55,104 bases of DNA from a virus. The position numbers and the translations under genes were made by a program. Shown piece after piece: positions 1 through 55,104 of this stretch; the stretch's first letter is position 1, and each line of letters begins with the position of its first letter. A model generated the notes under the pieces. That model was not told the origin of the DNA. It made no database searches and worked only from the letters and a program-made list of their open reading frames with translations. The stretch lies in the IMG/VR virus record IMGVR_UViG_3300033571_023918, positions 1 through 55,104 of that record. One strand, written 5' to 3'.

Positions 1-108
1 AAGTTTAGAGTTAGTGATATTCGTTTGGGATTTGCCTATGATGTTGCAGCAATTAATCCTACACGACCTGAAATACCGTCGGTCATTCTTACCGTAACAC
101 AAGTTTGA
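1..108 (+). CDS. 3' end of an upstream gene (partial)
   Basis: An open frame runs in from the left edge and ends at a TGA at 106-108. It encodes the last 35 residues, ending in ILTVTQV. The piece is too short to assign a function. The following gene begins only 10 nt later in the same direction. It is therefore probably another tail or baseplate component of the same late unit, which is inference from position only. Confidence 0.6.
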   Translation, partial: KFRVSDIRLGFAYDVAAINPTRPEIPSVILTVTQV

Positions 109-118
109 TTTTCAATTT

Positions 119-685
119 ATGTCTTGTTTATACTACAGAGTAACAAATTACAATTCTGTTCAAGAAGGGTATTATAAATGGACGAGTTGTACTGGTAGTA
201 TAAACATAACTCCAATTGCACCTCTATTTTCTGAAACCCTGTGTGCGGAATCAATCACTGTTGAATTATATGGTGCACCTTTAAACATTGTTAATTTAGG
301 CCCTTGTCCCTCATCTACGCCAACACCAACACTTACACCAACTGTAACACCAACAGTAAGTTTAAGTCAAACTCCAACCACTCAGACTCCAACACCAACA
401 AATACGGTAACACCTTCTGTAACTCCCTCAGCAGTCTTCATCCAAAATTTAAGAACGGGTGGTTATTTCCAAGATGTTTGTCAACAAATAAATCAATTTG
501 GAGGGTTTCCGTCAAATGTTACAGTATATTCAACAAAACCTTTTAGACAACTGACTGTTGATGACCATGTTTATGGTAACCGTGAACTAACCATCCCACC
601 AATCGGGGCGAATTTTACAATTTCTGATGGTGTAAAAATAATACAAATAAGTGGAACATTAATTATCAATACAGGTGTGTGTTAA
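119..685 (+). CDS. Small Thr/Pro-linker tail protein
   Basis: This 188-residue protein has no enzymatic motif. It has an N-terminal beta-rich module with several Cys (about 1-62), a Thr/Pro-rich linker of TPTPT-type repeats (about 64-104), and a C-terminal module (about 106-188) that ends in Cys. The C-terminal module resembles the last modules of the next two proteins: a Cys near its start, a V/I-x-V-Y-S/G strand, then a short strand ending in Cys at the very C-terminus. The three adjacent genes therefore look like members of one mosaic family of tail-fibre or adhesin proteins. Host-surface binding is inferred from modularity and position. No signal peptide or membrane segment is seen. Confidence 0.65.
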   Translation: MSCLYYRVTNYNSVQEGYYKWTSCTGSINITPIAPLFSETLCAESITVELYGAPLNIVNLGPCPSSTPTPTLTPTVTPTVSLSQTPTTQTPTPTNTVTPSVTPSAVFIQNLRTGGYFQDVCQQINQFGGFPSNVTVYSTKPFRQLTVDDHVYGNRELTIPPIGANFTISDGVKIIQISGTLIINTGVC

Positions 686-697
686 TAAAAACTAATT

Positions 698-703
698 GGA
701 GGT
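698..703 (+). promoter_or_regulatory. Shine-Dalgarno-like GGAGGT, unusually distant from its start
   Basis: GGAGGT lies 17 nt before the ATG at 721, which is too far for standard initiation. Most genes in this window have no such sequence at all. It may be chance, so I do not use it to set the start. Confidence 0.2.
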
Positions 704-709
704 ATTGAG

Positions 710-716
710 TATTTAT
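710..716 (+). promoter_or_regulatory. Candidate late promoter element TATTTAT
   Basis: TATTTAT lies 4 nt before the ATG of the 1878-aa adhesin. The same heptamer, in the same orientation, precedes most structural units here. A promoter role is inferred from recurrence. Confidence 0.4.
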
Positions 717-720
717 TATT

Positions 721-3700
721 ATGGCAATCGGAATTCGAGTTTTAAGTGATAATCTTAGTGGACAAACAGTCAATGTAACTTTTAATCCTTATAGTGGAGG
801 AACTATTGATATTGGTGAACAAACAATCCCATTTAATTACCTAAACCCTTATTATTTCGGGGATTATGATGTTTATTCTCCGTTGTACGATTACAATTAT
901 GAGTTTTCAACCACGCCACCTTCTTTAGATGACTGTGTGGTTTTCTTAGCACCGGGTGCAATTTACGAGTTTTCGAGTAATACCGTTACACCTTTATCAG
1001 TATTTTTAGGTGGACCTATTTTGGGTAATGGTGTAGATATTGCCAATACAACAACAAAACTTTGGACTTATTCTGCATACTACACCACAGGAGCAATTTA
1101 CGAATATAATATTACTCTGAACCCTTTTTCGATTTTATACAACCGAACTATCGCAGTAACAGGTGTAGAACTTGGTGCAGGTTTGACCGCAATTTCGAAT
1201 ACAAAATTGATTTCAACAAGTGGTTTAACCGTGATTGAAATTGATATTACCACAACTACGGGTGTTGTAACGCCAAAATTCAATATAATAGGGGATGTTT
1301 ATGGAGATTTGATTCTAACAACTAATAACATTTTATATGCAACAACCGTTGATGGTTACATAAGAGGTTATAACTACTCAACCGGTGCAATGGTGTTGGA
1401 GTTTATAGTTCAACCATCTATTCCTTATGCATTAGGAATGTTTATAAATGATGATGATTTATACATAACAAACGCTAATGGTGATGTTTGGTTGTTTAAT
1501 CCAATTGCCCCTTATGGTCTCACATACATCAAAAATACCGGAACATATGTAGGAGGAGCTTCATCTGCTCCTGAATGTCAGTTTGTTGCAACAGTAACTC
1601 AAACACCAACAGCAACTCCAACTCCAACACCAACTTTAGCTTGTGGAAGACTGGGTAACACTTCTTTTGAAGATTTTGCAGATTGTGTATCCCCTTGTTT
1701 AGGACAATATTGTGGAGGTCCAACAACGAATCCAGTACAATACCCGAAAGAGTGTATTCCTTTTTGGGATACTACAGCTTCAGACCAAAGCATCGAAATT
1801 TGGCCAAATGGTTTCCAAAATTACATGGCATATGTGGGTAATTTCTTTGCTGAGGTAAATGCAAGAGTTGCCACCCCTCAAGCATTATTTCAAGACTTTT
1901 ACGCCACACCTGGTACCCAATACCAAATTCAGTTTGCCCATATGGGTAGACAAGATTTTTTAAATACTTTAGTTGTTGCAGTAAGTGGGCAAACTACAGG
2001 TCTTATCTATTTCCCGACAGAATATACTGCCGTAACTCGACAATGGACATTTAACACCGTTAATTTTGTTGCACAAGAACAAAATTATCAATTATTATTT
2101 TCTGCAACATCTGCACAAGCAGGTGGAAATTTCTTAGATGCAATTAATGTTGTTTGTCCTCAATTTTTTGTGACACCAACACCAACTAATTCTGCAACTC
2201 AAACTCCAACCCCTACACCGACACCACCAGGCAGGTGTGCATCGATTGTTAACATTACTGTAACGGCGTCAACCGCATTTATTACAGGATTGACTTGTTG
2301 TGACGAATCTATTGTTACTTTGGATGGTTTACCAATTGGAACTTACAATCTTGATGATTATTGTTTTGTGACCGGTACTGTTGGTGGTCCTGCGGTGACT
2401 GTCAATTCATATTCTACCCCTTGTAGAGGTGGTGGTTCAGCTTGGCCTTTTGATGACCCTTGTCCTACTCCCACACCCACAGTCACACCAACTCACACAT
2501 CAACTCCAACAAATACTTTTGAGGTATCCCCTACGCCAACTTGTGCAACAACTAATTGTTGGAATAATGTTGATATTCTTATCAGTGGACCCACCACCGC
2601 AGTTATAACTTCTTGTGAGTCGTTTGGTCCATGGAACAGATTCGTTTCTCTATCTTCTCCAACGGGTGTCTATCCGTACACAGTAACTTTGGGACAAGAA
2701 GAAGGATGTATTTCAGGAACTACAATTGGTGGTAGTCAACCAACAATTTATGGACCATATTGGTGGACATGGGTAGCCGACTCGGTTTTTGATGGGGATT
2801 TTAGGTTTGCAGCAACTAATAGTGACACAACAGTAACGGGTGTTAACACAATGTCACTCTCAGTTTCAGGAGGAACATCACCAGCTGGCACTGGACTTGT
2901 TGATTTAACCAGTTTATTTTCTCAAATCAATAATAGTTGGGACTTGAGAGTTGAATTACTCGATGCTGATGGACCCTTTGATGGTAATTATGTCTATGAT
3001 GTTACTAGTAAATCGCAGTTTAGTAACTATTCGGATTTTGGAATATCTTTTACTTCAGGAAGTGCAAATCAAAATCAGAACATCAAAATGTTTCTTGGTA
3101 TCGAATTTGTGGATTACAACAATTCGATTCTAAGTTATTCTTTTTATAATAACTGTTGTGAAGGTGTGTCAGTTTCTCCAACACCATCCGTGACAGCATC
3201 TATGACTGCAACACCAACAGTTACTCCAACCCAAACAGTTACATCCACACCAACACAAACGCCAACGGAAACACCTTGTGAATGTAAAACTATTGAGCTC
3301 ACATTTAATGAAAATTGTTCGAACACGATTAGTTACATTGATTGTTTTGGAACTCTAATTACTAAATCAGCATCAGATTTTCCACAATATACTAATAATG
3401 TTTTTACATCAGGTTCAACAATTTATGTTTGTATATGTGGTGACTGTGTGATTACAAGTTGTCTCACGACTCAAACTAATTTGGGTGCAGGATGTAATTT
3501 ACCAACTCCGACACCCACTTCTTCAGTGACACCCACTGTTACACCAACTACAACAAACACTCAAACACCAACTAATACTCAAACACCAAGTAATACTGTA
3601 ACACCATCAGTTACACCCACTAACACACCAACACCAACTACAAGTGGTTGTGATTGTCAAACTTATACAGTTTATTTCACAGGGGCAACCCAATGTGGTG

Positions 3701-6357
3701 AAAATATAAATTGGGTAGATTGTAATGGAAATTTTGTAAGTCAAGGTCCCTCTTATTTCGGATTGAGTAATTTTTCACAATACAATTCTGTAAATGTATG
3801 TGCTTGTGTGGCACCAACCTCAAGTTGTCCTGATATAACTGTTTTAACAGTAGGACCATGTAGAAATGTTTTCTTAACTCCGACACCGAGTAATAGTCCA
3901 ACGGTAAGTGTTACCGCTAATTTAACGCCAACGGCAACATCATCAAATACACCGACTCCAACAAATACCTCCTCAAATACCCCCACACCAACAATCACAC
4001 CTACGGCTTGTAATTGTGTTGAATACACATTTAAAAACTTGGAACCGATTTCGGCGGTGTTTACTGCCACAGATTGTAATGGTAATGTCATTGATTATCG
4101 CCTTGGGGCATATCAGGTGTTTACGACTTGCCTATGTGAAGGAACAATCAATATTTACAATAATTGGATTGAAATCACTGAAGGTGCAAGTTGTTCACCA
4201 CCACCCACACCAACTCCAACACCAAGTGTGACTTCTTCACAAACACCAACTCCCACTCCAACTTTAACTCAACCATGTGTAGGTTGTTTAGAATATGAAA
4301 TATTTGGAGGTGTCGCTTCAGGTGCCACTTGGGAATTGACTTACTGTAGTGGTGGAACCGAAACCGTTCAAATCGCAGGATATAGTGGGATACAGGTATG
4401 CTTGTCAACACCACCAGTTCTGATTAATTCGTATGTTGGGTTTCAGGGAACAATTTACACATATTATGTTGTTCTTGATTGTTGTGGTGGCGCCACCCCA
4501 ACACCTACTGAGACTTCAGTAACTCCGACACCAACTCCGACACCAACCGAAACTTCGACAACTTCTACACCCACACCAACGGAAACAATGACACCGACTC
4601 CAACAGCTACTTGTGTTTTGGACGAATGTTATCAGTTTGTATCAGTAGAAATAACTGGTGACACGATAGTTCAAATGACTAGTTGCGATAGCCTTTACAC
4701 TTACAACCGAACCCTGACGGCTACAACATATCCTGATATTGTAAGATTCAGATTTGAGTTTTGTTTCGAAAAAGATTCGTTGGTTGTATTATCGGGTTCA
4801 ACACCAGTCAGTGTTGTATACGATACCGATTGTTGTTTCCCACCTACAACACCAACCCCTACTCCTACTGAAACACCTACTGAAACTCCAACACCAACTA
4901 ACACTGAGACACCTACTGAAACTCCAACACCAACTAACACTCAGACACCAACGAATACACCTACGGTAACTACAACTGAGACACCAACAAATACTCCCAC
5001 AGTAACCACAACTGAAACACCAACAAATACCCCAACAAATACCGAAACACCTACTAAAACTCCAACACCAACCAACACTCAGACACCAACAAACACACCA
5101 ACTCAAACTCAAACTCCAACCGAAACACCAGGACAAATTGAATTATACATTTCAAACTGTAGTCCATTTACCAGTATAACTGGTGTTACTATAAACAGTA
5201 TTCCTAGACCAACATTCTATTCGGGGACACTACCTTTAGGTCCACAAAATCCTTGGCCATGTCCTGCAGCAGGTGGTGGAAACCAAGTCATTGCTGACAC
5301 TAATAATTCAGCAAATCCTAGTTCGGGTGTTTACACAACAACTCTTGGATTGTCTTCAACCTCATCTGCGAATGGAATACTTTTATTAGCAACACTAAGA
5401 GTTCAGGACCCACCAGGCACTGTAACAGTCCTTAATACTCAAACAATTATCTTAGACTCAAATGCCAATCAAACAGTAACTCTCACAAGTTCGTATAATA
5501 TCACTTTGAGCACTTTAGTTGATGTACAGATTCAAAGTATAATACCTTTTGGTTTTATTACAAACCCCACAGGATTACCAACTTCTGGAAATACAATAAT
5601 TGATGAGGGTATTACAAACCCAAATTCATTAAATTCTCCCAATAGTGGAGTGTATTTCAACTCATTTGATTCAAATGATGTTGACCGATTTGATTATTTT
5701 TCTGAGTTTACCGGTAACACTGTAACCTTTACAATGACCCAATCGGGTACAACAGTAATCTATTCTGGTGATTCAAATTCGTTGAAGTTTTGGGAAAATG
5801 GTTCAGAAAACGGTTTTGTGTTTGGTACTGTCTCGGGAGCAACTCCTTCAGGAAATGTAGTATTGATTCAATCAGCATCTACTGACTTTGTTACCAGTGA
5901 ATTAATATACATTGGTCTTGAATTAGAAAATGATATTGTTATTCCAACACCAACTCCTACAGCGACGCCTACTGAAACTTCAGTGACACCGACAACGACA
6001 CCCACACCTAGTGTAACTCCCCCAGCCCGAACTTCCTTTAGTGTTTATTCTGGTTCAACTTTATTAGATGCGTGTGGTAATATCAACGGACCAATTACAG
6101 TATATGGAAATGATTCTGTTTGGGGTGATGTATCTTTTCTCTCAAATGTTCCTGTAGGACCAGTAACAATCAACATGACAGGGTTTTATAATTTCAATGG
6201 TATTGTTATTGAAGTAGATTCGTCAGGTAATTACCTATCTATTTCTGTTTGCCCAACTCTCACACAAACACCAACACCAACATCTACTATAACACCTACA
6301 CCAAGTACAACTCCAAGTGTAACACCAAGTGTAACACCAACTGTAACACCAAGTTAA
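721..6357 (+). CDS. Giant mosaic Thr/Pro-rich tail adhesin
   Basis: This 1878-residue protein is a string of small folded modules joined by Thr/Pro/Asn/Ser linkers. Residues about 1-300 look like a beta-propeller-type or other repeated beta region. Residues about 309-481 resemble a jelly-roll carbohydrate-binding module, with an N-x-SFED start, an EIW strand and an FAEVNA strand. Six or so Cys-rich modules follow at about 506-566, 608-820, 853-927, 977-1047, 1097-1159, 1186-1258 and 1298-1372; several start with C-x-C and carry a central DC-x-G. A long linker covers about 1377-1471, a larger beta domain 1472-1740, and a final module 1770-1846. That last module is almost duplicated in the next protein. 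The likely role is a host- or surface-binding virion fibre, from architecture and position. Four glycosyltransferase genes lie downstream and could act on the Thr-rich linkers. No catalytic motif was recognised. Confidence 0.75.
4849..5133 (+). repeat. In-frame 36-bp tandem repeats encoding Thr/Pro linker
   Basis: This is the longest linker of the giant adhesin. Near-identical 36-bp units recur, for example those starting at 4873 and 4909. A second 36-bp type encoding [12 protein letters not shown] repeats at about 4957-5030. Unit length is a multiple of three, so gain or loss keeps the frame. Weaker versions of the same low-complexity sequence occupy the other linkers of the gene. Confidence 0.8.
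6010..6276 (+). repeat. Direct repeat copy 1 (adhesin module)
   Basis: About 267 bp is repeated with few mismatches at 6832-7098, offset 822 bp. It encodes the last module and linker start of the 1878-aa protein, including the stretches [20 protein letters not shown] and [11 protein letters not shown]. Confidence 0.85.
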
Positions 6358-6391
6358 AAACTAAAACTTGAAATAATTTGAATTATTCTAA

Positions 6392-6398
6392 TATTTAT
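6392..6398 (+). promoter_or_regulatory. Candidate late promoter element TATTTAT
   Basis: The heptamer lies 16 nt before the ATG at 6415 of the third adhesin gene, inside an A/T-rich 57-nt gap. It faces the gene. Confidence 0.4.
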
Positions 6399-6414
6399 TA
6401 TAAAAACAAAAAAA

Positions 6415-7566
6415 ATGGCGTGCAGAAAATATCTTTTAACTAATAACACCTCTTCGAATGGTGTTTTTTCATATCAAGAGTGTTCCAATCAAATGTGGAA
6501 TTATAATGTTTTACTTCCTGCGGGAGAGTCTTGTAATATTTGGTTGATAGATGGTACCTATTCTACCGCGATGCCGACAATAATTACTGTTTATGATTTT
6601 GGTTTGTTCCCGTTTGTAGTATCACCAACTCCAACCGCCACAAACACCCCAACACCAACTCAAACACCAACTAATACCGCAACAAACACACCAACACCAA
6701 GTATTACCGCAACAAATACACCAACACAGACAGCAACATCAACACCGACTGAAACTCCAACTCAGACTCCAACCCAAACTGAAACACCAACTCAAACACC
6801 ATCGGAGACACCAACTAACACACCAACACCAAGTGTAACTCCGCCAGCCCGAACTTCTTTTAGTGTTTATACTGGTTCAACTTTATCAGTTGCCTGCGAT
6901 AATATCAACGGACCAATTACAATATATGGAAATGATTCTGTTTGGGGTGATGTATCTTTTCTCTCGAATGTTCCTGCAGGACCAGCAACAATCAACATGA
7001 CAGGGTTTTATAGTTTTAATGCTATTGTTATTGAAGTAGATTCCTCAGGTAATTACCTATCTATTTCTGTTTGCCCAACTCTCACACAAACACCAACAAA
7101 CACACCTACTAATACACAAACACCAACAAACTCACCAACTGTGAGTTTGACTGCGTCTATTACTTCAACCCCAACACAAACACCAACAAATACACCTACA
7201 ACAAGTATGACACCAACAACGACTGAAACGCCAACTCAGACTCCAACTCAAACTAAAACCCCAACCCAAACACCATCGGGAACACCAACAAATACACCTA
7301 CAACAAGTATGACACCAACACCGACAATATCTTATTGGTCATATCTATTAACGTCTGGTGCAACATCAATTGATGCATGTACAAGTGTCACAATAGAGAA
7401 TGTTTACTCGAGTAGCTCTCAACCACAAGGCCCAACAGTGGGTGAATTCTTATTCTTAGATACCTCGTTAACAAATCCTGTAAATAATGGTTATTGGTCA
7501 GATGGAACATCAGCATTTGAAGTAATAAATGGAACCGGATTTATAAATAACGAGACACCTTGTTAA
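6415..7566 (+). CDS. Mosaic Thr/Pro-rich tail adhesin, second large member
   Basis: This 383-residue protein shares the design of its neighbour: N-terminal beta module (1-70), Thr/Pro linker (about 72-142), a module at about 144-222, a second linker (about 223-305), and a C-terminal module ending in Cys (about 308-383). The 144-222 module is nearly identical to the last module of the 1878-aa protein, so one was copied from the other recently. The C-terminal module resembles the last module of the 188-aa protein. The starts of all three proteins differ, as expected if N-termini attach at different virion positions. A strong terminator follows immediately, so this is the last gene of the adhesin unit. 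Function is inferred from architecture. Confidence 0.7.
   Translation: MACRKYLLTNNTSSNGVFSYQECSNQMWNYNVLLPAGESCNIWLIDGTYSTAMPTIITVYDFGLFPFVVSPTPTATNTPTPTQTPTNTATNTPTPSITATNTPTQTATSTPTETPTQTPTQTETPTQTPSETPTNTPTPSVTPPARTSFSVYTGSTLSVACDNINGPITIYGNDSVWGDVSFLSNVPAGPATINMTGFYSFNAIVIEVDSSGNYLSISVCPTLTQTPTNTPTNTQTPTNSPTVSLTASITSTPTQTPTNTPTTSMTPTTTETPTQTPTQTKTPTQTPSGTPTNTPTTSMTPTPTISYWSYLLTSGATSIDACTSVTIENVYSSSSQPQGPTVGEFLFLDTSLTNPVNNGYWSDGTSAFEVINGTGFINNETPC
6832..7098 (+). repeat. Direct repeat copy 2 (adhesin module)
   Basis: This is the partner of 6010-6276. Homology starts in the linker at AGTGTAACT and runs through the module into the next linker. Differences are scattered single bases, which keeps the frame and suggests recombination between linkers. 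Confidence 0.85.
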
Positions 7567-7570
7567 ACTA

Positions 7571-7600
7571 ACCCCCTCCTTTTGTGAGGGGTTTTTTGTT
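7571..7600 (+). terminator. Rho-independent terminator after the adhesin genes
   Basis: Stem CCCCTC (7573-7578) pairs with GAGGGG (7586-7591), followed by a run of six T. It lies 5 nt after the stop codon at 7566. Confidence 0.85.
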
Positions 7601-7656
7601 TTAAGGAAATATTCAGTTTATTAACCTTATGTTTATTTTTATTAAAAAATTATTTA

Positions 7657-8904
7657 ATGAAAATATTTGTTCAAATAGCCTCTTATAGAGACCCCCAACT
7701 TGTCAGCACTTTAAAGGATATGATTGCAAATGCAAAAAGGCCAAAGAATCTCAGATTTGGTATTGCAAGACAATTTAATTCTGAGGATAAATTTGATGAT
7801 TTAACAGAATATAAAAATGATAAGCGTTTTAGAATTTTAGATATTCCATTTGAAGAGTCTAAAGGTGTTTGTTGGGCAAGAAACTTAACCCAACAAGTTT
7901 ACGAGGGTGAAGAGTACACTATGCAAATTGATTCTCACATGAGATTTGCACCCAATTGGGACGATGAAATGATTAAGATGGTTAAACAACTACAAAAGAA
8001 AGGACACAAGAAACCTTTGTTAACAGGATATGTTTCATCATTTGACCCTGAGAACGACCCAGCTGGTAGAGTTCAAGAACCATGGAGAATGGTGTTTGAT
8101 AGATTTATTCCCGAGGGTGCAGTATTTTTTCTTCCTGAAACAATTCCAGGGTGGAGAGATATGAAAGAACCTGTCACCGCAAGATTTTATTCTGCGCACT
8201 ACGCATTCACTCTTGGACAATTCTCAACGGAGGTTCAACACAATCCTGAATATTATTTCCATGGTGAAGAAATCTCAATTGCCGCAAGAGCATATACTTG
8301 GGGTTATGACTTGTTTCACCCACATAAAGTTCTTATTTGGCACGAGTATACTCGTAAGGGAAGGACCAAACAATGGGATGATGACAAGCAGTGGGTTGAT
8401 AAAAACAACAAGTCTCACCTTACAAATAGAAAATTATTTGGTATGGATGGTGAAACTCAAGAAGGTCACGATGGACCTTTCGGATTTGGAACCGAAAGAA
8501 CTTTAAAAGATTATGAAAAATATTCTGGACTATTGTTTGAAAATCGTGCTGTTCAACAATATACTTTAGATAAAAATTACCCACCTAATCCATACAACTA
8601 TGAGACTGAGGAAGATTGGAAAAAAGATTTTGCCCAAGTATTCAAACATTGTATCGATGTGAATTATGCTAGTGTGCCTGAAAAAGACTATGATTTTTGG
8701 GTTGTTGCCTTCCATGGTTCAGATGACAGTACTTTGTTTAGAAAAGACGCTGACAAATCTGAGATTTCAAGAATGATGAATGACCCTGACAAATATTGTA
8801 AAATTTGGAGAGATTTTCAAACCACACAAAAACCTGCTTATTGGGTTGTTTGGCCACACTCTGAATCTAAGGGATGGTGTGACCGTTTAACAGGAAACTT
8901 GTAA
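7657..8904 (+). CDS. GlcNAc-transferase-like glycosyltransferase (GnT/Skp1 family)
   Basis: This 415-residue protein matches the glycosyltransferase family typified by Skp1-hydroxyproline GlcNAc-transferase. It opens with IFVQIASYRDPQL, has NLRFGIARQ at about 31-39, then an IPFEESKGVCWAR motif (63-75), and an acidic metal-site motif QIDSHMRF with D92. These segments are the family's hallmark order. Members transfer GlcNAc to protein or glycan acceptors from a nucleotide sugar; the acceptor here is unknown. The gene overlaps the next by one base (TAATG), so the four glycosyltransferases are probably co-translated. No membrane segment is seen. The Pro/Thr-rich tail proteins just upstream are candidate acceptors; host surface glycans are the alternative. 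Confidence 0.85.
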   Translation: MKIFVQIASYRDPQLVSTLKDMIANAKRPKNLRFGIARQFNSEDKFDDLTEYKNDKRFRILDIPFEESKGVCWARNLTQQVYEGEEYTMQIDSHMRFAPNWDDEMIKMVKQLQKKGHKKPLLTGYVSSFDPENDPAGRVQEPWRMVFDRFIPEGAVFFLPETIPGWRDMKEPVTARFYSAHYAFTLGQFSTEVQHNPEYYFHGEEISIAARAYTWGYDLFHPHKVLIWHEYTRKGRTKQWDDDKQWVDKNNKSHLTNRKLFGMDGETQEGHDGPFGFGTERTLKDYEKYSGLLFENRAVQQYTLDKNYPPNPYNYETEEDWKKDFAQVFKHCIDVNYASVPEKDYDFWVVAFHGSDDSTLFRKDADKSEISRMMNDPDKYCKIWRDFQTTQKPAYWVVWPHSESKGWCDRLTGNL

Positions 8905-9632
8905 TGGATATTAATAAAATTTACAAGTATATTGTTAATTTAGATAGAAGACCTGACAGGATGCAATCTATTGAATTTGAAATGGATTATATTGGTTGGG
9001 ATTTTGAAAGATTTGGTGCGGTAGATACAAACGACCACGGTGGTTGTTCTTTATCCCATATTGAGATAATAAAAAAAGCAATCGAAAAAGGTTTAGATGA
9101 GGTTATGGTAATTGAAGATGATTGTTCTATTATGCCCTACGCCAAGTCCTTAATTGAAAAGATAACCACCGATACTGAAGGTATTGATTATGGTATTTTT
9201 AATTTATCACCGACACTAAATCGTCCTGTTAATAGAAGTATTCAATATCCAACTTTATTGGATTTAACAAATTTTCCACCGAAATTAGAACATCATAGGG
9301 GTATCTTTGCGACAAATATGATAGTATATCACCATAGTATTTATGATGAGGTATTAAAATTGGAACCTAAAGAAAACTTGGGGTATTATGCAATTGATGA
9401 TTTTATTTACCAATTTATTATGAGTAAAAAACAAAGTTATTCTCCCGTAATACCAATTGCCCCACAAATTAGCGATTGGTCGGATGTGTCTCATGGCGTT
9501 TACAATAATTTTTATACGCAAACATATAATTGGAACCAATATTCACCTATTAAAATCCCTTCGGAGTTTTTGAGTTTAGAACAAAATATTAAAACTAAAC
9601 AAGATAAAATTTTTTCAGAAATTACCATATGA
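8904..9632 (+). CDS. Glycosyltransferase family 25 protein
   Basis: This 242-residue protein begins with the GT25 signature YIVNLDRRPDRMQ at about 8-20. It then has CSLSHIEIIKKAIEKG at about 48-63 and the acidic VIEDDCSI motif near 70-77. Family 25 includes lipo-oligosaccharide galactosyltransferases and the collagen hydroxylysine galactosyltransferases. The length matches short bacterial members. It starts on the last base of the previous stop and ends overlapping the next gene by 4 nt, so it belongs to the cassette. Donor and acceptor cannot be deduced from sequence. Confidence 0.85.
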   Translation: MDINKIYKYIVNLDRRPDRMQSIEFEMDYIGWDFERFGAVDTNDHGGCSLSHIEIIKKAIEKGLDEVMVIEDDCSIMPYAKSLIEKITTDTEGIDYGIFNLSPTLNRPVNRSIQYPTLLDLTNFPPKLEHHRGIFATNMIVYHHSIYDEVLKLEPKENLGYYAIDDFIYQFIMSKKQSYSPVIPIAPQISDWSDVSHGVYNNFYTQTYNWNQYSPIKIPSEFLSLEQNIKTKQDKIFSEITI

Positions 9633-10513
9633 AAACTAAGTTTATTACATGTATCTACTGTGACTTAAATGGTACTGATTTGGGTGGAAGACCAGGTAGA
9701 AACGGACATTATAGATGGAGTCTATTGTCTTTATTGAAGATAACCGATGCTGACTTTTTATGTTATACCTCTAATAGGGAAATTGAGGGGTTAAAAAATT
9801 TTTTTTATGATACCCATAATATTTCGTCGGATAAATTAAAATTTGAAGTTTTTGATATCTCATACACTAAATTTTTCAATTTAATAAATGAATTTAAAGA
9901 TGTCGAAGGTGTAAGAAGGGGTGACCGATGTATGGAGATACAATATTCCAAGTTCCACTGGTGGTGGAATGAGGATAAAAGTTATGATTACTATTACTGG
10001 ATTGATGCGGGCCTTTCCCATACAGGATTAATTCCAAACAAATATTTGGTTGGAACACACCCAGAGCGCAGGTATTATGAATCGACACTTTTCAACAATG
10101 ATTTTTTAAGAAATGTAATACAAGACACTGGAGATAAATTCCTTATGTTAGCTAAAGAAAATGTAAATTATTATTGGTCGGGCACAGTAAACAGAAATTG
10201 GTATACAAATTTATATGACCCTTCTCTTCATGTTATTGGTGGAATGTTTGGCGGTCATAAATCAAAATGGGATGACATTGTTAATATTTTTGAAGATTAT
10301 TTACAAAAAATTATTTCAACAGATAAAACACTTCCACACGAGGAAAATATTATGTCATTGATGCGTGTTAATCATCCTGAGTTATTTGAAATAAAACAGT
10401 TCGATATTTGGTGGTGTCCTGACTCTGGTCCGAGGGATTTAAACGTTTCATATTATGAAGATAAAAAAAGTTTTTATAGAATATTAGAAGAATTTAATAG
10501 AATTTATGAATAA
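9629..10513 (+). CDS. HtrL/YibB-like glycosyltransferase
   Basis: This 294-residue protein resembles the HtrL/YibB (WlaTC-type) family. It has a YYYWIDAGLSH motif (around residue 120-130) and the glycine-rich IGGMFGG near residue 204-211, followed by an EEN-x-MSLM stretch. The same WIDAG and GG-x-FGG landmarks occur in the next gene, so the two are paralogues. Family members sit in surface-polysaccharide loci and are presumed sugar transferases; this is established only weakly. The start overlaps the previous gene by 4 nt and the stop overlaps the next by 8 nt. Confidence 0.65.
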   Translation: MKTKFITCIYCDLNGTDLGGRPGRNGHYRWSLLSLLKITDADFLCYTSNREIEGLKNFFYDTHNISSDKLKFEVFDISYTKFFNLINEFKDVEGVRRGDRCMEIQYSKFHWWWNEDKSYDYYYWIDAGLSHTGLIPNKYLVGTHPERRYYESTLFNNDFLRNVIQDTGDKFLMLAKENVNYYWSGTVNRNWYTNLYDPSLHVIGGMFGGHKSKWDDIVNIFEDYLQKIISTDKTLPHEENIMSLMRVNHPELFEIKQFDIWWCPDSGPRDLNVSYYEDKKSFYRILEEFNRIYE

Positions 10514-12176
10514 AGTTACTTTCGTTACGGGCCTTTGGAATATAAAAAGGGATGAACTCCAAGAGGGTTGGTCTCGTTCATTTCAGCACTATTTAGATAA
10601 ATTTGAACAACTACTTCAAATCGACGCCAACCTAATTATTTTTGGGGAAAAAGAACTTGAAGGGTTTGTTTGGGAAAGAAGGGGTCGTGAAAACACTCAG
10701 TTTATCGTTAGGGACCAATCTTGGTTTAAAAATGATTTTTACGACAAAATTCAAAAAATTAGAACCAATCCTGAATGGTTTAATCAATCAGGTTGGTTAC
10801 CCGAATCAACTCAGTCTCGTTTGGATATGTATAACCCTTTGGTTATGTCTAAAATGTTTTTACTTAACGATGCGAGGATTTTTGACTCTTTTGATTCGAC
10901 CCATATGTTTTGGATTGATGCAGGTATAACAAATACGGTTCATCCTGGATATTTTACTCATGATAAAATTCACCATAAGTTTCATAATCTCTTCAGTAAG
11001 TTTGGGTTTGTTGCCTTTCCTTATGCCGCTGAAAAAGAAATTCATGGTTTTACTTATCCTAAAATCAACAACTACGCAGGAAACCATGTAAAACTTGTTT
11101 GTCGTGGTGGAATCTTCGGTGGTAGTAAAGATAGTATTTCTGATGTCAATGGACTTTATTACAATCTGATGAATCAAACTCTATCGGATGGTCTTATGGG
11201 TACAGAAGAATCTTTATTCAGTATTCTTCTTTATCGGCACCCCGATATTTTTGACTACTATGAAATTGAGTCAAACGGACTTATCGGTAAATTTTGTGAA
11301 GATGTCAAAAACGACACCCATAAAGTTAAAAATACTCAGGGCAAAGTCGCATATTCTGATTTGAATATTGATAACTCAGCACTGTATGTAATTACATTTA
11401 ATAGTCCTAATCAGTTTGAGACTTTAATTAAATCAATGGAAATGTATGATAGAAACTTTTTAGATAAACCAAAAAAGTTCTTGTTAGATAATTCATCAGA
11501 TTTAACTACTACTGAAAGATATAAAGAGTTGTGTGATGAATTTGGTTTCGAACATATCAAAAAGGATAACTTAGGAATTTGTGGCGGAAGACAATGGATT
11601 GCCGAGCACTCTCAGGAGAACAAATTTGATTTCTATTGGTTCTTTGAAGATGATATGTTTTTTTATGGTGGTGCTAATGAAACTTGTAAAAATGGTTTTG
11701 TAAGAAAAATTCCTGACCTCTACAACAAATCAATTCAAATTGCCAAAAAAGAATCCTTGGATTTTATAAAACTCAATTTTACCGAATTTTATGGTGACAA
11801 TGGTACTCAATGGTCTTGGTATAATGTACCTCAGCATATTAGAGAGGAGTATTGGCCCGAAAAATCTACTCTTCCAGTACAAGGATTAGACCCCAATGCT
11901 CCAAGAACTAAGTTTAATGAAGTCCGTTCTTTCAAAGGATTAGCTTATGGTATAGGTGAGGTGTATTATTGCAATTGGCCACAAGTGGTTTCAAGATACG
12001 GAAACGAAAAAATGTTCCTCACCACAAAGTGGGATAGACCCTTTGAACAAACTTGGATGAGTTACATTTATCAAGAAACAAAAAAAGGGAACATCAAACC
12101 CTCACTGTTATTTGCAACACCTACCGAACACGATAGATTCGAATTCTACGATGGAAAGTTAAGAAAAGAGTCCTAA
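10506..12176 (+). CDS. Two-domain glycosyltransferase (HtrL-like + GT-A-like)
   Basis: This 556-residue protein appears to be a fusion. Residues about 1-285 are HtrL/YibB-like, with MFWIDAGITN, GGIFGGS and EESLFSILLYRHP. Residues about 290-556 look like a GT-A fold family 2-type transferase. They start with ALYVITFNSPNQFETLIKSM, followed by a conserved region ending in FYWFFEDDMFF, where EDD stands in the place of a DXD metal motif. It is the last of four overlapping genes. A bifunctional enzyme adding two sugars in sequence is plausible but inferred. The next gene starts 18 nt after the stop behind its own promoter-like element. Confidence 0.65.
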   Translation: MNKVTFVTGLWNIKRDELQEGWSRSFQHYLDKFEQLLQIDANLIIFGEKELEGFVWERRGRENTQFIVRDQSWFKNDFYDKIQKIRTNPEWFNQSGWLPESTQSRLDMYNPLVMSKMFLLNDARIFDSFDSTHMFWIDAGITNTVHPGYFTHDKIHHKFHNLFSKFGFVAFPYAAEKEIHGFTYPKINNYAGNHVKLVCRGGIFGGSKDSISDVNGLYYNLMNQTLSDGLMGTEESLFSILLYRHPDIFDYYEIESNGLIGKFCEDVKNDTHKVKNTQGKVAYSDLNIDNSALYVITFNSPNQFETLIKSMEMYDRNFLDKPKKFLLDNSSDLTTTERYKELCDEFGFEHIKKDNLGICGGRQWIAEHSQENKFDFYWFFEDDMFFYGGANETCKNGFVRKIPDLYNKSIQIAKKESLDFIKLNFTEFYGDNGTQWSWYNVPQHIREEYWPEKSTLPVQGLDPNAPRTKFNEVRSFKGLAYGIGEVYYCNWPQVVSRYGNEKMFLTTKWDRPFEQTWMSYIYQETKKGNIKPSLLFATPTEHDRFEFYDGKLRKES

Positions 12177-12181
12177 CAAAG

Positions 12182-12188
12182 TATTTAT
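12182..12188 (+). promoter_or_regulatory. Candidate late promoter element TATTTAT
   Basis: The heptamer lies 6 nt before the ATG at 12195. It is flanked by the short inverted arms ACAAAG (12176-12181) and CTTTGT (12189-12194). Confidence 0.4.
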
Positions 12189-12194
12189 CTTTGT

Positions 12195-12593
12195 ATGGAA
12201 TTCTTTATTAGGAAAAATGCAACTTTGCCAGTTTTAAAAATGCAAGTTGTTCAAGACGGTAGAAGTACCTATGGTGATACTATGGAGTTATTAGAACTCG
12301 CCACCATATTCTTTTCAATGGTTGATGTAAAAACAGGAATTCCTAAAATTGTGGGAGCACCATGTTCTATTGTGAGTTTAATACCAAGTGAACCAGGTGC
12401 ACCAACAGAATACTATATCTATTATCAGTTTACCTCAAGACAAACCGATACCCCTGGGAGATATCAAGGACAATTCTTAATTAAGAACAGTGGATTACTC
12501 GGTACTCAACAAGGAAATTTGATTGTCCCCATCCGTGAGGAACTTTATATCAATATCGAAGATAGTTTTATTTCGGAACAATCTTGTTGTTAG
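12195..12593 (+). CDS. Small beta-rich virion-type protein
   Basis: This 132-residue protein has no recognised enzyme motif. The composition is strand-rich. A segment beginning TLPVLKMQVVQDGRSTYGD, followed by a strand with IFFSMVDVKTG and ending in REELYINIEDSFI, is reminiscent of N-terminal domains of baseplate upper proteins (BppU-like). That resemblance is an impression, not a demonstrated match. It ends with two Cys. The candidate late element at its start and a terminator just after it make it a one-gene unit, which suits a structural protein. Confidence 0.5.
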   Translation: MEFFIRKNATLPVLKMQVVQDGRSTYGDTMELLELATIFFSMVDVKTGIPKIVGAPCSIVSLIPSEPGAPTEYYIYYQFTSRQTDTPGRYQGQFLIKNSGLLGTQQGNLIVPIREELYINIEDSFISEQSCC

Positions 12594-12599
12594 TTTGAC

Positions 12600-12618
12600 A
12601 ACCCAATTCGGGTTTTTT
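12600..12618 (+). terminator. Rho-independent terminator
   Basis: Stem AACCC (12600-12604) pairs with GGGTT (12610-12614), followed by a T-run. It lies directly after the 132-aa gene and before the polymerase leader. The stem is short, so efficiency is uncertain. Confidence 0.6.
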
Positions 12619-12619
12619 A

Positions 12620-12626
12620 TATTTAT
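12620..12626 (+). promoter_or_regulatory. TATTTAT element upstream of DNA polymerase
   Basis: The heptamer lies 42 nt before the ATG at 12669. It is the only copy leading a replication gene, so it may give late polymerase expression or be a chance overlap with the terminator T-run. Confidence 0.25.
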
Positions 12627-12668
12627 CGATGAATGAGTAAGACAAACTCCACTTAGTTGTGGAAGATA

Positions 12669-15497
12669 ATGTGTCACTCGGTAAAAATTGAAAATATGAT
12701 TGACGAAGAAGTTATCAAGTCATTTTTGGAGGGTAATGACCCTGAAGAATTTATCGTAGCAGTAGAATTTGACTACGCATCCGATTCCATTTATAAAATT
12801 AAAGAAATACCAGGGAAAGGAAAAGAAATCCGTAAGGATACATTCATTCCATTTTGTTGGGTAGGTGACCTTCATAACATGGGTTTTTATCAAAACTCTA
12901 AAGGGTTACAGAAAGAGGCAATGACCAAACATGGTATTGTCATTGAGAAACTCGATACTCACGGTGACCCTCGTATGGAAAAAGGGTTAACCTTTATAGT
13001 TAAATCCCTTAAGGGTTATCGTCATCTTATTCAATTTTTCCGAGAAGGGGGTGCTGACCCATGGGGTGAGAAGTTCCGTGATAAAATTCTTATTCTCCCC
13101 CCCGTTGAGCAATACTTTATCTCAAAAGAAAAACGACTCTTTAAGGGTTATGAAGACTATGACGAGGTAACTCGACTTGTATATGACTTAGAGACAACTT
13201 CACTTGAACCTAAAGATGGTAGAATCTTTATGATTGGTATTAGGACCAACACCGGATTTAACAAGATTATTGAGTGTGTAAATGAGGAAGATGAGGTTAA
13301 AGGTATTGTTGAGTTTTTCAATATTATCAACCAGTTAAAACCTAGTATTATTGGGGGTTACAACTCAGCAAACTTCGATTGGAATTGGTTGTTTGAGAGG
13401 TCTCGTATTTTGGGGATTGATATAAGGAAGGTTTGTAAGTCACTTCACCCTCAACATTCCATTTCTCAAAAGAAGAACATGTTGAAGTTAGCAAACGAGA
13501 TTGAAGATTTTATGCAAACCTCTATTTGGGGTTATAATGTAATTGACATTATCCATGCTGTTAGACGAGCACAGGCAATTAACTCATCAATCAAAAGTGC
13601 TGGTCTTAAGTATATTTCTGAGTTTATCAATGCCAAGGAAGCGGACCGAGTGTACATTAATCACGACAGTATTGGTAAGATGTATACTGAAAACCATGAG
13701 TATTGGTTGAACTTGAAAACTGGCGAATATCGTAAAAAAGGTGATTTTGTGGATTTGGATGTAAAATTCCCTGACACTTATTTGCTTACCAACGGTGTTG
13801 ATATTGTTGAGAGATACCTTCAAGATGACTTGGAGGAAACTTTAAAAGTTGATAAGGAATTCAATCAGGGTTCTTTTCTTCTTGCCTCGATGATTCCCAC
13901 AACTTATGAGAGAGTATCTACTATGGGTACCGCTACTCTATGGAAAATGTTGATGCTTGCCTGGAGTTATAAAAACAATCTCGCAATCCCCGCCAAACAA
14001 GGTAAGACAGACTTCGTAGGAGGTCTCTCACGACTCTTAAAGGTCGGATATTCAAAGGATGTCCTTAAACTCGATTTCTCGTCTCTGTACCCCTCTATTC
14101 AACTCGTACATGATGTTTTTCCTGAGTGTGATGTAACAGGAGCGATGAAAGGTATGTTAAAGTATTTCCGTGACACTCGTATCAAATACAAAGAACTTGC
14201 TGAGGAATTTTACGAAACCGACCGAAAGAAATCTGAATCATACGGAAACAAACAACTCCCTATCAAAATCTTTATTAACTCTATGTTCGGTGCACTCTCT
14301 GCTCCACAGGTATTTGCATGGGGGGACATGTATATGGGTGAGCAAATCACCTGTACTGGTCGTCAATATCTTCGTCAAATGATTAAGTTCTTTATGGCTC
14401 GTGGTTACACCCCCCTTGTAATGGATACGGACGGTGTGAACTTTTCCCTACCTGAGGGTGCAAAGTCTCGCAGTTATGTTGGTCGTGGATTAAATTGGAA
14501 GGTAAAACTTGGTAAGGTCTATGAGGGTCCTGAAGCGGATGTTGCAGAATACAATGACATCTTTATGAGGGGAGAAATGGCTTTGGATACCGATGGTGTA
14601 TGGCCATCGTGTATTAACCTTGCTCGTAAGAACTATGCGGTTATGGATTATAAGGGTAAAATCAAACTTACCGGTAATTCCATTAAATCTAAGAAACTTC
14701 CCGGTTACATCGAAAAATTTTTGGACAAAGGTATCAAGATGTTATTGGAGGGTAATGGTAAGGAGTTTGTGGATTACTACTATGAATACTTAGAGAAGAT
14801 TTACAACCAACAGATTCCTCTTGCTCAAATTGCTCAGAAAGCTAAAGTTAAACAGACCCTTGAGGATTACAAGGTTCGGTGTACACAGACCACAAAAGCG
14901 GGGTCTTTGATGTCCCGTCAAGCACATATGGAACTTGCCATTCACCATAAAATGAATGTAAACTTGGGGGATTTGATTATGTATGTTAACAACGGTGAGA
15001 AAGCATCTCATGGTGATGTTCAAAAGGTTCCTGCTAAGAGGTACTCCGACCTTCAAAAGAAACGAATCTTTGAAAAAACGGGTGAGGTTCTTCAAGATGT
15101 CGCCTCATACATTAACCTTAATTGTTATATTCTGAATCCTGATGACCTCGAAAACAATCCCGAGATGACGGGGGATTACAATGTAGCTCGAGCTGTTACA
15201 ACATTTAACAAAAGAATTGAACCTCTTTTGGTTTGTTTTAAGGATGAAGTTCGTAAGGAATTGATTGTAAATAATCCTGAGGATATGGGTATATTCACCC
15301 ACACACAATGTGAGTTAATTAACGGATACCCTATGGGTCTTGGTGACCAAGACGAATTGGATGAGGTAATGACTTTATCTGATGGTGAGATAAGATATTG
15401 GGAAAAGAGAGGTCTTTCAGAAAATTATATCTATGATTTTGCAGAAGAAGGTTGGCAACAGTATATTTACAACTATGAAACTGAAAGACATAGTTAA
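12669..15497 (+). CDS. 43: Family B DNA polymerase (T4 gp43-like)
   Basis: This is the replicative polymerase with 3'-5' proofreading, 942 residues from this ATG. Exonuclease motif I, YDLETTS, lies at about 172-178, and exo II, GGYNSANFDWNW, follows near 235. Polymerase motif A, LDFSSLYPSIQL, is near 468-479, motif B, KIFINSMFGALSAP, near 533, and motif C, MDTDGVNFS, near 585. All catalytic acids are present. Length is close to T4 gp43. The start is uncertain: the frame is open back to a TTG at 12657, and another ATG lies at 12696. I chose 12669 because GGAAG lies just before it. The downstream HsdS-like gene starts inside the polymerase 3' end, so the two are probably translated together. 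Polymerase clamp and loader genes are not in this window. Confidence 0.95.
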   Translation: MCHSVKIENMIDEEVIKSFLEGNDPEEFIVAVEFDYASDSIYKIKEIPGKGKEIRKDTFIPFCWVGDLHNMGFYQNSKGLQKEAMTKHGIVIEKLDTHGDPRMEKGLTFIVKSLKGYRHLIQFFREGGADPWGEKFRDKILILPPVEQYFISKEKRLFKGYEDYDEVTRLVYDLETTSLEPKDGRIFMIGIRTNTGFNKIIECVNEEDEVKGIVEFFNIINQLKPSIIGGYNSANFDWNWLFERSRILGIDIRKVCKSLHPQHSISQKKNMLKLANEIEDFMQTSIWGYNVIDIIHAVRRAQAINSSIKSAGLKYISEFINAKEADRVYINHDSIGKMYTENHEYWLNLKTGEYRKKGDFVDLDVKFPDTYLLTNGVDIVERYLQDDLEETLKVDKEFNQGSFLLASMIPTTYERVSTMGTATLWKMLMLAWSYKNNLAIPAKQGKTDFVGGLSRLLKVGYSKDVLKLDFSSLYPSIQLVHDVFPECDVTGAMKGMLKYFRDTRIKYKELAEEFYETDRKKSESYGNKQLPIKIFINSMFGALSAPQVFAWGDMYMGEQITCTGRQYLRQMIKFFMARGYTPLVMDTDGVNFSLPEGAKSRSYVGRGLNWKVKLGKVYEGPEADVAEYNDIFMRGEMALDTDGVWPSCINLARKNYAVMDYKGKIKLTGNSIKSKKLPGYIEKFLDKGIKMLLEGNGKEFVDYYYEYLEKIYNQQIPLAQIAQKAKVKQTLEDYKVRCTQTTKAGSLMSRQAHMELAIHHKMNVNLGDLIMYVNNGEKASHGDVQKVPAKRYSDLQKKRIFEKTGEVLQDVASYINLNCYILNPDDLENNPEMTGDYNVARAVTTFNKRIEPLLVCFKDEVRKELIVNNPEDMGIFTHTQCELINGYPMGLGDQDELDEVMTLSDGEIRYWEKRGLSENYIYDFAEEGWQQYIYNYETERHS

Positions 15498-15762
15498 CCT
15501 CAACATTGACAACCCCGCGGCTGATTTTTGGATTATCCGTCGTGGTAGTGATAAACAAGTTGGTCGTCCCACCCGAGAGTATTCTCCCGAACATATTGGA
15601 GTATCGGTCATTCGACCTGACTTGGTACTTGCAGATTACCTTTTTTATGTTTTTGAGTTCATGGCAAACCAAGGTGTGTTCGTGAAATTGGCAGAGGGTA
15701 CGACCAATTTAAGGACAATAAAGATTAGAGACCTGAAAAATATCCCACTTAAGACTGCTTGA
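15475..15762 (+). CDS. Small HsdS-like (restriction specificity subunit-like) protein
   Basis: This 95-residue protein starts at an ATG 23 nt inside the polymerase gene; the frame is open further upstream, but this start gives MKLKDIVNLN, a usual HsdS-type opening. Residues 45-92 (DYLFYVFEFMANQG, then LAEGTTNLRTIKIRDLKNIP) follow the pattern of half a type I restriction target-recognition unit, including the Gly-Thr-Thr and the terminal IP-L. It is about a quarter of a normal HsdS and no HsdM or HsdR is nearby. It may be a DNA-binding adaptor or an HsdS mimic; function is not known. Its 3' end overlaps the convergent minus-strand gene by 14 nt. Confidence 0.6.
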   Translation: MKLKDIVNLNIDNPAADFWIIRRGSDKQVGRPTREYSPEHIGVSVIRPDLVLADYLFYVFEFMANQGVFVKLAEGTTNLRTIKIRDLKNIPLKTA

Positions 15763-16084
15763 GTCCGTCAGAGGATATAATATACCAAACACCTGCACAG
15801 AATCTAAATTCTACGCAAGCACCTCTTTCTATTAAAAGTTCATCGTAATCTTCATCGATTCTGCCGATATCGGGGACAATAAGAACTTTAGTCATCGCTT
15901 TGATTACTGTATGGTCGGTTGACATACTATCCAAACGGACTTTTGCTTGTGGTATACCACGGATGACAATACAAGTTTCTCCGTGTGTTTCATAAAACGG
16001 CTCAGAAACCACAGCAGTTTCAGATGTGGTTATCATTTTCCCATTGATAACTCTTTGTGAGGGTGTGTTTTTTATTACTGACAT
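15749..16084 (-). CDS. Small virion-type protein, function unknown
   Basis: This 111-residue protein is predicted to be beta-rich. Its end, GACVEFRFCAGVWYIISS, is of a kind seen in small phage virion or decoration proteins, where a strand pair with W-Y-I closes the domain. It has no catalytic motif, signal peptide or membrane segment. It is the promoter-distal gene of the minus-strand unit, 7 nt after the 129-aa gene. The neighbour two genes upstream looks structural, so a virion role is a reasonable guess only. Confidence 0.5.
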   Translation of the reverse strand: MSVIKNTPSQRVINGKMITTSETAVVSEPFYETHGETCIVIRGIPQAKVRLDSMSTDHTVIKAMTKVLIVPDIGRIDEDYDELLIERGACVEFRFCAGVWYIISSDGLKQS

Positions 16085-16091
16085 AACTTAT

Positions 16092-16481
16092 TTATTCGTT
16101 TAAATCTACATATATTTCCCACTCAGTATCCATACGACCTTTTACATTATCTGCGTTTAACTTATTAATAAGAATTCCAACCCAAAGGTTAGGATAATTT
16201 TGAGAATTCGACATTTTGAGATTTTTAGTAATTATATTCTTGGAAAAAATTTCGGACAATGTGTTTTCGGCCTCATCCAAGTCTTTTGCCATTTGTTGGT
16301 ATTCAACACCATCAAAATCTTGAGTTGTTTTTATCACAAAAGTATATGCAACTAACTCACCTGCTTTGGTGAGGGTTAAAAATAGTTTAGTATCAACTAT
16401 TTTGAAATTGGTATCTATCGATTTAAAAAGATAATCAAAAATTGATTTAAGACGGTCTCTGTTTTCCATATTAAACAACAT
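16092..16481 (-). CDS. Conserved-looking protein of unknown function
   Basis: This 129-residue acidic and basic mixed protein was not recognised. It starts 11 nt inside the preceding virion-type gene (a second ATG at 16469 would avoid the overlap), so it is probably coupled to it. A central strand pair (KLFLTLTKAGELVAYTFVI) and a helix with DLDEAENTLSEIF are visible. The final stretch, ending EWEIYVDLNE, looks like an edge strand. No enzyme motif is evident. Confidence 0.45.
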   Translation of the reverse strand: MLFNMENRDRLKSIFDYLFKSIDTNFKIVDTKLFLTLTKAGELVAYTFVIKTTQDFDGVEYQQMAKDLDEAENTLSEIFSKNIITKNLKMSNSQNYPNLWVGILINKLNADNVKGRMDTEWEIYVDLNE

Positions 16482-17589
16482 AGATTTGTCTTGGCATTGC
16501 TCTAAACTTCATTTGTTTGTTGAGATTTTCTGCCAATAGTGCTTCTTTTTCCATTTGTTTTTCAGGGCGTAGTCTTTCTAACCTTAGTTTCAATTCTTCT
16601 TCTAATTTAGATTTTTCATCCTTGGACTCCGTAGCCAACGACTGATAGTCCATTTGAAGCTCTGAGTCAGGTGTTTTAAGATTTCCTGAATATTTTCCTC
16701 TAACTCTTGATAATGTTTCTTTAGAATATGCGGTAAACCACTTTCTGACCCATTGTTGTGCGGGAACATTTAAGTCTTCCCAAGAAAGTTCTTCGATTGG
16801 AACATCAGACGGTAATTTGATAATGTCAGGATTGTCTTTTATACATTGTGCACGACTGTCCCCATCAACATCATAATACCAATACCAAACAGCTTTGCCG
16901 GTGTAAGAGGAATAATTACTGAACGAAAAGTTTGAACCAGGTGCGTTGTAGAGGGTCACTAATCTTTTACCATCAGGTAATCCCGTAATTTTGTAAGTCA
17001 ACGCCCCACCCAAAATTCTATTAAGAATATTTGCCTCTTGGAATCGAAGTAAATAATCAAAACCGCTTAGCATAAAATAAGAACCCGCATTTCCCATTTG
17101 GGCGTATCCCGCTTGGTTTGCTCCTAATCCCAAACCACCAAACCCATAATCAGTTGTACCAAAAAGAGCTAAGTTCTGAAAAGGTTGATTCGAAAACCAT
17201 AGTAACTCATTTATTTCTCTACCTGCAGGTATTTCGTATGATTGGGTGTTAGCACTTAAAACGAAATAATCCTTTTTCAACACATAAGGACCCGTAGTTT
17301 GTAAACCCACAATCTTAGAGTATGCATATGTAAATTGGTCTTCTAAATTAAAAGTACGGGTAACCAAAGCTCTAGCCACTGATTTCTCGTTCATATTTAG
17401 GTTAACCAAATTAACCCAGTTAGATTCAATAAGCCAATCCAAAGTATATTGTTCATAGTCTTGAATGGATAATTCCATCAAGGAGTCCAACATTTCATCT
17501 TCGAGTTCTACAGCTCTCAGAGGGGCACCAAGTTGGTGACGAAGTCGTGTATAAATTCTACTTCTTTCGGGTTCAGGTAATACAGCCAT
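16471..17589 (-). CDS. Virion structural protein (head-tail connector candidate)
   Basis: This 372-residue protein opens with PERSRIYTRLRHQLGAPLRAVEL and is followed by a helical section to about 100, as expected for a connector or neck protein. The middle (about 105-250) is rich in Gly, Tyr, Phe and strands. The C-terminal 80 residues form a charged helix (SKLEEELKLRLERLRPEKQMEKEAL), likely a coiled coil. I recognise the overall type from T4-like marine phages but cannot assign a T4 gene number. A TATTTAT element in the minus orientation lies 4 nt before the ATG, which suggests late expression. Confidence 0.55.
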   Translation of the reverse strand: MAVLPEPERSRIYTRLRHQLGAPLRAVELEDEMLDSLMELSIQDYEQYTLDWLIESNWVNLVNLNMNEKSVARALVTRTFNLEDQFTYAYSKIVGLQTTGPYVLKKDYFVLSANTQSYEIPAGREINELLWFSNQPFQNLALFGTTDYGFGGLGLGANQAGYAQMGNAGSYFMLSGFDYLLRFQEANILNRILGGALTYKITGLPDGKRLVTLYNAPGSNFSFSNYSSYTGKAVWYWYYDVDGDSRAQCIKDNPDIIKLPSDVPIEELSWEDLNVPAQQWVRKWFTAYSKETLSRVRGKYSGNLKTPDSELQMDYQSLATESKDEKSKLEEELKLRLERLRPEKQMEKEALLAENLNKQMKFRAMPRQIYVV

Positions 17590-17593
17590 ACCT

Positions 17594-17600
17594 ATAAATA
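17594..17600 (-). promoter_or_regulatory. Candidate late promoter element TATTTAT (minus strand)
   Basis: The plus-strand sequence is ATAAATA, so the heptamer reads TATTTAT toward the 372-aa gene, 4 nt before its ATG, in a 17-nt gap between genes. Confidence 0.4.
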
Positions 17601-17606
17601 CCGCGA

Positions 17607-19133
17607 TTATCTCAAATCGTATATCATTTGTGTTTTCTCAAAAACATAGTTTCCCATGACAATTTCACCTTTGTTTTCAAAGACGACCACTTTTTTACCC
17701 TTAACAAATACCATCCAATCAACATTGTATTTTGCAACTTCACCAGTCTTGGTCACAACCAAACGACCGTTTTGTTCTAAAATCTCATCGAACCCTTTTA
17801 CCTGTGCAGTAAGTTTCGAGTTTTCGACAACTATTTCCATGTCTATTTTTTGAATTGCGTCTTTGGTTTTTCCAGCACCTGCTGTCACAATTACCTTAGC
17901 GTTTGGAATACTCTCTTGAAGACGAACCTGTGCCATATTTTCTCTACGGGTACCAACATTATCCTTCTCTTTGAGGGTATTCATAATAGAATGGAATGTT
18001 TGACTGTTTGGGTCAAAAATTCTTGAACTAAATTGTTCGATGTAGTTACAGAGTCTTTTCATTTCTGAGATTTGTTCTGCAGGGGTCTTCCCTTCGAAGT
18101 TCACAGATTTTTCCTTGAGTGACTTGGTAATAACTCTATTTAAATCTCTTACCATAATACAAAAGACGGAATAGTTAGTGTTCATATAATTAATGACACT
18201 ACGACCCGGTTTTTCTAAATCGTAAACTCCGGGTATTTCACCATTCTCCCTTTTGTTGTGGTAGTTGTCAGCAAAGAGGTTTCTAAGAATATCATTAATT
18301 GTGTTCTTATAGATGTCTCTTGCGCGTAGGTTGTTGTTGAACAACACTCTGAAGAATTCTACTTCCCCCCTTGTACACGATTCTGATTTTGTTTCCATTA
18401 GTATCTTACCCATTTCTTGTGACTCCAATAACTTGGTTTGTGTTTTGAGTGTATACATATCTCCCACAAAGTCCCAATTGACCACGGTCCAAAAGTTTTT
18501 GATATACTCATCTCTTTTGTTTTTGTATTTGAGGTAGTATGCATGTTCCCACAAATCTAAGCCCAAAATTGGATATCCGCCGCCTTCAATTACATTCATC
18601 AATGGATTATCTTGATTTGGAGTTGACATTATCTTTAGGGTTCCTTTGTTGGTAAGGATTAACCACACCCATCCTGAACCGAATCTTTGTATGGCAACTT
18701 CTTCGAATTGTTTTTTGAACTTCTCGAACGTTCCAAAATCTTTTTTAATTTGTTGAAGTAACTCTTTACCGATTCTTTGTGGTTGGGGGGATAACATATT
18801 CCAAAAAAGTGCGTGGTTAAATGCACCCCCTGCGTTATCTCTTACTCCTTTAGGGTATTTTGAAATACCTCTGATTATTTTTTCGAGGTCGTGGTCTCCC
18901 TTTCTCTTTGACAGTAAGTTGTTGAGTTTATCCACATAACCTTTGTAGTGTTTGTTGTAGTGGACATTCATGGTTTCGGAATCTATGAATCTTTTTACCG
19001 CAGAGTAACTGTAGGGTAATTTTTCTATTCCGATTTTTTTTCCTTCTTGTAAAAGTTCTTTGGCTTGTTCTCTTTTTTGTTCGTGAAGAATTTGTTTTTC
19101 AATCTTCTCTACCGATTCTTGTATGTGTTGCAT
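17607..19133 (-). CDS. Mn-type superoxide dismutase fused to a PD-(D/E)XK-like domain
   Basis: This 508-residue protein has two parts. Residues about 36-235 are an Fe/Mn superoxide dismutase, which converts superoxide to peroxide and oxygen. The metal ligands are all present: H58 (NVHYNKHY), H107 (GAFNHALFW), and D193 and H197 (GLDLWEHAYY). GSGWVWL, NQDNPLM with Q174 and NFWTVVNW are also there; Q174 with the AGG before F-NH points to the Mn type. Residues 236-508 are not SOD. They include a helical stretch with E399 and E406 and then KIDMEIVVENSKLTAQVK, in which D431 and Q444-x-K446 fit a PD-(D/E)XK nuclease core, ending in strands (VDWMVFVKGKKVVVFENKG). A TATTTAT element lies 18 nt before the start. 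The nuclease assignment is inference; the SOD assignment is firm. Confidence 0.85.
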   Translation of the reverse strand: MQHIQESVEKIEKQILHEQKREQAKELLQEGKKIGIEKLPYSYSAVKRFIDSETMNVHYNKHYKGYVDKLNNLLSKRKGDHDLEKIIRGISKYPKGVRDNAGGAFNHALFWNMLSPQPQRIGKELLQQIKKDFGTFEKFKKQFEEVAIQRFGSGWVWLILTNKGTLKIMSTPNQDNPLMNVIEGGGYPILGLDLWEHAYYLKYKNKRDEYIKNFWTVVNWDFVGDMYTLKTQTKLLESQEMGKILMETKSESCTRGEVEFFRVLFNNNLRARDIYKNTINDILRNLFADNYHNKRENGEIPGVYDLEKPGRSVINYMNTNYSVFCIMVRDLNRVITKSLKEKSVNFEGKTPAEQISEMKRLCNYIEQFSSRIFDPNSQTFHSIMNTLKEKDNVGTRRENMAQVRLQESIPNAKVIVTAGAGKTKDAIQKIDMEIVVENSKLTAQVKGFDEILEQNGRLVVTKTGEVAKYNVDWMVFVKGKKVVVFENKGEIVMGNYVFEKTQMIYDLR

Positions 19134-19151
19134 GGTCTATATTATTTTTCT

Positions 19152-19158
19152 ATAAATA
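19152..19158 (-). promoter_or_regulatory. Candidate late promoter element TATTTAT (minus strand)
   Basis: The heptamer reads toward the SOD-fusion gene, 18 nt before its ATG at 19133, in the 40-nt gap after the helicase gene. Confidence 0.4.
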
Positions 19159-19173
19159 ATAGACAACTACCGA

Positions 19174-20928
19174 TTATCTCCTTTGATTTATACTCTTTAA
19201 AATTTCTTCAACAATATTTGTCTCATCCGAGGTATCACCCATAACTGTGGCTATTATTCTTTTTTTATTGTTTAATATGTCGTAGATGATACCCTCAATT
19301 GTATTTTCGAAAATTGGGTAGTACACCAAAACATTATTTTTTTGTCCGTATCTGTATGCCCTATCTTCGGACTGACTGTGGTCTGAAGGAAGAAATGAAA
19401 GGTCATTCATAATAACAGCTTCGGCTGCGGTTAGGGTAATTCCCACGCCAGCAGCCTTGATGTTACCAACAAACACTTTTACATTATCATCTTCTTGAAA
19501 CCTATCTACGGAATCCTGTCTTTGGGTCTTATTCATTGAACCATCTAACCTCACAGCACTTTTACCAAAGTGATTGACGATTGTTTCAAGTGACTTTGTA
19601 AAATTACAAAAGATGATAACTTTTTTTCCTTGTTCGACAATGTTTTCCGCAAGTTCAATTGTGTGTTGAGTTTTTTCCTCGGCAATTACCTGTCTTACCT
19701 GAGTTAGTTTGGTGAACTGAATTGAAAGGTTTTTACTTTCCTCAGGATTTTTTTCATACCAATTGTAATAATCTCCCATAACCTCTTCGTAAAGTTTTGA
19801 ACGAAGACGAAGGTATACAGGAGTGATAATTTTTTCAGGTAAGTCCAATACATCTTCTTTTAATCTTCTAAGGACAGATGCCCCGGTTCGGTCTCTTAAT
19901 TCTTCCAAGTTGGATGCACCCATCACATTCCAAACTTTTCTTGGACCAACCCTGAACTGATATCCCGAACAATATCTAACAACATACGCCATCCAATTTT
20001 TAGCAACGGGTGAATCAACCAACGACAAAAGATTGAAATAGTTAATCGGTCGAGAGGTCATAGGGGTTCCCGTTAATAACCACAATCGGTCGATGTCTCT
20101 AACCAAGTCGTTGATTAGTTTGGTTCTTTGAGCTTGTACATTTTGAATGTAGTGTGCCTCATCGATGATAACTAAATCGAAATTGGACTTCATAATTATC
20201 GAGTTCTTTCTGTCTTTTGAATCGTGGAAATTTTTGATAATGTCGTAATTCATAATCACAATATCAGATTCTTCAGAATAGTTTTTGCCCTCACAGACAT
20301 AACTTGTTTTTTCAGAGTAGAGTTGATATTCTCTTTGCCAATTAATTTTCAGAGAGGCAGGACAGATTATCAAAATCTTTTTTGCCCCCATTTCTAATGA
20401 TGCGATAATTGTCGAGGTAGTTTTTCCCAAACCCATATCATCCGCCAAGATGTACTTCTTATTTTTAAGGAGTTCTTCGATGGCAACCTTTTGGTGTTCA
20501 AGGGGAGGACGATGTGAATATTTTGTGTAATCAACTTCGGCAATTTCAACTTTGTTATCTTTGATAATTGCTACCTTAGGAACCCACATCTCCGTCAAGG
20601 GGTCTTCCTCAGAGAATTTACCCCAAATGTGGTAGGCTTTGTCTTTTTCTGCCAACAATTTTTCAATCCAAATCTTTTCGGGAATTGTCATCATTAATCT
20701 CTCATCGGCAATCTTATTAGCAAAATAAGAATCCAAGACAACCCACTTCTTTGCTACAAGTGGGGTCTTAGAATGATTATTAATGATGTATTCTGATTGA
20801 CTACGCGTGGGGTAAAACTTGGAGTTTTTGTCAAGTTTGACTTTTAACCCCAAGATATAGTTGTTAGCCCCCGAGTAGTTCTCCAATATGGAGATGGCTT
20901 TGGATTCTATTGTTAGTCCAACCGACAT
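19174..20928 (-). CDS. SNF2-family DNA helicase/translocase
   Basis: This 584-residue superfamily 2 ATPase has all the main motifs in order. They are motif I, ADDMGLGKTT (162-171), motif II, IIDEAH (254-259), motif III, LLTGTPM (284-290), motif IV, KVIIFCNFTKS, motif V, AAGVGITLTAA, and motif VI, SEDRAYRYGQ. The last, with Gln in YGQ, is SNF2-type (HepA/SMARCAL1-like). The 130-residue N-terminal region is not recognised. Such enzymes move along duplex DNA, remodel protein-DNA complexes or anneal strands. The start codon shares one base with the stop of the SET gene, so the pair is translationally coupled. No late element precedes the pair, which points to early or middle expression. Confidence 0.9.
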   Translation of the reverse strand: MSVGLTIESKAISILENYSGANNYILGLKVKLDKNSKFYPTRSQSEYIINNHSKTPLVAKKWVVLDSYFANKIADERLMMTIPEKIWIEKLLAEKDKAYHIWGKFSEEDPLTEMWVPKVAIIKDNKVEIAEVDYTKYSHRPPLEHQKVAIEELLKNKKYILADDMGLGKTTSTIIASLEMGAKKILIICPASLKINWQREYQLYSEKTSYVCEGKNYSEESDIVIMNYDIIKNFHDSKDRKNSIIMKSNFDLVIIDEAHYIQNVQAQRTKLINDLVRDIDRLWLLTGTPMTSRPINYFNLLSLVDSPVAKNWMAYVVRYCSGYQFRVGPRKVWNVMGASNLEELRDRTGASVLRRLKEDVLDLPEKIITPVYLRLRSKLYEEVMGDYYNWYEKNPEESKNLSIQFTKLTQVRQVIAEEKTQHTIELAENIVEQGKKVIIFCNFTKSLETIVNHFGKSAVRLDGSMNKTQRQDSVDRFQEDDNVKVFVGNIKAAGVGITLTAAEAVIMNDLSFLPSDHSQSEDRAYRYGQKNNVLVYYPIFENTIEGIIYDILNNKKRIIATVMGDTSDETNIVEEILKSINQRR

Positions 20929-21323
20929 TATTTTCCTTCAACCTTCGTTTGCTCGTCGAACCAGTAAGTTTCTGGTCCGTAGTAAACGAAGATTTCCTCA
21001 CCAGGTTTGATGTCCGTAAGGGCGGTAAACATAAAAGTCATGTTTTCTAAATTGTTGTTCCATTCTGCATTGGGGTTATCCGAGTGGTTGTAATACGATG
21101 CGTATCCCATAGCAACAACATGACTATGCCATCCTTCTCCTTTAGGCCATGCAAATCGATAGTTTGAAAACAAAGGACTACTCTCTCCTGGCTCGATAGG
21201 TAGTCTCATGATTGGGCTCTCTTCGATGACTTCACCTTTTTTTATTTTTTTTGTTGCAAAGATGCCTAATCCATGAACATCACTAGATTTTAATGTAATC
21301 TTTGAGGGTAAAATAAGTTCCAT
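20928..21323 (-). CDS. SET-domain protein (putative protein lysine methyltransferase)
   Basis: This 131-residue protein is almost a minimal SET domain. It has the N-terminal HGLGIFATKKIKKGEVI (G18 and G20 of the S-adenosylmethionine loop), the knot motif YYNHSDNPN (N79, H80, S81, P84, N85), and the C-terminal KPGEEIFVYYG with Y114 and Y115. SET enzymes transfer methyl groups from S-adenosylmethionine to lysines. Post-SET cysteines are absent, as in other small bacterial and viral members. It is the first gene of the minus-strand block and overlaps the SNF2 gene by one base. The substrate is unknown; a phage or host DNA-binding protein would fit the linkage. Confidence 0.85.
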   Translation of the reverse strand: MELILPSKITLKSSDVHGLGIFATKKIKKGEVIEESPIMRLPIEPGESSPLFSNYRFAWPKGEGWHSHVVAMGYASYYNHSDNPNAEWNNNLENMTFMFTALTDIKPGEEIFVYYGPETYWFDEQTKVEGK

Positions 21324-21376
21324 AATTTTTTATTTAAAATATAAATTAAAAAGAGGTATTTATCAATATAACTACT
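21324..21376. promoter_or_regulatory. Divergent promoter region between SET and neck genes
   Basis: This A/T-rich 53-nt gap separates diverging units. A TATTTAT element at 21357-21363 faces the plus-strand neck gene. On the minus strand only generic A/T-rich sequence is seen. Confidence 0.5.
21357..21363 (+). promoter_or_regulatory. Candidate late promoter element TATTTAT
   Basis: The heptamer lies 13 nt before the ATG at 21377, which heads the long plus-strand tail unit. Confidence 0.4.
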
Positions 21377-21892
21377 ATGGCAGAGAAATTAGTTCCAATT
21401 ACGCGGTTAGGTAAGTTCTTCGGTGCGGAGGATTATAACCTTGATATTTCTATGGGTCAAGAATGGTTAGAAGGTGATATGAACTTTACTGTGGTATTGT
21501 ATCGTATCGATAGATACCGTACTCGTATCGATGATGTATATGGAGAATCACCAGAGGGAGGTATTCAGTTCCTTGCTCCTGTTGAACTAAAGGGTTATGT
21601 TCAAATCTTAGCCCCCACCGCTCAGAGACTCGGTACATCTCGTGTAGAACAAAACGAGCCAGGTAATATGAGGTTTTCAATTTACCGCGCTTACTTGGAA
21701 GAATTGGGTGTTGATATTCAAATGGGTGATTACTTTGGGTATTATGAATCCGAAGATAAAGTTAGGTACTATACCGTATCTGACGATGGTCGTGTTGTGT
21801 CTGACAATAAACACACTTATGGAGGTTACAAACCGTTCTACAGAACAATCATTGCAACCCCAACAAGTCAAAATGAATTTTACGGTACATAA
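21377..21892 (+). CDS. Head-tail junction (neck) structural protein
   Basis: This 171-residue protein has no enzyme motif. Strands dominate, for example MNFTVVLYRIDRYRTRID and VELKGYVQILAP, and a section DYFGYYESEDKVRYYTVSDD is of the type found in head-completion proteins. It shares its last stop base with the start of the gp15-like gene. The genes that follow are the tail terminator and sheath, so a neck role (T4 gp13/gp14 region) is likely by synteny. The sequence alone does not prove it. Confidence 0.55.
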   Translation: MAEKLVPITRLGKFFGAEDYNLDISMGQEWLEGDMNFTVVLYRIDRYRTRIDDVYGESPEGGIQFLAPVELKGYVQILAPTAQRLGTSRVEQNEPGNMRFSIYRAYLEELGVDIQMGDYFGYYESEDKVRYYTVSDDGRVVSDNKHTYGGYKPFYRTIIATPTSQNEFYGT

Positions 21893-22956
21893 TGGCACTT
21901 CCTAAAAACCCTATTTTTAAGAAACAAATCAAAATGGATATTGACTTGGTTCCACCAAAGACTTTGTCTGCCAGAAGAGAACAACTTCTACAGTTTATCA
22001 ATGAAGACGGAACATATCTTCCTCAGAGTGTTCTTCATGCCGATTTAGATGGGGGGATGTTAGAATTTGTCAAAAATGAATTGAAGACAGTTGTTTCGGG
22101 AAAAGACATTAGTGTTATTGACAAAATTATAACAAATCAAAGATGGTCACAATTTACTGAAACTTGGAACTTTAAAGATGATGATTTCAATGTTCAACTT
22201 CCATTTATTACTCTTGTGAGACAACCTGAAGTAAAATACGGAACAAATCCATCACTTCAGTATACAATTCCTGTTAGAAAACAATTTTATTATGCCACAG
22301 TCCCAACATGGAATGGTAACCAAAAGGGGTATGATGTTTACACCATACCTCAACCCGTCCCTGTAGATATTAATTACAGTGTTAAAATCATTTGTAATAG
22401 AATGAGGGAGTTAAATACATTCAATAAAAATGTTCTTCAAACTTTCTCTTCTCGTCAAGCTTACACATTTATTAAAGGACAATATGTCCCCATAATAATG
22501 AACAATGTTTCAGATGAATCAGTAATCGATGTTGAAAAAAGAAATTATTATATTCAAAGTTACGAATTTACAATGTTAGGTTACTTAATTGATGAGGAAG
22601 AATTTGAAGTAAAACCAGCAATTTCACGCGTAGTACAATTATTTGAAGTTGACACCCAAGTCCCGAAAGGTAGAAGAGCAGAAATTACTCCTTCAAATCC
22701 TGACGAATTTACATACAAACTTCTATACACCTCAGGTAATACATCCTTAATTGATGACCAAGTTGATTATAGAGTTGACCTCACATTGATATCATCATCA
22801 AATGTTGATACATACAATGTTTTTATTAATGGTGATTATTATGGACAAAATATTTCTACTGTTCAATTGAATACTGGAGACATTTTTAGAGTGGATATCA
22901 TCAAGGATATTGTAGGTGAGGTGTCAGTAATTGAGTTCGAAAGTAAGTTGGTTTAA
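21892..22956 (+). CDS. 15: Tail terminator / sheath stabiliser, T4 gp15-like
   Basis: This 354-residue protein has a basic N-terminus and a central region with PFITLVRQPEVKYG, VDINYSVKIICNRMRELNTF and RNYYIQSYEFTMLGYLID. That layout is like T4 gp15: a strand for a Y-x-L/V-x-I motif, a helix ending in a long loop, then a final strand with Y/W-G-x-L/M-x. Residues about 255-354 form an added C-terminal beta domain absent in T4. It would cap the tube and hold the last sheath ring. The assignment rests on layout and on its place before the sheath gene, so it is moderate. Confidence 0.6.
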   Translation: MALPKNPIFKKQIKMDIDLVPPKTLSARREQLLQFINEDGTYLPQSVLHADLDGGMLEFVKNELKTVVSGKDISVIDKIITNQRWSQFTETWNFKDDDFNVQLPFITLVRQPEVKYGTNPSLQYTIPVRKQFYYATVPTWNGNQKGYDVYTIPQPVPVDINYSVKIICNRMRELNTFNKNVLQTFSSRQAYTFIKGQYVPIIMNNVSDESVIDVEKRNYYIQSYEFTMLGYLIDEEEFEVKPAISRVVQLFEVDTQVPKGRRAEITPSNPDEFTYKLLYTSGNTSLIDDQVDYRVDLTLISSSNVDTYNVFINGDYYGQNISTVQLNTGDIFRVDIIKDIVGEVSVIEFESKLV

Positions 22957-23118
22957 TTACTCTCCGTAGATATCTTTTGTCACCTTACAGTTGTCTAAAA
23001 TGAGCTTTTCTAAGAACTTATACATCTTCAAACCATTTTTTTCACAATAACTTTTTAGTACCTCATGGGTACTTTCTGATATTTTCAGGTTCTTGATAGA
23101 CTTAGGGGTATTTTTCAT
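22957..23118 (-). CDS. Small ribbon-helix-helix-like protein (53 aa)
   Basis: A minus-strand frame starts with ATG at 23116-23118 and stops at TAA (22957-22959). The 53 residues run MKNTPKSIKNLKISE, then THEVLKSYCEKNGLKMYKF and LEKLILDNCK. The pattern of one short strand (IKNLKIS) followed by two helices fits CopG/Arc ribbon-helix-helix DNA-binding proteins, which act as dimeric repressors. It lies alone and antisense in the gap between two tail genes. The rest of the gap (23119-23242) holds its leader and the sheath promoter. Confidence 0.65.
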   Translation of the reverse strand: MKNTPKSIKNLKISESTHEVLKSYCEKNGLKMYKFLEKLILDNCKVTKDIYGE

Positions 23119-23198
23119 AAGGCAGAAAAAAGGTAGAAAAAATTCTCACCGTTTAATAATACATATTCAAAAGTCAAGTTTTTTGGTTTTAAATCAAA

Positions 23199-23205
23199 TA
23201 TTTAT
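23199..23205 (+). promoter_or_regulatory. Candidate late promoter element TATTTAT (sheath)
   Basis: The heptamer lies 37 nt before the ATG of the tail sheath gene at 23243, in an A/T-rich leader. Confidence 0.45.
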
Positions 23206-23242
23206 CTAATAAAATAAAACCGAATAAGAAAAATTTAAAAAA

Positions 23243-26200
23243 ATGTTTTTTCAAGTAACATCACAAGCAAATCAAAAAGTTTTTGTATCCCCAGGGGTTT
23301 ATACATCAGAAACAGATTTATCGTTTGTAGCACAAAGTGTGGGTGTAACCACATTAGGTTTGGTGGGGGAGACTCTAAGAGGTCCCGCCTTCGAACCAAT
23401 TTTTATAACAAATTTCGATGAGTTTCAGACTTTCTTTGGGGGAACCATACCTGAAAAATTTATCGGAACTCAAATACCGAAATATGAAGCCGCTTACATT
23501 GCCAAAGCGTACCTTCAACAATCTAATCAATTATTTGTAACCCGTATTTTAGGTTTGTCGGGTTATGACGCAGGACCTTCATGGTCATTACAAGCGATTG
23601 CAAATGTCAATGGTACGACTGTTGGTATTGACACAAGTGCTCCTGTTTCATTCACCACAACTTTTGCTGGTTTTACAACTGGTAACACACTAACTTTTGG
23701 TGGGGGACTTCCTCCGTTAGTTTTAAACGCATTGAACACCTCTTACACTTTAATTGATGGGTCCACTTCAACTTACAATAGTGACCTGTTTAATTTTATG
23801 ATTAGTATTTCGGCAAATACATCATTGAGTGGTTCAACAGTAAATGTCTATGGTTCTATTCCCACATCTGATTACAATGTATTAAACTCACAATACCCAA
23901 ATTTTGATAATGTGTTTGGATGTGATGACTTAAGTTTAGATTTTGCAGAATTAACCGATGGTAATAATGACCCTTGGTACTATGCAACTTTTGATGTAAC
24001 AACTGCTAATTCTTATTCGGGTTATTCATGGTATTACAATGTTACGGACTTTGTTACAGGTGCTTCAGGTTCATTCTCGGGGACTCTTGTAGGGAAAACT
24101 TACACCTATTCAGGTACAGCATATACTGATTGGAACAATCTTATTTTAGCAACTCTTCGTTCAAGAGGTATTTCAAATTATAACGCTAATGACCACGGTC
24201 CTCAGTATCAAGTTACTGGTTTAACTGATTTGAATCTCATTTGTACTGGTGCATATTCCGGAATTTCACAAAGTCCGTTTGCAACTTTCCAATTAAGTGG
24301 TGTAACTTTTGAAGGTGACACATTTGCTTTTGACACATCGTTCGATTCAACAAATGCGAATTACTTAACTAAAGTTTTAGGCGTCACCAATTTTTCTAAA
24401 CCAAGACAAGATGTCCCAATTTATGTTGAGGAATCTTATCTAGGAATGTTAAACTATGGTTTTAATAAAGGGTATGTTAGAGGTGTCAAGTGTGATTTGA
24501 TTGCTCTCCCTGAGGCTCGTGATAAAAGCTCTACAACTTCAATTGCGTGGAATTTGGAACAATATCAAACACCAAAAACCCCTTTCTTAGTTTCTGAACT
24601 TCGTGGTAATAAAGTTTATGAACTATTCAGATTTGTTACAATTTCTGATGGTTTTGAGGCTAACACTCAGGTTAAAATTTCTATTGCGAATATTTCGTTT
24701 AATAACTCAACATTTGATGTACAAGTAAGAGACTTTTTTGATACGGATGCTAATCCTGTTGTTTATGAAAAATTCACAAACTGTACAATGGACCCAGCAT
24801 CGAACAGTTTTGTCGCTAAAAAAATTGGTTCGGTAGACGGTGAATATCCTTTGAATTCTGCGTATGTGATGATTGAACTTTCAGATGAATATCCAATCGA
24901 TGCATTACCTTGTGGTTTCTATGGTTTGGAAGAAAGAGTTTATGAAAGTGTTACAAACCCTTCTCCTTTCCCTATCATCAAAACTAAATACTTCTTCCCA
25001 GGGGAAACAATTTTTGACCCACCTTTTGGAACAACTGCTGGAGGTAGTAATATTGTAAGTTCTTCAGGAGATATTGTTAGAAGAACCTACTTGGGTATCT
25101 CGACTCAATTCGGAATTGATAGTGACTTACTACAATATAAAGGGAAGAAAAACCCTGTAGTTGGTTGGGACTTAGCAACAACTTCAGAATCTTGGAACTA
25201 TCAAACTAAAGGGTTTCACTTTGACTCGGGAGCAACAGTTATCACCATTGCAAATTCTCAAATAACAAGTGGTACACCAGCATTTGATTGTGGTGTTGCA
25301 AGTTTTGATGGGGAACCAACTTCTCAAGATAATCCATATTACTTCTTGTACTCAAGAAAGTTCACAACAGTTTTCCAAGGAGGATTTGATGGATGGGATA
25401 TCTACAGAGAATTTAGAACAAACCAAGACAGATTTGCTCTTGGAGCTCAGGGATACTTACAAGGGGCAACACCTACCCAAAGATACCCAACAGCATCTGG
25501 TGATGGTACTTTCAAGCGAATTGTTATTGGAGATAACACTCAAGATTTCGCAAACACAGATTATTACGCTTACTTACTTGGTCAATTAACATTTAACAAT
25601 CCTGAATCCACAAATATCAATGTATTTGCAACTCCGGGTATTGATTATGTTAATAACTCAAATCTTGCTGAATTGGCAATTGGTATGGTTGAAAATGAAA
25701 GGGCAGACGCGGTTTATGTCGTAACAACTCCTGACTACAACATGTTTACTTCAGACGCTACTTCTCAATTTGAGATTATTTACCCACAAGAAGCGGTAGA
25801 TAATTTAGACCAAACTGGTATCGATTCATCTTATACAGCAACCTATTACCCATGGATTTTGGAAAGAGATACTGTTAACAATACACAGATATATCTACCG
25901 GCAACGGGTCAGGTTTGTAGAAACTTAGCTTTAACTGATAACATTTCCTTCCCTTGGTTTGCATCTGCGGGTTACACAAGAGGTCTTGTAAACTCCGTTA
26001 AAGCAAGATTAAAACTTACTCAGGAAGACAGAGATACTCTTTACCAAGGTAGAATAAACCCTATTGCAACCTTCTCTGATGTTGGTACTGTAATTTGGGG
26101 TAACAAAACCTTACAAGTCAGAGATTCTGCTCTAAACAGATTAAATGTTAGAAGATTGTTGTTACAAGCTCGTAAGTTGATTTCAGCGGTTGCTGTAAGA

Positions 26201-26446
26201 CTATTGTTCGAACAAAACGATGAAATTGTAAGACAACAATTCTTGGATTCTGTAAACCCAATCTTGGATGCAATTAGACGAGACCGTGGTTTGTATGACT
26301 TTAGAGTGACAGTAGCATCAACTCCTGAAGATTTGGATAGAAATACTTTGACAGGTAAAATATATTTGAAACCAACTAAAGCACTTGAATTTATCGATAT
26401 TGAGTTTTTAATTACTCCAACAGGAGCATCTTTCGAAAATATTTAA
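23243..26446 (+). CDS. 18: Contractile tail sheath protein (gp18-like)
   Basis: This 1067-residue protein forms the outer contractile sheath. The N-terminus has the sheath signature FVSPGVYTSETDLS (about 13-26) followed by GVTTLGLVGETLRGPAFEP. The C-terminal region has LLLQARKLISAVAVRLLFEQND and a final segment, AIRRDRGLYDFRVTV, TGKIYLKPTKALEFIDIEF, that is the conserved sheath handshake domain. T4 gp18 is 659 residues. The excess here sits mainly in the middle (about 115-400 and 480-720), which is expected to form extra domains on the sheath surface. The gene has its own candidate late element and a terminator straight after it, as expected for an abundant protein. Confidence 0.95.
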   Translation: MFFQVTSQANQKVFVSPGVYTSETDLSFVAQSVGVTTLGLVGETLRGPAFEPIFITNFDEFQTFFGGTIPEKFIGTQIPKYEAAYIAKAYLQQSNQLFVTRILGLSGYDAGPSWSLQAIANVNGTTVGIDTSAPVSFTTTFAGFTTGNTLTFGGGLPPLVLNALNTSYTLIDGSTSTYNSDLFNFMISISANTSLSGSTVNVYGSIPTSDYNVLNSQYPNFDNVFGCDDLSLDFAELTDGNNDPWYYATFDVTTANSYSGYSWYYNVTDFVTGASGSFSGTLVGKTYTYSGTAYTDWNNLILATLRSRGISNYNANDHGPQYQVTGLTDLNLICTGAYSGISQSPFATFQLSGVTFEGDTFAFDTSFDSTNANYLTKVLGVTNFSKPRQDVPIYVEESYLGMLNYGFNKGYVRGVKCDLIALPEARDKSSTTSIAWNLEQYQTPKTPFLVSELRGNKVYELFRFVTISDGFEANTQVKISIANISFNNSTFDVQVRDFFDTDANPVVYEKFTNCTMDPASNSFVAKKIGSVDGEYPLNSAYVMIELSDEYPIDALPCGFYGLEERVYESVTNPSPFPIIKTKYFFPGETIFDPPFGTTAGGSNIVSSSGDIVRRTYLGISTQFGIDSDLLQYKGKKNPVVGWDLATTSESWNYQTKGFHFDSGATVITIANSQITSGTPAFDCGVASFDGEPTSQDNPYYFLYSRKFTTVFQGGFDGWDIYREFRTNQDRFALGAQGYLQGATPTQRYPTASGDGTFKRIVIGDNTQDFANTDYYAYLLGQLTFNNPESTNINVFATPGIDYVNNSNLAELAIGMVENERADAVYVVTTPDYNMFTSDATSQFEIIYPQEAVDNLDQTGIDSSYTATYYPWILERDTVNNTQIYLPATGQVCRNLALTDNISFPWFASAGYTRGLVNSVKARLKLTQEDRDTLYQGRINPIATFSDVGTVIWGNKTLQVRDSALNRLNVRRLLLQARKLISAVAVRLLFEQNDEIVRQQFLDSVNPILDAIRRDRGLYDFRVTVASTPEDLDRNTLTGKIYLKPTKALEFIDIEFLITPTGASFENI

Positions 26447-26454
26447 TATATTTG

Positions 26455-26486
26455 GGGTGGGAAAACAAATTCCCACCCTTTTTTTG
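26455..26486 (+). terminator. Rho-independent terminator after sheath gene
   Basis: GGGTGGGAA pairs with TTCCCACCC across a 6-nt loop, followed by seven T. It starts 9 nt after the sheath stop codon. Confidence 0.9.
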
Positions 26487-26497
26487 CCTAATTGGAA

Positions 26498-27319
26498 ATG
26501 TATAATAAAATAAAAGACCCCTTCAAAATTGGAACACCCGACCTTAAATACTATGCTTTTGATTGGGACGATAACATTGTCCACATGCCAACCAAAATCA
26601 TTTTGTTAAATGATAAGGGTAAAGAAGTGGAAATGTCAACCGAGGATTTTGCTACTCATAGGGAGAGAATTGGTAAAACATCTTTTGATTACTTAGGTAA
26701 TACTATTGTAGATTACTCGGAAGACCCTTTCCGTTTTTTTGGGGTCCACGGTGACAAACAATTTTTAAAAGATAGTTTAAAGGCTAGAATTGGACCGGCA
26801 TGGAACGATTTCAAAGAATCTATTAATAATGGTTCGATTTTTGCAATTATTACCGCTCGAGGTCATAATCCAAATACTATTAAAGAGGCTATTTTCAACT
26901 ATATCGATAAGAATTTTGGTGGTATTTCCAAAAAAGAATTAATTAAAAATCTAAAAAAATATCGAGATTTTGTTGACGAAGAAGAAATGACCGATGAAGA
27001 AATGGTTAGGTCTTACTTGGAACTGAATCGTTATAATCCTGTTAGTTTCGGAAGTGATAAGGGTGCCTCGTCTCCTGAAGAAGAAAAGGTAAAAGCAATG
27101 GCGGACTTTGTAAACTATGTTAAATCAATGGCGGCTGTGCTACATAAAACAGCTTTTCTAAAGAAAGGAATTGCTAATAAGTTTGTACCAGGCAAGCCAA
27201 CTATTGGATTTTCAGATGATGACGAAAAGAATGTAGAAAAAATTAAGGATTATTTTAAATCTATTAAAGAACCAGTTAAAACTTATTCAACTAAAGGAGG
27301 AATAAAAAAAGAATACTAG
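26498..27319 (+). CDS. HAD-superfamily phosphatase-like protein
   Basis: This is 273 residues from the ATG at 26498; a TTG two codons earlier is also in frame. Motif I is YYAFDWDDNIV, with D22 and D24 as nucleophile and acid. Motif II is FAIITARGHNP (Thr-Ala), and motifs III/IV are a Lys-rich stretch and then GFSDDDEKNV. These are the core of the haloacid dehalogenase fold. An insertion with charged helices sits between motifs II and IV. The substrate may be a nucleotide or DNA/RNA end phosphate, as in the phosphatase half of T4 polynucleotide kinase, but this is inference. It is an odd insertion between the sheath and tube genes. It has no T4 counterpart in that position. Confidence 0.75.
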   Translation: MYNKIKDPFKIGTPDLKYYAFDWDDNIVHMPTKIILLNDKGKEVEMSTEDFATHRERIGKTSFDYLGNTIVDYSEDPFRFFGVHGDKQFLKDSLKARIGPAWNDFKESINNGSIFAIITARGHNPNTIKEAIFNYIDKNFGGISKKELIKNLKKYRDFVDEEEMTDEEMVRSYLELNRYNPVSFGSDKGASSPEEEKVKAMADFVNYVKSMAAVLHKTAFLKKGIANKFVPGKPTIGFSDDDEKNVEKIKDYFKSIKEPVKTYSTKGGIKKEY

Positions 27320-27428
27320 TACTGGAGCTCTATAAGAGAGTAAATTTTTAAAAAATAAAGTCAATAGAAAAATTATACTGATGGGTATATTTATAATAAA
27401 AGATAAAAGAAAAAATTAAGATATTACC
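27320..27428 (+). promoter_or_regulatory. Leader of tail tube gene with TATTTAT at 27388-27394
   Basis: This 109-nt non-coding stretch is very A/T-rich. The heptamer lies 34 nt before the tube ATG. I see no small gene or strong terminator in it. Confidence 0.45.
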
Positions 27429-27917
27429 ATGGCGGATTTATTAATGAAAATGCCGATTCCTTACGAACCAAAAAGACAAAACAGGTTCATATTAAGGTTT
27501 CCATCATCTTTGGGTATAAATGAGTGGTTTGTAGAATCTACTGCAAGACCCCACATCATCATCAACCCAACAGAAATTCAGTTTTTGAACACCTCAACCT
27601 ATGTTGCTGGTAGATTTAACTGGCAAACTATTCCTGTAACCTTCCGTGACCCAATCGGACCTTCTGCAGCACAGGCTCTTATGGAGTGGGTTCGTCTCCA
27701 CGCGGAATCGGTAACGGGTCGTATGGGATATGCGGCGGGATACAAAAAAGATATTGACTTAGAGATGTTAGACCCAACAGGGGTGGTTGTGGAAAAATGG
27801 ATTCTCTATGGTACATTCCTTACAGATGTTAACTTCAACACTTTAAACTACTCTCAAGATGGATTGGCGACAATTGGTGCAACTTTGAGAATGGACCGTT
27901 GTGTGTTGATTTACTAA
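27429..27917 (+). CDS. 19: Tail tube protein (gp19-like)
   Basis: This 162-residue protein is the inner tube subunit. It opens with PYEPKRQNRFILRFPSSLG and continues with the FVESTARP strand-turn. It then has a fold-typical IPVTFRDPIGPSAAQALMEW and ends with WILYGTFLTDVNFNTLNYS and a final strand. Size and order match T4 gp19 (163 residues). The gene has its own candidate late element and a hairpin after it, so it can be expressed at higher level than the following assembly genes. Confidence 0.95.
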   Translation: MADLLMKMPIPYEPKRQNRFILRFPSSLGINEWFVESTARPHIIINPTEIQFLNTSTYVAGRFNWQTIPVTFRDPIGPSAAQALMEWVRLHAESVTGRMGYAAGYKKDIDLEMLDPTGVVVEKWILYGTFLTDVNFNTLNYSQDGLATIGATLRMDRCVLIY

Positions 27918-27953
27918 GATTGTCTTTATTTACTTTTATTACCTTTTATATTT

Positions 27954-27985
27954 AACCGTAGAGATAAACTCTACGGTTATTCTTT
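27954..27985 (+). terminator. Hairpin between tube and gp26-like genes
   Basis: AACCGTAGAG (27954-27963) pairs perfectly with CTCTACGGTT (27969-27978) across a 5-nt loop, followed by ATTCTTTTAT. It ends about 10 nt before the next ATG. It can act as a weak terminator or attenuator that lowers expression of the assembly gene relative to the tube. Confidence 0.6.
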
Positions 27986-27988
27986 TAT

Positions 27989-28732
27989 ATGGACCAAGAA
28001 ACTATTAATTACGGACAACAACAATTTACATTGCCACACGATGTGGTACCCCTTCCATCCAAGGGAATGTTTTATAAAAATAAAAAATCATCTTTAAAGG
28101 TTGGTTATTTGACTGCTAGTGATGAAAATATTTTGATTGCGGGTGGTAAAGACATGACAACCAATCTTCTTCGTTCAAAGATATACGAACCTGGTGTAAG
28201 ACCCGAGGATTTATTGGAGGGTGACATTGAGTCGATTCTCATTTTTCTTAGAAACACAGCCTTTGGACCAAATATCGAATTGAATTTGACTGACCCAAAA
28301 ACAAATAGAAAGTTCACGGCTAATGAAAGACTTGATGAACTTAACATCGTTAGTGGTAATGAACCAAATGAAGACGGTACATTTACCACAAAACTTCCAG
28401 TGTCCGAAAAAACCGTAAAGTTGAAACCACTTAATTTCGGTGAAGTCACCGAAATCAATAATTTATCTGAAACTTATCCTCAAGGAAGAGTCGCACCAAT
28501 TAGAACTTGGAGACTACAGAGAGAAATAGTTGAAGTAGATGGTACTCAAGACAAAGTAGAAATTCAAAAGTTTGCTGAAACAATGCCGTTTGCGGATTCT
28601 AAGTACATAAAAAAATTCATGAATGAAAACGTACCTCGATTAGATATGAATCGAGTGATTATTGCCCCGTCAGGAGAAAAGCTATTGGTTAACATCGGCT
28701 TCGGGGTAGACTTTTTTCGTCCTTTCTTCTGA
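27989..28732 (+). CDS. 26: gp26-like baseplate/tail assembly protein (zero-frame product)
   Basis: This 247-residue product resembles the T4 gp26 family. It contains VPLPSKGMFY at about 21-30, a middle with GYLTASDENILI and LEGDIESILIFLRN, then KPLNFGEVTEI and a C-terminal region ending GFGVDFFRPFF. The VPLPSKG opening and the D-E-x-x-L motif are the family hallmarks. The gene lies between the tail tube and the tape measure, where many phages keep their tail-assembly chaperones. The zero frame stops at 28730-28732. A 47-residue continuation in the +1 frame looks like the normal C-terminus of this family, so a longer product is likely (see the separate entry). The shorter form may be a distinct functional product or a sequencing artefact. 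Confidence 0.75.
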   Translation: MDQETINYGQQQFTLPHDVVPLPSKGMFYKNKKSSLKVGYLTASDENILIAGGKDMTTNLLRSKIYEPGVRPEDLLEGDIESILIFLRNTAFGPNIELNLTDPKTNRKFTANERLDELNIVSGNEPNEDGTFTTKLPVSEKTVKLKPLNFGEVTEINNLSETYPQGRVAPIRTWRLQREIVEVDGTQDKVEIQKFAETMPFADSKYIKKFMNENVPRLDMNRVIIAPSGEKLLVNIGFGVDFFRPFF

Positions 28733-28874
28733 TTATAGAAAAAATCAAATAGACGAGTTTTATTATTTGTCTAAAATATTTTCAATACCATATTCAGATT
28801 TTATGAGTATGCCAATTTTTATACGAAAGTATCTCTTGGATAAGTGGGTTGAAGACAATCAAAAAAAATCATAA
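28710..28874 (+). other. 26: Probable frameshifted C-terminal extension of the gp26-like gene
   Basis: The +1 frame is open from 28710 to the TAA at 28872-28874. It encodes DYRKNQIDEFYYL and then PYSDFMSMPIFIRKYLLDK, which is typical of the C-termini of gp26-like proteins. It has no useful start codon of its own. The two frames overlap for only 20 nt (28710-28729), which contains six T (28712-28717) and ends in TTC TGA. A +1 or -2 shift in this window would make a protein of about 290 residues. A base-calling error in the T-run is the main alternative. Confidence 0.65.
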
Positions 28875-28879
28875 AAACC

Positions 28880-28886
28880 CTATTTA
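28880..28886 (+). promoter_or_regulatory. Candidate late promoter element TATTTAT
   Basis: The heptamer lies 17 nt before the tape-measure ATG at 28904. Confidence 0.4.
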
Positions 28887-28903
28887 TAATATAAAAGTCC
28901 ATA

Positions 28904-30631
28904 ATGGCAGATGAGGATTTAGGGTTTTTGGGTAATTTAAAATCACTTCTTGGTGAGTCCGCTGATTTGGTGGGCAATATAGGTAGGATACAAGATGGTA
29001 TTACCACTATTAACAGGTCTTTTGGAGAATCTCGTGCAAGATTTCTCGAATTTTCAACTGCAGTATCTGATGGGGTTGCGGATTTCGTTAGACTTGGTGG
29101 TTCTGCTGAAGAGTTAAGTAAAACAATTGCTGAAGTTGGTGAAGGTGCTCGGAGAAATGTTGTTGCATCACAAGAGTCTTTACAGGAAATTTTCGCAACA
29201 TCTGAATTCCTTACCAAAGATGTTAATTTTTTAGTTGAGCAATTTGGTAGTGTTGGTGTTGAACTTTCAAATATAGGCGAAGGTGTTGAAGAATCCGTAG
29301 GTTATGTTCAATCGTTAGGATTAAATGCGGTTCAAATCATGGGTGATGTTGTCAACAAAGTTGATATGATGAATCGTTTCAATTTCCAAGATGGTGTTGT
29401 TGGATTTACCAAAATGGCAGCTCAAGCTTCGATGCTCAGGTTTGACATGCAAGTAACTTCGGATTTTGCTGAAAAAGTTTTAAATCCTGAAGGAGCAATA
29501 CAGATGGCGGCAGCATTTCAAAGATTGGGTGTTGCCTCAGGAGATTTAGTGGACCCGTTTATTTTAATGGATAAATCAATCAATGACCCAAAAGGATTAC
29601 AGGATTCATTAATTGAAATGACTAAACAATTTACCTACTTCGATGAGAAGACGGGTAATTTCAGAATCAATCCGGGTGGAGTAAGATTGATGAAGGAACT
29701 TGCCGAAGCTGCGGGAATGTCATTTGAACAGTTTTCAAAGACAGCATTAGCGGCTTCTGATTTAGATAGACGATTAGGTGAAATATCCTTCGACATAAGA
29801 GGTAGCGAAGAGGATAAAATGTTGGTGGCTAACATGTCAAAAATGGGCGAGGGGGGTCGTTATGAAGTACAATTCAGAGACGAAACCGGTAAACTCCAAA
29901 CAGAAAGTTTAGACAAATTATCTCAGTCTCAATTCGAACTTATCAAACAACAAGCTGCAGATAGACCCAAGTCGATGGAAGATATTGCTCGAAGTCAATT
30001 AGATACTAGTGATATAATGGCACGAGACATAGCAGCACTCCCCATGAGATTGAGTTATGCGTTAGCAGGTCAAGAAGGATTACAACGAGCCATAGAATAT
30101 GCCAGAACAGAAGAAGGAAAAATAGCGGATGCTGCTTTTAGTCCTGGCGCATTACCTACAGGAGAAGAATTTAGGAAAGAATTTCAAAATTTCGGGGATG
30201 TGGTTGGAACTTCGATTATGAGTTTACTTAAAGGAGAAGGGTCAATCGAAGATGTCTTATCAACAATGAAAACAGCCTCAGAGGAACAAACAATAAGTTT
30301 GGACTTAGCTCAAAGATATCAGACCTTTCTTGCTAAATATAGTGAAAATAGTGCTCAAAGAGAGAGTCTTCAAAGTATTTCAAGAATCGGGGAACAGACT
30401 GATACAAGATATCAGAATTGGGAACAATACCAAAAACAAACTTCAACAACAGAAACTATCACAGGAAATGTTAATGTTGATGGGAATTTTACTATCGATG
30501 TAAAAGCCCCAACAAATTTGAGTGAACAACAAATCTTTAATATATTCAATAGCCCTGAAATTAAAGATAATATCTATAAGATTGTTAAGATTAAAACAGA
30601 GGCGGCAATTAAAGAATTGTCAAAAAAATAA
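28904..30631 (+). CDS. 29: Tape measure protein (gp29-like)
   Basis: This 575-residue protein is mainly helical, with Ala, Gly, Gln and Glu rich sections, and no enzyme motif. It occupies the tape-measure position after the gp26-like gene and before the baseplate tube genes. T4 gp29 has 590 residues. With about 1.5 angstrom of tail per residue, a tail of T4-like length would result. The hydrophobic stretch at 120-150 (VELSNIGEGVEESVG, then ALG-type helices) may be the membrane-interacting part. The C-terminal end (NVDGNFTIDVKAPTNLSEQQ) is a small beta/helix segment likely to contact the baseplate hub. Confidence 0.75.
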   Translation: MADEDLGFLGNLKSLLGESADLVGNIGRIQDGITTINRSFGESRARFLEFSTAVSDGVADFVRLGGSAEELSKTIAEVGEGARRNVVASQESLQEIFATSEFLTKDVNFLVEQFGSVGVELSNIGEGVEESVGYVQSLGLNAVQIMGDVVNKVDMMNRFNFQDGVVGFTKMAAQASMLRFDMQVTSDFAEKVLNPEGAIQMAAAFQRLGVASGDLVDPFILMDKSINDPKGLQDSLIEMTKQFTYFDEKTGNFRINPGGVRLMKELAEAAGMSFEQFSKTALAASDLDRRLGEISFDIRGSEEDKMLVANMSKMGEGGRYEVQFRDETGKLQTESLDKLSQSQFELIKQQAADRPKSMEDIARSQLDTSDIMARDIAALPMRLSYALAGQEGLQRAIEYARTEEGKIADAAFSPGALPTGEEFRKEFQNFGDVVGTSIMSLLKGEGSIEDVLSTMKTASEEQTISLDLAQRYQTFLAKYSENSAQRESLQSISRIGEQTDTRYQNWEQYQKQTSTTETITGNVNVDGNFTIDVKAPTNLSEQQIFNIFNSPEIKDNIYKIVKIKTEAAIKELSKK

Positions 30632-30640
30632 TTAAAAACC

Positions 30641-30647
30641 TATTTAT
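30641..30647 (+). promoter_or_regulatory. Candidate late promoter element TATTTAT
   Basis: The heptamer lies 14 nt before the ATG at 30662 and follows the tape-measure stop by 9 nt. Confidence 0.4.
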
Positions 30648-30661
30648 AAATAAAACAATAA

Positions 30662-33600
30662 ATGGGTAGTCCACTTGATTTTCCAAGTTCAGAGGGTTTT
30701 AGGAAGAAACTTGTAGTAAGGAATTTAAAACCTTATCAGAAGTCTCCCAAATTTCCTAGTCCCCCCTATAACTACGAGACCATACAACGAGATTTATCAC
30801 CGGTCGATACCGATGATAATTTAATCGACACCCCTATTCTTGCAAATTTACTATACCCTTTGAACCAATATGGCGCCGAGGGTGGGTATAAACAAGTTCC
30901 TTTTATTGGGGCGTTAAATAACACCAACTCAAATGAGGGTGAGTATGGTTATCAAGACGCTAATATAATTGACGAAGGATTTACTGCCGCACAAATTGGA
31001 TTTCCTGGTATTGCACCAGCATGGAAACCCCTCAATGCGTATGCGAGTACGGACCAACTATTAGATTCTGCACAGTTTTTTGGTTCAATAGAAATATTGA
31101 CTCAAAACAACGGTCGCACAACTAATGCACAACCATACCCAAATTTTAATGCATCTTCTTATCCTACAATAGGTATAATGTTGAACCCCGACCCACAGGG
31201 TTCAAATGGTCCTTTATCGAGTGACTCTTTTTTGGCGAAGCTCGGGGCAACAAATCTTAGGAGGCAAATTGAATACAACATTGGTCGTGAGATTAGGAGA
31301 AACACCATAGGGAGGGCAAATTTCCTTAATGTGAACGGGGGGGAGGACATCTTAGCATTTATTAATGGAAGAGTACCCCTTTTAGAACCAAACTTCACAA
31401 TAACCGAAGGTTCAACAATTGTTGGAGCAGCTGCTGGTCTGTTGAATAGAATCTCGGGTGCATATGCTCCATTTTCTGTTATTCCTGGAAGTTACTTTGA
31501 CCCACAAATCAATAGTGGTATACCAACGACAGGTCAACAATTAGCCTCAGCTTTTCTTGGCGCAAATGCGGCGGCAGGACTTGGAAGATTCTTCGCTAGA
31601 TTAAATTCACAATCAAATCTAAGAGGGTCAATATTACTTTTGGAAAATACTGGTGGCGGTCAAAGGTCTCAGTTATTCAAAAACTTAGATTTCAACCTTT
31701 ACAAACCAGGTTACGATAGACCTATTTTTGATAGGGTTGCCGGAGCACTTCAGGGTAGAAATACCAACAATGGTGAATACTATGTTGGTAGTGTTAAAAG
31801 TGAACCTTCACAAGTATTTTCACCCTCGGGTGATGTTCCTGTTGACCAATTCGGTAGAGAAATCCAATCTCCTGTTTATGGACCACAAGAGCTGGCTCAA
31901 CTATATGAAGGACCAGGTCAAGCACTTAACTTGGGTGCTAACGGACCAACATATAGTAGTGGTGGTGATGTTGTGGGTGGATTTACTTGGGTGTCACCTA
32001 AGTTTAAGGGTAATGCCGGTAAATTTGTTGGTATTGGTGGAGAAATTATTGCTGAAGACCCTGATTTTAGACCCTCGGCATATCAGGCTACGGAATCAAC
32101 TGAATTTGAATTCAGACAAGGTTCTATTTTGGACGATACTCAAAGAATTATTGATTCCCAACCAAGAGGAGGTAGAAGACTACAACATGCGGGAAATGCT
32201 ATAGACCAAGTATCAAAAGTATTTAATGACGGATACAAAGAAATTACAAAAGGTTCGAGAGTAAAAAGATATATTGGTGCTATTGGTGCTGAAGTAGGTG
32301 CAGAATATTGTAGAATATTTCAAAAAGATACACCATACCTTCAGTACAATGATTTACAAAAACAAGATGGAATAACAACCGAAGGTAGAAGATTTTCTTA
32401 TTCTATTTTTGATAAGACCTACAACTTAAACATCGCACCTAACAAAAGAGAAGGTGGACAAGATTCAACCAATATCATTGGAGGACCTAATGGATATGCT
32501 AAAAAATATATGTTCTCATTGGAAAACCTTGCTTGGAGAACCTCCAATAGACCTGGTTTGACTTATTCTGATTTACCGGTTTGTGAAAGGGGTCCCAATG
32601 GTGGACGGGTAATGTGGTTTCCACCATATGGTTTGAGTTTCAACGAATCTACCCGTGCCAGTTTTAAGCAGACCGATTTTATTGGTAGACCTGAACCAGT
32701 ATTCACTTATGCGAATAGTTCAAGGTCTGGTTCACTTCAGTGGAAAATTGTGGTTGACCACCCTTCTGTTATGAACATGTTGGTTAATAGAGTGTTAAAC
32801 GACACGAACTTAAGTCAAAGGGCTGATGAAATATTAGATTCATTTTTTGCCGGTTGTAGAAAATATGATTTGTATGAACTAGCGAGAAAATATTACACAG
32901 TTAATCCTAGCGATATTTTTGAAATTCAACAAAGATTAGAAACAAAAAATGTTTCAGGTGAGGATGTGGAGTACTATGTAAGAAGTGTTCAAAGTGGTGG
33001 TTTTAATACAAGTGCAGGTGGAACTACTGGTGGAGGATACAATCCATCGGGTTCTCAATCAAGTTTCACTACATCAGGGTTTGATTATTTAAAAATTCAG
33101 AATTATGGGTTGTATTTTGAAAATGACATACCTAAACCAAATATAGAGGTAGATAATTATGAGGTTTATTATGGTACTTATACGAGTTCTGCGAACAAAG
33201 AGATATATTCCGTCGAGAGTTCAAAAATAAATCAACAAACACAAGTATCGGTATTTTTTACACAAGTTGTTGAAGGTAACAAAAGTGCTATTGAAGAAAT
33301 GTTAATTCAACTTAGTAAAGACTTGGAAAATGATGAGAACGCCACTTGTTTTATGGAACTAGAAAGTAGTGCCTCAAACCCACAAACACCTCCATACAAC
33401 GAACTCCTTTCACAACGAAGAATGGTTTCGGCAATCAAATATATTGAGAGTATTGGGCAATTGAAGAAGTTCATAGACAACAAAAGATTAACTTTCTCTC
33501 AAATAACAAAAGGGGAATCGGCAAAAAATGTCGCGCCAATAGGTTTAGACGGCAAATCACAAGGGGTTTTTGATTGCTCGGGTCAAGATTCTCTTTCTAG

Positions 33601-35713
33601 AACTTCACAAGTTTATAGTGTTAATGCTATGGCTTGTCGTAGAACGGCAATTACAAAAATAGTATTTAAAGAAGGTCCACCTAATACTGATATTGATGTT
33701 CCTGAAGAAATTCCATTTTATGATGAACAAATCATTGAACAAAGAAGACCAAAACCACCCGTGACACAGGTAGTTGAAGAAACTGTTTTTAGAGACAATA
33801 TCACAAAAAGAGTTCTTCGTAGTTTATTATCTGAGTGTGATTACTTTGAAGTAATCAAAGAACAAACGCCAATGGTCTATGACAGTTTAAAAGAAAAATT
33901 AAAGTTCTTTCATCCAGCATTTCACTCCATAACACCTGAAGGACTCAATTCAAGATTGACTTTCCTTCAACAGTGTATGAGACCTGGAGATACAATTCCA
34001 ACTGTAAAAACTGACAAACAAGGGGGAACTAGTCTTCAGTACAACAATGCGGTAAACACAGCCTTCGGAGCACCTCCTGTATTAGTATTGAGAGTTGGTG
34101 ACTTTTTTCACTCTAAGATTATACCAGAAAACTTATCGATTACTTATGAAGATTTAGATTTAAATCCTGAAGGGATTGGTGTACAACCGATGATTGCTAA
34201 TGTAACACTTTCATTTCAATTTGTTGGTGGTCAAGGTTTAAAAGAATCGGTAGACAAACTCCAAAATGCGTTGTCGTTTAATTTCTATGCAAATACCGAA
34301 ATATACGACGATAGGGCGGATGCAACAGACGATAGTTACAAAGTATTAGACCAAGAATTTATTCAACAACTAAATCTTAAGGTACCACCTCCGACACTAA
34401 ATCAAGTTCAATCTACACAACCGAGTAGTAATTTAGAAACGATTGGTCGTATTTTGACCACCACAAATACCCCTAATGGTGATATAGGTACGATTGCTTA
34501 CAAAGACTTTATGGTTTTGTTAGTGGGTCAAACTCAAAACTATTTTACCACCGTTAACAACAAGATTAGGGACTTGAATTTACAATACAATAATGCTGTC
34601 AGACAACAATTTAGTTTTTCGAGAAGATACACTGATGGAGAAATGTTGGTAACTGGTGCTGGATATGATGTACCATTGTTTGGTAAACCATCAAAATTTG
34701 AAAGTGATGTTAATAGTGTTTTTGAGTCATTTACCTCGGATATTACTAATGACCAAGATGGGTTTATAAAATACTTAATTGATGATGTTAGAATATTTTC
34801 AAATAAAACTATAAGAGTAATAAAAAATAATTACAAAGATTATGTTGCTAACTTCAGAGGTGAATTCCAAAACGGGGCAACAACAATTCTTCAAAACTTA
34901 GTTGATACTCAGACATCATATATTCAAACACTTTCTAGGGCGAATGTAATTCCATATTTTGATAGTGACCCAACCTTAGGTATGGACGGATTTCAAACCA
35001 CAAAGGGTAATGCCGTTGTCATAAACATCTCAGGAACATCGGCAATATCAACTTCCTCTGCAGGGGTGACAAATACTCTTGAAGAACTTATTCAAGATAT
35101 TGGAGTGGTTGCTTCGGCACTTACCGAATTCAATAATGTAATTGAGAGTCTGTACACCGCTAATGTGAGTGGTAAAGTTTATTCGGGATATACCGTAACA
35201 GACCTTCCTGACCAAGATGCGGTTAAATCGCAAGTTTTTGAGCCATTTACGGATGATACCTTTTGGGATAGTGAGGCAAATAGAAGGGAATACTTTATTT
35301 TGTCACAACAAATATTAGATGAAAATCGTTACAACACTTTCAAGGAATCTATTATCGGTAATTTAAGAGATAACCAAGGGGTATTGGGTAATGTCACTTT
35401 TGTTCAAGTCGAACAATCATTCGATAACTATTGGAAGGGAGTTGCAAGACCTGCTTACCTATCAGAAAACGCTGCAACAAATACCTTCTTAACAGATTTC
35501 CAAACAAATGCTTTGAGGGAATATTTGAACTTTACGCCATTCAATCTCAACAAAGAAAGGGTATTTACCTACGAAACCATTTTACAACCAACAGCTGAAC
35601 AAATACAATTAATTAAAAACTTGGGTAATAAAAATAACATTGATTCCAATACAACATCTTGGACTACTTCAGTTGGTGCAAATGTTATAATTGGAAAATC
35701 ACAATTATTATAA
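30662..35713 (+). CDS. Giant baseplate protein with OmpA-like domain
   Basis: This 1683-residue protein is placed where T4 has the hub and tube-initiator genes. Residues about 640-740 include PYGLSFNESTRASFKQTDFI followed by TYANSSRSGSLQWKIVVDHP, a segment seen in baseplate tube-initiator type proteins (T4 gp48/gp54-like). Residues about 855-1000 match the layout of OmpA/MotB peptidoglycan-binding domains: a helix ending in KDLENDENATCFMELESSAS, then YNELLSQRRMVSAIKYI and later NAMACRRTAITKIVF. The rest is not assigned. The OmpA-like part would place a wall-binding function in the baseplate, which is inference. The last stop base is shared with the gp53-like start. Confidence 0.65.
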   Translation: MGSPLDFPSSEGFRKKLVVRNLKPYQKSPKFPSPPYNYETIQRDLSPVDTDDNLIDTPILANLLYPLNQYGAEGGYKQVPFIGALNNTNSNEGEYGYQDANIIDEGFTAAQIGFPGIAPAWKPLNAYASTDQLLDSAQFFGSIEILTQNNGRTTNAQPYPNFNASSYPTIGIMLNPDPQGSNGPLSSDSFLAKLGATNLRRQIEYNIGREIRRNTIGRANFLNVNGGEDILAFINGRVPLLEPNFTITEGSTIVGAAAGLLNRISGAYAPFSVIPGSYFDPQINSGIPTTGQQLASAFLGANAAAGLGRFFARLNSQSNLRGSILLLENTGGGQRSQLFKNLDFNLYKPGYDRPIFDRVAGALQGRNTNNGEYYVGSVKSEPSQVFSPSGDVPVDQFGREIQSPVYGPQELAQLYEGPGQALNLGANGPTYSSGGDVVGGFTWVSPKFKGNAGKFVGIGGEIIAEDPDFRPSAYQATESTEFEFRQGSILDDTQRIIDSQPRGGRRLQHAGNAIDQVSKVFNDGYKEITKGSRVKRYIGAIGAEVGAEYCRIFQKDTPYLQYNDLQKQDGITTEGRRFSYSIFDKTYNLNIAPNKREGGQDSTNIIGGPNGYAKKYMFSLENLAWRTSNRPGLTYSDLPVCERGPNGGRVMWFPPYGLSFNESTRASFKQTDFIGRPEPVFTYANSSRSGSLQWKIVVDHPSVMNMLVNRVLNDTNLSQRADEILDSFFAGCRKYDLYELARKYYTVNPSDIFEIQQRLETKNVSGEDVEYYVRSVQSGGFNTSAGGTTGGGYNPSGSQSSFTTSGFDYLKIQNYGLYFENDIPKPNIEVDNYEVYYGTYTSSANKEIYSVESSKINQQTQVSVFFTQVVEGNKSAIEEMLIQLSKDLENDENATCFMELESSASNPQTPPYNELLSQRRMVSAIKYIESIGQLKKFIDNKRLTFSQITKGESAKNVAPIGLDGKSQGVFDCSGQDSLSRTSQVYSVNAMACRRTAITKIVFKEGPPNTDIDVPEEIPFYDEQIIEQRRPKPPVTQVVEETVFRDNITKRVLRSLLSECDYFEVIKEQTPMVYDSLKEKLKFFHPAFHSITPEGLNSRLTFLQQCMRPGDTIPTVKTDKQGGTSLQYNNAVNTAFGAPPVLVLRVGDFFHSKIIPENLSITYEDLDLNPEGIGVQPMIANVTLSFQFVGGQGLKESVDKLQNALSFNFYANTEIYDDRADATDDSYKVLDQEFIQQLNLKVPPPTLNQVQSTQPSSNLETIGRILTTTNTPNGDIGTIAYKDFMVLLVGQTQNYFTTVNNKIRDLNLQYNNAVRQQFSFSRRYTDGEMLVTGAGYDVPLFGKPSKFESDVNSVFESFTSDITNDQDGFIKYLIDDVRIFSNKTIRVIKNNYKDYVANFRGEFQNGATTILQNLVDTQTSYIQTLSRANVIPYFDSDPTLGMDGFQTTKGNAVVINISGTSAISTSSAGVTNTLEELIQDIGVVASALTEFNNVIESLYTANVSGKVYSGYTVTDLPDQDAVKSQVFEPFTDDTFWDSEANRREYFILSQQILDENRYNTFKESIIGNLRDNQGVLGNVTFVQVEQSFDNYWKGVARPAYLSENAATNTFLTDFQTNALREYLNFTPFNLNKERVFTYETILQPTAEQIQLIKNLGNKNNIDSNTTSWTTSVGANVIIGKSQLL

Positions 35714-36036
35714 TGGCATTTAATTATTATAATCGATATACCCCCTTTGAAATAAACGGACAAACCACCATTGTTCCGTTTGTTCCACTTGCACCAAAAC
35801 CTTCAGACAAAATTTTTATTTACAAAGTCGGAAGAAGTAGATTGGACACCGTATCTCAAGAGTATTATGGAACACCATTTTTTTCTTGGTTAATTCTTCA
35901 AGCTAATCCTGAATTTGGTGGATTGGAAAATAACATATACGATGGTGCTGTCTTGAATATTCCATATCCTTTAATAACTTCTCTTCAGGACTATAAATTG
36001 ACTGTGGAAAACTATTTCTATTATTATGGCAGGTAA
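35713..36036 (+). CDS. 53: gp53-like baseplate wedge protein with LysM-type fold
   Basis: This 107-residue protein starts at the ATG overlapping the previous TAA; the open frame extends upstream inside the previous gene but that part is not likely translated. Residues about 32-88 (FIYKVGRSRLDTVSQEYYGT, then WLILQANPEFGG and IYDGAVLNIPYPL) follow the LysM pattern: a Y-x-V strand, a helix with the DTVSQ-x-YYG motif, and a D/G-x-V-L-x-IP end. T4 gp53 contains such a domain. It overlaps the next gene by 11 nt, so the two are coupled. Confidence 0.75.
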   Translation: MAFNYYNRYTPFEINGQTTIVPFVPLAPKPSDKIFIYKVGRSRLDTVSQEYYGTPFFSWLILQANPEFGGLENNIYDGAVLNIPYPLITSLQDYKLTVENYFYYYGR

Positions 36037-39000
36037 TGTATTCGGGGACAACTCGGGAAACATATTTGTTGAGGCGGATTACAATAACATAATATTAGTT
36101 GACCCCAACAAAACTTCACGAATCGGTAATGGTGGAAAAAACATTATTGAGGAAAGACTTGTTGACCACGAAAATTTAGTTATGTACGCTAACTTAGAAG
36201 CACAAGTTCTGCCAAGAACAAAACTTGCCATCGGAGGTACACCCCAAGACAACCTTAGAACAATTTCTATAGCATCAATTAACTTTCTTAAACCGAATGA
36301 TGATGAGTTTCTCAATACTGGTTACTATGACGACCTAACGGGACAAAACTCGAATCAAGGTAAGGCAAGACTTCAGAGATATGAAACAGTTGTTAGTAAC
36401 GACCAAAATGGACAAAAGTTTTACAAACAATTCACTGCAACGGACAACAGAGGTAGAGTAATAGACCCAGGTTTACTTGGTATTACTAGTATTCAAGTAA
36501 GAACCACTATGTCATTTATCCCTGAAGTAACGATAGAACTCGAAGACATACAGGGTAAAGCGTTATTTGAATCGGGTGACCAATCACCTTATGCTGCGTT
36601 TTTTAATTTACCTTATCCCCCCTTTTACCTGACAATGAAGGGATGGTACGGACAAGCCATTAGATATCAATTAAATCTTCACAAGTTCGATGCGAGGTTT
36701 AACACCTTTAGTGGTAACTACCAAATCACCTGTCAGTTTTACGGATATAAATACAATATCCTCAATGAAATTTCCTTAGGACATTTGATTGCGACACCTC
36801 ACATGTATAGTAAGACTTTTAACATCACACAAACTGATGTTGGTCTTCAAGATAGGAGTGTTATCAACCAAGCGTTGTCTGAGGGTAATTTAACGGGAGA
36901 TGCGACGGTGTCGAGTACTCAAACGAGTATTGAGTCTGTTTCTGAGAGGGGGATGCAAAAAATTAAGGAGATGTACGGGGAGTATAAGGCTAAGGGGTTG
37001 ATTCCTCTTGATTTCCCTGAAATCACCGTTGCGGAGATGGCGTACAAACTTCAACACCTCGAACAAGATTTGTTAGATGAATTTAAGGGTAAGGCGGATT
37101 TACAACCTTTAACCGATGCAACTTCTTATGGAAAATATTTGGATGAATACTTCAAAAAGTTAAGGGGTGATAAAAATTCATGGTTTACAAAATACATCAA
37201 TCCAAATCCGTATGTTCTAAAGGACGAGACAATTGTTTTTGGTTTTAAAACAGAGTTAGGTCCCCAAGAAAGAGAACAAGGTTTAACTGAACTAAAGGCT
37301 GAGGTTGATTCATTTAATTTGAGATTAAATGAAAACAGAACCTTTGGTGAGACAAGAGGGGTAAAAAATTTAAAGATTGATAACTCTATCACTCAAAAAA
37401 CTTTTATTGCCACAATTGACCCAAGTCAGGTCGATGTTATTCGGACACTAAGACAACAGACAGGGATAGTTAATCCTACATCAGGACAGACTGCGGACTT
37501 TTTTGCACAACTTTTAAAGAATCAATTTAATGTCACCGTAGAAATAACTCCTCAGGGTATTAAAGAGGTTAAAAAACCTTTTTTCATTTTTGAAGGGCCT
37601 GGTAGGTTTGATACTTTAATTAGAACCATGCAAGCTGACTTGGACAAAAAGGTCTCGAATCTCGAGACTGAAATAAGTGCAAAACTAGCTGAGACAATTG
37701 CCTCTACAAACGGATTAGGTTTTGTTCCTACGGTAAGAAATGTGATGGCGGTTATGTTTGCGTCCACCGAAGCATTTATTAGATTGATGGATGAGGTTCA
37801 TAGAAAGTCGTGGGATGTTAGAACGGACCCTGTCAGAAGAAGTGTTGTGTTTAATAATTCAACTACGGTTCCCAATTCCGACACGGGTAGAAATGTTCAG
37901 TACGCCGCTAACGCATCCGATGCGGCACGAAGCTCTGAAGAACCTGTCTACCCATGGCCACAGGTTTTTATTGAAAATAATATTACTGGTACCGGTGTTG
38001 CTGGTGGGAACTTTAACCCACAGAAAAACAGGTACGAATTGGCGTATCCTGGTGACCCATCGATTGTAAATCTTACAAAGGGGTATCTGTACGACAAGTG
38101 GCCTGAGGTTGAATTTGTTGAAGAATACCTCAAGGGGGTTGCTCAGAAGTTCCAACCGTCAATTACTCAACCTCCTTTGGAGAATAGTGGGCAGGTGACT
38201 TCGGTATTAAACATCAATGCTCTTGAGTTCCCGTATGTAAACTTTGCGTACCTCAACAAAGAAGAAGTAAGATTCTTCTATGAGATTTACGAGAGAAGTT
38301 TCATATATCCAAGATATACGGGATTGGCAAGAGTGGTTGGGACACCGTTGGAAACTGGTGTCTCAGAACTTGTTTCAAATGTAGAATCCAACAATATTGT
38401 CTCGAGTTTGGGGATTAGTGCTCCCTATATCATTTTAAAGTTAAAAAACTTTCCACTTACCGCTAACAATTATGTAGAATTCCTATCTACCATATCCAAT
38501 GATGGAACAGGTAGGGATTGGAACAATTTTGTTCGTGATTTTTACATTACAGGATACTTGAGAGATGAGATAAACAACAGCTCGTCGATTTTATCGATGA
38601 ATAGTTTATCAACATCTGTTCAAACTCAAAACTTTTCATTACCACAGATTCAGTATCTTGAACAACTTCTCTCAACTACCAATACCAACCTACCTCAAAT
38701 AACTGACACATACCCCTTTACAGACACTCTGTGGAACGCAACTTATCTAAACAACTACTTGTTTACTGGTGATTACAATCGTGTGTTTAACACCACAAGA
38801 ACATACAAGGTATACGGTCCGAAAAACTTGATAACAAACTTTGAAGATGCTTTGGACAAGACTTCTGTTAGACCAGTAACAACTTTTTCTTATTTAGAAG
38901 TTGAATCCCCCAATTTGAGAGACGGACTGGCAGAGTTTTTCTTAGGGAGAGGGGCATCGGAACTCTTACCGACAGAGGGGTTTGTACCAAATCAATTAGG

Positions 39001-42000
39001 AACAATTGGTCGTACAACAACTTCGATGTTGAACACGCCATATTTTATCAACGCTATTCAGTATGGTGTTCAAAATCAAAAGAACAGTGTAACCGCTCCT
39101 TACAAACAAGCCGCATATCTTTTCCTAAATTCATTACCCTTGGCGACCCTTAAAGAAAGATACAAGACCTTGGATTCGGCAATCCCACTTGACTTTATAT
39201 TTGCGAGTATGAAGAAGTTCGGTGCGGTACACCGACTACCATATGTTTGGATTTTAAAGTATGGTTCCATTTGGCACAGATACAAGGAGTTTATTCAGAC
39301 AGGACAGGATATTTTGAGTCCCATATGGACTGACTTTGATTACATTAACAACTATGACCCCGTTAGTGGTTCAACAACCACCAGTTACACCCTTAATGGG
39401 GTGGGTACTATCACCCTTCAAGAGACTGAATTTGATGGTACAACGCAGTACGATGAACTTCAAATTGGATTTTACCCCAAGACAATTAATGATTTTAACT
39501 ACTTCCTAAATGGAGTAGACCTTTGGACTAACTATAGCGATAGTGAAATCAATCAGTCTTTAGCTCAAGGTTTCAAAGTACAAAACCTATCGGAGTCAAA
39601 TATCTTTGTTTCAACAGTTGATACAACAGGTTTAGATAGAATAGTAAACCTCAACACCTACAGTTCGATTATCCCAGATACGGTAGAACCTTCTAATCCA
39701 AATCAGTTGGTTTGTAACACCCCACCCTCTACACCTAAAACAAATTATTATGTTCTTCCTTCCTTTGGTACCAACCAAAATCAGTTTCGTGAGGTGGCAT
39801 TCAATCAAGCGGGTGTGTTGACCGAGGATTTAATTAACAACCCTTCCCTGTATAATGGTTCGGTAAGAACTTTTTGGAAGATGCCAAACTACGGATATTT
39901 GGACACAACCGATATTCAAAGACCCGACTATGACGCATACATAAACTTAATTCCGTTGTTGGGGGATGTTGCACCATTTAGATTGATTAATAACACCACA
40001 AGCACTTTAGTCTCTGACAATTACTCAAAAATAGATGACTTACTTGGGACATTCGAAAAACAGACACTCGACCTATTCGAAAGGGAATATCTTAAGTTTT
40101 CTCAGTCAGTTCTCAATTTTGACACACAAGTGGGAGACGGTGACTTTATTATCGATGAATCAACAGCATCTACAAGGGGGGTGAGCCCACAAGGAAACTC
40201 AACAAACGAATCCTATAGAAACTTTCAACTTCTCTTTAGAGAACTAATGAGTGTTCCCCTACCCGTAACATTTGCCTCCCAAGAAGACCTATTCAAAAAA
40301 ATTATCGATGACCAATTCTCTAAGTCGATTAGTGAGATTCAAAATCTTATGGAATTTGATGTTGCACTTAGAATTGGTAACCCAACGCAATACAAAAGAA
40401 GAGAAACCGATTCTTATCTGACATACATCACAGGAAATAACATTGTTGTTGACCCCATCCCGTTTCAACCCTATGTCAACGGGTCTTTGCCCACCGTGGG
40501 GGGTACCACAACATTAATTCGGTCGCAAATTGACAATCCTTCGGCGTGGATTGCTTTGAGGGAAAATGTTGGGTTCTCACAGATTCCTGAATTACAATAT
40601 ACAAATGGGGGGTCATACCTAACGGATTTCTTTGTTGACAACAACATTGCTTTTACCCAACAAAATGTTGAGTTCTTAGCTCCGTTGATTAAGATGTATG
40701 CCACACAGAAACTCGACGACCCATCGATTACCAGCACAAGTTTTGCACAATCAGTTCAAAATTATCTATCGGTAAATTTGAGTTTTCAAAACACCGCACT
40801 AAATAATACTTTGACTTTGGTAAGAAGAGAATTACCAAATATTACTGAACTCCCTGAGAGAACAATTCAATCTAAGTTTGATTCTAAACAAAGTAAGGTT
40901 GAGTTATACGAGACTTTTAAAGCACTCAACGATAAATGGATTGCGGGTTCAGATTTCACAAACCAAACTTTGTTCGAAGACATTTTGTTCTTAGATAGGG
41001 CTTCACGAAATGTGGGTGATAAGATTATCTTGGATATTTTTAATTTACAGAAATTAGTAAACCCTGACAATCTCAATTACAACATGAGCGTGTTTGTGTT
41101 TATTAGTGGTATACTCACTGAAAACCATTTCTCGGTAATGCCAATGCCGGCATATGTAAATTTTTACAATGTACAAGAAGTATCTGCCACCGCACAACCG
41201 AACATAGAACCTGGACGCGATTTCGCAAATAGTATGTGGGGTACCTTCTTGAATGTAGATTACAGAAACTCAGGACCAAAACTGGTTTGTTTCTACACCG
41301 AAAGACCTTCGACTTACTTAGACATGCAGAGTGAAAACAAAAACTATATGTTTAGAAGTGATGCTTTTGATTTAAGAGAATCACAGTTGAATCCTTTAAT
41401 CGAGGACCAAACAAACAAAACTGATTGGGCTTTATCTAACAGGGTTGTAGGATTTAATGTTGATATTGGAACAAGAAATCAAAATGTATTTTACTCATTT
41501 AGTATTTCTCAAAATGGGGGTAAAGCAACTTCTGAATCAATTCAACAAATCAATTTGATGTCGGCAAGTGCTGCGGGAAGGACCACCGCAACTCAAAATG
41601 TGTCATTGTATAACATATACAAGAATATGAGTTACGAGTGTGAAGTCATCTCTTTTGGTAATGCGCTTATTCAACCAACGATGTATTTTAACTTAAGACA
41701 TGTACCCCTATTTAATGGGTCTTATATGATTACAGATGTTCAACATACCATTGCTCCAGGTACCTTCCAAACAAAGTTTAATGGTGTCAGACAAAGTATT
41801 TTTACATTGCCTGTCCTTGATGGGTATCTACAGAGTATTAACAAGAACTTGGTTACTAAACTACTTAAGAATGTAAAACAACAAAAAGATACTCCAAGGG
41901 GGACAACTACAACCACCACTCAAGGTAACAACGCAAACCTATCAACGGATACTCGTACAAGTGTTGATACTCAAAATTCTTGTGTGTCTAAAGTTCTTGA

Positions 42001-42598
42001 GGAACCATACTTGAATACTTTAGGTTATGAATCAATCGCTGGTGTTAGTACCTCACTAAACACCGCAGGGTTTGTTTCGTTATTGAATCAATCAACCGAC
42101 GACGCGGATATAAAGTTTGTAATTTTTGTTCTGTCTTTCGCCTCAACAGGTGTTGATAATAAGTTTGTATCATCAAACAACAACTATGGTAAGATAACTC
42201 TTAACTACGATTATGGGGCAACTGCAGACAGATACTTCTTGAGAACTTACGCTTGTAGAAGGATAAAAACCGAAAACACCACAGAAGTCTCTATGCCTTT
42301 TGCAGTGTTTAATTCTGCTCTTGGTTACATTAATTTCGTTAGAGATAGAGTTACAAATTCGTTGGGGGAAATCAGACAAAAAAGTATAGAAACATATTTC
42401 TTACAGAATTGGCCATATCCGAGAGGTACCTCACAAACACAAAATACCACACTCCAACTTAATTTGATTACTGCGGTAAATTTGGCAAAACAACTTGGAC
42501 TTACAACCACAATTCAAATATTCACACCAAGAATAACACCCACTCCAGCACCGAATAACATAAATGTAATTAATACTGTTACTCCCACTTGTACCTAA
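36026..42598 (+). CDS. Giant baseplate hub/wedge protein (2190 aa)
   Basis: This is the longest gene of the window. Residues about 150-250 (SFIPEVTIELEDIQGKALF, FYLTMKGWYGQAIRYQLNLH) look like a wedge or hub beta domain. Near 1860-1950 there is a hub-like section, SYECEVISFGNALIQPTMYF followed by PLFNGSYMITDVQHTI and TKFNGVRQ, similar to gp27/gpD-type hub barrels. Residues about 1990-2130 resemble a glucosaminidase-type domain (NNNYGKITLNYDYG, then PFAVFNSALGYINFV), but the usual catalytic Glu of LESG is not in place. The last about 30 residues are Thr/Pro-rich. T4 uses several smaller proteins for these parts, so fusion is likely. The exact T4 equivalent is not assignable. Confidence 0.6.
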   Translation: MAGNVFGDNSGNIFVEADYNNIILVDPNKTSRIGNGGKNIIEERLVDHENLVMYANLEAQVLPRTKLAIGGTPQDNLRTISIASINFLKPNDDEFLNTGYYDDLTGQNSNQGKARLQRYETVVSNDQNGQKFYKQFTATDNRGRVIDPGLLGITSIQVRTTMSFIPEVTIELEDIQGKALFESGDQSPYAAFFNLPYPPFYLTMKGWYGQAIRYQLNLHKFDARFNTFSGNYQITCQFYGYKYNILNEISLGHLIATPHMYSKTFNITQTDVGLQDRSVINQALSEGNLTGDATVSSTQTSIESVSERGMQKIKEMYGEYKAKGLIPLDFPEITVAEMAYKLQHLEQDLLDEFKGKADLQPLTDATSYGKYLDEYFKKLRGDKNSWFTKYINPNPYVLKDETIVFGFKTELGPQEREQGLTELKAEVDSFNLRLNENRTFGETRGVKNLKIDNSITQKTFIATIDPSQVDVIRTLRQQTGIVNPTSGQTADFFAQLLKNQFNVTVEITPQGIKEVKKPFFIFEGPGRFDTLIRTMQADLDKKVSNLETEISAKLAETIASTNGLGFVPTVRNVMAVMFASTEAFIRLMDEVHRKSWDVRTDPVRRSVVFNNSTTVPNSDTGRNVQYAANASDAARSSEEPVYPWPQVFIENNITGTGVAGGNFNPQKNRYELAYPGDPSIVNLTKGYLYDKWPEVEFVEEYLKGVAQKFQPSITQPPLENSGQVTSVLNINALEFPYVNFAYLNKEEVRFFYEIYERSFIYPRYTGLARVVGTPLETGVSELVSNVESNNIVSSLGISAPYIILKLKNFPLTANNYVEFLSTISNDGTGRDWNNFVRDFYITGYLRDEINNSSSILSMNSLSTSVQTQNFSLPQIQYLEQLLSTTNTNLPQITDTYPFTDTLWNATYLNNYLFTGDYNRVFNTTRTYKVYGPKNLITNFEDALDKTSVRPVTTFSYLEVESPNLRDGLAEFFLGRGASELLPTEGFVPNQLGTIGRTTTSMLNTPYFINAIQYGVQNQKNSVTAPYKQAAYLFLNSLPLATLKERYKTLDSAIPLDFIFASMKKFGAVHRLPYVWILKYGSIWHRYKEFIQTGQDILSPIWTDFDYINNYDPVSGSTTTSYTLNGVGTITLQETEFDGTTQYDELQIGFYPKTINDFNYFLNGVDLWTNYSDSEINQSLAQGFKVQNLSESNIFVSTVDTTGLDRIVNLNTYSSIIPDTVEPSNPNQLVCNTPPSTPKTNYYVLPSFGTNQNQFREVAFNQAGVLTEDLINNPSLYNGSVRTFWKMPNYGYLDTTDIQRPDYDAYINLIPLLGDVAPFRLINNTTSTLVSDNYSKIDDLLGTFEKQTLDLFEREYLKFSQSVLNFDTQVGDGDFIIDESTASTRGVSPQGNSTNESYRNFQLLFRELMSVPLPVTFASQEDLFKKIIDDQFSKSISEIQNLMEFDVALRIGNPTQYKRRETDSYLTYITGNNIVVDPIPFQPYVNGSLPTVGGTTTLIRSQIDNPSAWIALRENVGFSQIPELQYTNGGSYLTDFFVDNNIAFTQQNVEFLAPLIKMYATQKLDDPSITSTSFAQSVQNYLSVNLSFQNTALNNTLTLVRRELPNITELPERTIQSKFDSKQSKVELYETFKALNDKWIAGSDFTNQTLFEDILFLDRASRNVGDKIILDIFNLQKLVNPDNLNYNMSVFVFISGILTENHFSVMPMPAYVNFYNVQEVSATAQPNIEPGRDFANSMWGTFLNVDYRNSGPKLVCFYTERPSTYLDMQSENKNYMFRSDAFDLRESQLNPLIEDQTNKTDWALSNRVVGFNVDIGTRNQNVFYSFSISQNGGKATSESIQQINLMSASAAGRTTATQNVSLYNIYKNMSYECEVISFGNALIQPTMYFNLRHVPLFNGSYMITDVQHTIAPGTFQTKFNGVRQSIFTLPVLDGYLQSINKNLVTKLLKNVKQQKDTPRGTTTTTTQGNNANLSTDTRTSVDTQNSCVSKVLEEPYLNTLGYESIAGVSTSLNTAGFVSLLNQSTDDADIKFVIFVLSFASTGVDNKFVSSNNNYGKITLNYDYGATADRYFLRTYACRRIKTENTTEVSMPFAVFNSALGYINFVRDRVTNSLGEIRQKSIETYFLQNWPYPRGTSQTQNTTLQLNLITAVNLAKQLGLTTTIQIFTPRITPTPAPNNINVINTVTPTCT

Positions 42599-42623
42599 AA
42601 AGTGATTATTCTTATTGGTTGTA

Positions 42624-42630
42624 TATTTAT
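42624..42630 (+). promoter_or_regulatory. Candidate late promoter element TATTTAT
   Basis: The heptamer lies 14 nt before the ATG at 42645. Confidence 0.35.
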
Positions 42631-42644
42631 TAAGAAAAAGAATT

Positions 42645-42869
42645 ATGGATATTAATTCAATGTTGAACCAGTATTTGGGTAAACAAACCAGAATCTCACA
42701 AAAAGATAATGGTGATGGTACCAAACAAGTTTGTGACTTAGACACTGGAGATTGCTATACCGTCAGAGAAAGAGATGGTCTTATAGAAAGAGCCGGTCAC
42801 GATGTAACTCTTAATCGTAGAGTTCGTGTAGAAACACCAAACGGAATTAAACAGTTATTAAACGGATAA
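42645..42869 (+). CDS. Small protein of unknown function (74 aa)
   Basis: The protein begins MDINSMLNQYLGKQTRISQK; the frame is open 30 nt upstream, but the ATG after the TATTTAT element is the natural start. It is Asp, Gly and Arg-rich with two Cys (QVCDLDTGDCYTV) close together, and ends PNGIKQLLNG. No family is recognised. It sits between baseplate and replication genes, 4 nt before the 212-aa gene. Confidence 0.55.
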   Translation: MDINSMLNQYLGKQTRISQKDNGDGTKQVCDLDTGDCYTVRERDGLIERAGHDVTLNRRVRVETPNGIKQLLNG

Positions 42870-42873
42870 TCCT

Positions 42874-43512
42874 ATGGCTATTGACAAAAAAATATTAAAA
42901 GAAATTCAAAGACATCATAGAATCAATAACTATATTTCTGAGCAAGCGGCAGGAAATATTGTACCAGGTTTAGAAGGACCCACAGAACCTGAAGATAATT
43001 TGCCTGCGGCAAATCCTGAAGTGGCTCCAACGGGAACACCTGAAAAGATTGATTTAGCAACTGATACTGAAGTAAAAAAGATTGATAACGAAGGTGGTAC
43101 CACCGAGGAAACTGGAACTCAAGAATTAGATGTTACCGAATTGGTAAGTGCTCAGAAAAATATTGAAAACAAACAAGAAGAATATTTCGAAAATTTATTT
43201 GGATATCTACAAAATTTGGAGTCAAAACTATCTGACATGGATAACTTGGTAAATAAGTTAAATGACATTGAGGCAAAACTTGAGAAATTTAGACCGAAAT
43301 CCGCAGAAGAAAAATTAGACCTTAGAACTATTGATTCAGGGCCATTTAACAAAAAACTTTCAGATTTCTTTGACGACAAGAAAGAAGATTGGGAAAAATC
43401 GGGAAAGCACGAGTATATCTTAACAAGTGACGAAGTTGAGGATATCAGTCCCGCAGAAATTAAGAAGACATTCGGTTTAAACCAACAAAATCAATTACCA
43501 TATAAGTTTTGA
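42874..43512 (+). CDS. Acidic coiled-coil protein of unknown function
   Basis: This 212-residue protein has a short basic N-terminus (DKKILKEIQRHHRINNY), an acidic Pro/Glu/Thr-rich stretch (about 25-90), a predicted coiled coil with ENLFGYLQNLESKLSDMD and LVNKLNDIEAKLEK (about 105-140), and a C-terminal region rich in Lys/Asp. Nothing marks it as an enzyme. A terminator follows. A structural or assembly role is possible. Confidence 0.5.
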   Translation: MAIDKKILKEIQRHHRINNYISEQAAGNIVPGLEGPTEPEDNLPAANPEVAPTGTPEKIDLATDTEVKKIDNEGGTTEETGTQELDVTELVSAQKNIENKQEEYFENLFGYLQNLESKLSDMDNLVNKLNDIEAKLEKFRPKSAEEKLDLRTIDSGPFNKKLSDFFDDKKEDWEKSGKHEYILTSDEVEDISPAEIKKTFGLNQQNQLPYKF

Positions 43513-43538
43513 TTTTTGAAAAAGATTACTATTATTAG

Positions 43539-43562
43539 GGTTGTGGAAACACAACCTTTTTT
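43539..43562 (+). terminator. Rho-independent terminator before the replication block
   Basis: GGTTGTG (43539-43545) pairs with CACAACC (43550-43556) with a GAAA loop, followed by six T. It separates the late unit from the replication genes. Confidence 0.85.
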
Positions 43563-43627
43563 ATTTTATTTGACTATTAAACTATGATTTTATATCTTTC
43601 TAACACTAACCTAAATTAATTTTTTTT

Positions 43628-44482
43628 ATGAGTTCATTAGACGCAGTACTTGCACAATACGAAAAGGCCCAACAAAACAGTAATGTTGGCCAAGGAAAAA
43701 TGTCTCAGGATGAGAGAATGAAGAAATACTTCGCTCTCATTTTGGACGATAAATCGAATTCAGGAACACGCCGTGTCCGAATTCTTCCAACACAAGATGG
43801 TGGTTCACCCTTTAAAGAGGCGTGGTATCACGAGATTCAAGTGGGTGGTAAATGGCAAAAGTTTTACGACCCAGGCAAAAATGACAATGAGCGTTCACCT
43901 TTAAATGAGGTTTACGAAGAACTTATGTCAACAGGACGGGACTCTGATAAGGAGTTGGCTAAACAATACAAATCACGAAAGTTTTATATTGTAAAAGTTA
44001 TCGACCGTGACCACGAAGAAGACGGAGTAAAGTTTTGGAGATTCAAGCACAATTATAAAAATGAAGGTATCCTCGACAAGATTATTCCTATTTGGCGTAA
44101 TAAGGGTGATATTACAGACCCTGAAAAAGGTCGTGACCTCATCATTGAACTCACCAAACAAAAAACCCCAAAGGGTGCCGCATACACAACTGTTTCAACA
44201 ATTATGTACGACGACCCACAAGCTATCCACGAAGACAAGACAACTATGGACTCATGGGTTAATGACGAGTTGACCTGGCTTGATGTCTATTCTAAGAAAC
44301 CAGTCGAATACTTGGAGGCAATTGCTGGTGGCAAAGTTCCGCGTTGGGATTCTGACAAGGGTGGTTATGTTTATGGTTCTGATGACGAAGCGACCGAATC
44401 ATTCGGTGGTTTGTCAAATAGTAGTTCTAACTACACAGACCCGCAAGCTAACGCGACTCCTGATGAAGATTTACCATTTTAA
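43628..44482 (+). CDS. 32: Single-stranded DNA-binding protein (gp32-like, no zinc site)
   Basis: This 284-residue protein is the phage SSB. The order is an N-terminal basic/Gln-rich part, then RRVRILPTQDGGSPFKEAWYHE (about 49-70), a core with KSRKFYIVKVIDRDHE and VKFWRFKHNYK, and an acidic, Ser-rich tail ending DEDLPF, the usual SSB tip that recruits partners. T4 gp32 holds a zinc in a His-Cys3 site in the core. Here the whole protein has no Cys, and the matching loop reads FYDPGKNDNERSPLNE. Its leader lacks the TATTTAT element and a terminator follows, so it is probably a separately regulated early or middle gene. Confidence 0.85.
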   Translation: MSSLDAVLAQYEKAQQNSNVGQGKMSQDERMKKYFALILDDKSNSGTRRVRILPTQDGGSPFKEAWYHEIQVGGKWQKFYDPGKNDNERSPLNEVYEELMSTGRDSDKELAKQYKSRKFYIVKVIDRDHEEDGVKFWRFKHNYKNEGILDKIIPIWRNKGDITDPEKGRDLIIELTKQKTPKGAAYTTVSTIMYDDPQAIHEDKTTMDSWVNDELTWLDVYSKKPVEYLEAIAGGKVPRWDSDKGGYVYGSDDEATESFGGLSNSSSNYTDPQANATPDEDLPF

Positions 44483-44494
44483 TTTAAGTTAGTT

Positions 44495-44518
44495 GGGTGG
44501 GGGAAACCCCACCCTTTT
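44495..44518 (+). terminator. Rho-independent terminator after SSB gene
   Basis: GGGTGGGG (44495-44502) pairs with CCCCACCC (44507-44514) over a GAAA loop, followed by four T. Confidence 0.85.
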
Positions 44519-44531
44519 AATTCTTAAGAAT

Positions 44532-44768
44532 ATGACAAAAGAAACAAGACAAAAAACAATCGATGGTCTCAAAAAAAAGTATGAGGCTCAAATCTTGGAG
44601 GCAGAAGCAACTCTAATGATTTATCTTGAAAATGCTGCCGGTATTGGTGAACACCCACAAATTTTGGAAGAAATGGACAATATGGTGGAAAAGTTGGCAA
44701 ATGCAAGTGACAAGCTTCAAGTATTAACAGAATTTTGGAAATATAATGGCGATAAAGAAAACAACTGA
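44532..44768 (+). CDS. Small helical protein of unknown function (78 aa)
   Basis: The ATG at 44532 opens MTKETRQKTIDGLKKKYEAQ; the same frame is open upstream through the terminator but has no sensible start there. The protein is almost entirely helix-forming and charged (ILEEMDNMVEKLANASDK), as in accessory replication or recombination mediators. It overlaps the UvsX gene by 23 nt, so the two are coupled. A recombination-mediator role is only suggested by position. Confidence 0.55.
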   Translation: MTKETRQKTIDGLKKKYEAQILEAEATLMIYLENAAGIGEHPQILEEMDNMVEKLANASDKLQVLTEFWKYNGDKENN

Positions 44769-45753
44769 TTTTTCTTCTTTTAAGAAGAAATACTCTACTT
44801 CGGCAAAATACAAACCTCAAAGATTTTTTGATTTAGGTCCTGACTTTTTGGACGCGAGTGGTCTTCCGGGTCCTGCGATTGGGCATATTAATATGTTCTT
44901 AGGTCACTCAGATACAGGGAAAACAACTGCGTTAGTTAAAACTGCCGTAGATTCACAAAAAAAGGAAATCCTTCCTGTCTTTATTATTACTGAACAAAAA
45001 TGGAGTTTCGAACATGCTCGTCTTATGGGACTTCAATGTGAAGAAGTTGTTGATGAAACAACTGGAGAAATAGATTGGGATGGTTTTTTTATTTTTAATA
45101 ATGGTTTTAATTATATTGAGGAAATTACTGATTATATTAATTCCTTACTCGACGCACAGGAAAAGGGTGAATTGGAATATAATTTACTATTTTTATGGGA
45201 CTCAGTTGGTTCAGTTCCTTGTAAGATGACTTACGAAGGTCGAGGTGGAAAAATGCAGAATGCTGGTGTATTAGCCGATAAAATTGGAATGGGTATTAAC
45301 CAGCGTATTTCAGGAAGTCGGAAGTCTGAATCAAAGTTTGAAAATACTTTAGTTATAATTAATCAACCATGGGTGAGTCTTCCAGACAATCCATTTGGTC
45401 AACCTAAAATTAAAAGTAAGGGTGGTGAGGCAATTTGGTTAAATTCTTCTTTGGTGTTTTTATTTGGTAATCAAAAAGAATCGGGAACAAACAAAATTAC
45501 GGCTACCAAAGATAAGAGAAGTGTCAAGTTTGCCATTAGAACCAAAGTATCTGTAATGAAAAATCACATTAATGGTTTGGGTTATGAGGATGGTAAAATA
45601 ATTGTAACACCACACGGGTTTTTAGCGGGTAAAGAAGCTGCAGAGGAAAAGACTTCTATTGAAAAGTATAAGACAGAACATGCAGAATATTGGAAAGAAA
45701 TTATTGGTACAGACGGTGATTTTGATTTAAAAGAAGAAAAAGAAGATAATTAA
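44746..45753 (+). CDS. uvsX: UvsX-like RecA-family recombinase
   Basis: This 335-residue strand-exchange ATPase has Walker A GHSDTGKTT at 53-61, Walker B LLFLWDSVG with D152, and the RecA-type signature IINQPW near 205, followed by a Gly-rich loop (KSKGGEAIWLNSS). The N-terminus (FSSFKKKYSTSAKYKPQRFF) is UvsX-like. It would coat single-stranded DNA left by nucleases or at replication ends and drive recombination-dependent replication with gp32. The C-terminal 30 residues are acidic. It starts within the 78-aa gene. Confidence 0.85.
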   Translation: MAIKKTTDFSSFKKKYSTSAKYKPQRFFDLGPDFLDASGLPGPAIGHINMFLGHSDTGKTTALVKTAVDSQKKEILPVFIITEQKWSFEHARLMGLQCEEVVDETTGEIDWDGFFIFNNGFNYIEEITDYINSLLDAQEKGELEYNLLFLWDSVGSVPCKMTYEGRGGKMQNAGVLADKIGMGINQRISGSRKSESKFENTLVIINQPWVSLPDNPFGQPKIKSKGGEAIWLNSSLVFLFGNQKESGTNKITATKDKRSVKFAIRTKVSVMKNHINGLGYEDGKIIVTPHGFLAGKEAAEEKTSIEKYKTEHAEYWKEIIGTDGDFDLKEEKEDN

Positions 45754-45791
45754 AAAAGACAACAAGGTATTCACAATTTAAAATCACAGAA

Positions 45792-46811
45792 GTGATAAAA
45801 ACTTTATTAGTAGATGGAGATAATTTATTCAAAATTGGATTCCACGGAGTCCGAGAATTATTTGTCGAGGGAAATCATATTGGGGGAGTCTTTCACTTCC
45901 TCAATACTCTCCGTAGACAGTTGGTCGACAACGAGTACGATAAAGTCATCGTATTTTGGGACGGAAAGCAGAACTCCAAGTATAGACGCGAAATATATCC
46001 TAACTACAAATTAAATCGTAAAAATGATATGACTGAGGAAAAACTCGAGTCATACCACACACAAAAAGATAGGGTAAAACAATATCTTGAAGAGTGTTTT
46101 GTGAGACAAATTGAAGTCGACGAAAACGAATCTGATGATTTAATTGCGTTTTACTGTCAAATGGCAACTGACGAAAACAAAATTATCTTTTCCTCAGATA
46201 AGGATTTACTGCAATTAATTAACGAGACAACAAGTCTTTATTCACCCCTTCAGAGATACACATACCGTATGGGTGACAAGGTGAAGTTTGGAGATTATTA
46301 TATTCCCCATCAAAACATTTTGACAGTGAAAATTTTTATGGGAGACAAGAGTGATAACATCCAAGGTATTGTAAGATTAGGGGAAAAAACTTTTGTAAAA
46401 TTTTTCCCTGAGGTACTTGAAACAACACTTAATGTTGATGATATTTTAACAAGAACAAAGAGTTTAATTAAAGAAAATAATAAACTCAATGTTTTAAAAA
46501 ATATCGTAAATGGTCAAACAAAAGATGGTAAATTCGGGGATAAATTTTACTCAATTAATCAAAGGATTATGGACTTAGCTAATCCTATGATAACTGTAGA
46601 GGGTCAAGAAGTTGTTACATTGTATTACTCAGAGAGTTTAGACCCTGAAGGTCGAGACAGGAAGAATATTATATCAATGATGATGAACGATGGATTCTTT
46701 AAGTATCTCCCTAAGAATGACGAAGCGTTCGTTGAGTTCTTAAAACCATTTTTAAAATTAACAAGAAAAGAAAAAAGAAAATTTAATCAATCTAATCAAA
46801 ATCAATTATGA
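45792..46811 (+). CDS. rnh: 5'-3' exonuclease / RNase H (FEN family)
   Basis: This 339-residue protein uses a GTG start; no in-frame ATG lies near. Motifs are KTLLVDGDNLF (1-12, first metal Asp), VIVFWDGKQNSKYRREIYPNY (about 53-73), DENESDDLIAFYCQ (second acid cluster), FSSDKDLLQLI, and the MGDKSDNIQGIVRLGEKT helix-hairpin-helix. All are standard for the phage flap endonuclease/RNase H family, which removes RNA primers and flaps. T4 RNase H has 305 residues. It overlaps the next gene by 4 nt. Confidence 0.85.
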   Translation: MIKTLLVDGDNLFKIGFHGVRELFVEGNHIGGVFHFLNTLRRQLVDNEYDKVIVFWDGKQNSKYRREIYPNYKLNRKNDMTEEKLESYHTQKDRVKQYLEECFVRQIEVDENESDDLIAFYCQMATDENKIIFSSDKDLLQLINETTSLYSPLQRYTYRMGDKVKFGDYYIPHQNILTVKIFMGDKSDNIQGIVRLGEKTFVKFFPEVLETTLNVDDILTRTKSLIKENNKLNVLKNIVNGQTKDGKFGDKFYSINQRIMDLANPMITVEGQEVVTLYYSESLDPEGRDRKNIISMMMNDGFFKYLPKNDEAFVEFLKPFLKLTRKEKRKFNQSNQNQL

Positions 46812-47260
46812 AAGAAGAATCAATTACCAAAATGGAGTTCCTTTTGACTCTTAACGATAATTTTGTAGTTCAAAGATTCTACAATGTAAGAAACTACAAT
46901 CCAAAAGCTGGTCGTTCCGTAGACCTTGTTGAATTTATGCAACAAGTTGAAGATGACTTAGTTCAAGATTTAAAATTAAAAACTATCACATACATGTTAG
47001 ACAACCAAGAATCAATTTACTTGGACCCTGAGGTTCTTAACACATCAAATACTGATGGTCCTGAGAACTTCCATATGTATGTCAAATTAGGTGAAGAAAA
47101 AATTTTTCACAGAATTTTTGATGGTAAACTTTTCCCTCCTAAAGTCAGATATACGGTTGATGTACGCCCCAGCCTAAAAAATATTTTGAAAGGGTTAACT
47201 GACATTTTTTCAGGTGAGAATTTATCTCACGAGTACTTGGAATACGACTTGTCTAAGTAA
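46808..47260 (+). CDS. Protein of unknown function in the replication block
   Basis: This 150-residue protein starts at an ATG overlapping the previous stop (ATGA). It contains MEFLLTLNDNFVVQRFYNVRN, a helix VEFMQQVEDDLVQDLK, and a C-terminal stretch with HMYVKLGEEKIFHRIFDG and RPSLKNILKGLTDIFSGE. No family was recognised. It ends 6 nt before the helicase gene and is likely co-expressed with it. A helicase-loader or accessory role is possible from position, not from motifs. Confidence 0.55.
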   Translation: MKEESITKMEFLLTLNDNFVVQRFYNVRNYNPKAGRSVDLVEFMQQVEDDLVQDLKLKTITYMLDNQESIYLDPEVLNTSNTDGPENFHMYVKLGEEKIFHRIFDGKLFPPKVRYTVDVRPSLKNILKGLTDIFSGENLSHEYLEYDLSK

Positions 47261-47266
47261 TATTTA

Positions 47267-48670
47267 ATGAATACACACAATTATATGACTAAGAATTTTG
47301 ACTATCTCGGTAACACATTTCAAATACAACTTTTAAACCAAATTATCGTAGATAAAGAATTCGCACAGTCCATTGTTGATGTATTAGAACCCTCATATTT
47401 TGACAACAAATACTTCAAAATTGTTGTTCAAATGATTCGAGAATATTATGGGAAATATCAATCAACACCAACTTTTGACACTTTAGAACAAATTGCTAAA
47501 TCAGAAATTTCTCAAGAACTTGTCTTAAAGATTGTTTTAGATACTCTGAAACAAATTCAAAATGCGCCGTTTGATGGTAGCGTGTTTGTTCAAGAAAAAG
47601 CGTTGAAGTTTTGTAAACAACAAGAACTTCAAAAGGCGATGGACAAAGCACAAAAAATAATCACTCAGGGAGATTTTGAATCATACGACCAAGTGGAAAA
47701 CATGGTACGAGAAGCCCTACAAGTAGGGGAAAGAGAAACTGGTGTGTTAGATGTTTTTACTGGTTTAGATGATGTTTTAAACGATGATTACAGACATCCT
47801 ATCCCAATGGGTATTGCGGGTCTTGATAGACTGTTAAAAGGTGGTTTGGCGAAAGGTGAAATAGGTGTTATTCTGGCACCAACTGGTGTGGGAAAAACTA
47901 CTTTGATGACCAAAATTGCAAATTCCGCTTTCAATATTGGGTACAATGTTCTTCAGATATTTTTTGAGGATAATGTAAAAATAATTCAAAGAAAACACAT
48001 TACCCTTTGGACTGGTATTGAACCCGATAACCTATCGTTGATGAAAGAAGATGTGATGGAAAAAGTACAGGAAGTTCAGAACTCAATGCCGAATAGACTG
48101 ATTCTGAAAAAACTCCCGTCTGATACTATGACAATGAATCAAATCAAAGTTCAGGTAAGAAAAATGATTGCTGATGGAATTAAGATTGATATGGTTACTT
48201 TGGATTACATCGATTGTGTGGTACCTGATAACCTTAAGACCGATGAATGGAAAGCTGAAGGTTCTGTAATGAGACACTTCGAGGCTATGTGCCATGAACT
48301 AAACTTAGCAGGATGGACCGCAACACAAGGTAATCGGTCATCAATTTCTTCAGAAGTTGTAACCACCGACCAAATGGGGGGTTCAATCAAGAAAGCTCAA
48401 GTTGGTCATGTTATAATCTCAGTTGCTAAAACTCTTCAACAAAAAGAAATGAAGTTAGCAACAATGGCGATTACTAAATCGCGTTTGGGTCAAGATGGTG
48501 TTGTTTTTGAAAACTGCAAATTTGACAATGAATTGTTAATTATCGATACTGAGTCTTCAGTTACCTTTTTAGGTTTCGAAGAACAACAGGTTGAAAAAAA
48601 ACAAGAAAGAATCAAAGAATTGTTAGAAAAGAGAAAGGCTCGTCAAGAACAAAATAATAGCCCAATTTAA
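47267..48670 (+). CDS. 41: DnaB-type replicative helicase (gp41-like)
   Basis: This 467-residue hexameric helicase has an N-terminal helical domain (about 10-150, NQIIVDKEFAQSIVDVLEPS) and a RecA-like ATPase domain. Walker A is APTGVGKTTL near 204-213, and the Walker B region is DMVTLDYIDCV near 307. A basic motif (GIEPDNLSLMKED, then TKSRLGQDG) and a helical C-terminus with Lys/Glu-rich KKQERIKELLEKRKA complete it. It would move along the lagging strand and interact with a primase not found in this window. A second ATG lies 18 nt downstream. Confidence 0.85.
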   Translation: MNTHNYMTKNFDYLGNTFQIQLLNQIIVDKEFAQSIVDVLEPSYFDNKYFKIVVQMIREYYGKYQSTPTFDTLEQIAKSEISQELVLKIVLDTLKQIQNAPFDGSVFVQEKALKFCKQQELQKAMDKAQKIITQGDFESYDQVENMVREALQVGERETGVLDVFTGLDDVLNDDYRHPIPMGIAGLDRLLKGGLAKGEIGVILAPTGVGKTTLMTKIANSAFNIGYNVLQIFFEDNVKIIQRKHITLWTGIEPDNLSLMKEDVMEKVQEVQNSMPNRLILKKLPSDTMTMNQIKVQVRKMIADGIKIDMVTLDYIDCVVPDNLKTDEWKAEGSVMRHFEAMCHELNLAGWTATQGNRSSISSEVVTTDQMGGSIKKAQVGHVIISVAKTLQQKEMKLATMAITKSRLGQDGVVFENCKFDNELLIIDTESSVTFLGFEEQQVEKKQERIKELLEKRKARQEQNNSPI

Positions 48671-48695
48671 ACTAAAATCAAAAACAATCTAAATT

Positions 48696-49976
48696 ATGGA
48701 TGACATAAATAATATCAGTATAGACGAATCTCGTCAGGTTATAAAAAGAAGTGGTGAGAAAGTTCTTTTTGAACCTGAAAAAATAAAAAAAGCAATTTTA
48801 AAAGCTATGGAATCGGTTGGAAAAATTGATGACGATATGGCGGATAAAATTGCAAGGTTAACTACCAAAGGAATTTTTAGAGGTAACAAATATCATGTAC
48901 CTCATGTTGACGAGATTCATGATATGGTAGAAAATAAACTTATGGATAATGGTTTGAATGATGTTGCTAAAGAGTATATTATTTATCGTTCGAAACACCA
49001 ACCAAATATTTTTACCAAAAGAACCAATCTAAAACCCTATGAGTACCCTGATTTAGTTGAATATGTTGATGCAATACGACATTCATATTGGGTTCATACT
49101 GAGTTTAATTTTACTTCTGATATTCAAGATTTTAAAGTTCATTTAAATGAAAAGGAAAAAACTTCGGTACAAAGAGCAATGTTGGCAATTTCACAAATCG
49201 AAATTGCCGTCAAGAATTTTTGGGGTGACATCTATAAAAAATTACCAAAACCTGAAATAGGAAATGTTGGGGCAACTTTTGCGGAGTCTGAAGTCCGGCA
49301 CGCGGATGCGTACTCAAATTTGATTCAAGTGTTGGGTTTGAACAATGAGTTTGAAAACTTACTTGAAGTACCGGCAATTCGTAAAAGAATTAAATATTTG
49401 GAGAAGTCTATTGTTAACTCCAAATCAGTTGAGAATCGAGATTATTTTGAGTCTGTTGTTCTTTTCTCAATGTTTGTGGAGAATGTTTCATTGTTCTCAC
49501 AATTCTTGGTTATTATGTCTTTTAACAAACATAAAAATGTTTTGAAGGGAATGAGTAATGCTGTAGAAGCGACATCAAAGGAGGAGAATATACACGCGGA
49601 ATTCGGATTTACTTTGGTAAACTTAATAAAAAAAGAAAACCCATCATGGTGGACACAAGATTTGATTTCCGATTTAATTGATGCCTCCAAAGAAGCTTTT
49701 GAGGCTGAAGAGGAGATAGTAAATTGGATTTTTGAATACGGTGACTTAGATTTTTTAACCAAACAACAGACAATTGAATTTATTAAACACAGATTCAATC
49801 TATCATTGAATGCTATTGGTATAGATAATGTTTTCTCAGTTGATGAGAAAATGTTAGAAACTACCGAATGGTTTGATGATGAAATTTTAACAACAAAACA
49901 CACAGACTTTTTTAATAAAAGAAGTATTAACTACAGCAAAAAATCAAAATCAATAACTTTAAATGATTTATTCTAA
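48696..49976 (+). CDS. nrdB: Class I ribonucleotide reductase beta subunit with ATP-cone
   Basis: This 426-residue protein has two parts. Residues about 10-100 are an ATP-cone (VIKRSGEKVLFEPEKIKKAI, then DDMADKIARLTTKG), the allosteric domain usually found on NrdA. Residues about 115-400 form the ferritin-like radical subunit. Candidate metal ligands are E169, E199 and H202 (SEVRH), E262 (FVENVSLF), E297 and H300 (EENIH). Y206 is at the place of the radical tyrosine. The ATP-cone on NrdB is known in Leeuwenhoekiella. It is followed by nrdA 12 nt later, in the order nrdB-nrdA. Confidence 0.9.
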   Translation: MDDINNISIDESRQVIKRSGEKVLFEPEKIKKAILKAMESVGKIDDDMADKIARLTTKGIFRGNKYHVPHVDEIHDMVENKLMDNGLNDVAKEYIIYRSKHQPNIFTKRTNLKPYEYPDLVEYVDAIRHSYWVHTEFNFTSDIQDFKVHLNEKEKTSVQRAMLAISQIEIAVKNFWGDIYKKLPKPEIGNVGATFAESEVRHADAYSNLIQVLGLNNEFENLLEVPAIRKRIKYLEKSIVNSKSVENRDYFESVVLFSMFVENVSLFSQFLVIMSFNKHKNVLKGMSNAVEATSKEENIHAEFGFTLVNLIKKENPSWWTQDLISDLIDASKEAFEAEEEIVNWIFEYGDLDFLTKQQTIEFIKHRFNLSLNAIGIDNVFSVDEKMLETTEWFDDEILTTKHTDFFNKRSINYSKKSKSITLNDLF

Positions 49977-49988
49977 TAATAAAAACTA

Positions 49989-51701
49989 ATGATAATGGAA
50001 GATAGAAAACCTTTCGATTGGATTAACGAGGAGTCCATTACTTTTCTCCGTCGTGGATACTTGAGTGATGGTGAAGATTCACTTGAAAGAATTAAAACAA
50101 TCTGTGACCACGCAGAAACTCTGCTCGGTATCGATGGATTCGCAGATAAATTTTATGAGTATATGGGTAAAGGTTGGTATTCTTTATCTTCACCTGTGTG
50201 GGCGAACTTTGGTAAAAAAAGAGGGCTACCCGTAAGTTGTTTTGGTTCAAATGTTGGAGATAACATCGAATCAATTTTGTACACTCAAGCTGAAGTTGGA
50301 GAAATGAGTAAAATGGGTGGTGGTACATCTGGCTATTTTGGTAACATTCGTGGAAGAGGTGCGGAGATTACAGATAATGGACATGCTCCTGGTGCGGTTC
50401 ATTTTATGAATTTGTTTCAAAGTGTTGTTGATAATATATCACAGGGTTCTACCCGCAGAGGTCGTTTTTCACCATACCTACCAATTGAACATCCTGATAT
50501 TAAAGAGTTTTTAGAAATCGGAACTGAAGGGTTTCCAATTCAAGACCTAACTCACGCAGTGACTGTAACTGATGAATTCATGGAAAAGATGATTGCTGGG
50601 GATAAACAAAAAAGAGCAACATGGGCAAAAGTAATTCAAAGAAGAGGGGAAATTGGTTACCCTTACATTATGTTTACAGATACTGTGAACAATAAGGCGC
50701 CTGAGGTTTACAAAGACAAAGATATGAAGATTTATAATTCTAATCTTTGTTCTGAAATTGCTCTCCACAATTCAGAAGAAGAGTCTTTTGTTTGTGTTCT
50801 TTCTTCGATGAATCTTTTGCATTATGAAGAGTGGAAAGACACCGACGCGGTTGAGATGATGGTATATTTCTTAGATGCTGTTGTTTCAGAGTTTATTGAT
50901 AAAATCGATAATATCAGAAACAGTGGTACTATCGAAGGACAAAGGGCGTTCTTTTACCTTGAAAAAGCGTATAACTTTGCCAAAAGACAAAGAGCTCTTG
51001 GATTGGGTGTTTTAGGTTGGCACTCATTACTACAATCTAAAAATCTACCTTTCGATAGTAGGGAAACCGCAAGATTGAATGTCGAAGTTTTCAAATTAAT
51101 CAAAGATAAATCTTACAAAGCATCTCAAGAATTAGCTCAAATTTTTGGTGAACCCGAAACTTTAATCGGATATGGTAGAAGAAATGTTACTTTAAATGCG
51201 ATTGCACCAACAACTTCCTCAGCATTTATTTTAGGACAAGTATCTCAATCAATTGAACCAATTTGGTCTAATTGTTATGTCAAAGATGTTGCAAAATTGA
51301 AGGTAACTATTAAAAACCCTGTTTTGAAAAGACTTTTGGCGGACTTAGGTAAAGATAACAAAAGTACTTGGGAGAGTATCAAAAAACATGATGGTTCAGT
51401 TCAACACCTTGAGTTTTTGACTAATGAGCAAAAAGAAGTGTTTCGAACTTTTTCTGAAATTAACCAATCTACTATTATTAACCAAGCGGCAATCAGACAA
51501 GATTATATTGACCAATCACAATCTTTAAACTTGATGATATCACCTGACATGCCTACTAAAGATGTGAATAAACTTTTGATTGACGCGTGGCAGTTGGGTG
51601 TTAAAACACTCTATTATCAGCACTCAATGAATTCTGCTCAAGCTTTTGCTAGAAAGAAATTGAACTTAAATGACCTTCACTGCGTGGCTTGTGAGGCATA
51701 A
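49989..51701 (+). CDS. nrdA: Class I ribonucleotide reductase alpha subunit
   Basis: This 570-residue protein reduces ribonucleotides to deoxyribonucleotides. Active-site residues are C84 (LPVSCFGSN), the triad N252, C254 and E256 in NSNLCSEIAL, C269 (SFVCVLSS) and the C-terminal pair C565/C568 (HCVACEA) that accepts electrons. The tyrosine pair of radical transfer is in KTLYYQHS. No ATP-cone is at its N-terminus, and the protein is about 190 residues shorter than E. coli NrdA. That fits the domain having moved to the NrdB partner. A second start at 49995 is possible. A terminator follows. Confidence 0.9.
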   Translation: MIMEDRKPFDWINEESITFLRRGYLSDGEDSLERIKTICDHAETLLGIDGFADKFYEYMGKGWYSLSSPVWANFGKKRGLPVSCFGSNVGDNIESILYTQAEVGEMSKMGGGTSGYFGNIRGRGAEITDNGHAPGAVHFMNLFQSVVDNISQGSTRRGRFSPYLPIEHPDIKEFLEIGTEGFPIQDLTHAVTVTDEFMEKMIAGDKQKRATWAKVIQRRGEIGYPYIMFTDTVNNKAPEVYKDKDMKIYNSNLCSEIALHNSEEESFVCVLSSMNLLHYEEWKDTDAVEMMVYFLDAVVSEFIDKIDNIRNSGTIEGQRAFFYLEKAYNFAKRQRALGLGVLGWHSLLQSKNLPFDSRETARLNVEVFKLIKDKSYKASQELAQIFGEPETLIGYGRRNVTLNAIAPTTSSAFILGQVSQSIEPIWSNCYVKDVAKLKVTIKNPVLKRLLADLGKDNKSTWESIKKHDGSVQHLEFLTNEQKEVFRTFSEINQSTIINQAAIRQDYIDQSQSLNLMISPDMPTKDVNKLLIDAWQLGVKTLYYQHSMNSAQAFARKKLNLNDLHCVACEA

Positions 51702-51721
51702 TTGAGAGATATTATTGTATT

Positions 51722-51760
51722 GAATGAAAAACCCGTCACGAAAGTGTCGGGTTTTTTCAT
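51722..51760. terminator. Hairpin terminator after RNR genes, possibly bidirectional
   Basis: Stem AAAACCCG-T-CAC pairs with GTG-T-CGGGTTTT over a GAAA loop with one T-T mismatch. A-rich and T-rich flanks on both sides would suit termination in both directions, but only plus-strand genes are nearby. Confidence 0.75.
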
Positions 51761-51783
51761 TTCTTATAAAAAAAACAAGGGTA

Positions 51784-51790
51784 TATTTAT
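51784..51790 (+). promoter_or_regulatory. Candidate late promoter element TATTTAT
   Basis: The heptamer lies 5 nt before the ATG at 51796 of the gp25-like gene and just after the RNR terminator. Confidence 0.45.
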
Positions 51791-51795
51791 CTGAT

Positions 51796-52266
51796 ATGGC
51801 TGAAGGTGTTACATATGGATTAGCATTTCCTTTTGAGGATTCGCCGAAAGGGGATTTTCTATTATTAACTGAAACACAATTTGCACAAATTAGAAGTGAT
51901 TTAATTCATTTATTATTAACTAAAAAGGGTTCGAGGTATTATCTACCAACTTTTGGTACAAGATTGTATGAATTTTTATTTGAGCCTTTTGATGGTTTAA
52001 CCTTCGATGCTATTGAAGCGGACATTCGTGATTCTGTAGAACAATTCATGCCAAATTTATTAATTAATAATATCACGATTGAACCTGCTGACCCTTCTGA
52101 AGAAGTTCCGTTGGCAAAAGGTGAACCATTACCTGGTCAAAATCGAGATAATATCTTTAAAGTCCCTGGTAAAGGTACTTCGGAATATACCGCAAAGGTA
52201 AGAATTGATTATGCTGTGGATAACAACACTTTTGCACAAAGTGATTTTGTCATACTGAATATTTAA
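51796..52266 (+). CDS. 25: gp25-like baseplate wedge protein
   Basis: This 156-residue protein starts at the ATG after the TATTTAT element, where it gives MAEGVTYGLAFPFEDSPKGD. The frame is open back through the terminator, which is not coding. The core (IRSDLIHLLLTKKGSRYYLP, then GTRLYEFLFEPFDGL and AIEADIRDSVEQFMP) is the typical gp25/gpW fold, with the conserved GTRL and E-F motifs. It is a wedge component that nucleates the sheath on the baseplate. The C-terminal half is longer than T4 gp25. The gp6-like gene follows 6 nt later. Confidence 0.9.
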   Translation: MAEGVTYGLAFPFEDSPKGDFLLLTETQFAQIRSDLIHLLLTKKGSRYYLPTFGTRLYEFLFEPFDGLTFDAIEADIRDSVEQFMPNLLINNITIEPADPSEEVPLAKGEPLPGQNRDNIFKVPGKGTSEYTAKVRIDYAVDNNTFAQSDFVILNI

Positions 52267-52272
52267 GATTAT

Positions 52273-54111
52273 ATGGCTAACAACAGAATTTCCTATACTG
52301 CGAGAGATTACGAAAGTATTAGAATCGAATTACAAAATTATGTCAGGTCTTATTACCCTGAACTAATTCAAGATTTTAACGATGCGTCAGTATTCTCGGT
52401 GTTTTTAGATTTAAATGCTGCTGTTGCCGATAACTTACATTATAACATTGATAGGAGTATTCAAGAAACAGTACTCCAATTTGCACAACAAAGGTCATCA
52501 ATTTATAATATTGCAAGAACATATGGTCTTAAGATTCCAGGTCAAAGACCATCAGTAGCATTGGTTGATTATTCGATTACAGTACCTGCTTTTGGTGATA
52601 AAGAAGATGAAAGATATCTTGGTATATTGACAAGAGGTTCTCAGGTCTTTGGGGCCGGAATTGCATTTGAAAATCAAAATGATGTGGATTTTGCCTCCCC
52701 ATATAATAGTTCGGGATTTCCAAACAGAACGAAAATTCCAAACTTTGATGCTAACGGAAATTTAATTAATTATACAATCACTAAAAGAGAACTTGTTGTT
52801 AATGGTATTACTAAAGTATTCAAAAGAGTTATTAATGCGAGTGATGTCAGACCATTTTTTGAATTATTTCTGCCCGAAAAGAATGTATTGGGGGTTACCA
52901 GTGTTCTGCAAAAATCAGGAACCAATTACACAAATGTTCCAACAGCATCGGAATTTATTGGTTTAGAAAACCGATTATTAGAAGTCGACGCACTTGCCGA
53001 AGACAGAGTTTTTATTGAAGACCCCACTAAAGTTTCTGACCAACCAGGTCTTAAAGTTGGTAGATATATTCAAACTAACAACAGATTTATTACTGAATAT
53101 ACGCCTGAAGGGTTTTTAAAGTTAACTTTTGGTGGTGGAACAACTTCGGCACAAGACCAATTGAATGCGTTTACAAACTTGGGTACACCAGTCAATTTAC
53201 AATCTTTATCTAATAACTTTTCACTCGGTTCAACTTTGATTCCAAACTCAACTCTATTTGTACAATACCGAATCGGTGGTGGATTGGCAACTAACATTGG
53301 TACAAATGTTATTAATCAAATTGGAACTGTTTCATTTTTTGTGAATGGACCCTCACAAACCATTAACAGTTCGGTAATCAATTCATTAAGATGTAATAAT
53401 CCTACCGCAGCAATTGGTGGGTCAAATGTTCCCACAACCGAAGAAGTTAGAAACTATGTATCATTTAATTTCTCAGCACAAAAAAGAGCGGTGACAGTTA
53501 ATGATTACGAATCATTGTTGAGAAATATGCCAAGTCAATTTGGTGCTCCCGCAAAAGTATCTATTACTGAAAATAATAATAAGATTTTAATTAATCTTTT
53601 ATCGTATGACACTTCAGGTAAATTAACTAATATTGTTTCTAATACACTTAGACAAAATGTTGCCAATTATTTGTCAAACTATCGTATGATAAATGACTAC
53701 ATTCAAGTGACAACTGCGGATGTGATTGATTTAGGTGTTGATTTGTCAGTGGTTTTGGATGCAACACAAAACTCAGGACAAATTATTTCAGAAGTTGTAA
53801 ATAGAATATCGGATTACTTTAATCCACTTAGTAGAGAATTGGGTGGAAATGTTTACCTATCCCAACTTAGAAGTATTGTCCAAGGTACTACAGGTGTTAT
53901 TACAGTTGCTGATATTACAATCGAAAACAAAGTTGGTGGACAATATTCTTCATCGGAAACATCAATGGCATATTCGGACCCCGAGTTACGGATTATACAA
54001 CCAGTTGATGACACAATTTTTGCTGAGCCAAATCAGATATATCAAGTTAGATATCCTCAAAAAGATATTGTTGTGAGGGTTAAAAACTTACAAAATGTTT
54101 CTTTTTCTTAA
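52273..54111 (+). CDS. 6: gp6-like baseplate wedge protein
   Basis: This 612-residue protein has the gp6/gpJ-like N-terminus ISYTARDYESIRIELQNYVR, then YPELIQDFNDASVFSVFLDL, and a helix NIDRSIQETVLQFAQQRSSI. The middle region ends with the conserved VTVNDYESLLRNMPSQFG, and a later strand-rich portion carries QNSGQIISEVVNRISDYFN. These are the markers of the wedge protein that joins into the inner baseplate ring. T4 gp6 is of similar size (660). It lies between the gp25-like and gp7-position genes, as in T4-like phages. Confidence 0.9.
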   Translation: MANNRISYTARDYESIRIELQNYVRSYYPELIQDFNDASVFSVFLDLNAAVADNLHYNIDRSIQETVLQFAQQRSSIYNIARTYGLKIPGQRPSVALVDYSITVPAFGDKEDERYLGILTRGSQVFGAGIAFENQNDVDFASPYNSSGFPNRTKIPNFDANGNLINYTITKRELVVNGITKVFKRVINASDVRPFFELFLPEKNVLGVTSVLQKSGTNYTNVPTASEFIGLENRLLEVDALAEDRVFIEDPTKVSDQPGLKVGRYIQTNNRFITEYTPEGFLKLTFGGGTTSAQDQLNAFTNLGTPVNLQSLSNNFSLGSTLIPNSTLFVQYRIGGGLATNIGTNVINQIGTVSFFVNGPSQTINSSVINSLRCNNPTAAIGGSNVPTTEEVRNYVSFNFSAQKRAVTVNDYESLLRNMPSQFGAPAKVSITENNNKILINLLSYDTSGKLTNIVSNTLRQNVANYLSNYRMINDYIQVTTADVIDLGVDLSVVLDATQNSGQIISEVVNRISDYFNPLSRELGGNVYLSQLRSIVQGTTGVITVADITIENKVGGQYSSSETSMAYSDPELRIIQPVDDTIFAEPNQIYQVRYPQKDIVVRVKNLQNVSFS

Positions 54112-54186
54112 CACCTTTATTTAATTTCCAATCGGGGTATATTTTATTTAAGTAAAACTGTTTTTTTCAAAAAAAAACACCATAAA

Positions 54187-54193
54187 TATTTAT
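54187..54193 (+). promoter_or_regulatory. Candidate late promoter element TATTTAT
   Basis: The heptamer lies 14 nt before the ATG at 54208. The 96-nt gap also holds an A/T inverted repeat at about 54160-54180, with no clear terminator. Confidence 0.4.
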
Positions 54194-54207
54194 CATTAAA
54201 ACCTTGA

Positions 54208-55104
54208 ATGGGACAATCATTTAGAATAAACACAAAAGTTGGAGTAGATAGAAACCTTACATTTCAATTAGACCAAGATTTTGAGTTCTTAGAAATTCTA
54301 TCATTACAGATTTCACAGAATGATGTTTATCCTCGAGACTGTGCTGATTTTGGTGTTGTCGTAGGTAGAGTTGTAGCAAATAGTGGATTCGGCATACCCA
54401 ATTCGAAAGTTTCGATTTTTATACCCATAAGTGAGGTTGATTCTCTTAATGACAGGATTGTTGAATTATATCCGTATACTCAACCTAATGATAAAAATGT
54501 TGATGGGTATAGATTTAATCTTCTACCTTATTTACAATCATATTCTACTCACGCAGCCACAGGAACATTCCCCTCAAGGGAGGATGTTTTAGAAGACCCT
54601 GTTGTTGTGGATATCTACGACAAGTATTACAAATTTACCGTTAAGACAAATGAAAGTGGTGATTTCATGATATTGGGAGTCCCTGTGGGGCAACAAACCA
54701 TTGTTATGGATTTAGACCTTAGTGATATTGGGGAATTTTCCCTTACACCACAAGATTTAATTAGAATCGGTCGTGCTACAGAAGCACAAGTCGCAGGAAA
54801 CACTTTTAGAACTTCATCAGATTTAGATACTCTCCCTCAAATTGTTAATATCACAAAAGTTTTCGAAGTTGCGCCTTTTTGGGGTGAACCTGAAATTTGT
54901 CAATCTTCAATTAGTCGTATTGACTTTGACCTTAGAGATGAGGCAAATATTGATATACAACCTACAACGGTTTTTATGGGTTCAATTTACTCAACTGGTG
55001 ACGAATTTAAAATTGCGGCACCATTGGGATTTGGAAACAATCCACCATCCTTACTAACGGCAGGATGTAAGCCTAAAGATAACATGGGTAATCTTTGTGA
55101 TTTA
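54208..55104 (+). CDS. Large baseplate protein (gp7 position), 3' end outside window
   Basis: The frame is open from ATG 54208 to the right edge, giving at least 299 residues. It opens MGQSFRINTKVGVDRNLTFQ and continues DFEFLEILSLQISQNDVYPR. A strand-turn section near 130-185 (VVVDIYDKYYKFTVKTNESG, then LGVPVGQQTIVMDL) resembles a carboxypeptidase-regulatory or Ig-like domain. Late residues (SRIDFDLRDEANIDIQPTTV) are also strand-rich. In T4-like genomes gp7 follows gp6, so this is the likely equivalent by synteny only. The gene is complete at its 5' end here and truncated by the window. Confidence 0.65.
   Translation, partial: MGQSFRINTKVGVDRNLTFQLDQDFEFLEILSLQISQNDVYPRDCADFGVVVGRVVANSGFGIPNSKVSIFIPISEVDSLNDRIVELYPYTQPNDKNVDGYRFNLLPYLQSYSTHAATGTFPSREDVLEDPVVVDIYDKYYKFTVKTNESGDFMILGVPVGQQTIVMDLDLSDIGEFSLTPQDLIRIGRATEAQVAGNTFRTSSDLDTLPQIVNITKVFEVAPFWGEPEICQSSISRIDFDLRDEANIDIQPTTVFMGSIYSTGDEFKIAAPLGFGNNPPSLLTAGCKPKDNMGNLCDL

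Follow-up and report, generated by a model that had tools for sequence, protein, structure and literature searches.

SET-domain enzymes are known chiefly as writers of eukaryotic chromatin. The viral protein vSET (A612L), encoded by chlorovirus PBCV-1, acts in a eukaryotic alga, where its methylation target is histone H3K27 (reviewed in PMC3089700), Go1-SET of Methanosarcina methylates MC1-alpha (PMC3980110), and a chlamydial SET protein interacts with Hc1/Hc2 (PMC3089700). SET genes have already been annotated in phage genomes, namely, those of the Stenotrophomonas phages Moby and Ps15 (for Ps15, see PMC9025141); a "SET domain" match in PhiSH19 was discarded as an Ig I-set domain. Snf2/Swi2 helicases have been proposed to be UvsW substitutes in jumbo phages by Iyer et al. 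2021 (PMC7824862), in a text that makes no mention of a SET domain. In the literature searched, which lay mostly outside subscription journals, we found only incidental annotations of SET in jumbo phages, phage SET proteins being mentioned only in passing, and nothing describing a family of phage SETs or its clade, slot, or allele swapping.

The window analyzed here (55,104 bases; a virus record in IMG/VR) is a stretch of the genome of a contractile-tailed phage, with genes for sheath, tube, hub, baseplate, and ribonucleotide reductase, and also encodes a DnaB-type helicase, a UvsX-like recombinase, SSB, and a DNA polymerase. The features relevant to the SET gene are as follows:

17607-19133, minus strand: downstream gene, Fe/Mn superoxide dismutase (SOD) fused to a C-terminal domain showing a PD-(D/E)XK-like pattern (PF02777, 6.6e-41; PF00081, 3.9e-20)
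19174-20928, minus strand: SNF2-family SF2 translocase/helicase, 584 aa (PF00176/PF00271, phrog_62, Snf2/Rad54-family matches in the PDB)
20926-20930, minus strand: TAATG, overlap of the SET stop and the SNF2 start at base 20928 (sequence; overlap kept in relatives)
20928-21323, minus strand: stand-alone SET-domain protein, 131 aa (PF00856, PDB relatives, AlphaFold2/Foldseek, invariant core)
21337-21366, minus strand: promoter-like TTGATA-N17-TATATT before SET (fixed-spacing motif in relatives)
21357-21363, plus strand: late-type TATTTAT of the divergent gene, overlapping the SET/SNF2 promoter (motif position)
21377-21892, plus strand: divergent gene with no function assigned, upstream of the sheath gene and forming the upstream flank of the SET slot (adjacent in 80/80 SNF2 loci)

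The SET protein matches PF00856 over the whole domain (E = 2.7e-17; 63.5 bits, versus a curated cut-off of 22.4; domain positions 1 to 105 of 105) and carries the motifs HGLG (residues 17 to 20), NHSxxPN (79 to 85), GEEIFVYYG (108 to 116), and YW (120 to 121). Its sequence-nearest solved structures are Set7 (4e-12) and vSET (2e-9; phmmer against the PDB). An AlphaFold2 model built from 55 phage sequences (mean pLDDT, 88; pTM, 0.80) gave 378 PDB matches at E <= 0.001 in Foldseek, the uppermost all being SET proteins; the best was vSET (3kma_A; TM 0.70/0.86), with Plasmodium PFL0690c and Set7 also ranking high. Across 83 distinct full-length phage SET proteins, all stand-alone and each 121 to 146 aa long, residues S14, H17, G20, F22, G73, Y78, N79, H80, I105, E110, and Y115 are invariant and G18 (92%) and S81 (93%) nearly so. 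The SET core, consisting of G-x-G near the N terminus, NHS, and EExxxxY, is conserved in this set, and the claim of the original prediction that the protein has all the core motifs was confirmed. The protein is of the minimal vSET type, a single domain of about 120 to 135 aa lacking pre-SET cysteines; the window copy has no cysteine at all. Close pairs of SET genes show dN/dS ratios of about 0.03 to 0.3, indicative of purifying selection, and because of its fold, its invariant core, and this selection, we regard the window SET as very probably an active enzyme. A chance origin of the gene is ruled out by the domain E-value, the conservation across phages, and the purifying selection.

The SNF2 protein matches PF00176 (1.4e-26) and PF00271 (8.7e-19), both above their cut-offs, as well as phrog_62, "DNA helicase" (8e-110), and its Walker A (DDMGLGKT) and DEAH motifs are intact, as expected of a SNF2-family member. 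Its PADLOC matches reflect the shared helicase core, at the superfamily level only and below cut-offs, and we ruled it out as a DISARM or Zorya component, the DrmD and ZorD models scoring far below the NCBIfam equivalog cut-off. We found relatives of this protein in 1,813 annotated phage records, versus 8 for SET. Since it is the sole full-length match to phrog_16 (UvsW-type) in 10 related records, the protein is probably replicative, which agrees with the UvsW-substitute proposal cited above; we infer that it serves the phage as a UvsW-like recombination/replication helicase whether or not SET is present.

The stop codon of SET and the start codon of SNF2 share exactly one base, at position 20928, as had been claimed. 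When the SNF2 start is taken to be the in-frame codon closest to the stop of SET, an overlap of -1 or -4 nt is found in 26 of 32 SET-carrying relatives, and translational coupling of the two genes via TAATG is likely. Of 60 unique loci, 45 have a constant offset of 23 nt from TTGATAAATA to TATATTT upstream of the unit (shuffle maximum, 4); in 7 more, TATTATT takes the place of TATATTT at this offset. The element as a whole, TTGATAAATAC-N12-TATATTT (i.e., TTGATA-N17-TATATT), appears to resemble the -33/-7 promoter type of Bacteroidota and precedes the unit in genomes with and without SET alike; in SET-less relatives, it lies directly before SNF2. Searching the window for TTG-N18..21-TAnnTTT within 70 bp yielded only the SET and SSB genes. 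Since the promoter is common to loci with and without SET, SET appears to hold the promoter-proximal place of a pre-existing, non-late helicase unit. The conserved common promoter and the overlapping codons also support the suggestion that the two proteins are made together.

Of the 31 window genes tested, 10, many of them structural, have a different motif, TATTTAT, in the 70 bp before them, at distances of 11 to 44 nt (e.g., 6392, 21357, 23199, 27388, 28881, and 30641 on the plus strand and 17594 and 19152 on the minus strand). The genes behind it include those for sheath, tube, and SOD as well as 16471-17589, and it is probably the late promoter motif of this phage clade. No TATTTAT is present within 70 bp upstream of SET or SNF2 in the window, and of 60 unique related leaders, 57 likewise lack the motif in the 60 bp adjoining the first gene, in agreement with the earlier statement that no late element precedes the pair. 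Judging from these sequence elements, there is a good chance that SET acts early or in mid-infection.

The SOD fusion gene downstream has a late element of its own, with TATTTAT 25 nt upstream, and its product contains the ligand-type motifs NHALFWN and DLWEHAYY. The C-terminal domain shows an E..D..QxK pattern and was modeled with a mean pLDDT of 85; Foldseek returned weak matches to I-Ssp6803I and Hjc resolvases (best E, 1e-3). The 735-kb phage LR756501 encodes a SOD-free homologue of this nuclease-like domain immediately next to, and divergent from, SET (L008:14050-14922, minus strand, and 14992-15390, plus strand), an arrangement that links SET and the nuclease-like domain in two distant phages. 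Neighbors of SET in other phages include GreA, a nucleotide-sugar epimerase, and a lectin-fold virion-like protein.

In order to describe the SET slot, 80 SNF2 loci were sampled irrespective of SET. SET lies upstream of SNF2 in 38 of them and is missing from the other 42, and a homologue of the divergent gene 21377-21892 is found upstream in all 80, with or without SET. SET-less relatives keep SNF2 and the surrounding block, mostly with an empty site of 50 to 100 bp separating the aligned genes. In a few, the site is occupied by another small gene, and a different ORF of about 105 aa was seen between the late gene and SNF2, near 2115-2450 on the minus strand, in L247, L286-L288, L292, and L293. 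On the SNF2 tree, this distribution amounts to 11 gains or losses of SET, at least 9 of which are forced by the starred branches. Divergence is likewise largely uncoupled: among 35 loci with SET, the Spearman correlation with SNF2 divergence is 0.16 for SET and 0.61 for the flanking late gene. Between L250 and L264, the latter a tandem-SET locus, SNF2 is 96% and the flanking late gene 99% identical, versus 37% for SET, and between the window and L217, SET has a synonymous difference of 0.81 and its neighbor SNF2 one of 0.47, suggesting that the SET allele was replaced, beyond merely evolving faster. Tandem SET pairs are present in some genomes. Whole-record searches of SET-less contigs, which are fragments of up to 170 kb, found no SET elsewhere. 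Four relatives with SNF2 have their only SET at another site, which in G020 is about 217 kb from SNF2 along a 295-kb contig, and in the 735-kb phage, which carries SET, no relative of the window SNF2 was detected. The idea that SET and SNF2 form a chromatin-type functional module, part of the original prediction, is not supported, given this decoupling of presence, divergence, and location. Separately, a small gene at 16092-16481 on the minus strand is 25% identical in L005, where both of its neighbors are 90 to 94% identical; it is a second variable slot of the same gene block.

Relatives of SET were found in only 8 annotated phage records, 2 belonging to the 735-kb metagenomic phage (41% identity) and 6 to Stenotrophomonas phage (31 to 32%). 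A scan of IMG/VR, on the other hand, identified at least 223 viral contigs encoding them, which makes SET a common, selected trait. The SET-SNF2 pair, which was to be sought in other phages, is not a single case; it recurs in dozens of related contigs, mostly with overlapping codons. Many SET contigs have the gene order of the window, in which late genes occupy one strand and the opposite strand carries SET, SNF2, SOD, and the genes after them, and because related contigs reach 317 and 321 kb, we consider the clade to be one of jumbo phages. In a tree with bacterial and archaeal SET proteins, the phage proteins cluster together (SH-aLRT, 98), and the cluster also includes a single row from a Bacteroidota metagenome-assembled genome (MAG) contig, on a long branch. 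This row, from a Cryomorphaceae MAG contig (L099:4697-5086), comes from a contig full of small phage-like ORFs that may itself be viral. Many SAR11/alphaproteobacterial single-cell genomes also contain a SET gene, encoding about 150 to 170 aa and placed in a separate clade (L125-L169, genome_contigs).

The hosts are likely Bacteroidota. Shine-Dalgarno-like sites in the window are at chance level (2 of 31 genes; shuffled mean, 1.5), the promoter element is of the TAnnTTT type, and in one viral contig (L057:8437-13110), SET adjoins the gene for a 1,557-aa protein with PKD domains and a CHU_C type IX secretion signal, a feature of Bacteroidota; we infer the hosts from these three observations. 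The 1,557-aa protein is possibly phage encoded and exported by the host type IX secretion system.

Taken together, a reading that we favor by a modest degree is that SET is a facultative, exchangeable protein-lysine methyltransferase, carried as accessory cargo by jumbo myophages and coexpressed with the helicase without being functionally tied to it. A gene for a minimal stand-alone methyltransferase of the vSET/Set7 type would have inserted between an early/middle-type promoter and the SNF2 gene; SET would be transcribed first, the helicase would be translated through the overlapping codons, and SET would methylate a host protein rather than serve a joint remodeling step with SNF2. SET is thus probably an optional weapon or modifier, not half of a chromatin-remodeling machine. 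Genes that mediate host interaction typically turn over and swap alleles at a fixed slot, and for that reason, we give even chances to a host protein being the main target, for takeover of the host or counter-defense; rapid turnover alone is insufficient to identify such a target. More tentatively, and somewhat short of an even chance, SET may constitute a large, monophyletic, diversifying family with which jumbo phages of Bacteroidota methylate a nucleoid, transcription, translation, or immune protein of the bacterium, as an exchangeable device for takeover or counter-defense.

Several alternatives bear on this reading. SET might instead methylate a protein of the phage itself (virion, replisome, or SNF2), tuning assembly or replication without any host target. 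The SETs of L031, L057, and L063, which sit amid glycan/glycosylation and virion-type genes, could point that way, and the window SET is produced together with a replication-type helicase. We nevertheless consider it rather unlikely, given that SNF2 and its block persist in relatives lacking SET, that SET alleles swap between constant flanks, and that none of 58 SNF2 lysine columns is strongly tied to the presence of SET (best Fisher P, 0.0096). A quite unlikely variant, which is a special case within the favored reading, casts SET as a diversified counter-defense factor whose methylating or blocking action is aimed at a variable immune protein of the bacterium; gain, loss, and allele replacement at a fixed slot, the tandem variants, and purifying selection within alleles are all consistent with this, but PADLOC returned no SET match.

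SNF2 proteins in general are able to strip proteins from DNA. In combination with the adjacency of the two genes, their common promoter, and their mostly overlapping codons in relatives with SET, this ability makes conceivable a two-part, chromatin-like takeover module, in which SET would mark a DNA-bound protein that SNF2 then removes or remodels. The overlap, conserved in most genomes with SET, could indeed mean cofunction where both genes are present. The module is very unlikely, however, in view of the decoupling described above; moreover, a Pfam scan matched no reader domain in either SET or SNF2, and a search of 12 related phage records for HU-family proteins came up empty, so that any such nucleoid target would have to come from the host. 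Finally, a truncated SET remnant of 46 aa in L234, together with a short phage SET subtype lacking YW after the motif-IV tyrosine, might suggest that SET is a decaying or inactive relic, which the invariant core of 83 full-length proteins and dN/dS values well below 1 render highly improbable.

Should the favored reading hold, methylation of host-protein lysines by a phage SET would be a mode of takeover of which we found no description in the literature searched. Naturally occurring close relatives with and without SET allow its function to be tested by comparing them, and the bounds of the slot show where further optional genes of these phages may be sought.

How, then, does the phage SET compare with known systems? 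The helicase beside it belongs to the same superfamily as the Snf2/Swi2 helicases of jumbo phages, whether UvsW substitutes or RapA-like. The SET of Moby, at about 32% identity and about 103 aa, lies amid small genes and has no SNF2 beside it. Go1-SET and the chlamydial SET are prokaryotic proteins that act on or bind DNA-binding proteins; the phage SETs group in a clade of their own. The closest solved eukaryotic SETs by both sequence and fold, Set7 of Schizosaccharomyces pombe and PFL0690c of Plasmodium, differ in being cellular proteins, named histone methyltransferases by their depositors, with about 25 to 31% identity. Closest in predicted fold is vSET, likewise a minimal single-domain viral SET and the top Foldseek and second phmmer match. 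Bacteria lack histone H3, however, and unlike vSET, the SET described here is encoded by a tailed phage of bacteria, in which it is facultative and swappable.

Follow-up and report, generated by a model that had tools for sequence, protein, structure and literature searches.

Gene arrangement at the locus

Between positions 27989 and 28874 of the window, by which we mean the whole 55,104-nt stretch of viral DNA analysed here, lies what is, judged from its sequence, a single gene for a tail assembly chaperone of the T4 gp26/gp51 family. Its coding sequence is divided between two frames, and its surroundings are as follows.

27429-27917, plus strand: tail tube gene, the upstream neighbour (phrog_4542, E 8.7e-24)
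27989-28732, plus strand: 0-frame ORF, putative short tail assembly chaperone (TAC-N, 247 aa), T4 gp26-like (PF12322, PHROG_150, 106 loci)
28719-28874, plus strand: +1-frame coding part of the putative long form (TAC-NC, total length 294 aa); frame open in every complete relative, with a median omega of 0.35
28904-30631, plus strand: candidate tape measure gene, the downstream neighbour, 575 aa (by position alone)

The 0-frame product matches PF12322 (E 2.1e-6, 28 bits, with a cutoff of 24.5) and PHROG_150 (E 2.9e-9, 37.8 bits), in agreement with the gp26-like assembly gene proposed in an earlier reading of this DNA (the sequence-only reading), and is closed by TGA at 28730-28732. A TAG lies in the +1 frame 20 nt before this stop, after which the frame is open as far as TAA 28872-28874, where the C-terminal tail domain of the long form (VLSSDYRKN...EDNQKKS) ends; 47 codons of this frame lie beyond the 0-frame stop. 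The earliest start-type codon of the +1 frame is a TTG deep within the tail, so that no start could yield the whole tail domain, and the -1 frame of the gene shuts 20 nt past the 0-frame stop. The place of the zero-frame stop, the 47-residue +1 tail, the lack of a start of its own and the 20-nt overlap of the frames had all been described correctly by the sequence-only reading.

The 575-aa ORF at 28904-30631 has no convincing Pfam or PHROG match, and two relatives (L117 and L120) carry an annotated tape measure at the equivalent place. No second full-length PF12322 gene was found among the ORFs scanned in the window, the record being a 55-kb fragment. Elsewhere on this phage contig are an ORF with Fe/Mn superoxide dismutase domains (PF02777, PF00081; 17607-19133, minus strand), a small SET-domain protein that is a possible protein methyltransferase (PF00856; 20928-21323, minus strand), and a block of sugar-transfer-like genes at 7657-12176 with matches to GlcNAc transferase (PF11397), glycosyltransferase 25 (PF01755) and HtrL_YibB (PF09612).

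Conservation of the split and selection on the tail

Relatives were gathered by a scan of IMG/VR, which gave 28, and by a profile scan, from which the best 80 loci were taken; the close family comprises the 106 loci that were inspected, with 71 representatives under 85% nucleotide identity. All 106 have the split at the same 0-frame end and a tail open in +1, a count whose members are related and not independent of each other. An alignment with related phages, which the sequence-only reading had suggested as a check, thus finds the split kept throughout, and an intact single frame, which it had named as a refutation, occurs in none of the 106; T4 gp51 is intact, but there gp26 is a separate short paralogue. 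In a blind pattern search, 76 of the 78 sites checked among the matches listed had the full arrangement and the other two run off the contig end, and overall the same split is present in more than 100 contigs and in isolates.

The tail itself is under purifying selection, as judged from a median pairwise omega of 0.35 in the +1 frame, where the two shifted frames give about 1.0 and 1.26, and from stops per codon of 0 in +1 versus 0.09 and 0.12 in the other two. Outside the close family the tail is also in +1 in Mel-JY01, LR756508, GXN1, SP-15, LIS04 and immuto, and a profile search of genome contigs gave one match, on an Erysipelotrichaceae MAG contig, with the tail in +1 and the site TTT TTT CGT.

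The proposed shift site

The region of frame overlap holds a run of six T (28712-28717) followed by CGTCCTTTCTTC TGA, and the candidate site of shifting lies at the end of this run.

28712-28720, plus strand: shift site UUU UUU CGU (TTT 71/71, CGN 71/71)

Here the P-site codon UUU (28715-28717) can re-pair on UUC (28716-28718), with CGU (28718-28720) as the A-site codon. The consensus of the 71 representatives is TT(T/C) TTT CGN, continued in most by CCT TTC TTC, the conservation of which is partly explained by the overlap of 0-frame and +1 coding past the slip codon. Every representative has TTT as its second Phe codon, and elsewhere in these genes Phe is written TTC in 166/653 cases; the following codon is likewise always CGN, and elsewhere Arg is written CGN in only 88/666. 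The two Arg codons of lowest use, CGG and CGC, occupy 47/71 sites versus 5/666 elsewhere (per 1000 codons of the window each of the two is used 0.7 times, and CGU 5.4 times). All four CGN codons are present among the relatives, and CG is fixed while the first +1 residue differs. The sequence UUU_C, on which re-pairing of tRNA-Phe is possible, is common to nearly all +1 members, the exceptions being Mel-JY01 (UUU_U) and LIS04 (UUU_A).

The sequence-only reading had described the overlap as six T followed by TTC TGA. The T-run is real, but two places were merged in this description, as the site is TTT_CGN and TTC TGA is not universal. A slip at TTC_TGA was considered and rejected, since members with GGA TTA TAG in place of TGA retain the tail and UUC is unable to re-pair on UCU in +1.

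The upstream hairpin

At synonymous sites the best conserved codons of the gene include those of Ala226, Ser228, Gly229 and Gly239, all 5' of the slip codon, and in this region a hairpin is predicted.

28664-28668, plus strand: hairpin 5' arm GCCCC (conserved stem, covariation)
28670-28678, plus strand: conserved hairpin-loop motif TCAGGAGAA (codons of S228 and G229, which rank with the best conserved of the gene at synonymous sites)
28703-28707, plus strand: hairpin 3' arm GGGGT, ending 7 nt before the P-site codon (conserved stem, covariation)

The stem has 5 bp, GCC-CC pairing with GGG-GT, and is the only stem that RNAalifold predicts from the 71-row alignment, apart from one weaker pair. 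In that alignment 99.7% of stem cells are paired, versus 21-66% in slid versions, and the covariation score is 0.138 versus 0.087 for shuffled alignments (0 of 500), although kinship among the sequences inflates such covariation counts. The pair -49/-10 joins two third codon positions and is C-G in 66 sequences and A-U in exactly four (L022, L023, L086 and L106), L025 having a G.G mismatch, while L165 has compensatory changes at two adjacent stem pairs; L022/L023, L086/L106 and L165 look like separate compensatory events. At 51 further distinct sites, outside the set in which the stem was discovered, the pairs from -50/-9 to -47/-12 are kept in all. The evidence for the hairpin is covariation and not energy, since, folded as a single sequence, the window does no better than its shuffles (z -0.98). 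This hairpin was not detected in the +1 members further removed from the clade; single-sequence folds of L032, L030 and L120 give differing stems close 5' of the slip codon.

Two other roles for these sequences were considered and set aside. A pseudoknot between TCAGGAGAA and TTCTTCTGA has 90.6% of its cells paired yet almost no covariation, and changes of the stop codon break its pairing. A Shine-Dalgarno reading of GGGGT is less likely, as the 3'-arm variants GGUGU/GGUGC and GGACC depart from GGGG yet still pair within the hairpin. The loop motif at 28670-28678 is itself too distant upstream for Shine-Dalgarno action at the slip codon. As a part of this shift signal the hairpin is apparently new.

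Relation to T4 gp26 and gp51 and to members with a -1 shift

T4 gp26 and gp51 are listed as hub assembly chaperones (PMC3004832), and Vladimirov, Gautam and Davidson (2022, Virology 566:9-15) are reported, in papers that cite them, to have identified the tail assembly chaperones of T4-like phages. Citing that work, later papers describe a short gene together with a fused long gene in some T4-like phages (PMC10885494) and polyT -1 signals in others (PMC12846349). The identity of the gene and the logic of its two products are thus already known. Like the window gene, the T4 pair combines PF12322 and PHROG_150 with a short and a long form, gp26 spanning PHROG_150 14-235, ending KEFFELL and resembling the short form, and gp51 spanning 13-280 and resembling the long form, with a C-terminus to which the tail is homologous.

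Other T4-like phages checked differ from the window clade in that their tail lies in the -1 frame and the homologous FF reads U UUU UUC or U UUU UUU (LR756511, Atu_ph07, Bellamy, KVP40, Aeh1, HTVC008M, Cr30, Mendera, Syn19, phiM7 and LPCS28); this heptamer (U UUU UUY) is that of the chaperones of cyanophages, KVP40 and Aeh1, unlike the window, whose tail is in +1. An HMM built from nine tails of the -1 type matches gp51 at 200-246 with 26.4 bits and recovers seven window-clade tails above the inclusion threshold (the top one, L022, at 26 bits), and it is through these clade members that the homology of the window's own tail to gp51 and the -1 tails runs. An HMM of window-clade tails alone did not reach gp51, and no match came from comparing single T4 sequences with the fused family by hhalign. 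The predicted fold of the fused product of a CGG-type relative, L070 (pLDDT 70, pTM 0.53), was searched with Foldseek, and the named matches were mostly gp26-like baseplate hub proteins. The best structural match, BFVD A0A6J5LCY0, is a short form only.

On a 35-row tree the three states (+1, -1 and two genes) need 3 changes, the minimum possible being 2. T4 gp26 and gp51 are sisters (96/89) within a Straboviridae -1 clade (95/89), although gp51 sits on a long branch and its exact position is unsure; with the pair nested in this -1 clade, T4 has most likely lost shifting through duplication. Streptococcus phage vB_SagM-GXN1 (L031, PQ819873) groups with Bacillus SP-15, Listeria LIS04 and the Erysipelotrichaceae MAG contig (94/99), which suggests a Gram-positive branch of the +1 type. 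The same pair of proteins is apparently made in three ways in one family, namely by +1 at UUU_CGN, by -1 at U UUU UUY and from the T4 paralogues.

The public records of L118, L119, L243 and L030 show the tail annotated as a separate 'gp51', as a hypothetical protein, or not at all. In several public records the C-terminal part of these chaperones is absent or miscalled as a small gene standing alone.

Proposed mechanism and alternative explanations

The conserved split, the selected tail, the invariant slip site, the covarying hairpin and the family membership, established by sequence comparison, support the programmed frameshift put forward in the sequence-only reading, which missed the exact site UUU_CGN, the upstream hairpin and the relation to gp51. 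We consider it very probable that +1 programmed ribosomal frameshifting gives a short and a long chaperone. The course of events that we infer, including the shift and its rate, its stimulation by the hairpin and the roles of the two products, would be as follows. The majority of ribosomes would terminate at 28730 and release the short form (TAC-N), and a fraction would shift +1 at UUU_CGU, the P-site tRNA-Phe moving from UUU (28715-28717) to UUC (28716-28718) while a rare CGN codon stands in the A site, and would continue in +1 to 28874 to make the long form (TAC-NC). The hairpin 28664-28668/28703-28707 would fold again behind the ribosome and promote slippage in the forward direction. If the two products act as lambda G and GT do, the short form in many copies may coat the tape measure protein, and the long form in few copies may recruit tube subunits. 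Counting against the frameshift reading, PA-X-type sites shift at only ~1% in eukaryotic systems (PMC3498833).

A -2 ribosomal frameshift on the T-run, of the type known in phage Mu (PMC5009743), would enter the same frame and add one residue; TTT TTT C in the window permits tRNA-Phe to re-pair two bases back. Such re-pairing is impossible with the TTC TTT CG of L060, L082, L100 and, outside the clade, GXN1, and equally with the TTT CTT or TTT CTA of L026, immuto and LR756508, and in both groups UUU_C is kept, which makes a -2 shift very unlikely. We regard it as very improbable, too, that the tail is a separate small gene with its own start and is never fused. It is annotated as its own small ORF in Bellamy, HTVC008M and Mel-JY01, but the +1 frame of the window has no start codon before the internal TTG, the open +1 frame of the relatives starts 5' of the shift site, the tail is fused to the N-domain in T4 gp51, and a separate gene would leave the conservation of the slip site and hairpin unexplained.

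Transcriptional slippage on the T-run, which would give mRNAs with an altered number of U, could draw on the six-T run of most members. Six T is short for slippage by bacterial RNA polymerase, however, and the run is broken (TTC TTT) in L060, L082, L100 and GXN1 with the architecture unchanged; as slippage would also leave CGN and the hairpin unexplained, its likelihood is slighter still. An assembly error or a dead gene, in which an indel in the T-run (a usual spot for such errors) had split one frame, can be dismissed for practical purposes because the split recurs in relatives, including isolates, and the tail is under selection and free of +1 stops.

Comparison with known frameshift systems

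The preferred reading, a +1 shift at UUU_CGN, has precedents outside the bacterial phages. UUU_CGN has been demonstrated as the +1 site of influenza A PA-X (PMC3498833) and proposed as that of plant amalgaviruses, among which all four CGN codons are used (PMC5052127). These sites share with the window a P-site UUU, an A-site CGN and a +1 slip of tRNA-Phe onto UUC, and differ in belonging to eukaryotic RNA viruses and ribosomes and to genes unrelated to that of the window; the E-site codon is UCC in influenza and UUU or UUC in the window clade. The many sequences of the clade form a natural alignment for the study of a PA-X-type +1 site with bacterial ribosomes, and the 5' hairpin is open to test. 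A +1 shift at TTT-CGC has also been proposed, in the available part of PMC7230728, for the tail chaperone of the haloarchaeal HSTV-2 / HF1 group, which is like the window in its UUU_CGN site and in the place of the gene between tube and tape measure (in the window a candidate tape measure). Its hosts are archaeal, its protein has no similarity to that of the window by eye, and, unlike in the window clade, an upstream hairpin is not described in that part of the paper. Among open-licence papers we found no account of UUU_CGN in bacterial phages, and one may exist elsewhere. We give about even odds to the broader proposal that UUU_CGN together with a hairpin re-forming behind the ribosome and pulling the mRNA forward is a class of bacterial-phage +1 recoding signal, which would have evolved where the family elsewhere uses a -1 shift or duplication.

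Frameshifting commonly produces the tail assembly chaperones of phages, T4 being the stated exception (PMC5009743), and the duplication reading of T4 bears on this claim that it stands apart from G/GT frameshifting. As proposed for the window, where the tape measure is a candidate, lambda G/GT yields two chaperone forms from one frameshifted gene between tube and tape measure (PMC5009743). The lambda shift is -1, and the sequence is unrelated to the window gene. In Escherichia coli prfB a +1 shift takes place at CUU_UGA, which a Shine-Dalgarno-like element precedes by 3 nt, and the proposal made here resembles it in that +1 P-site slippage is aided by an element upstream and by slow decoding of the A-site codon. 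The window clade differs from prfB in that its A-site codon is a sense codon and its upstream element pairs as a hairpin.
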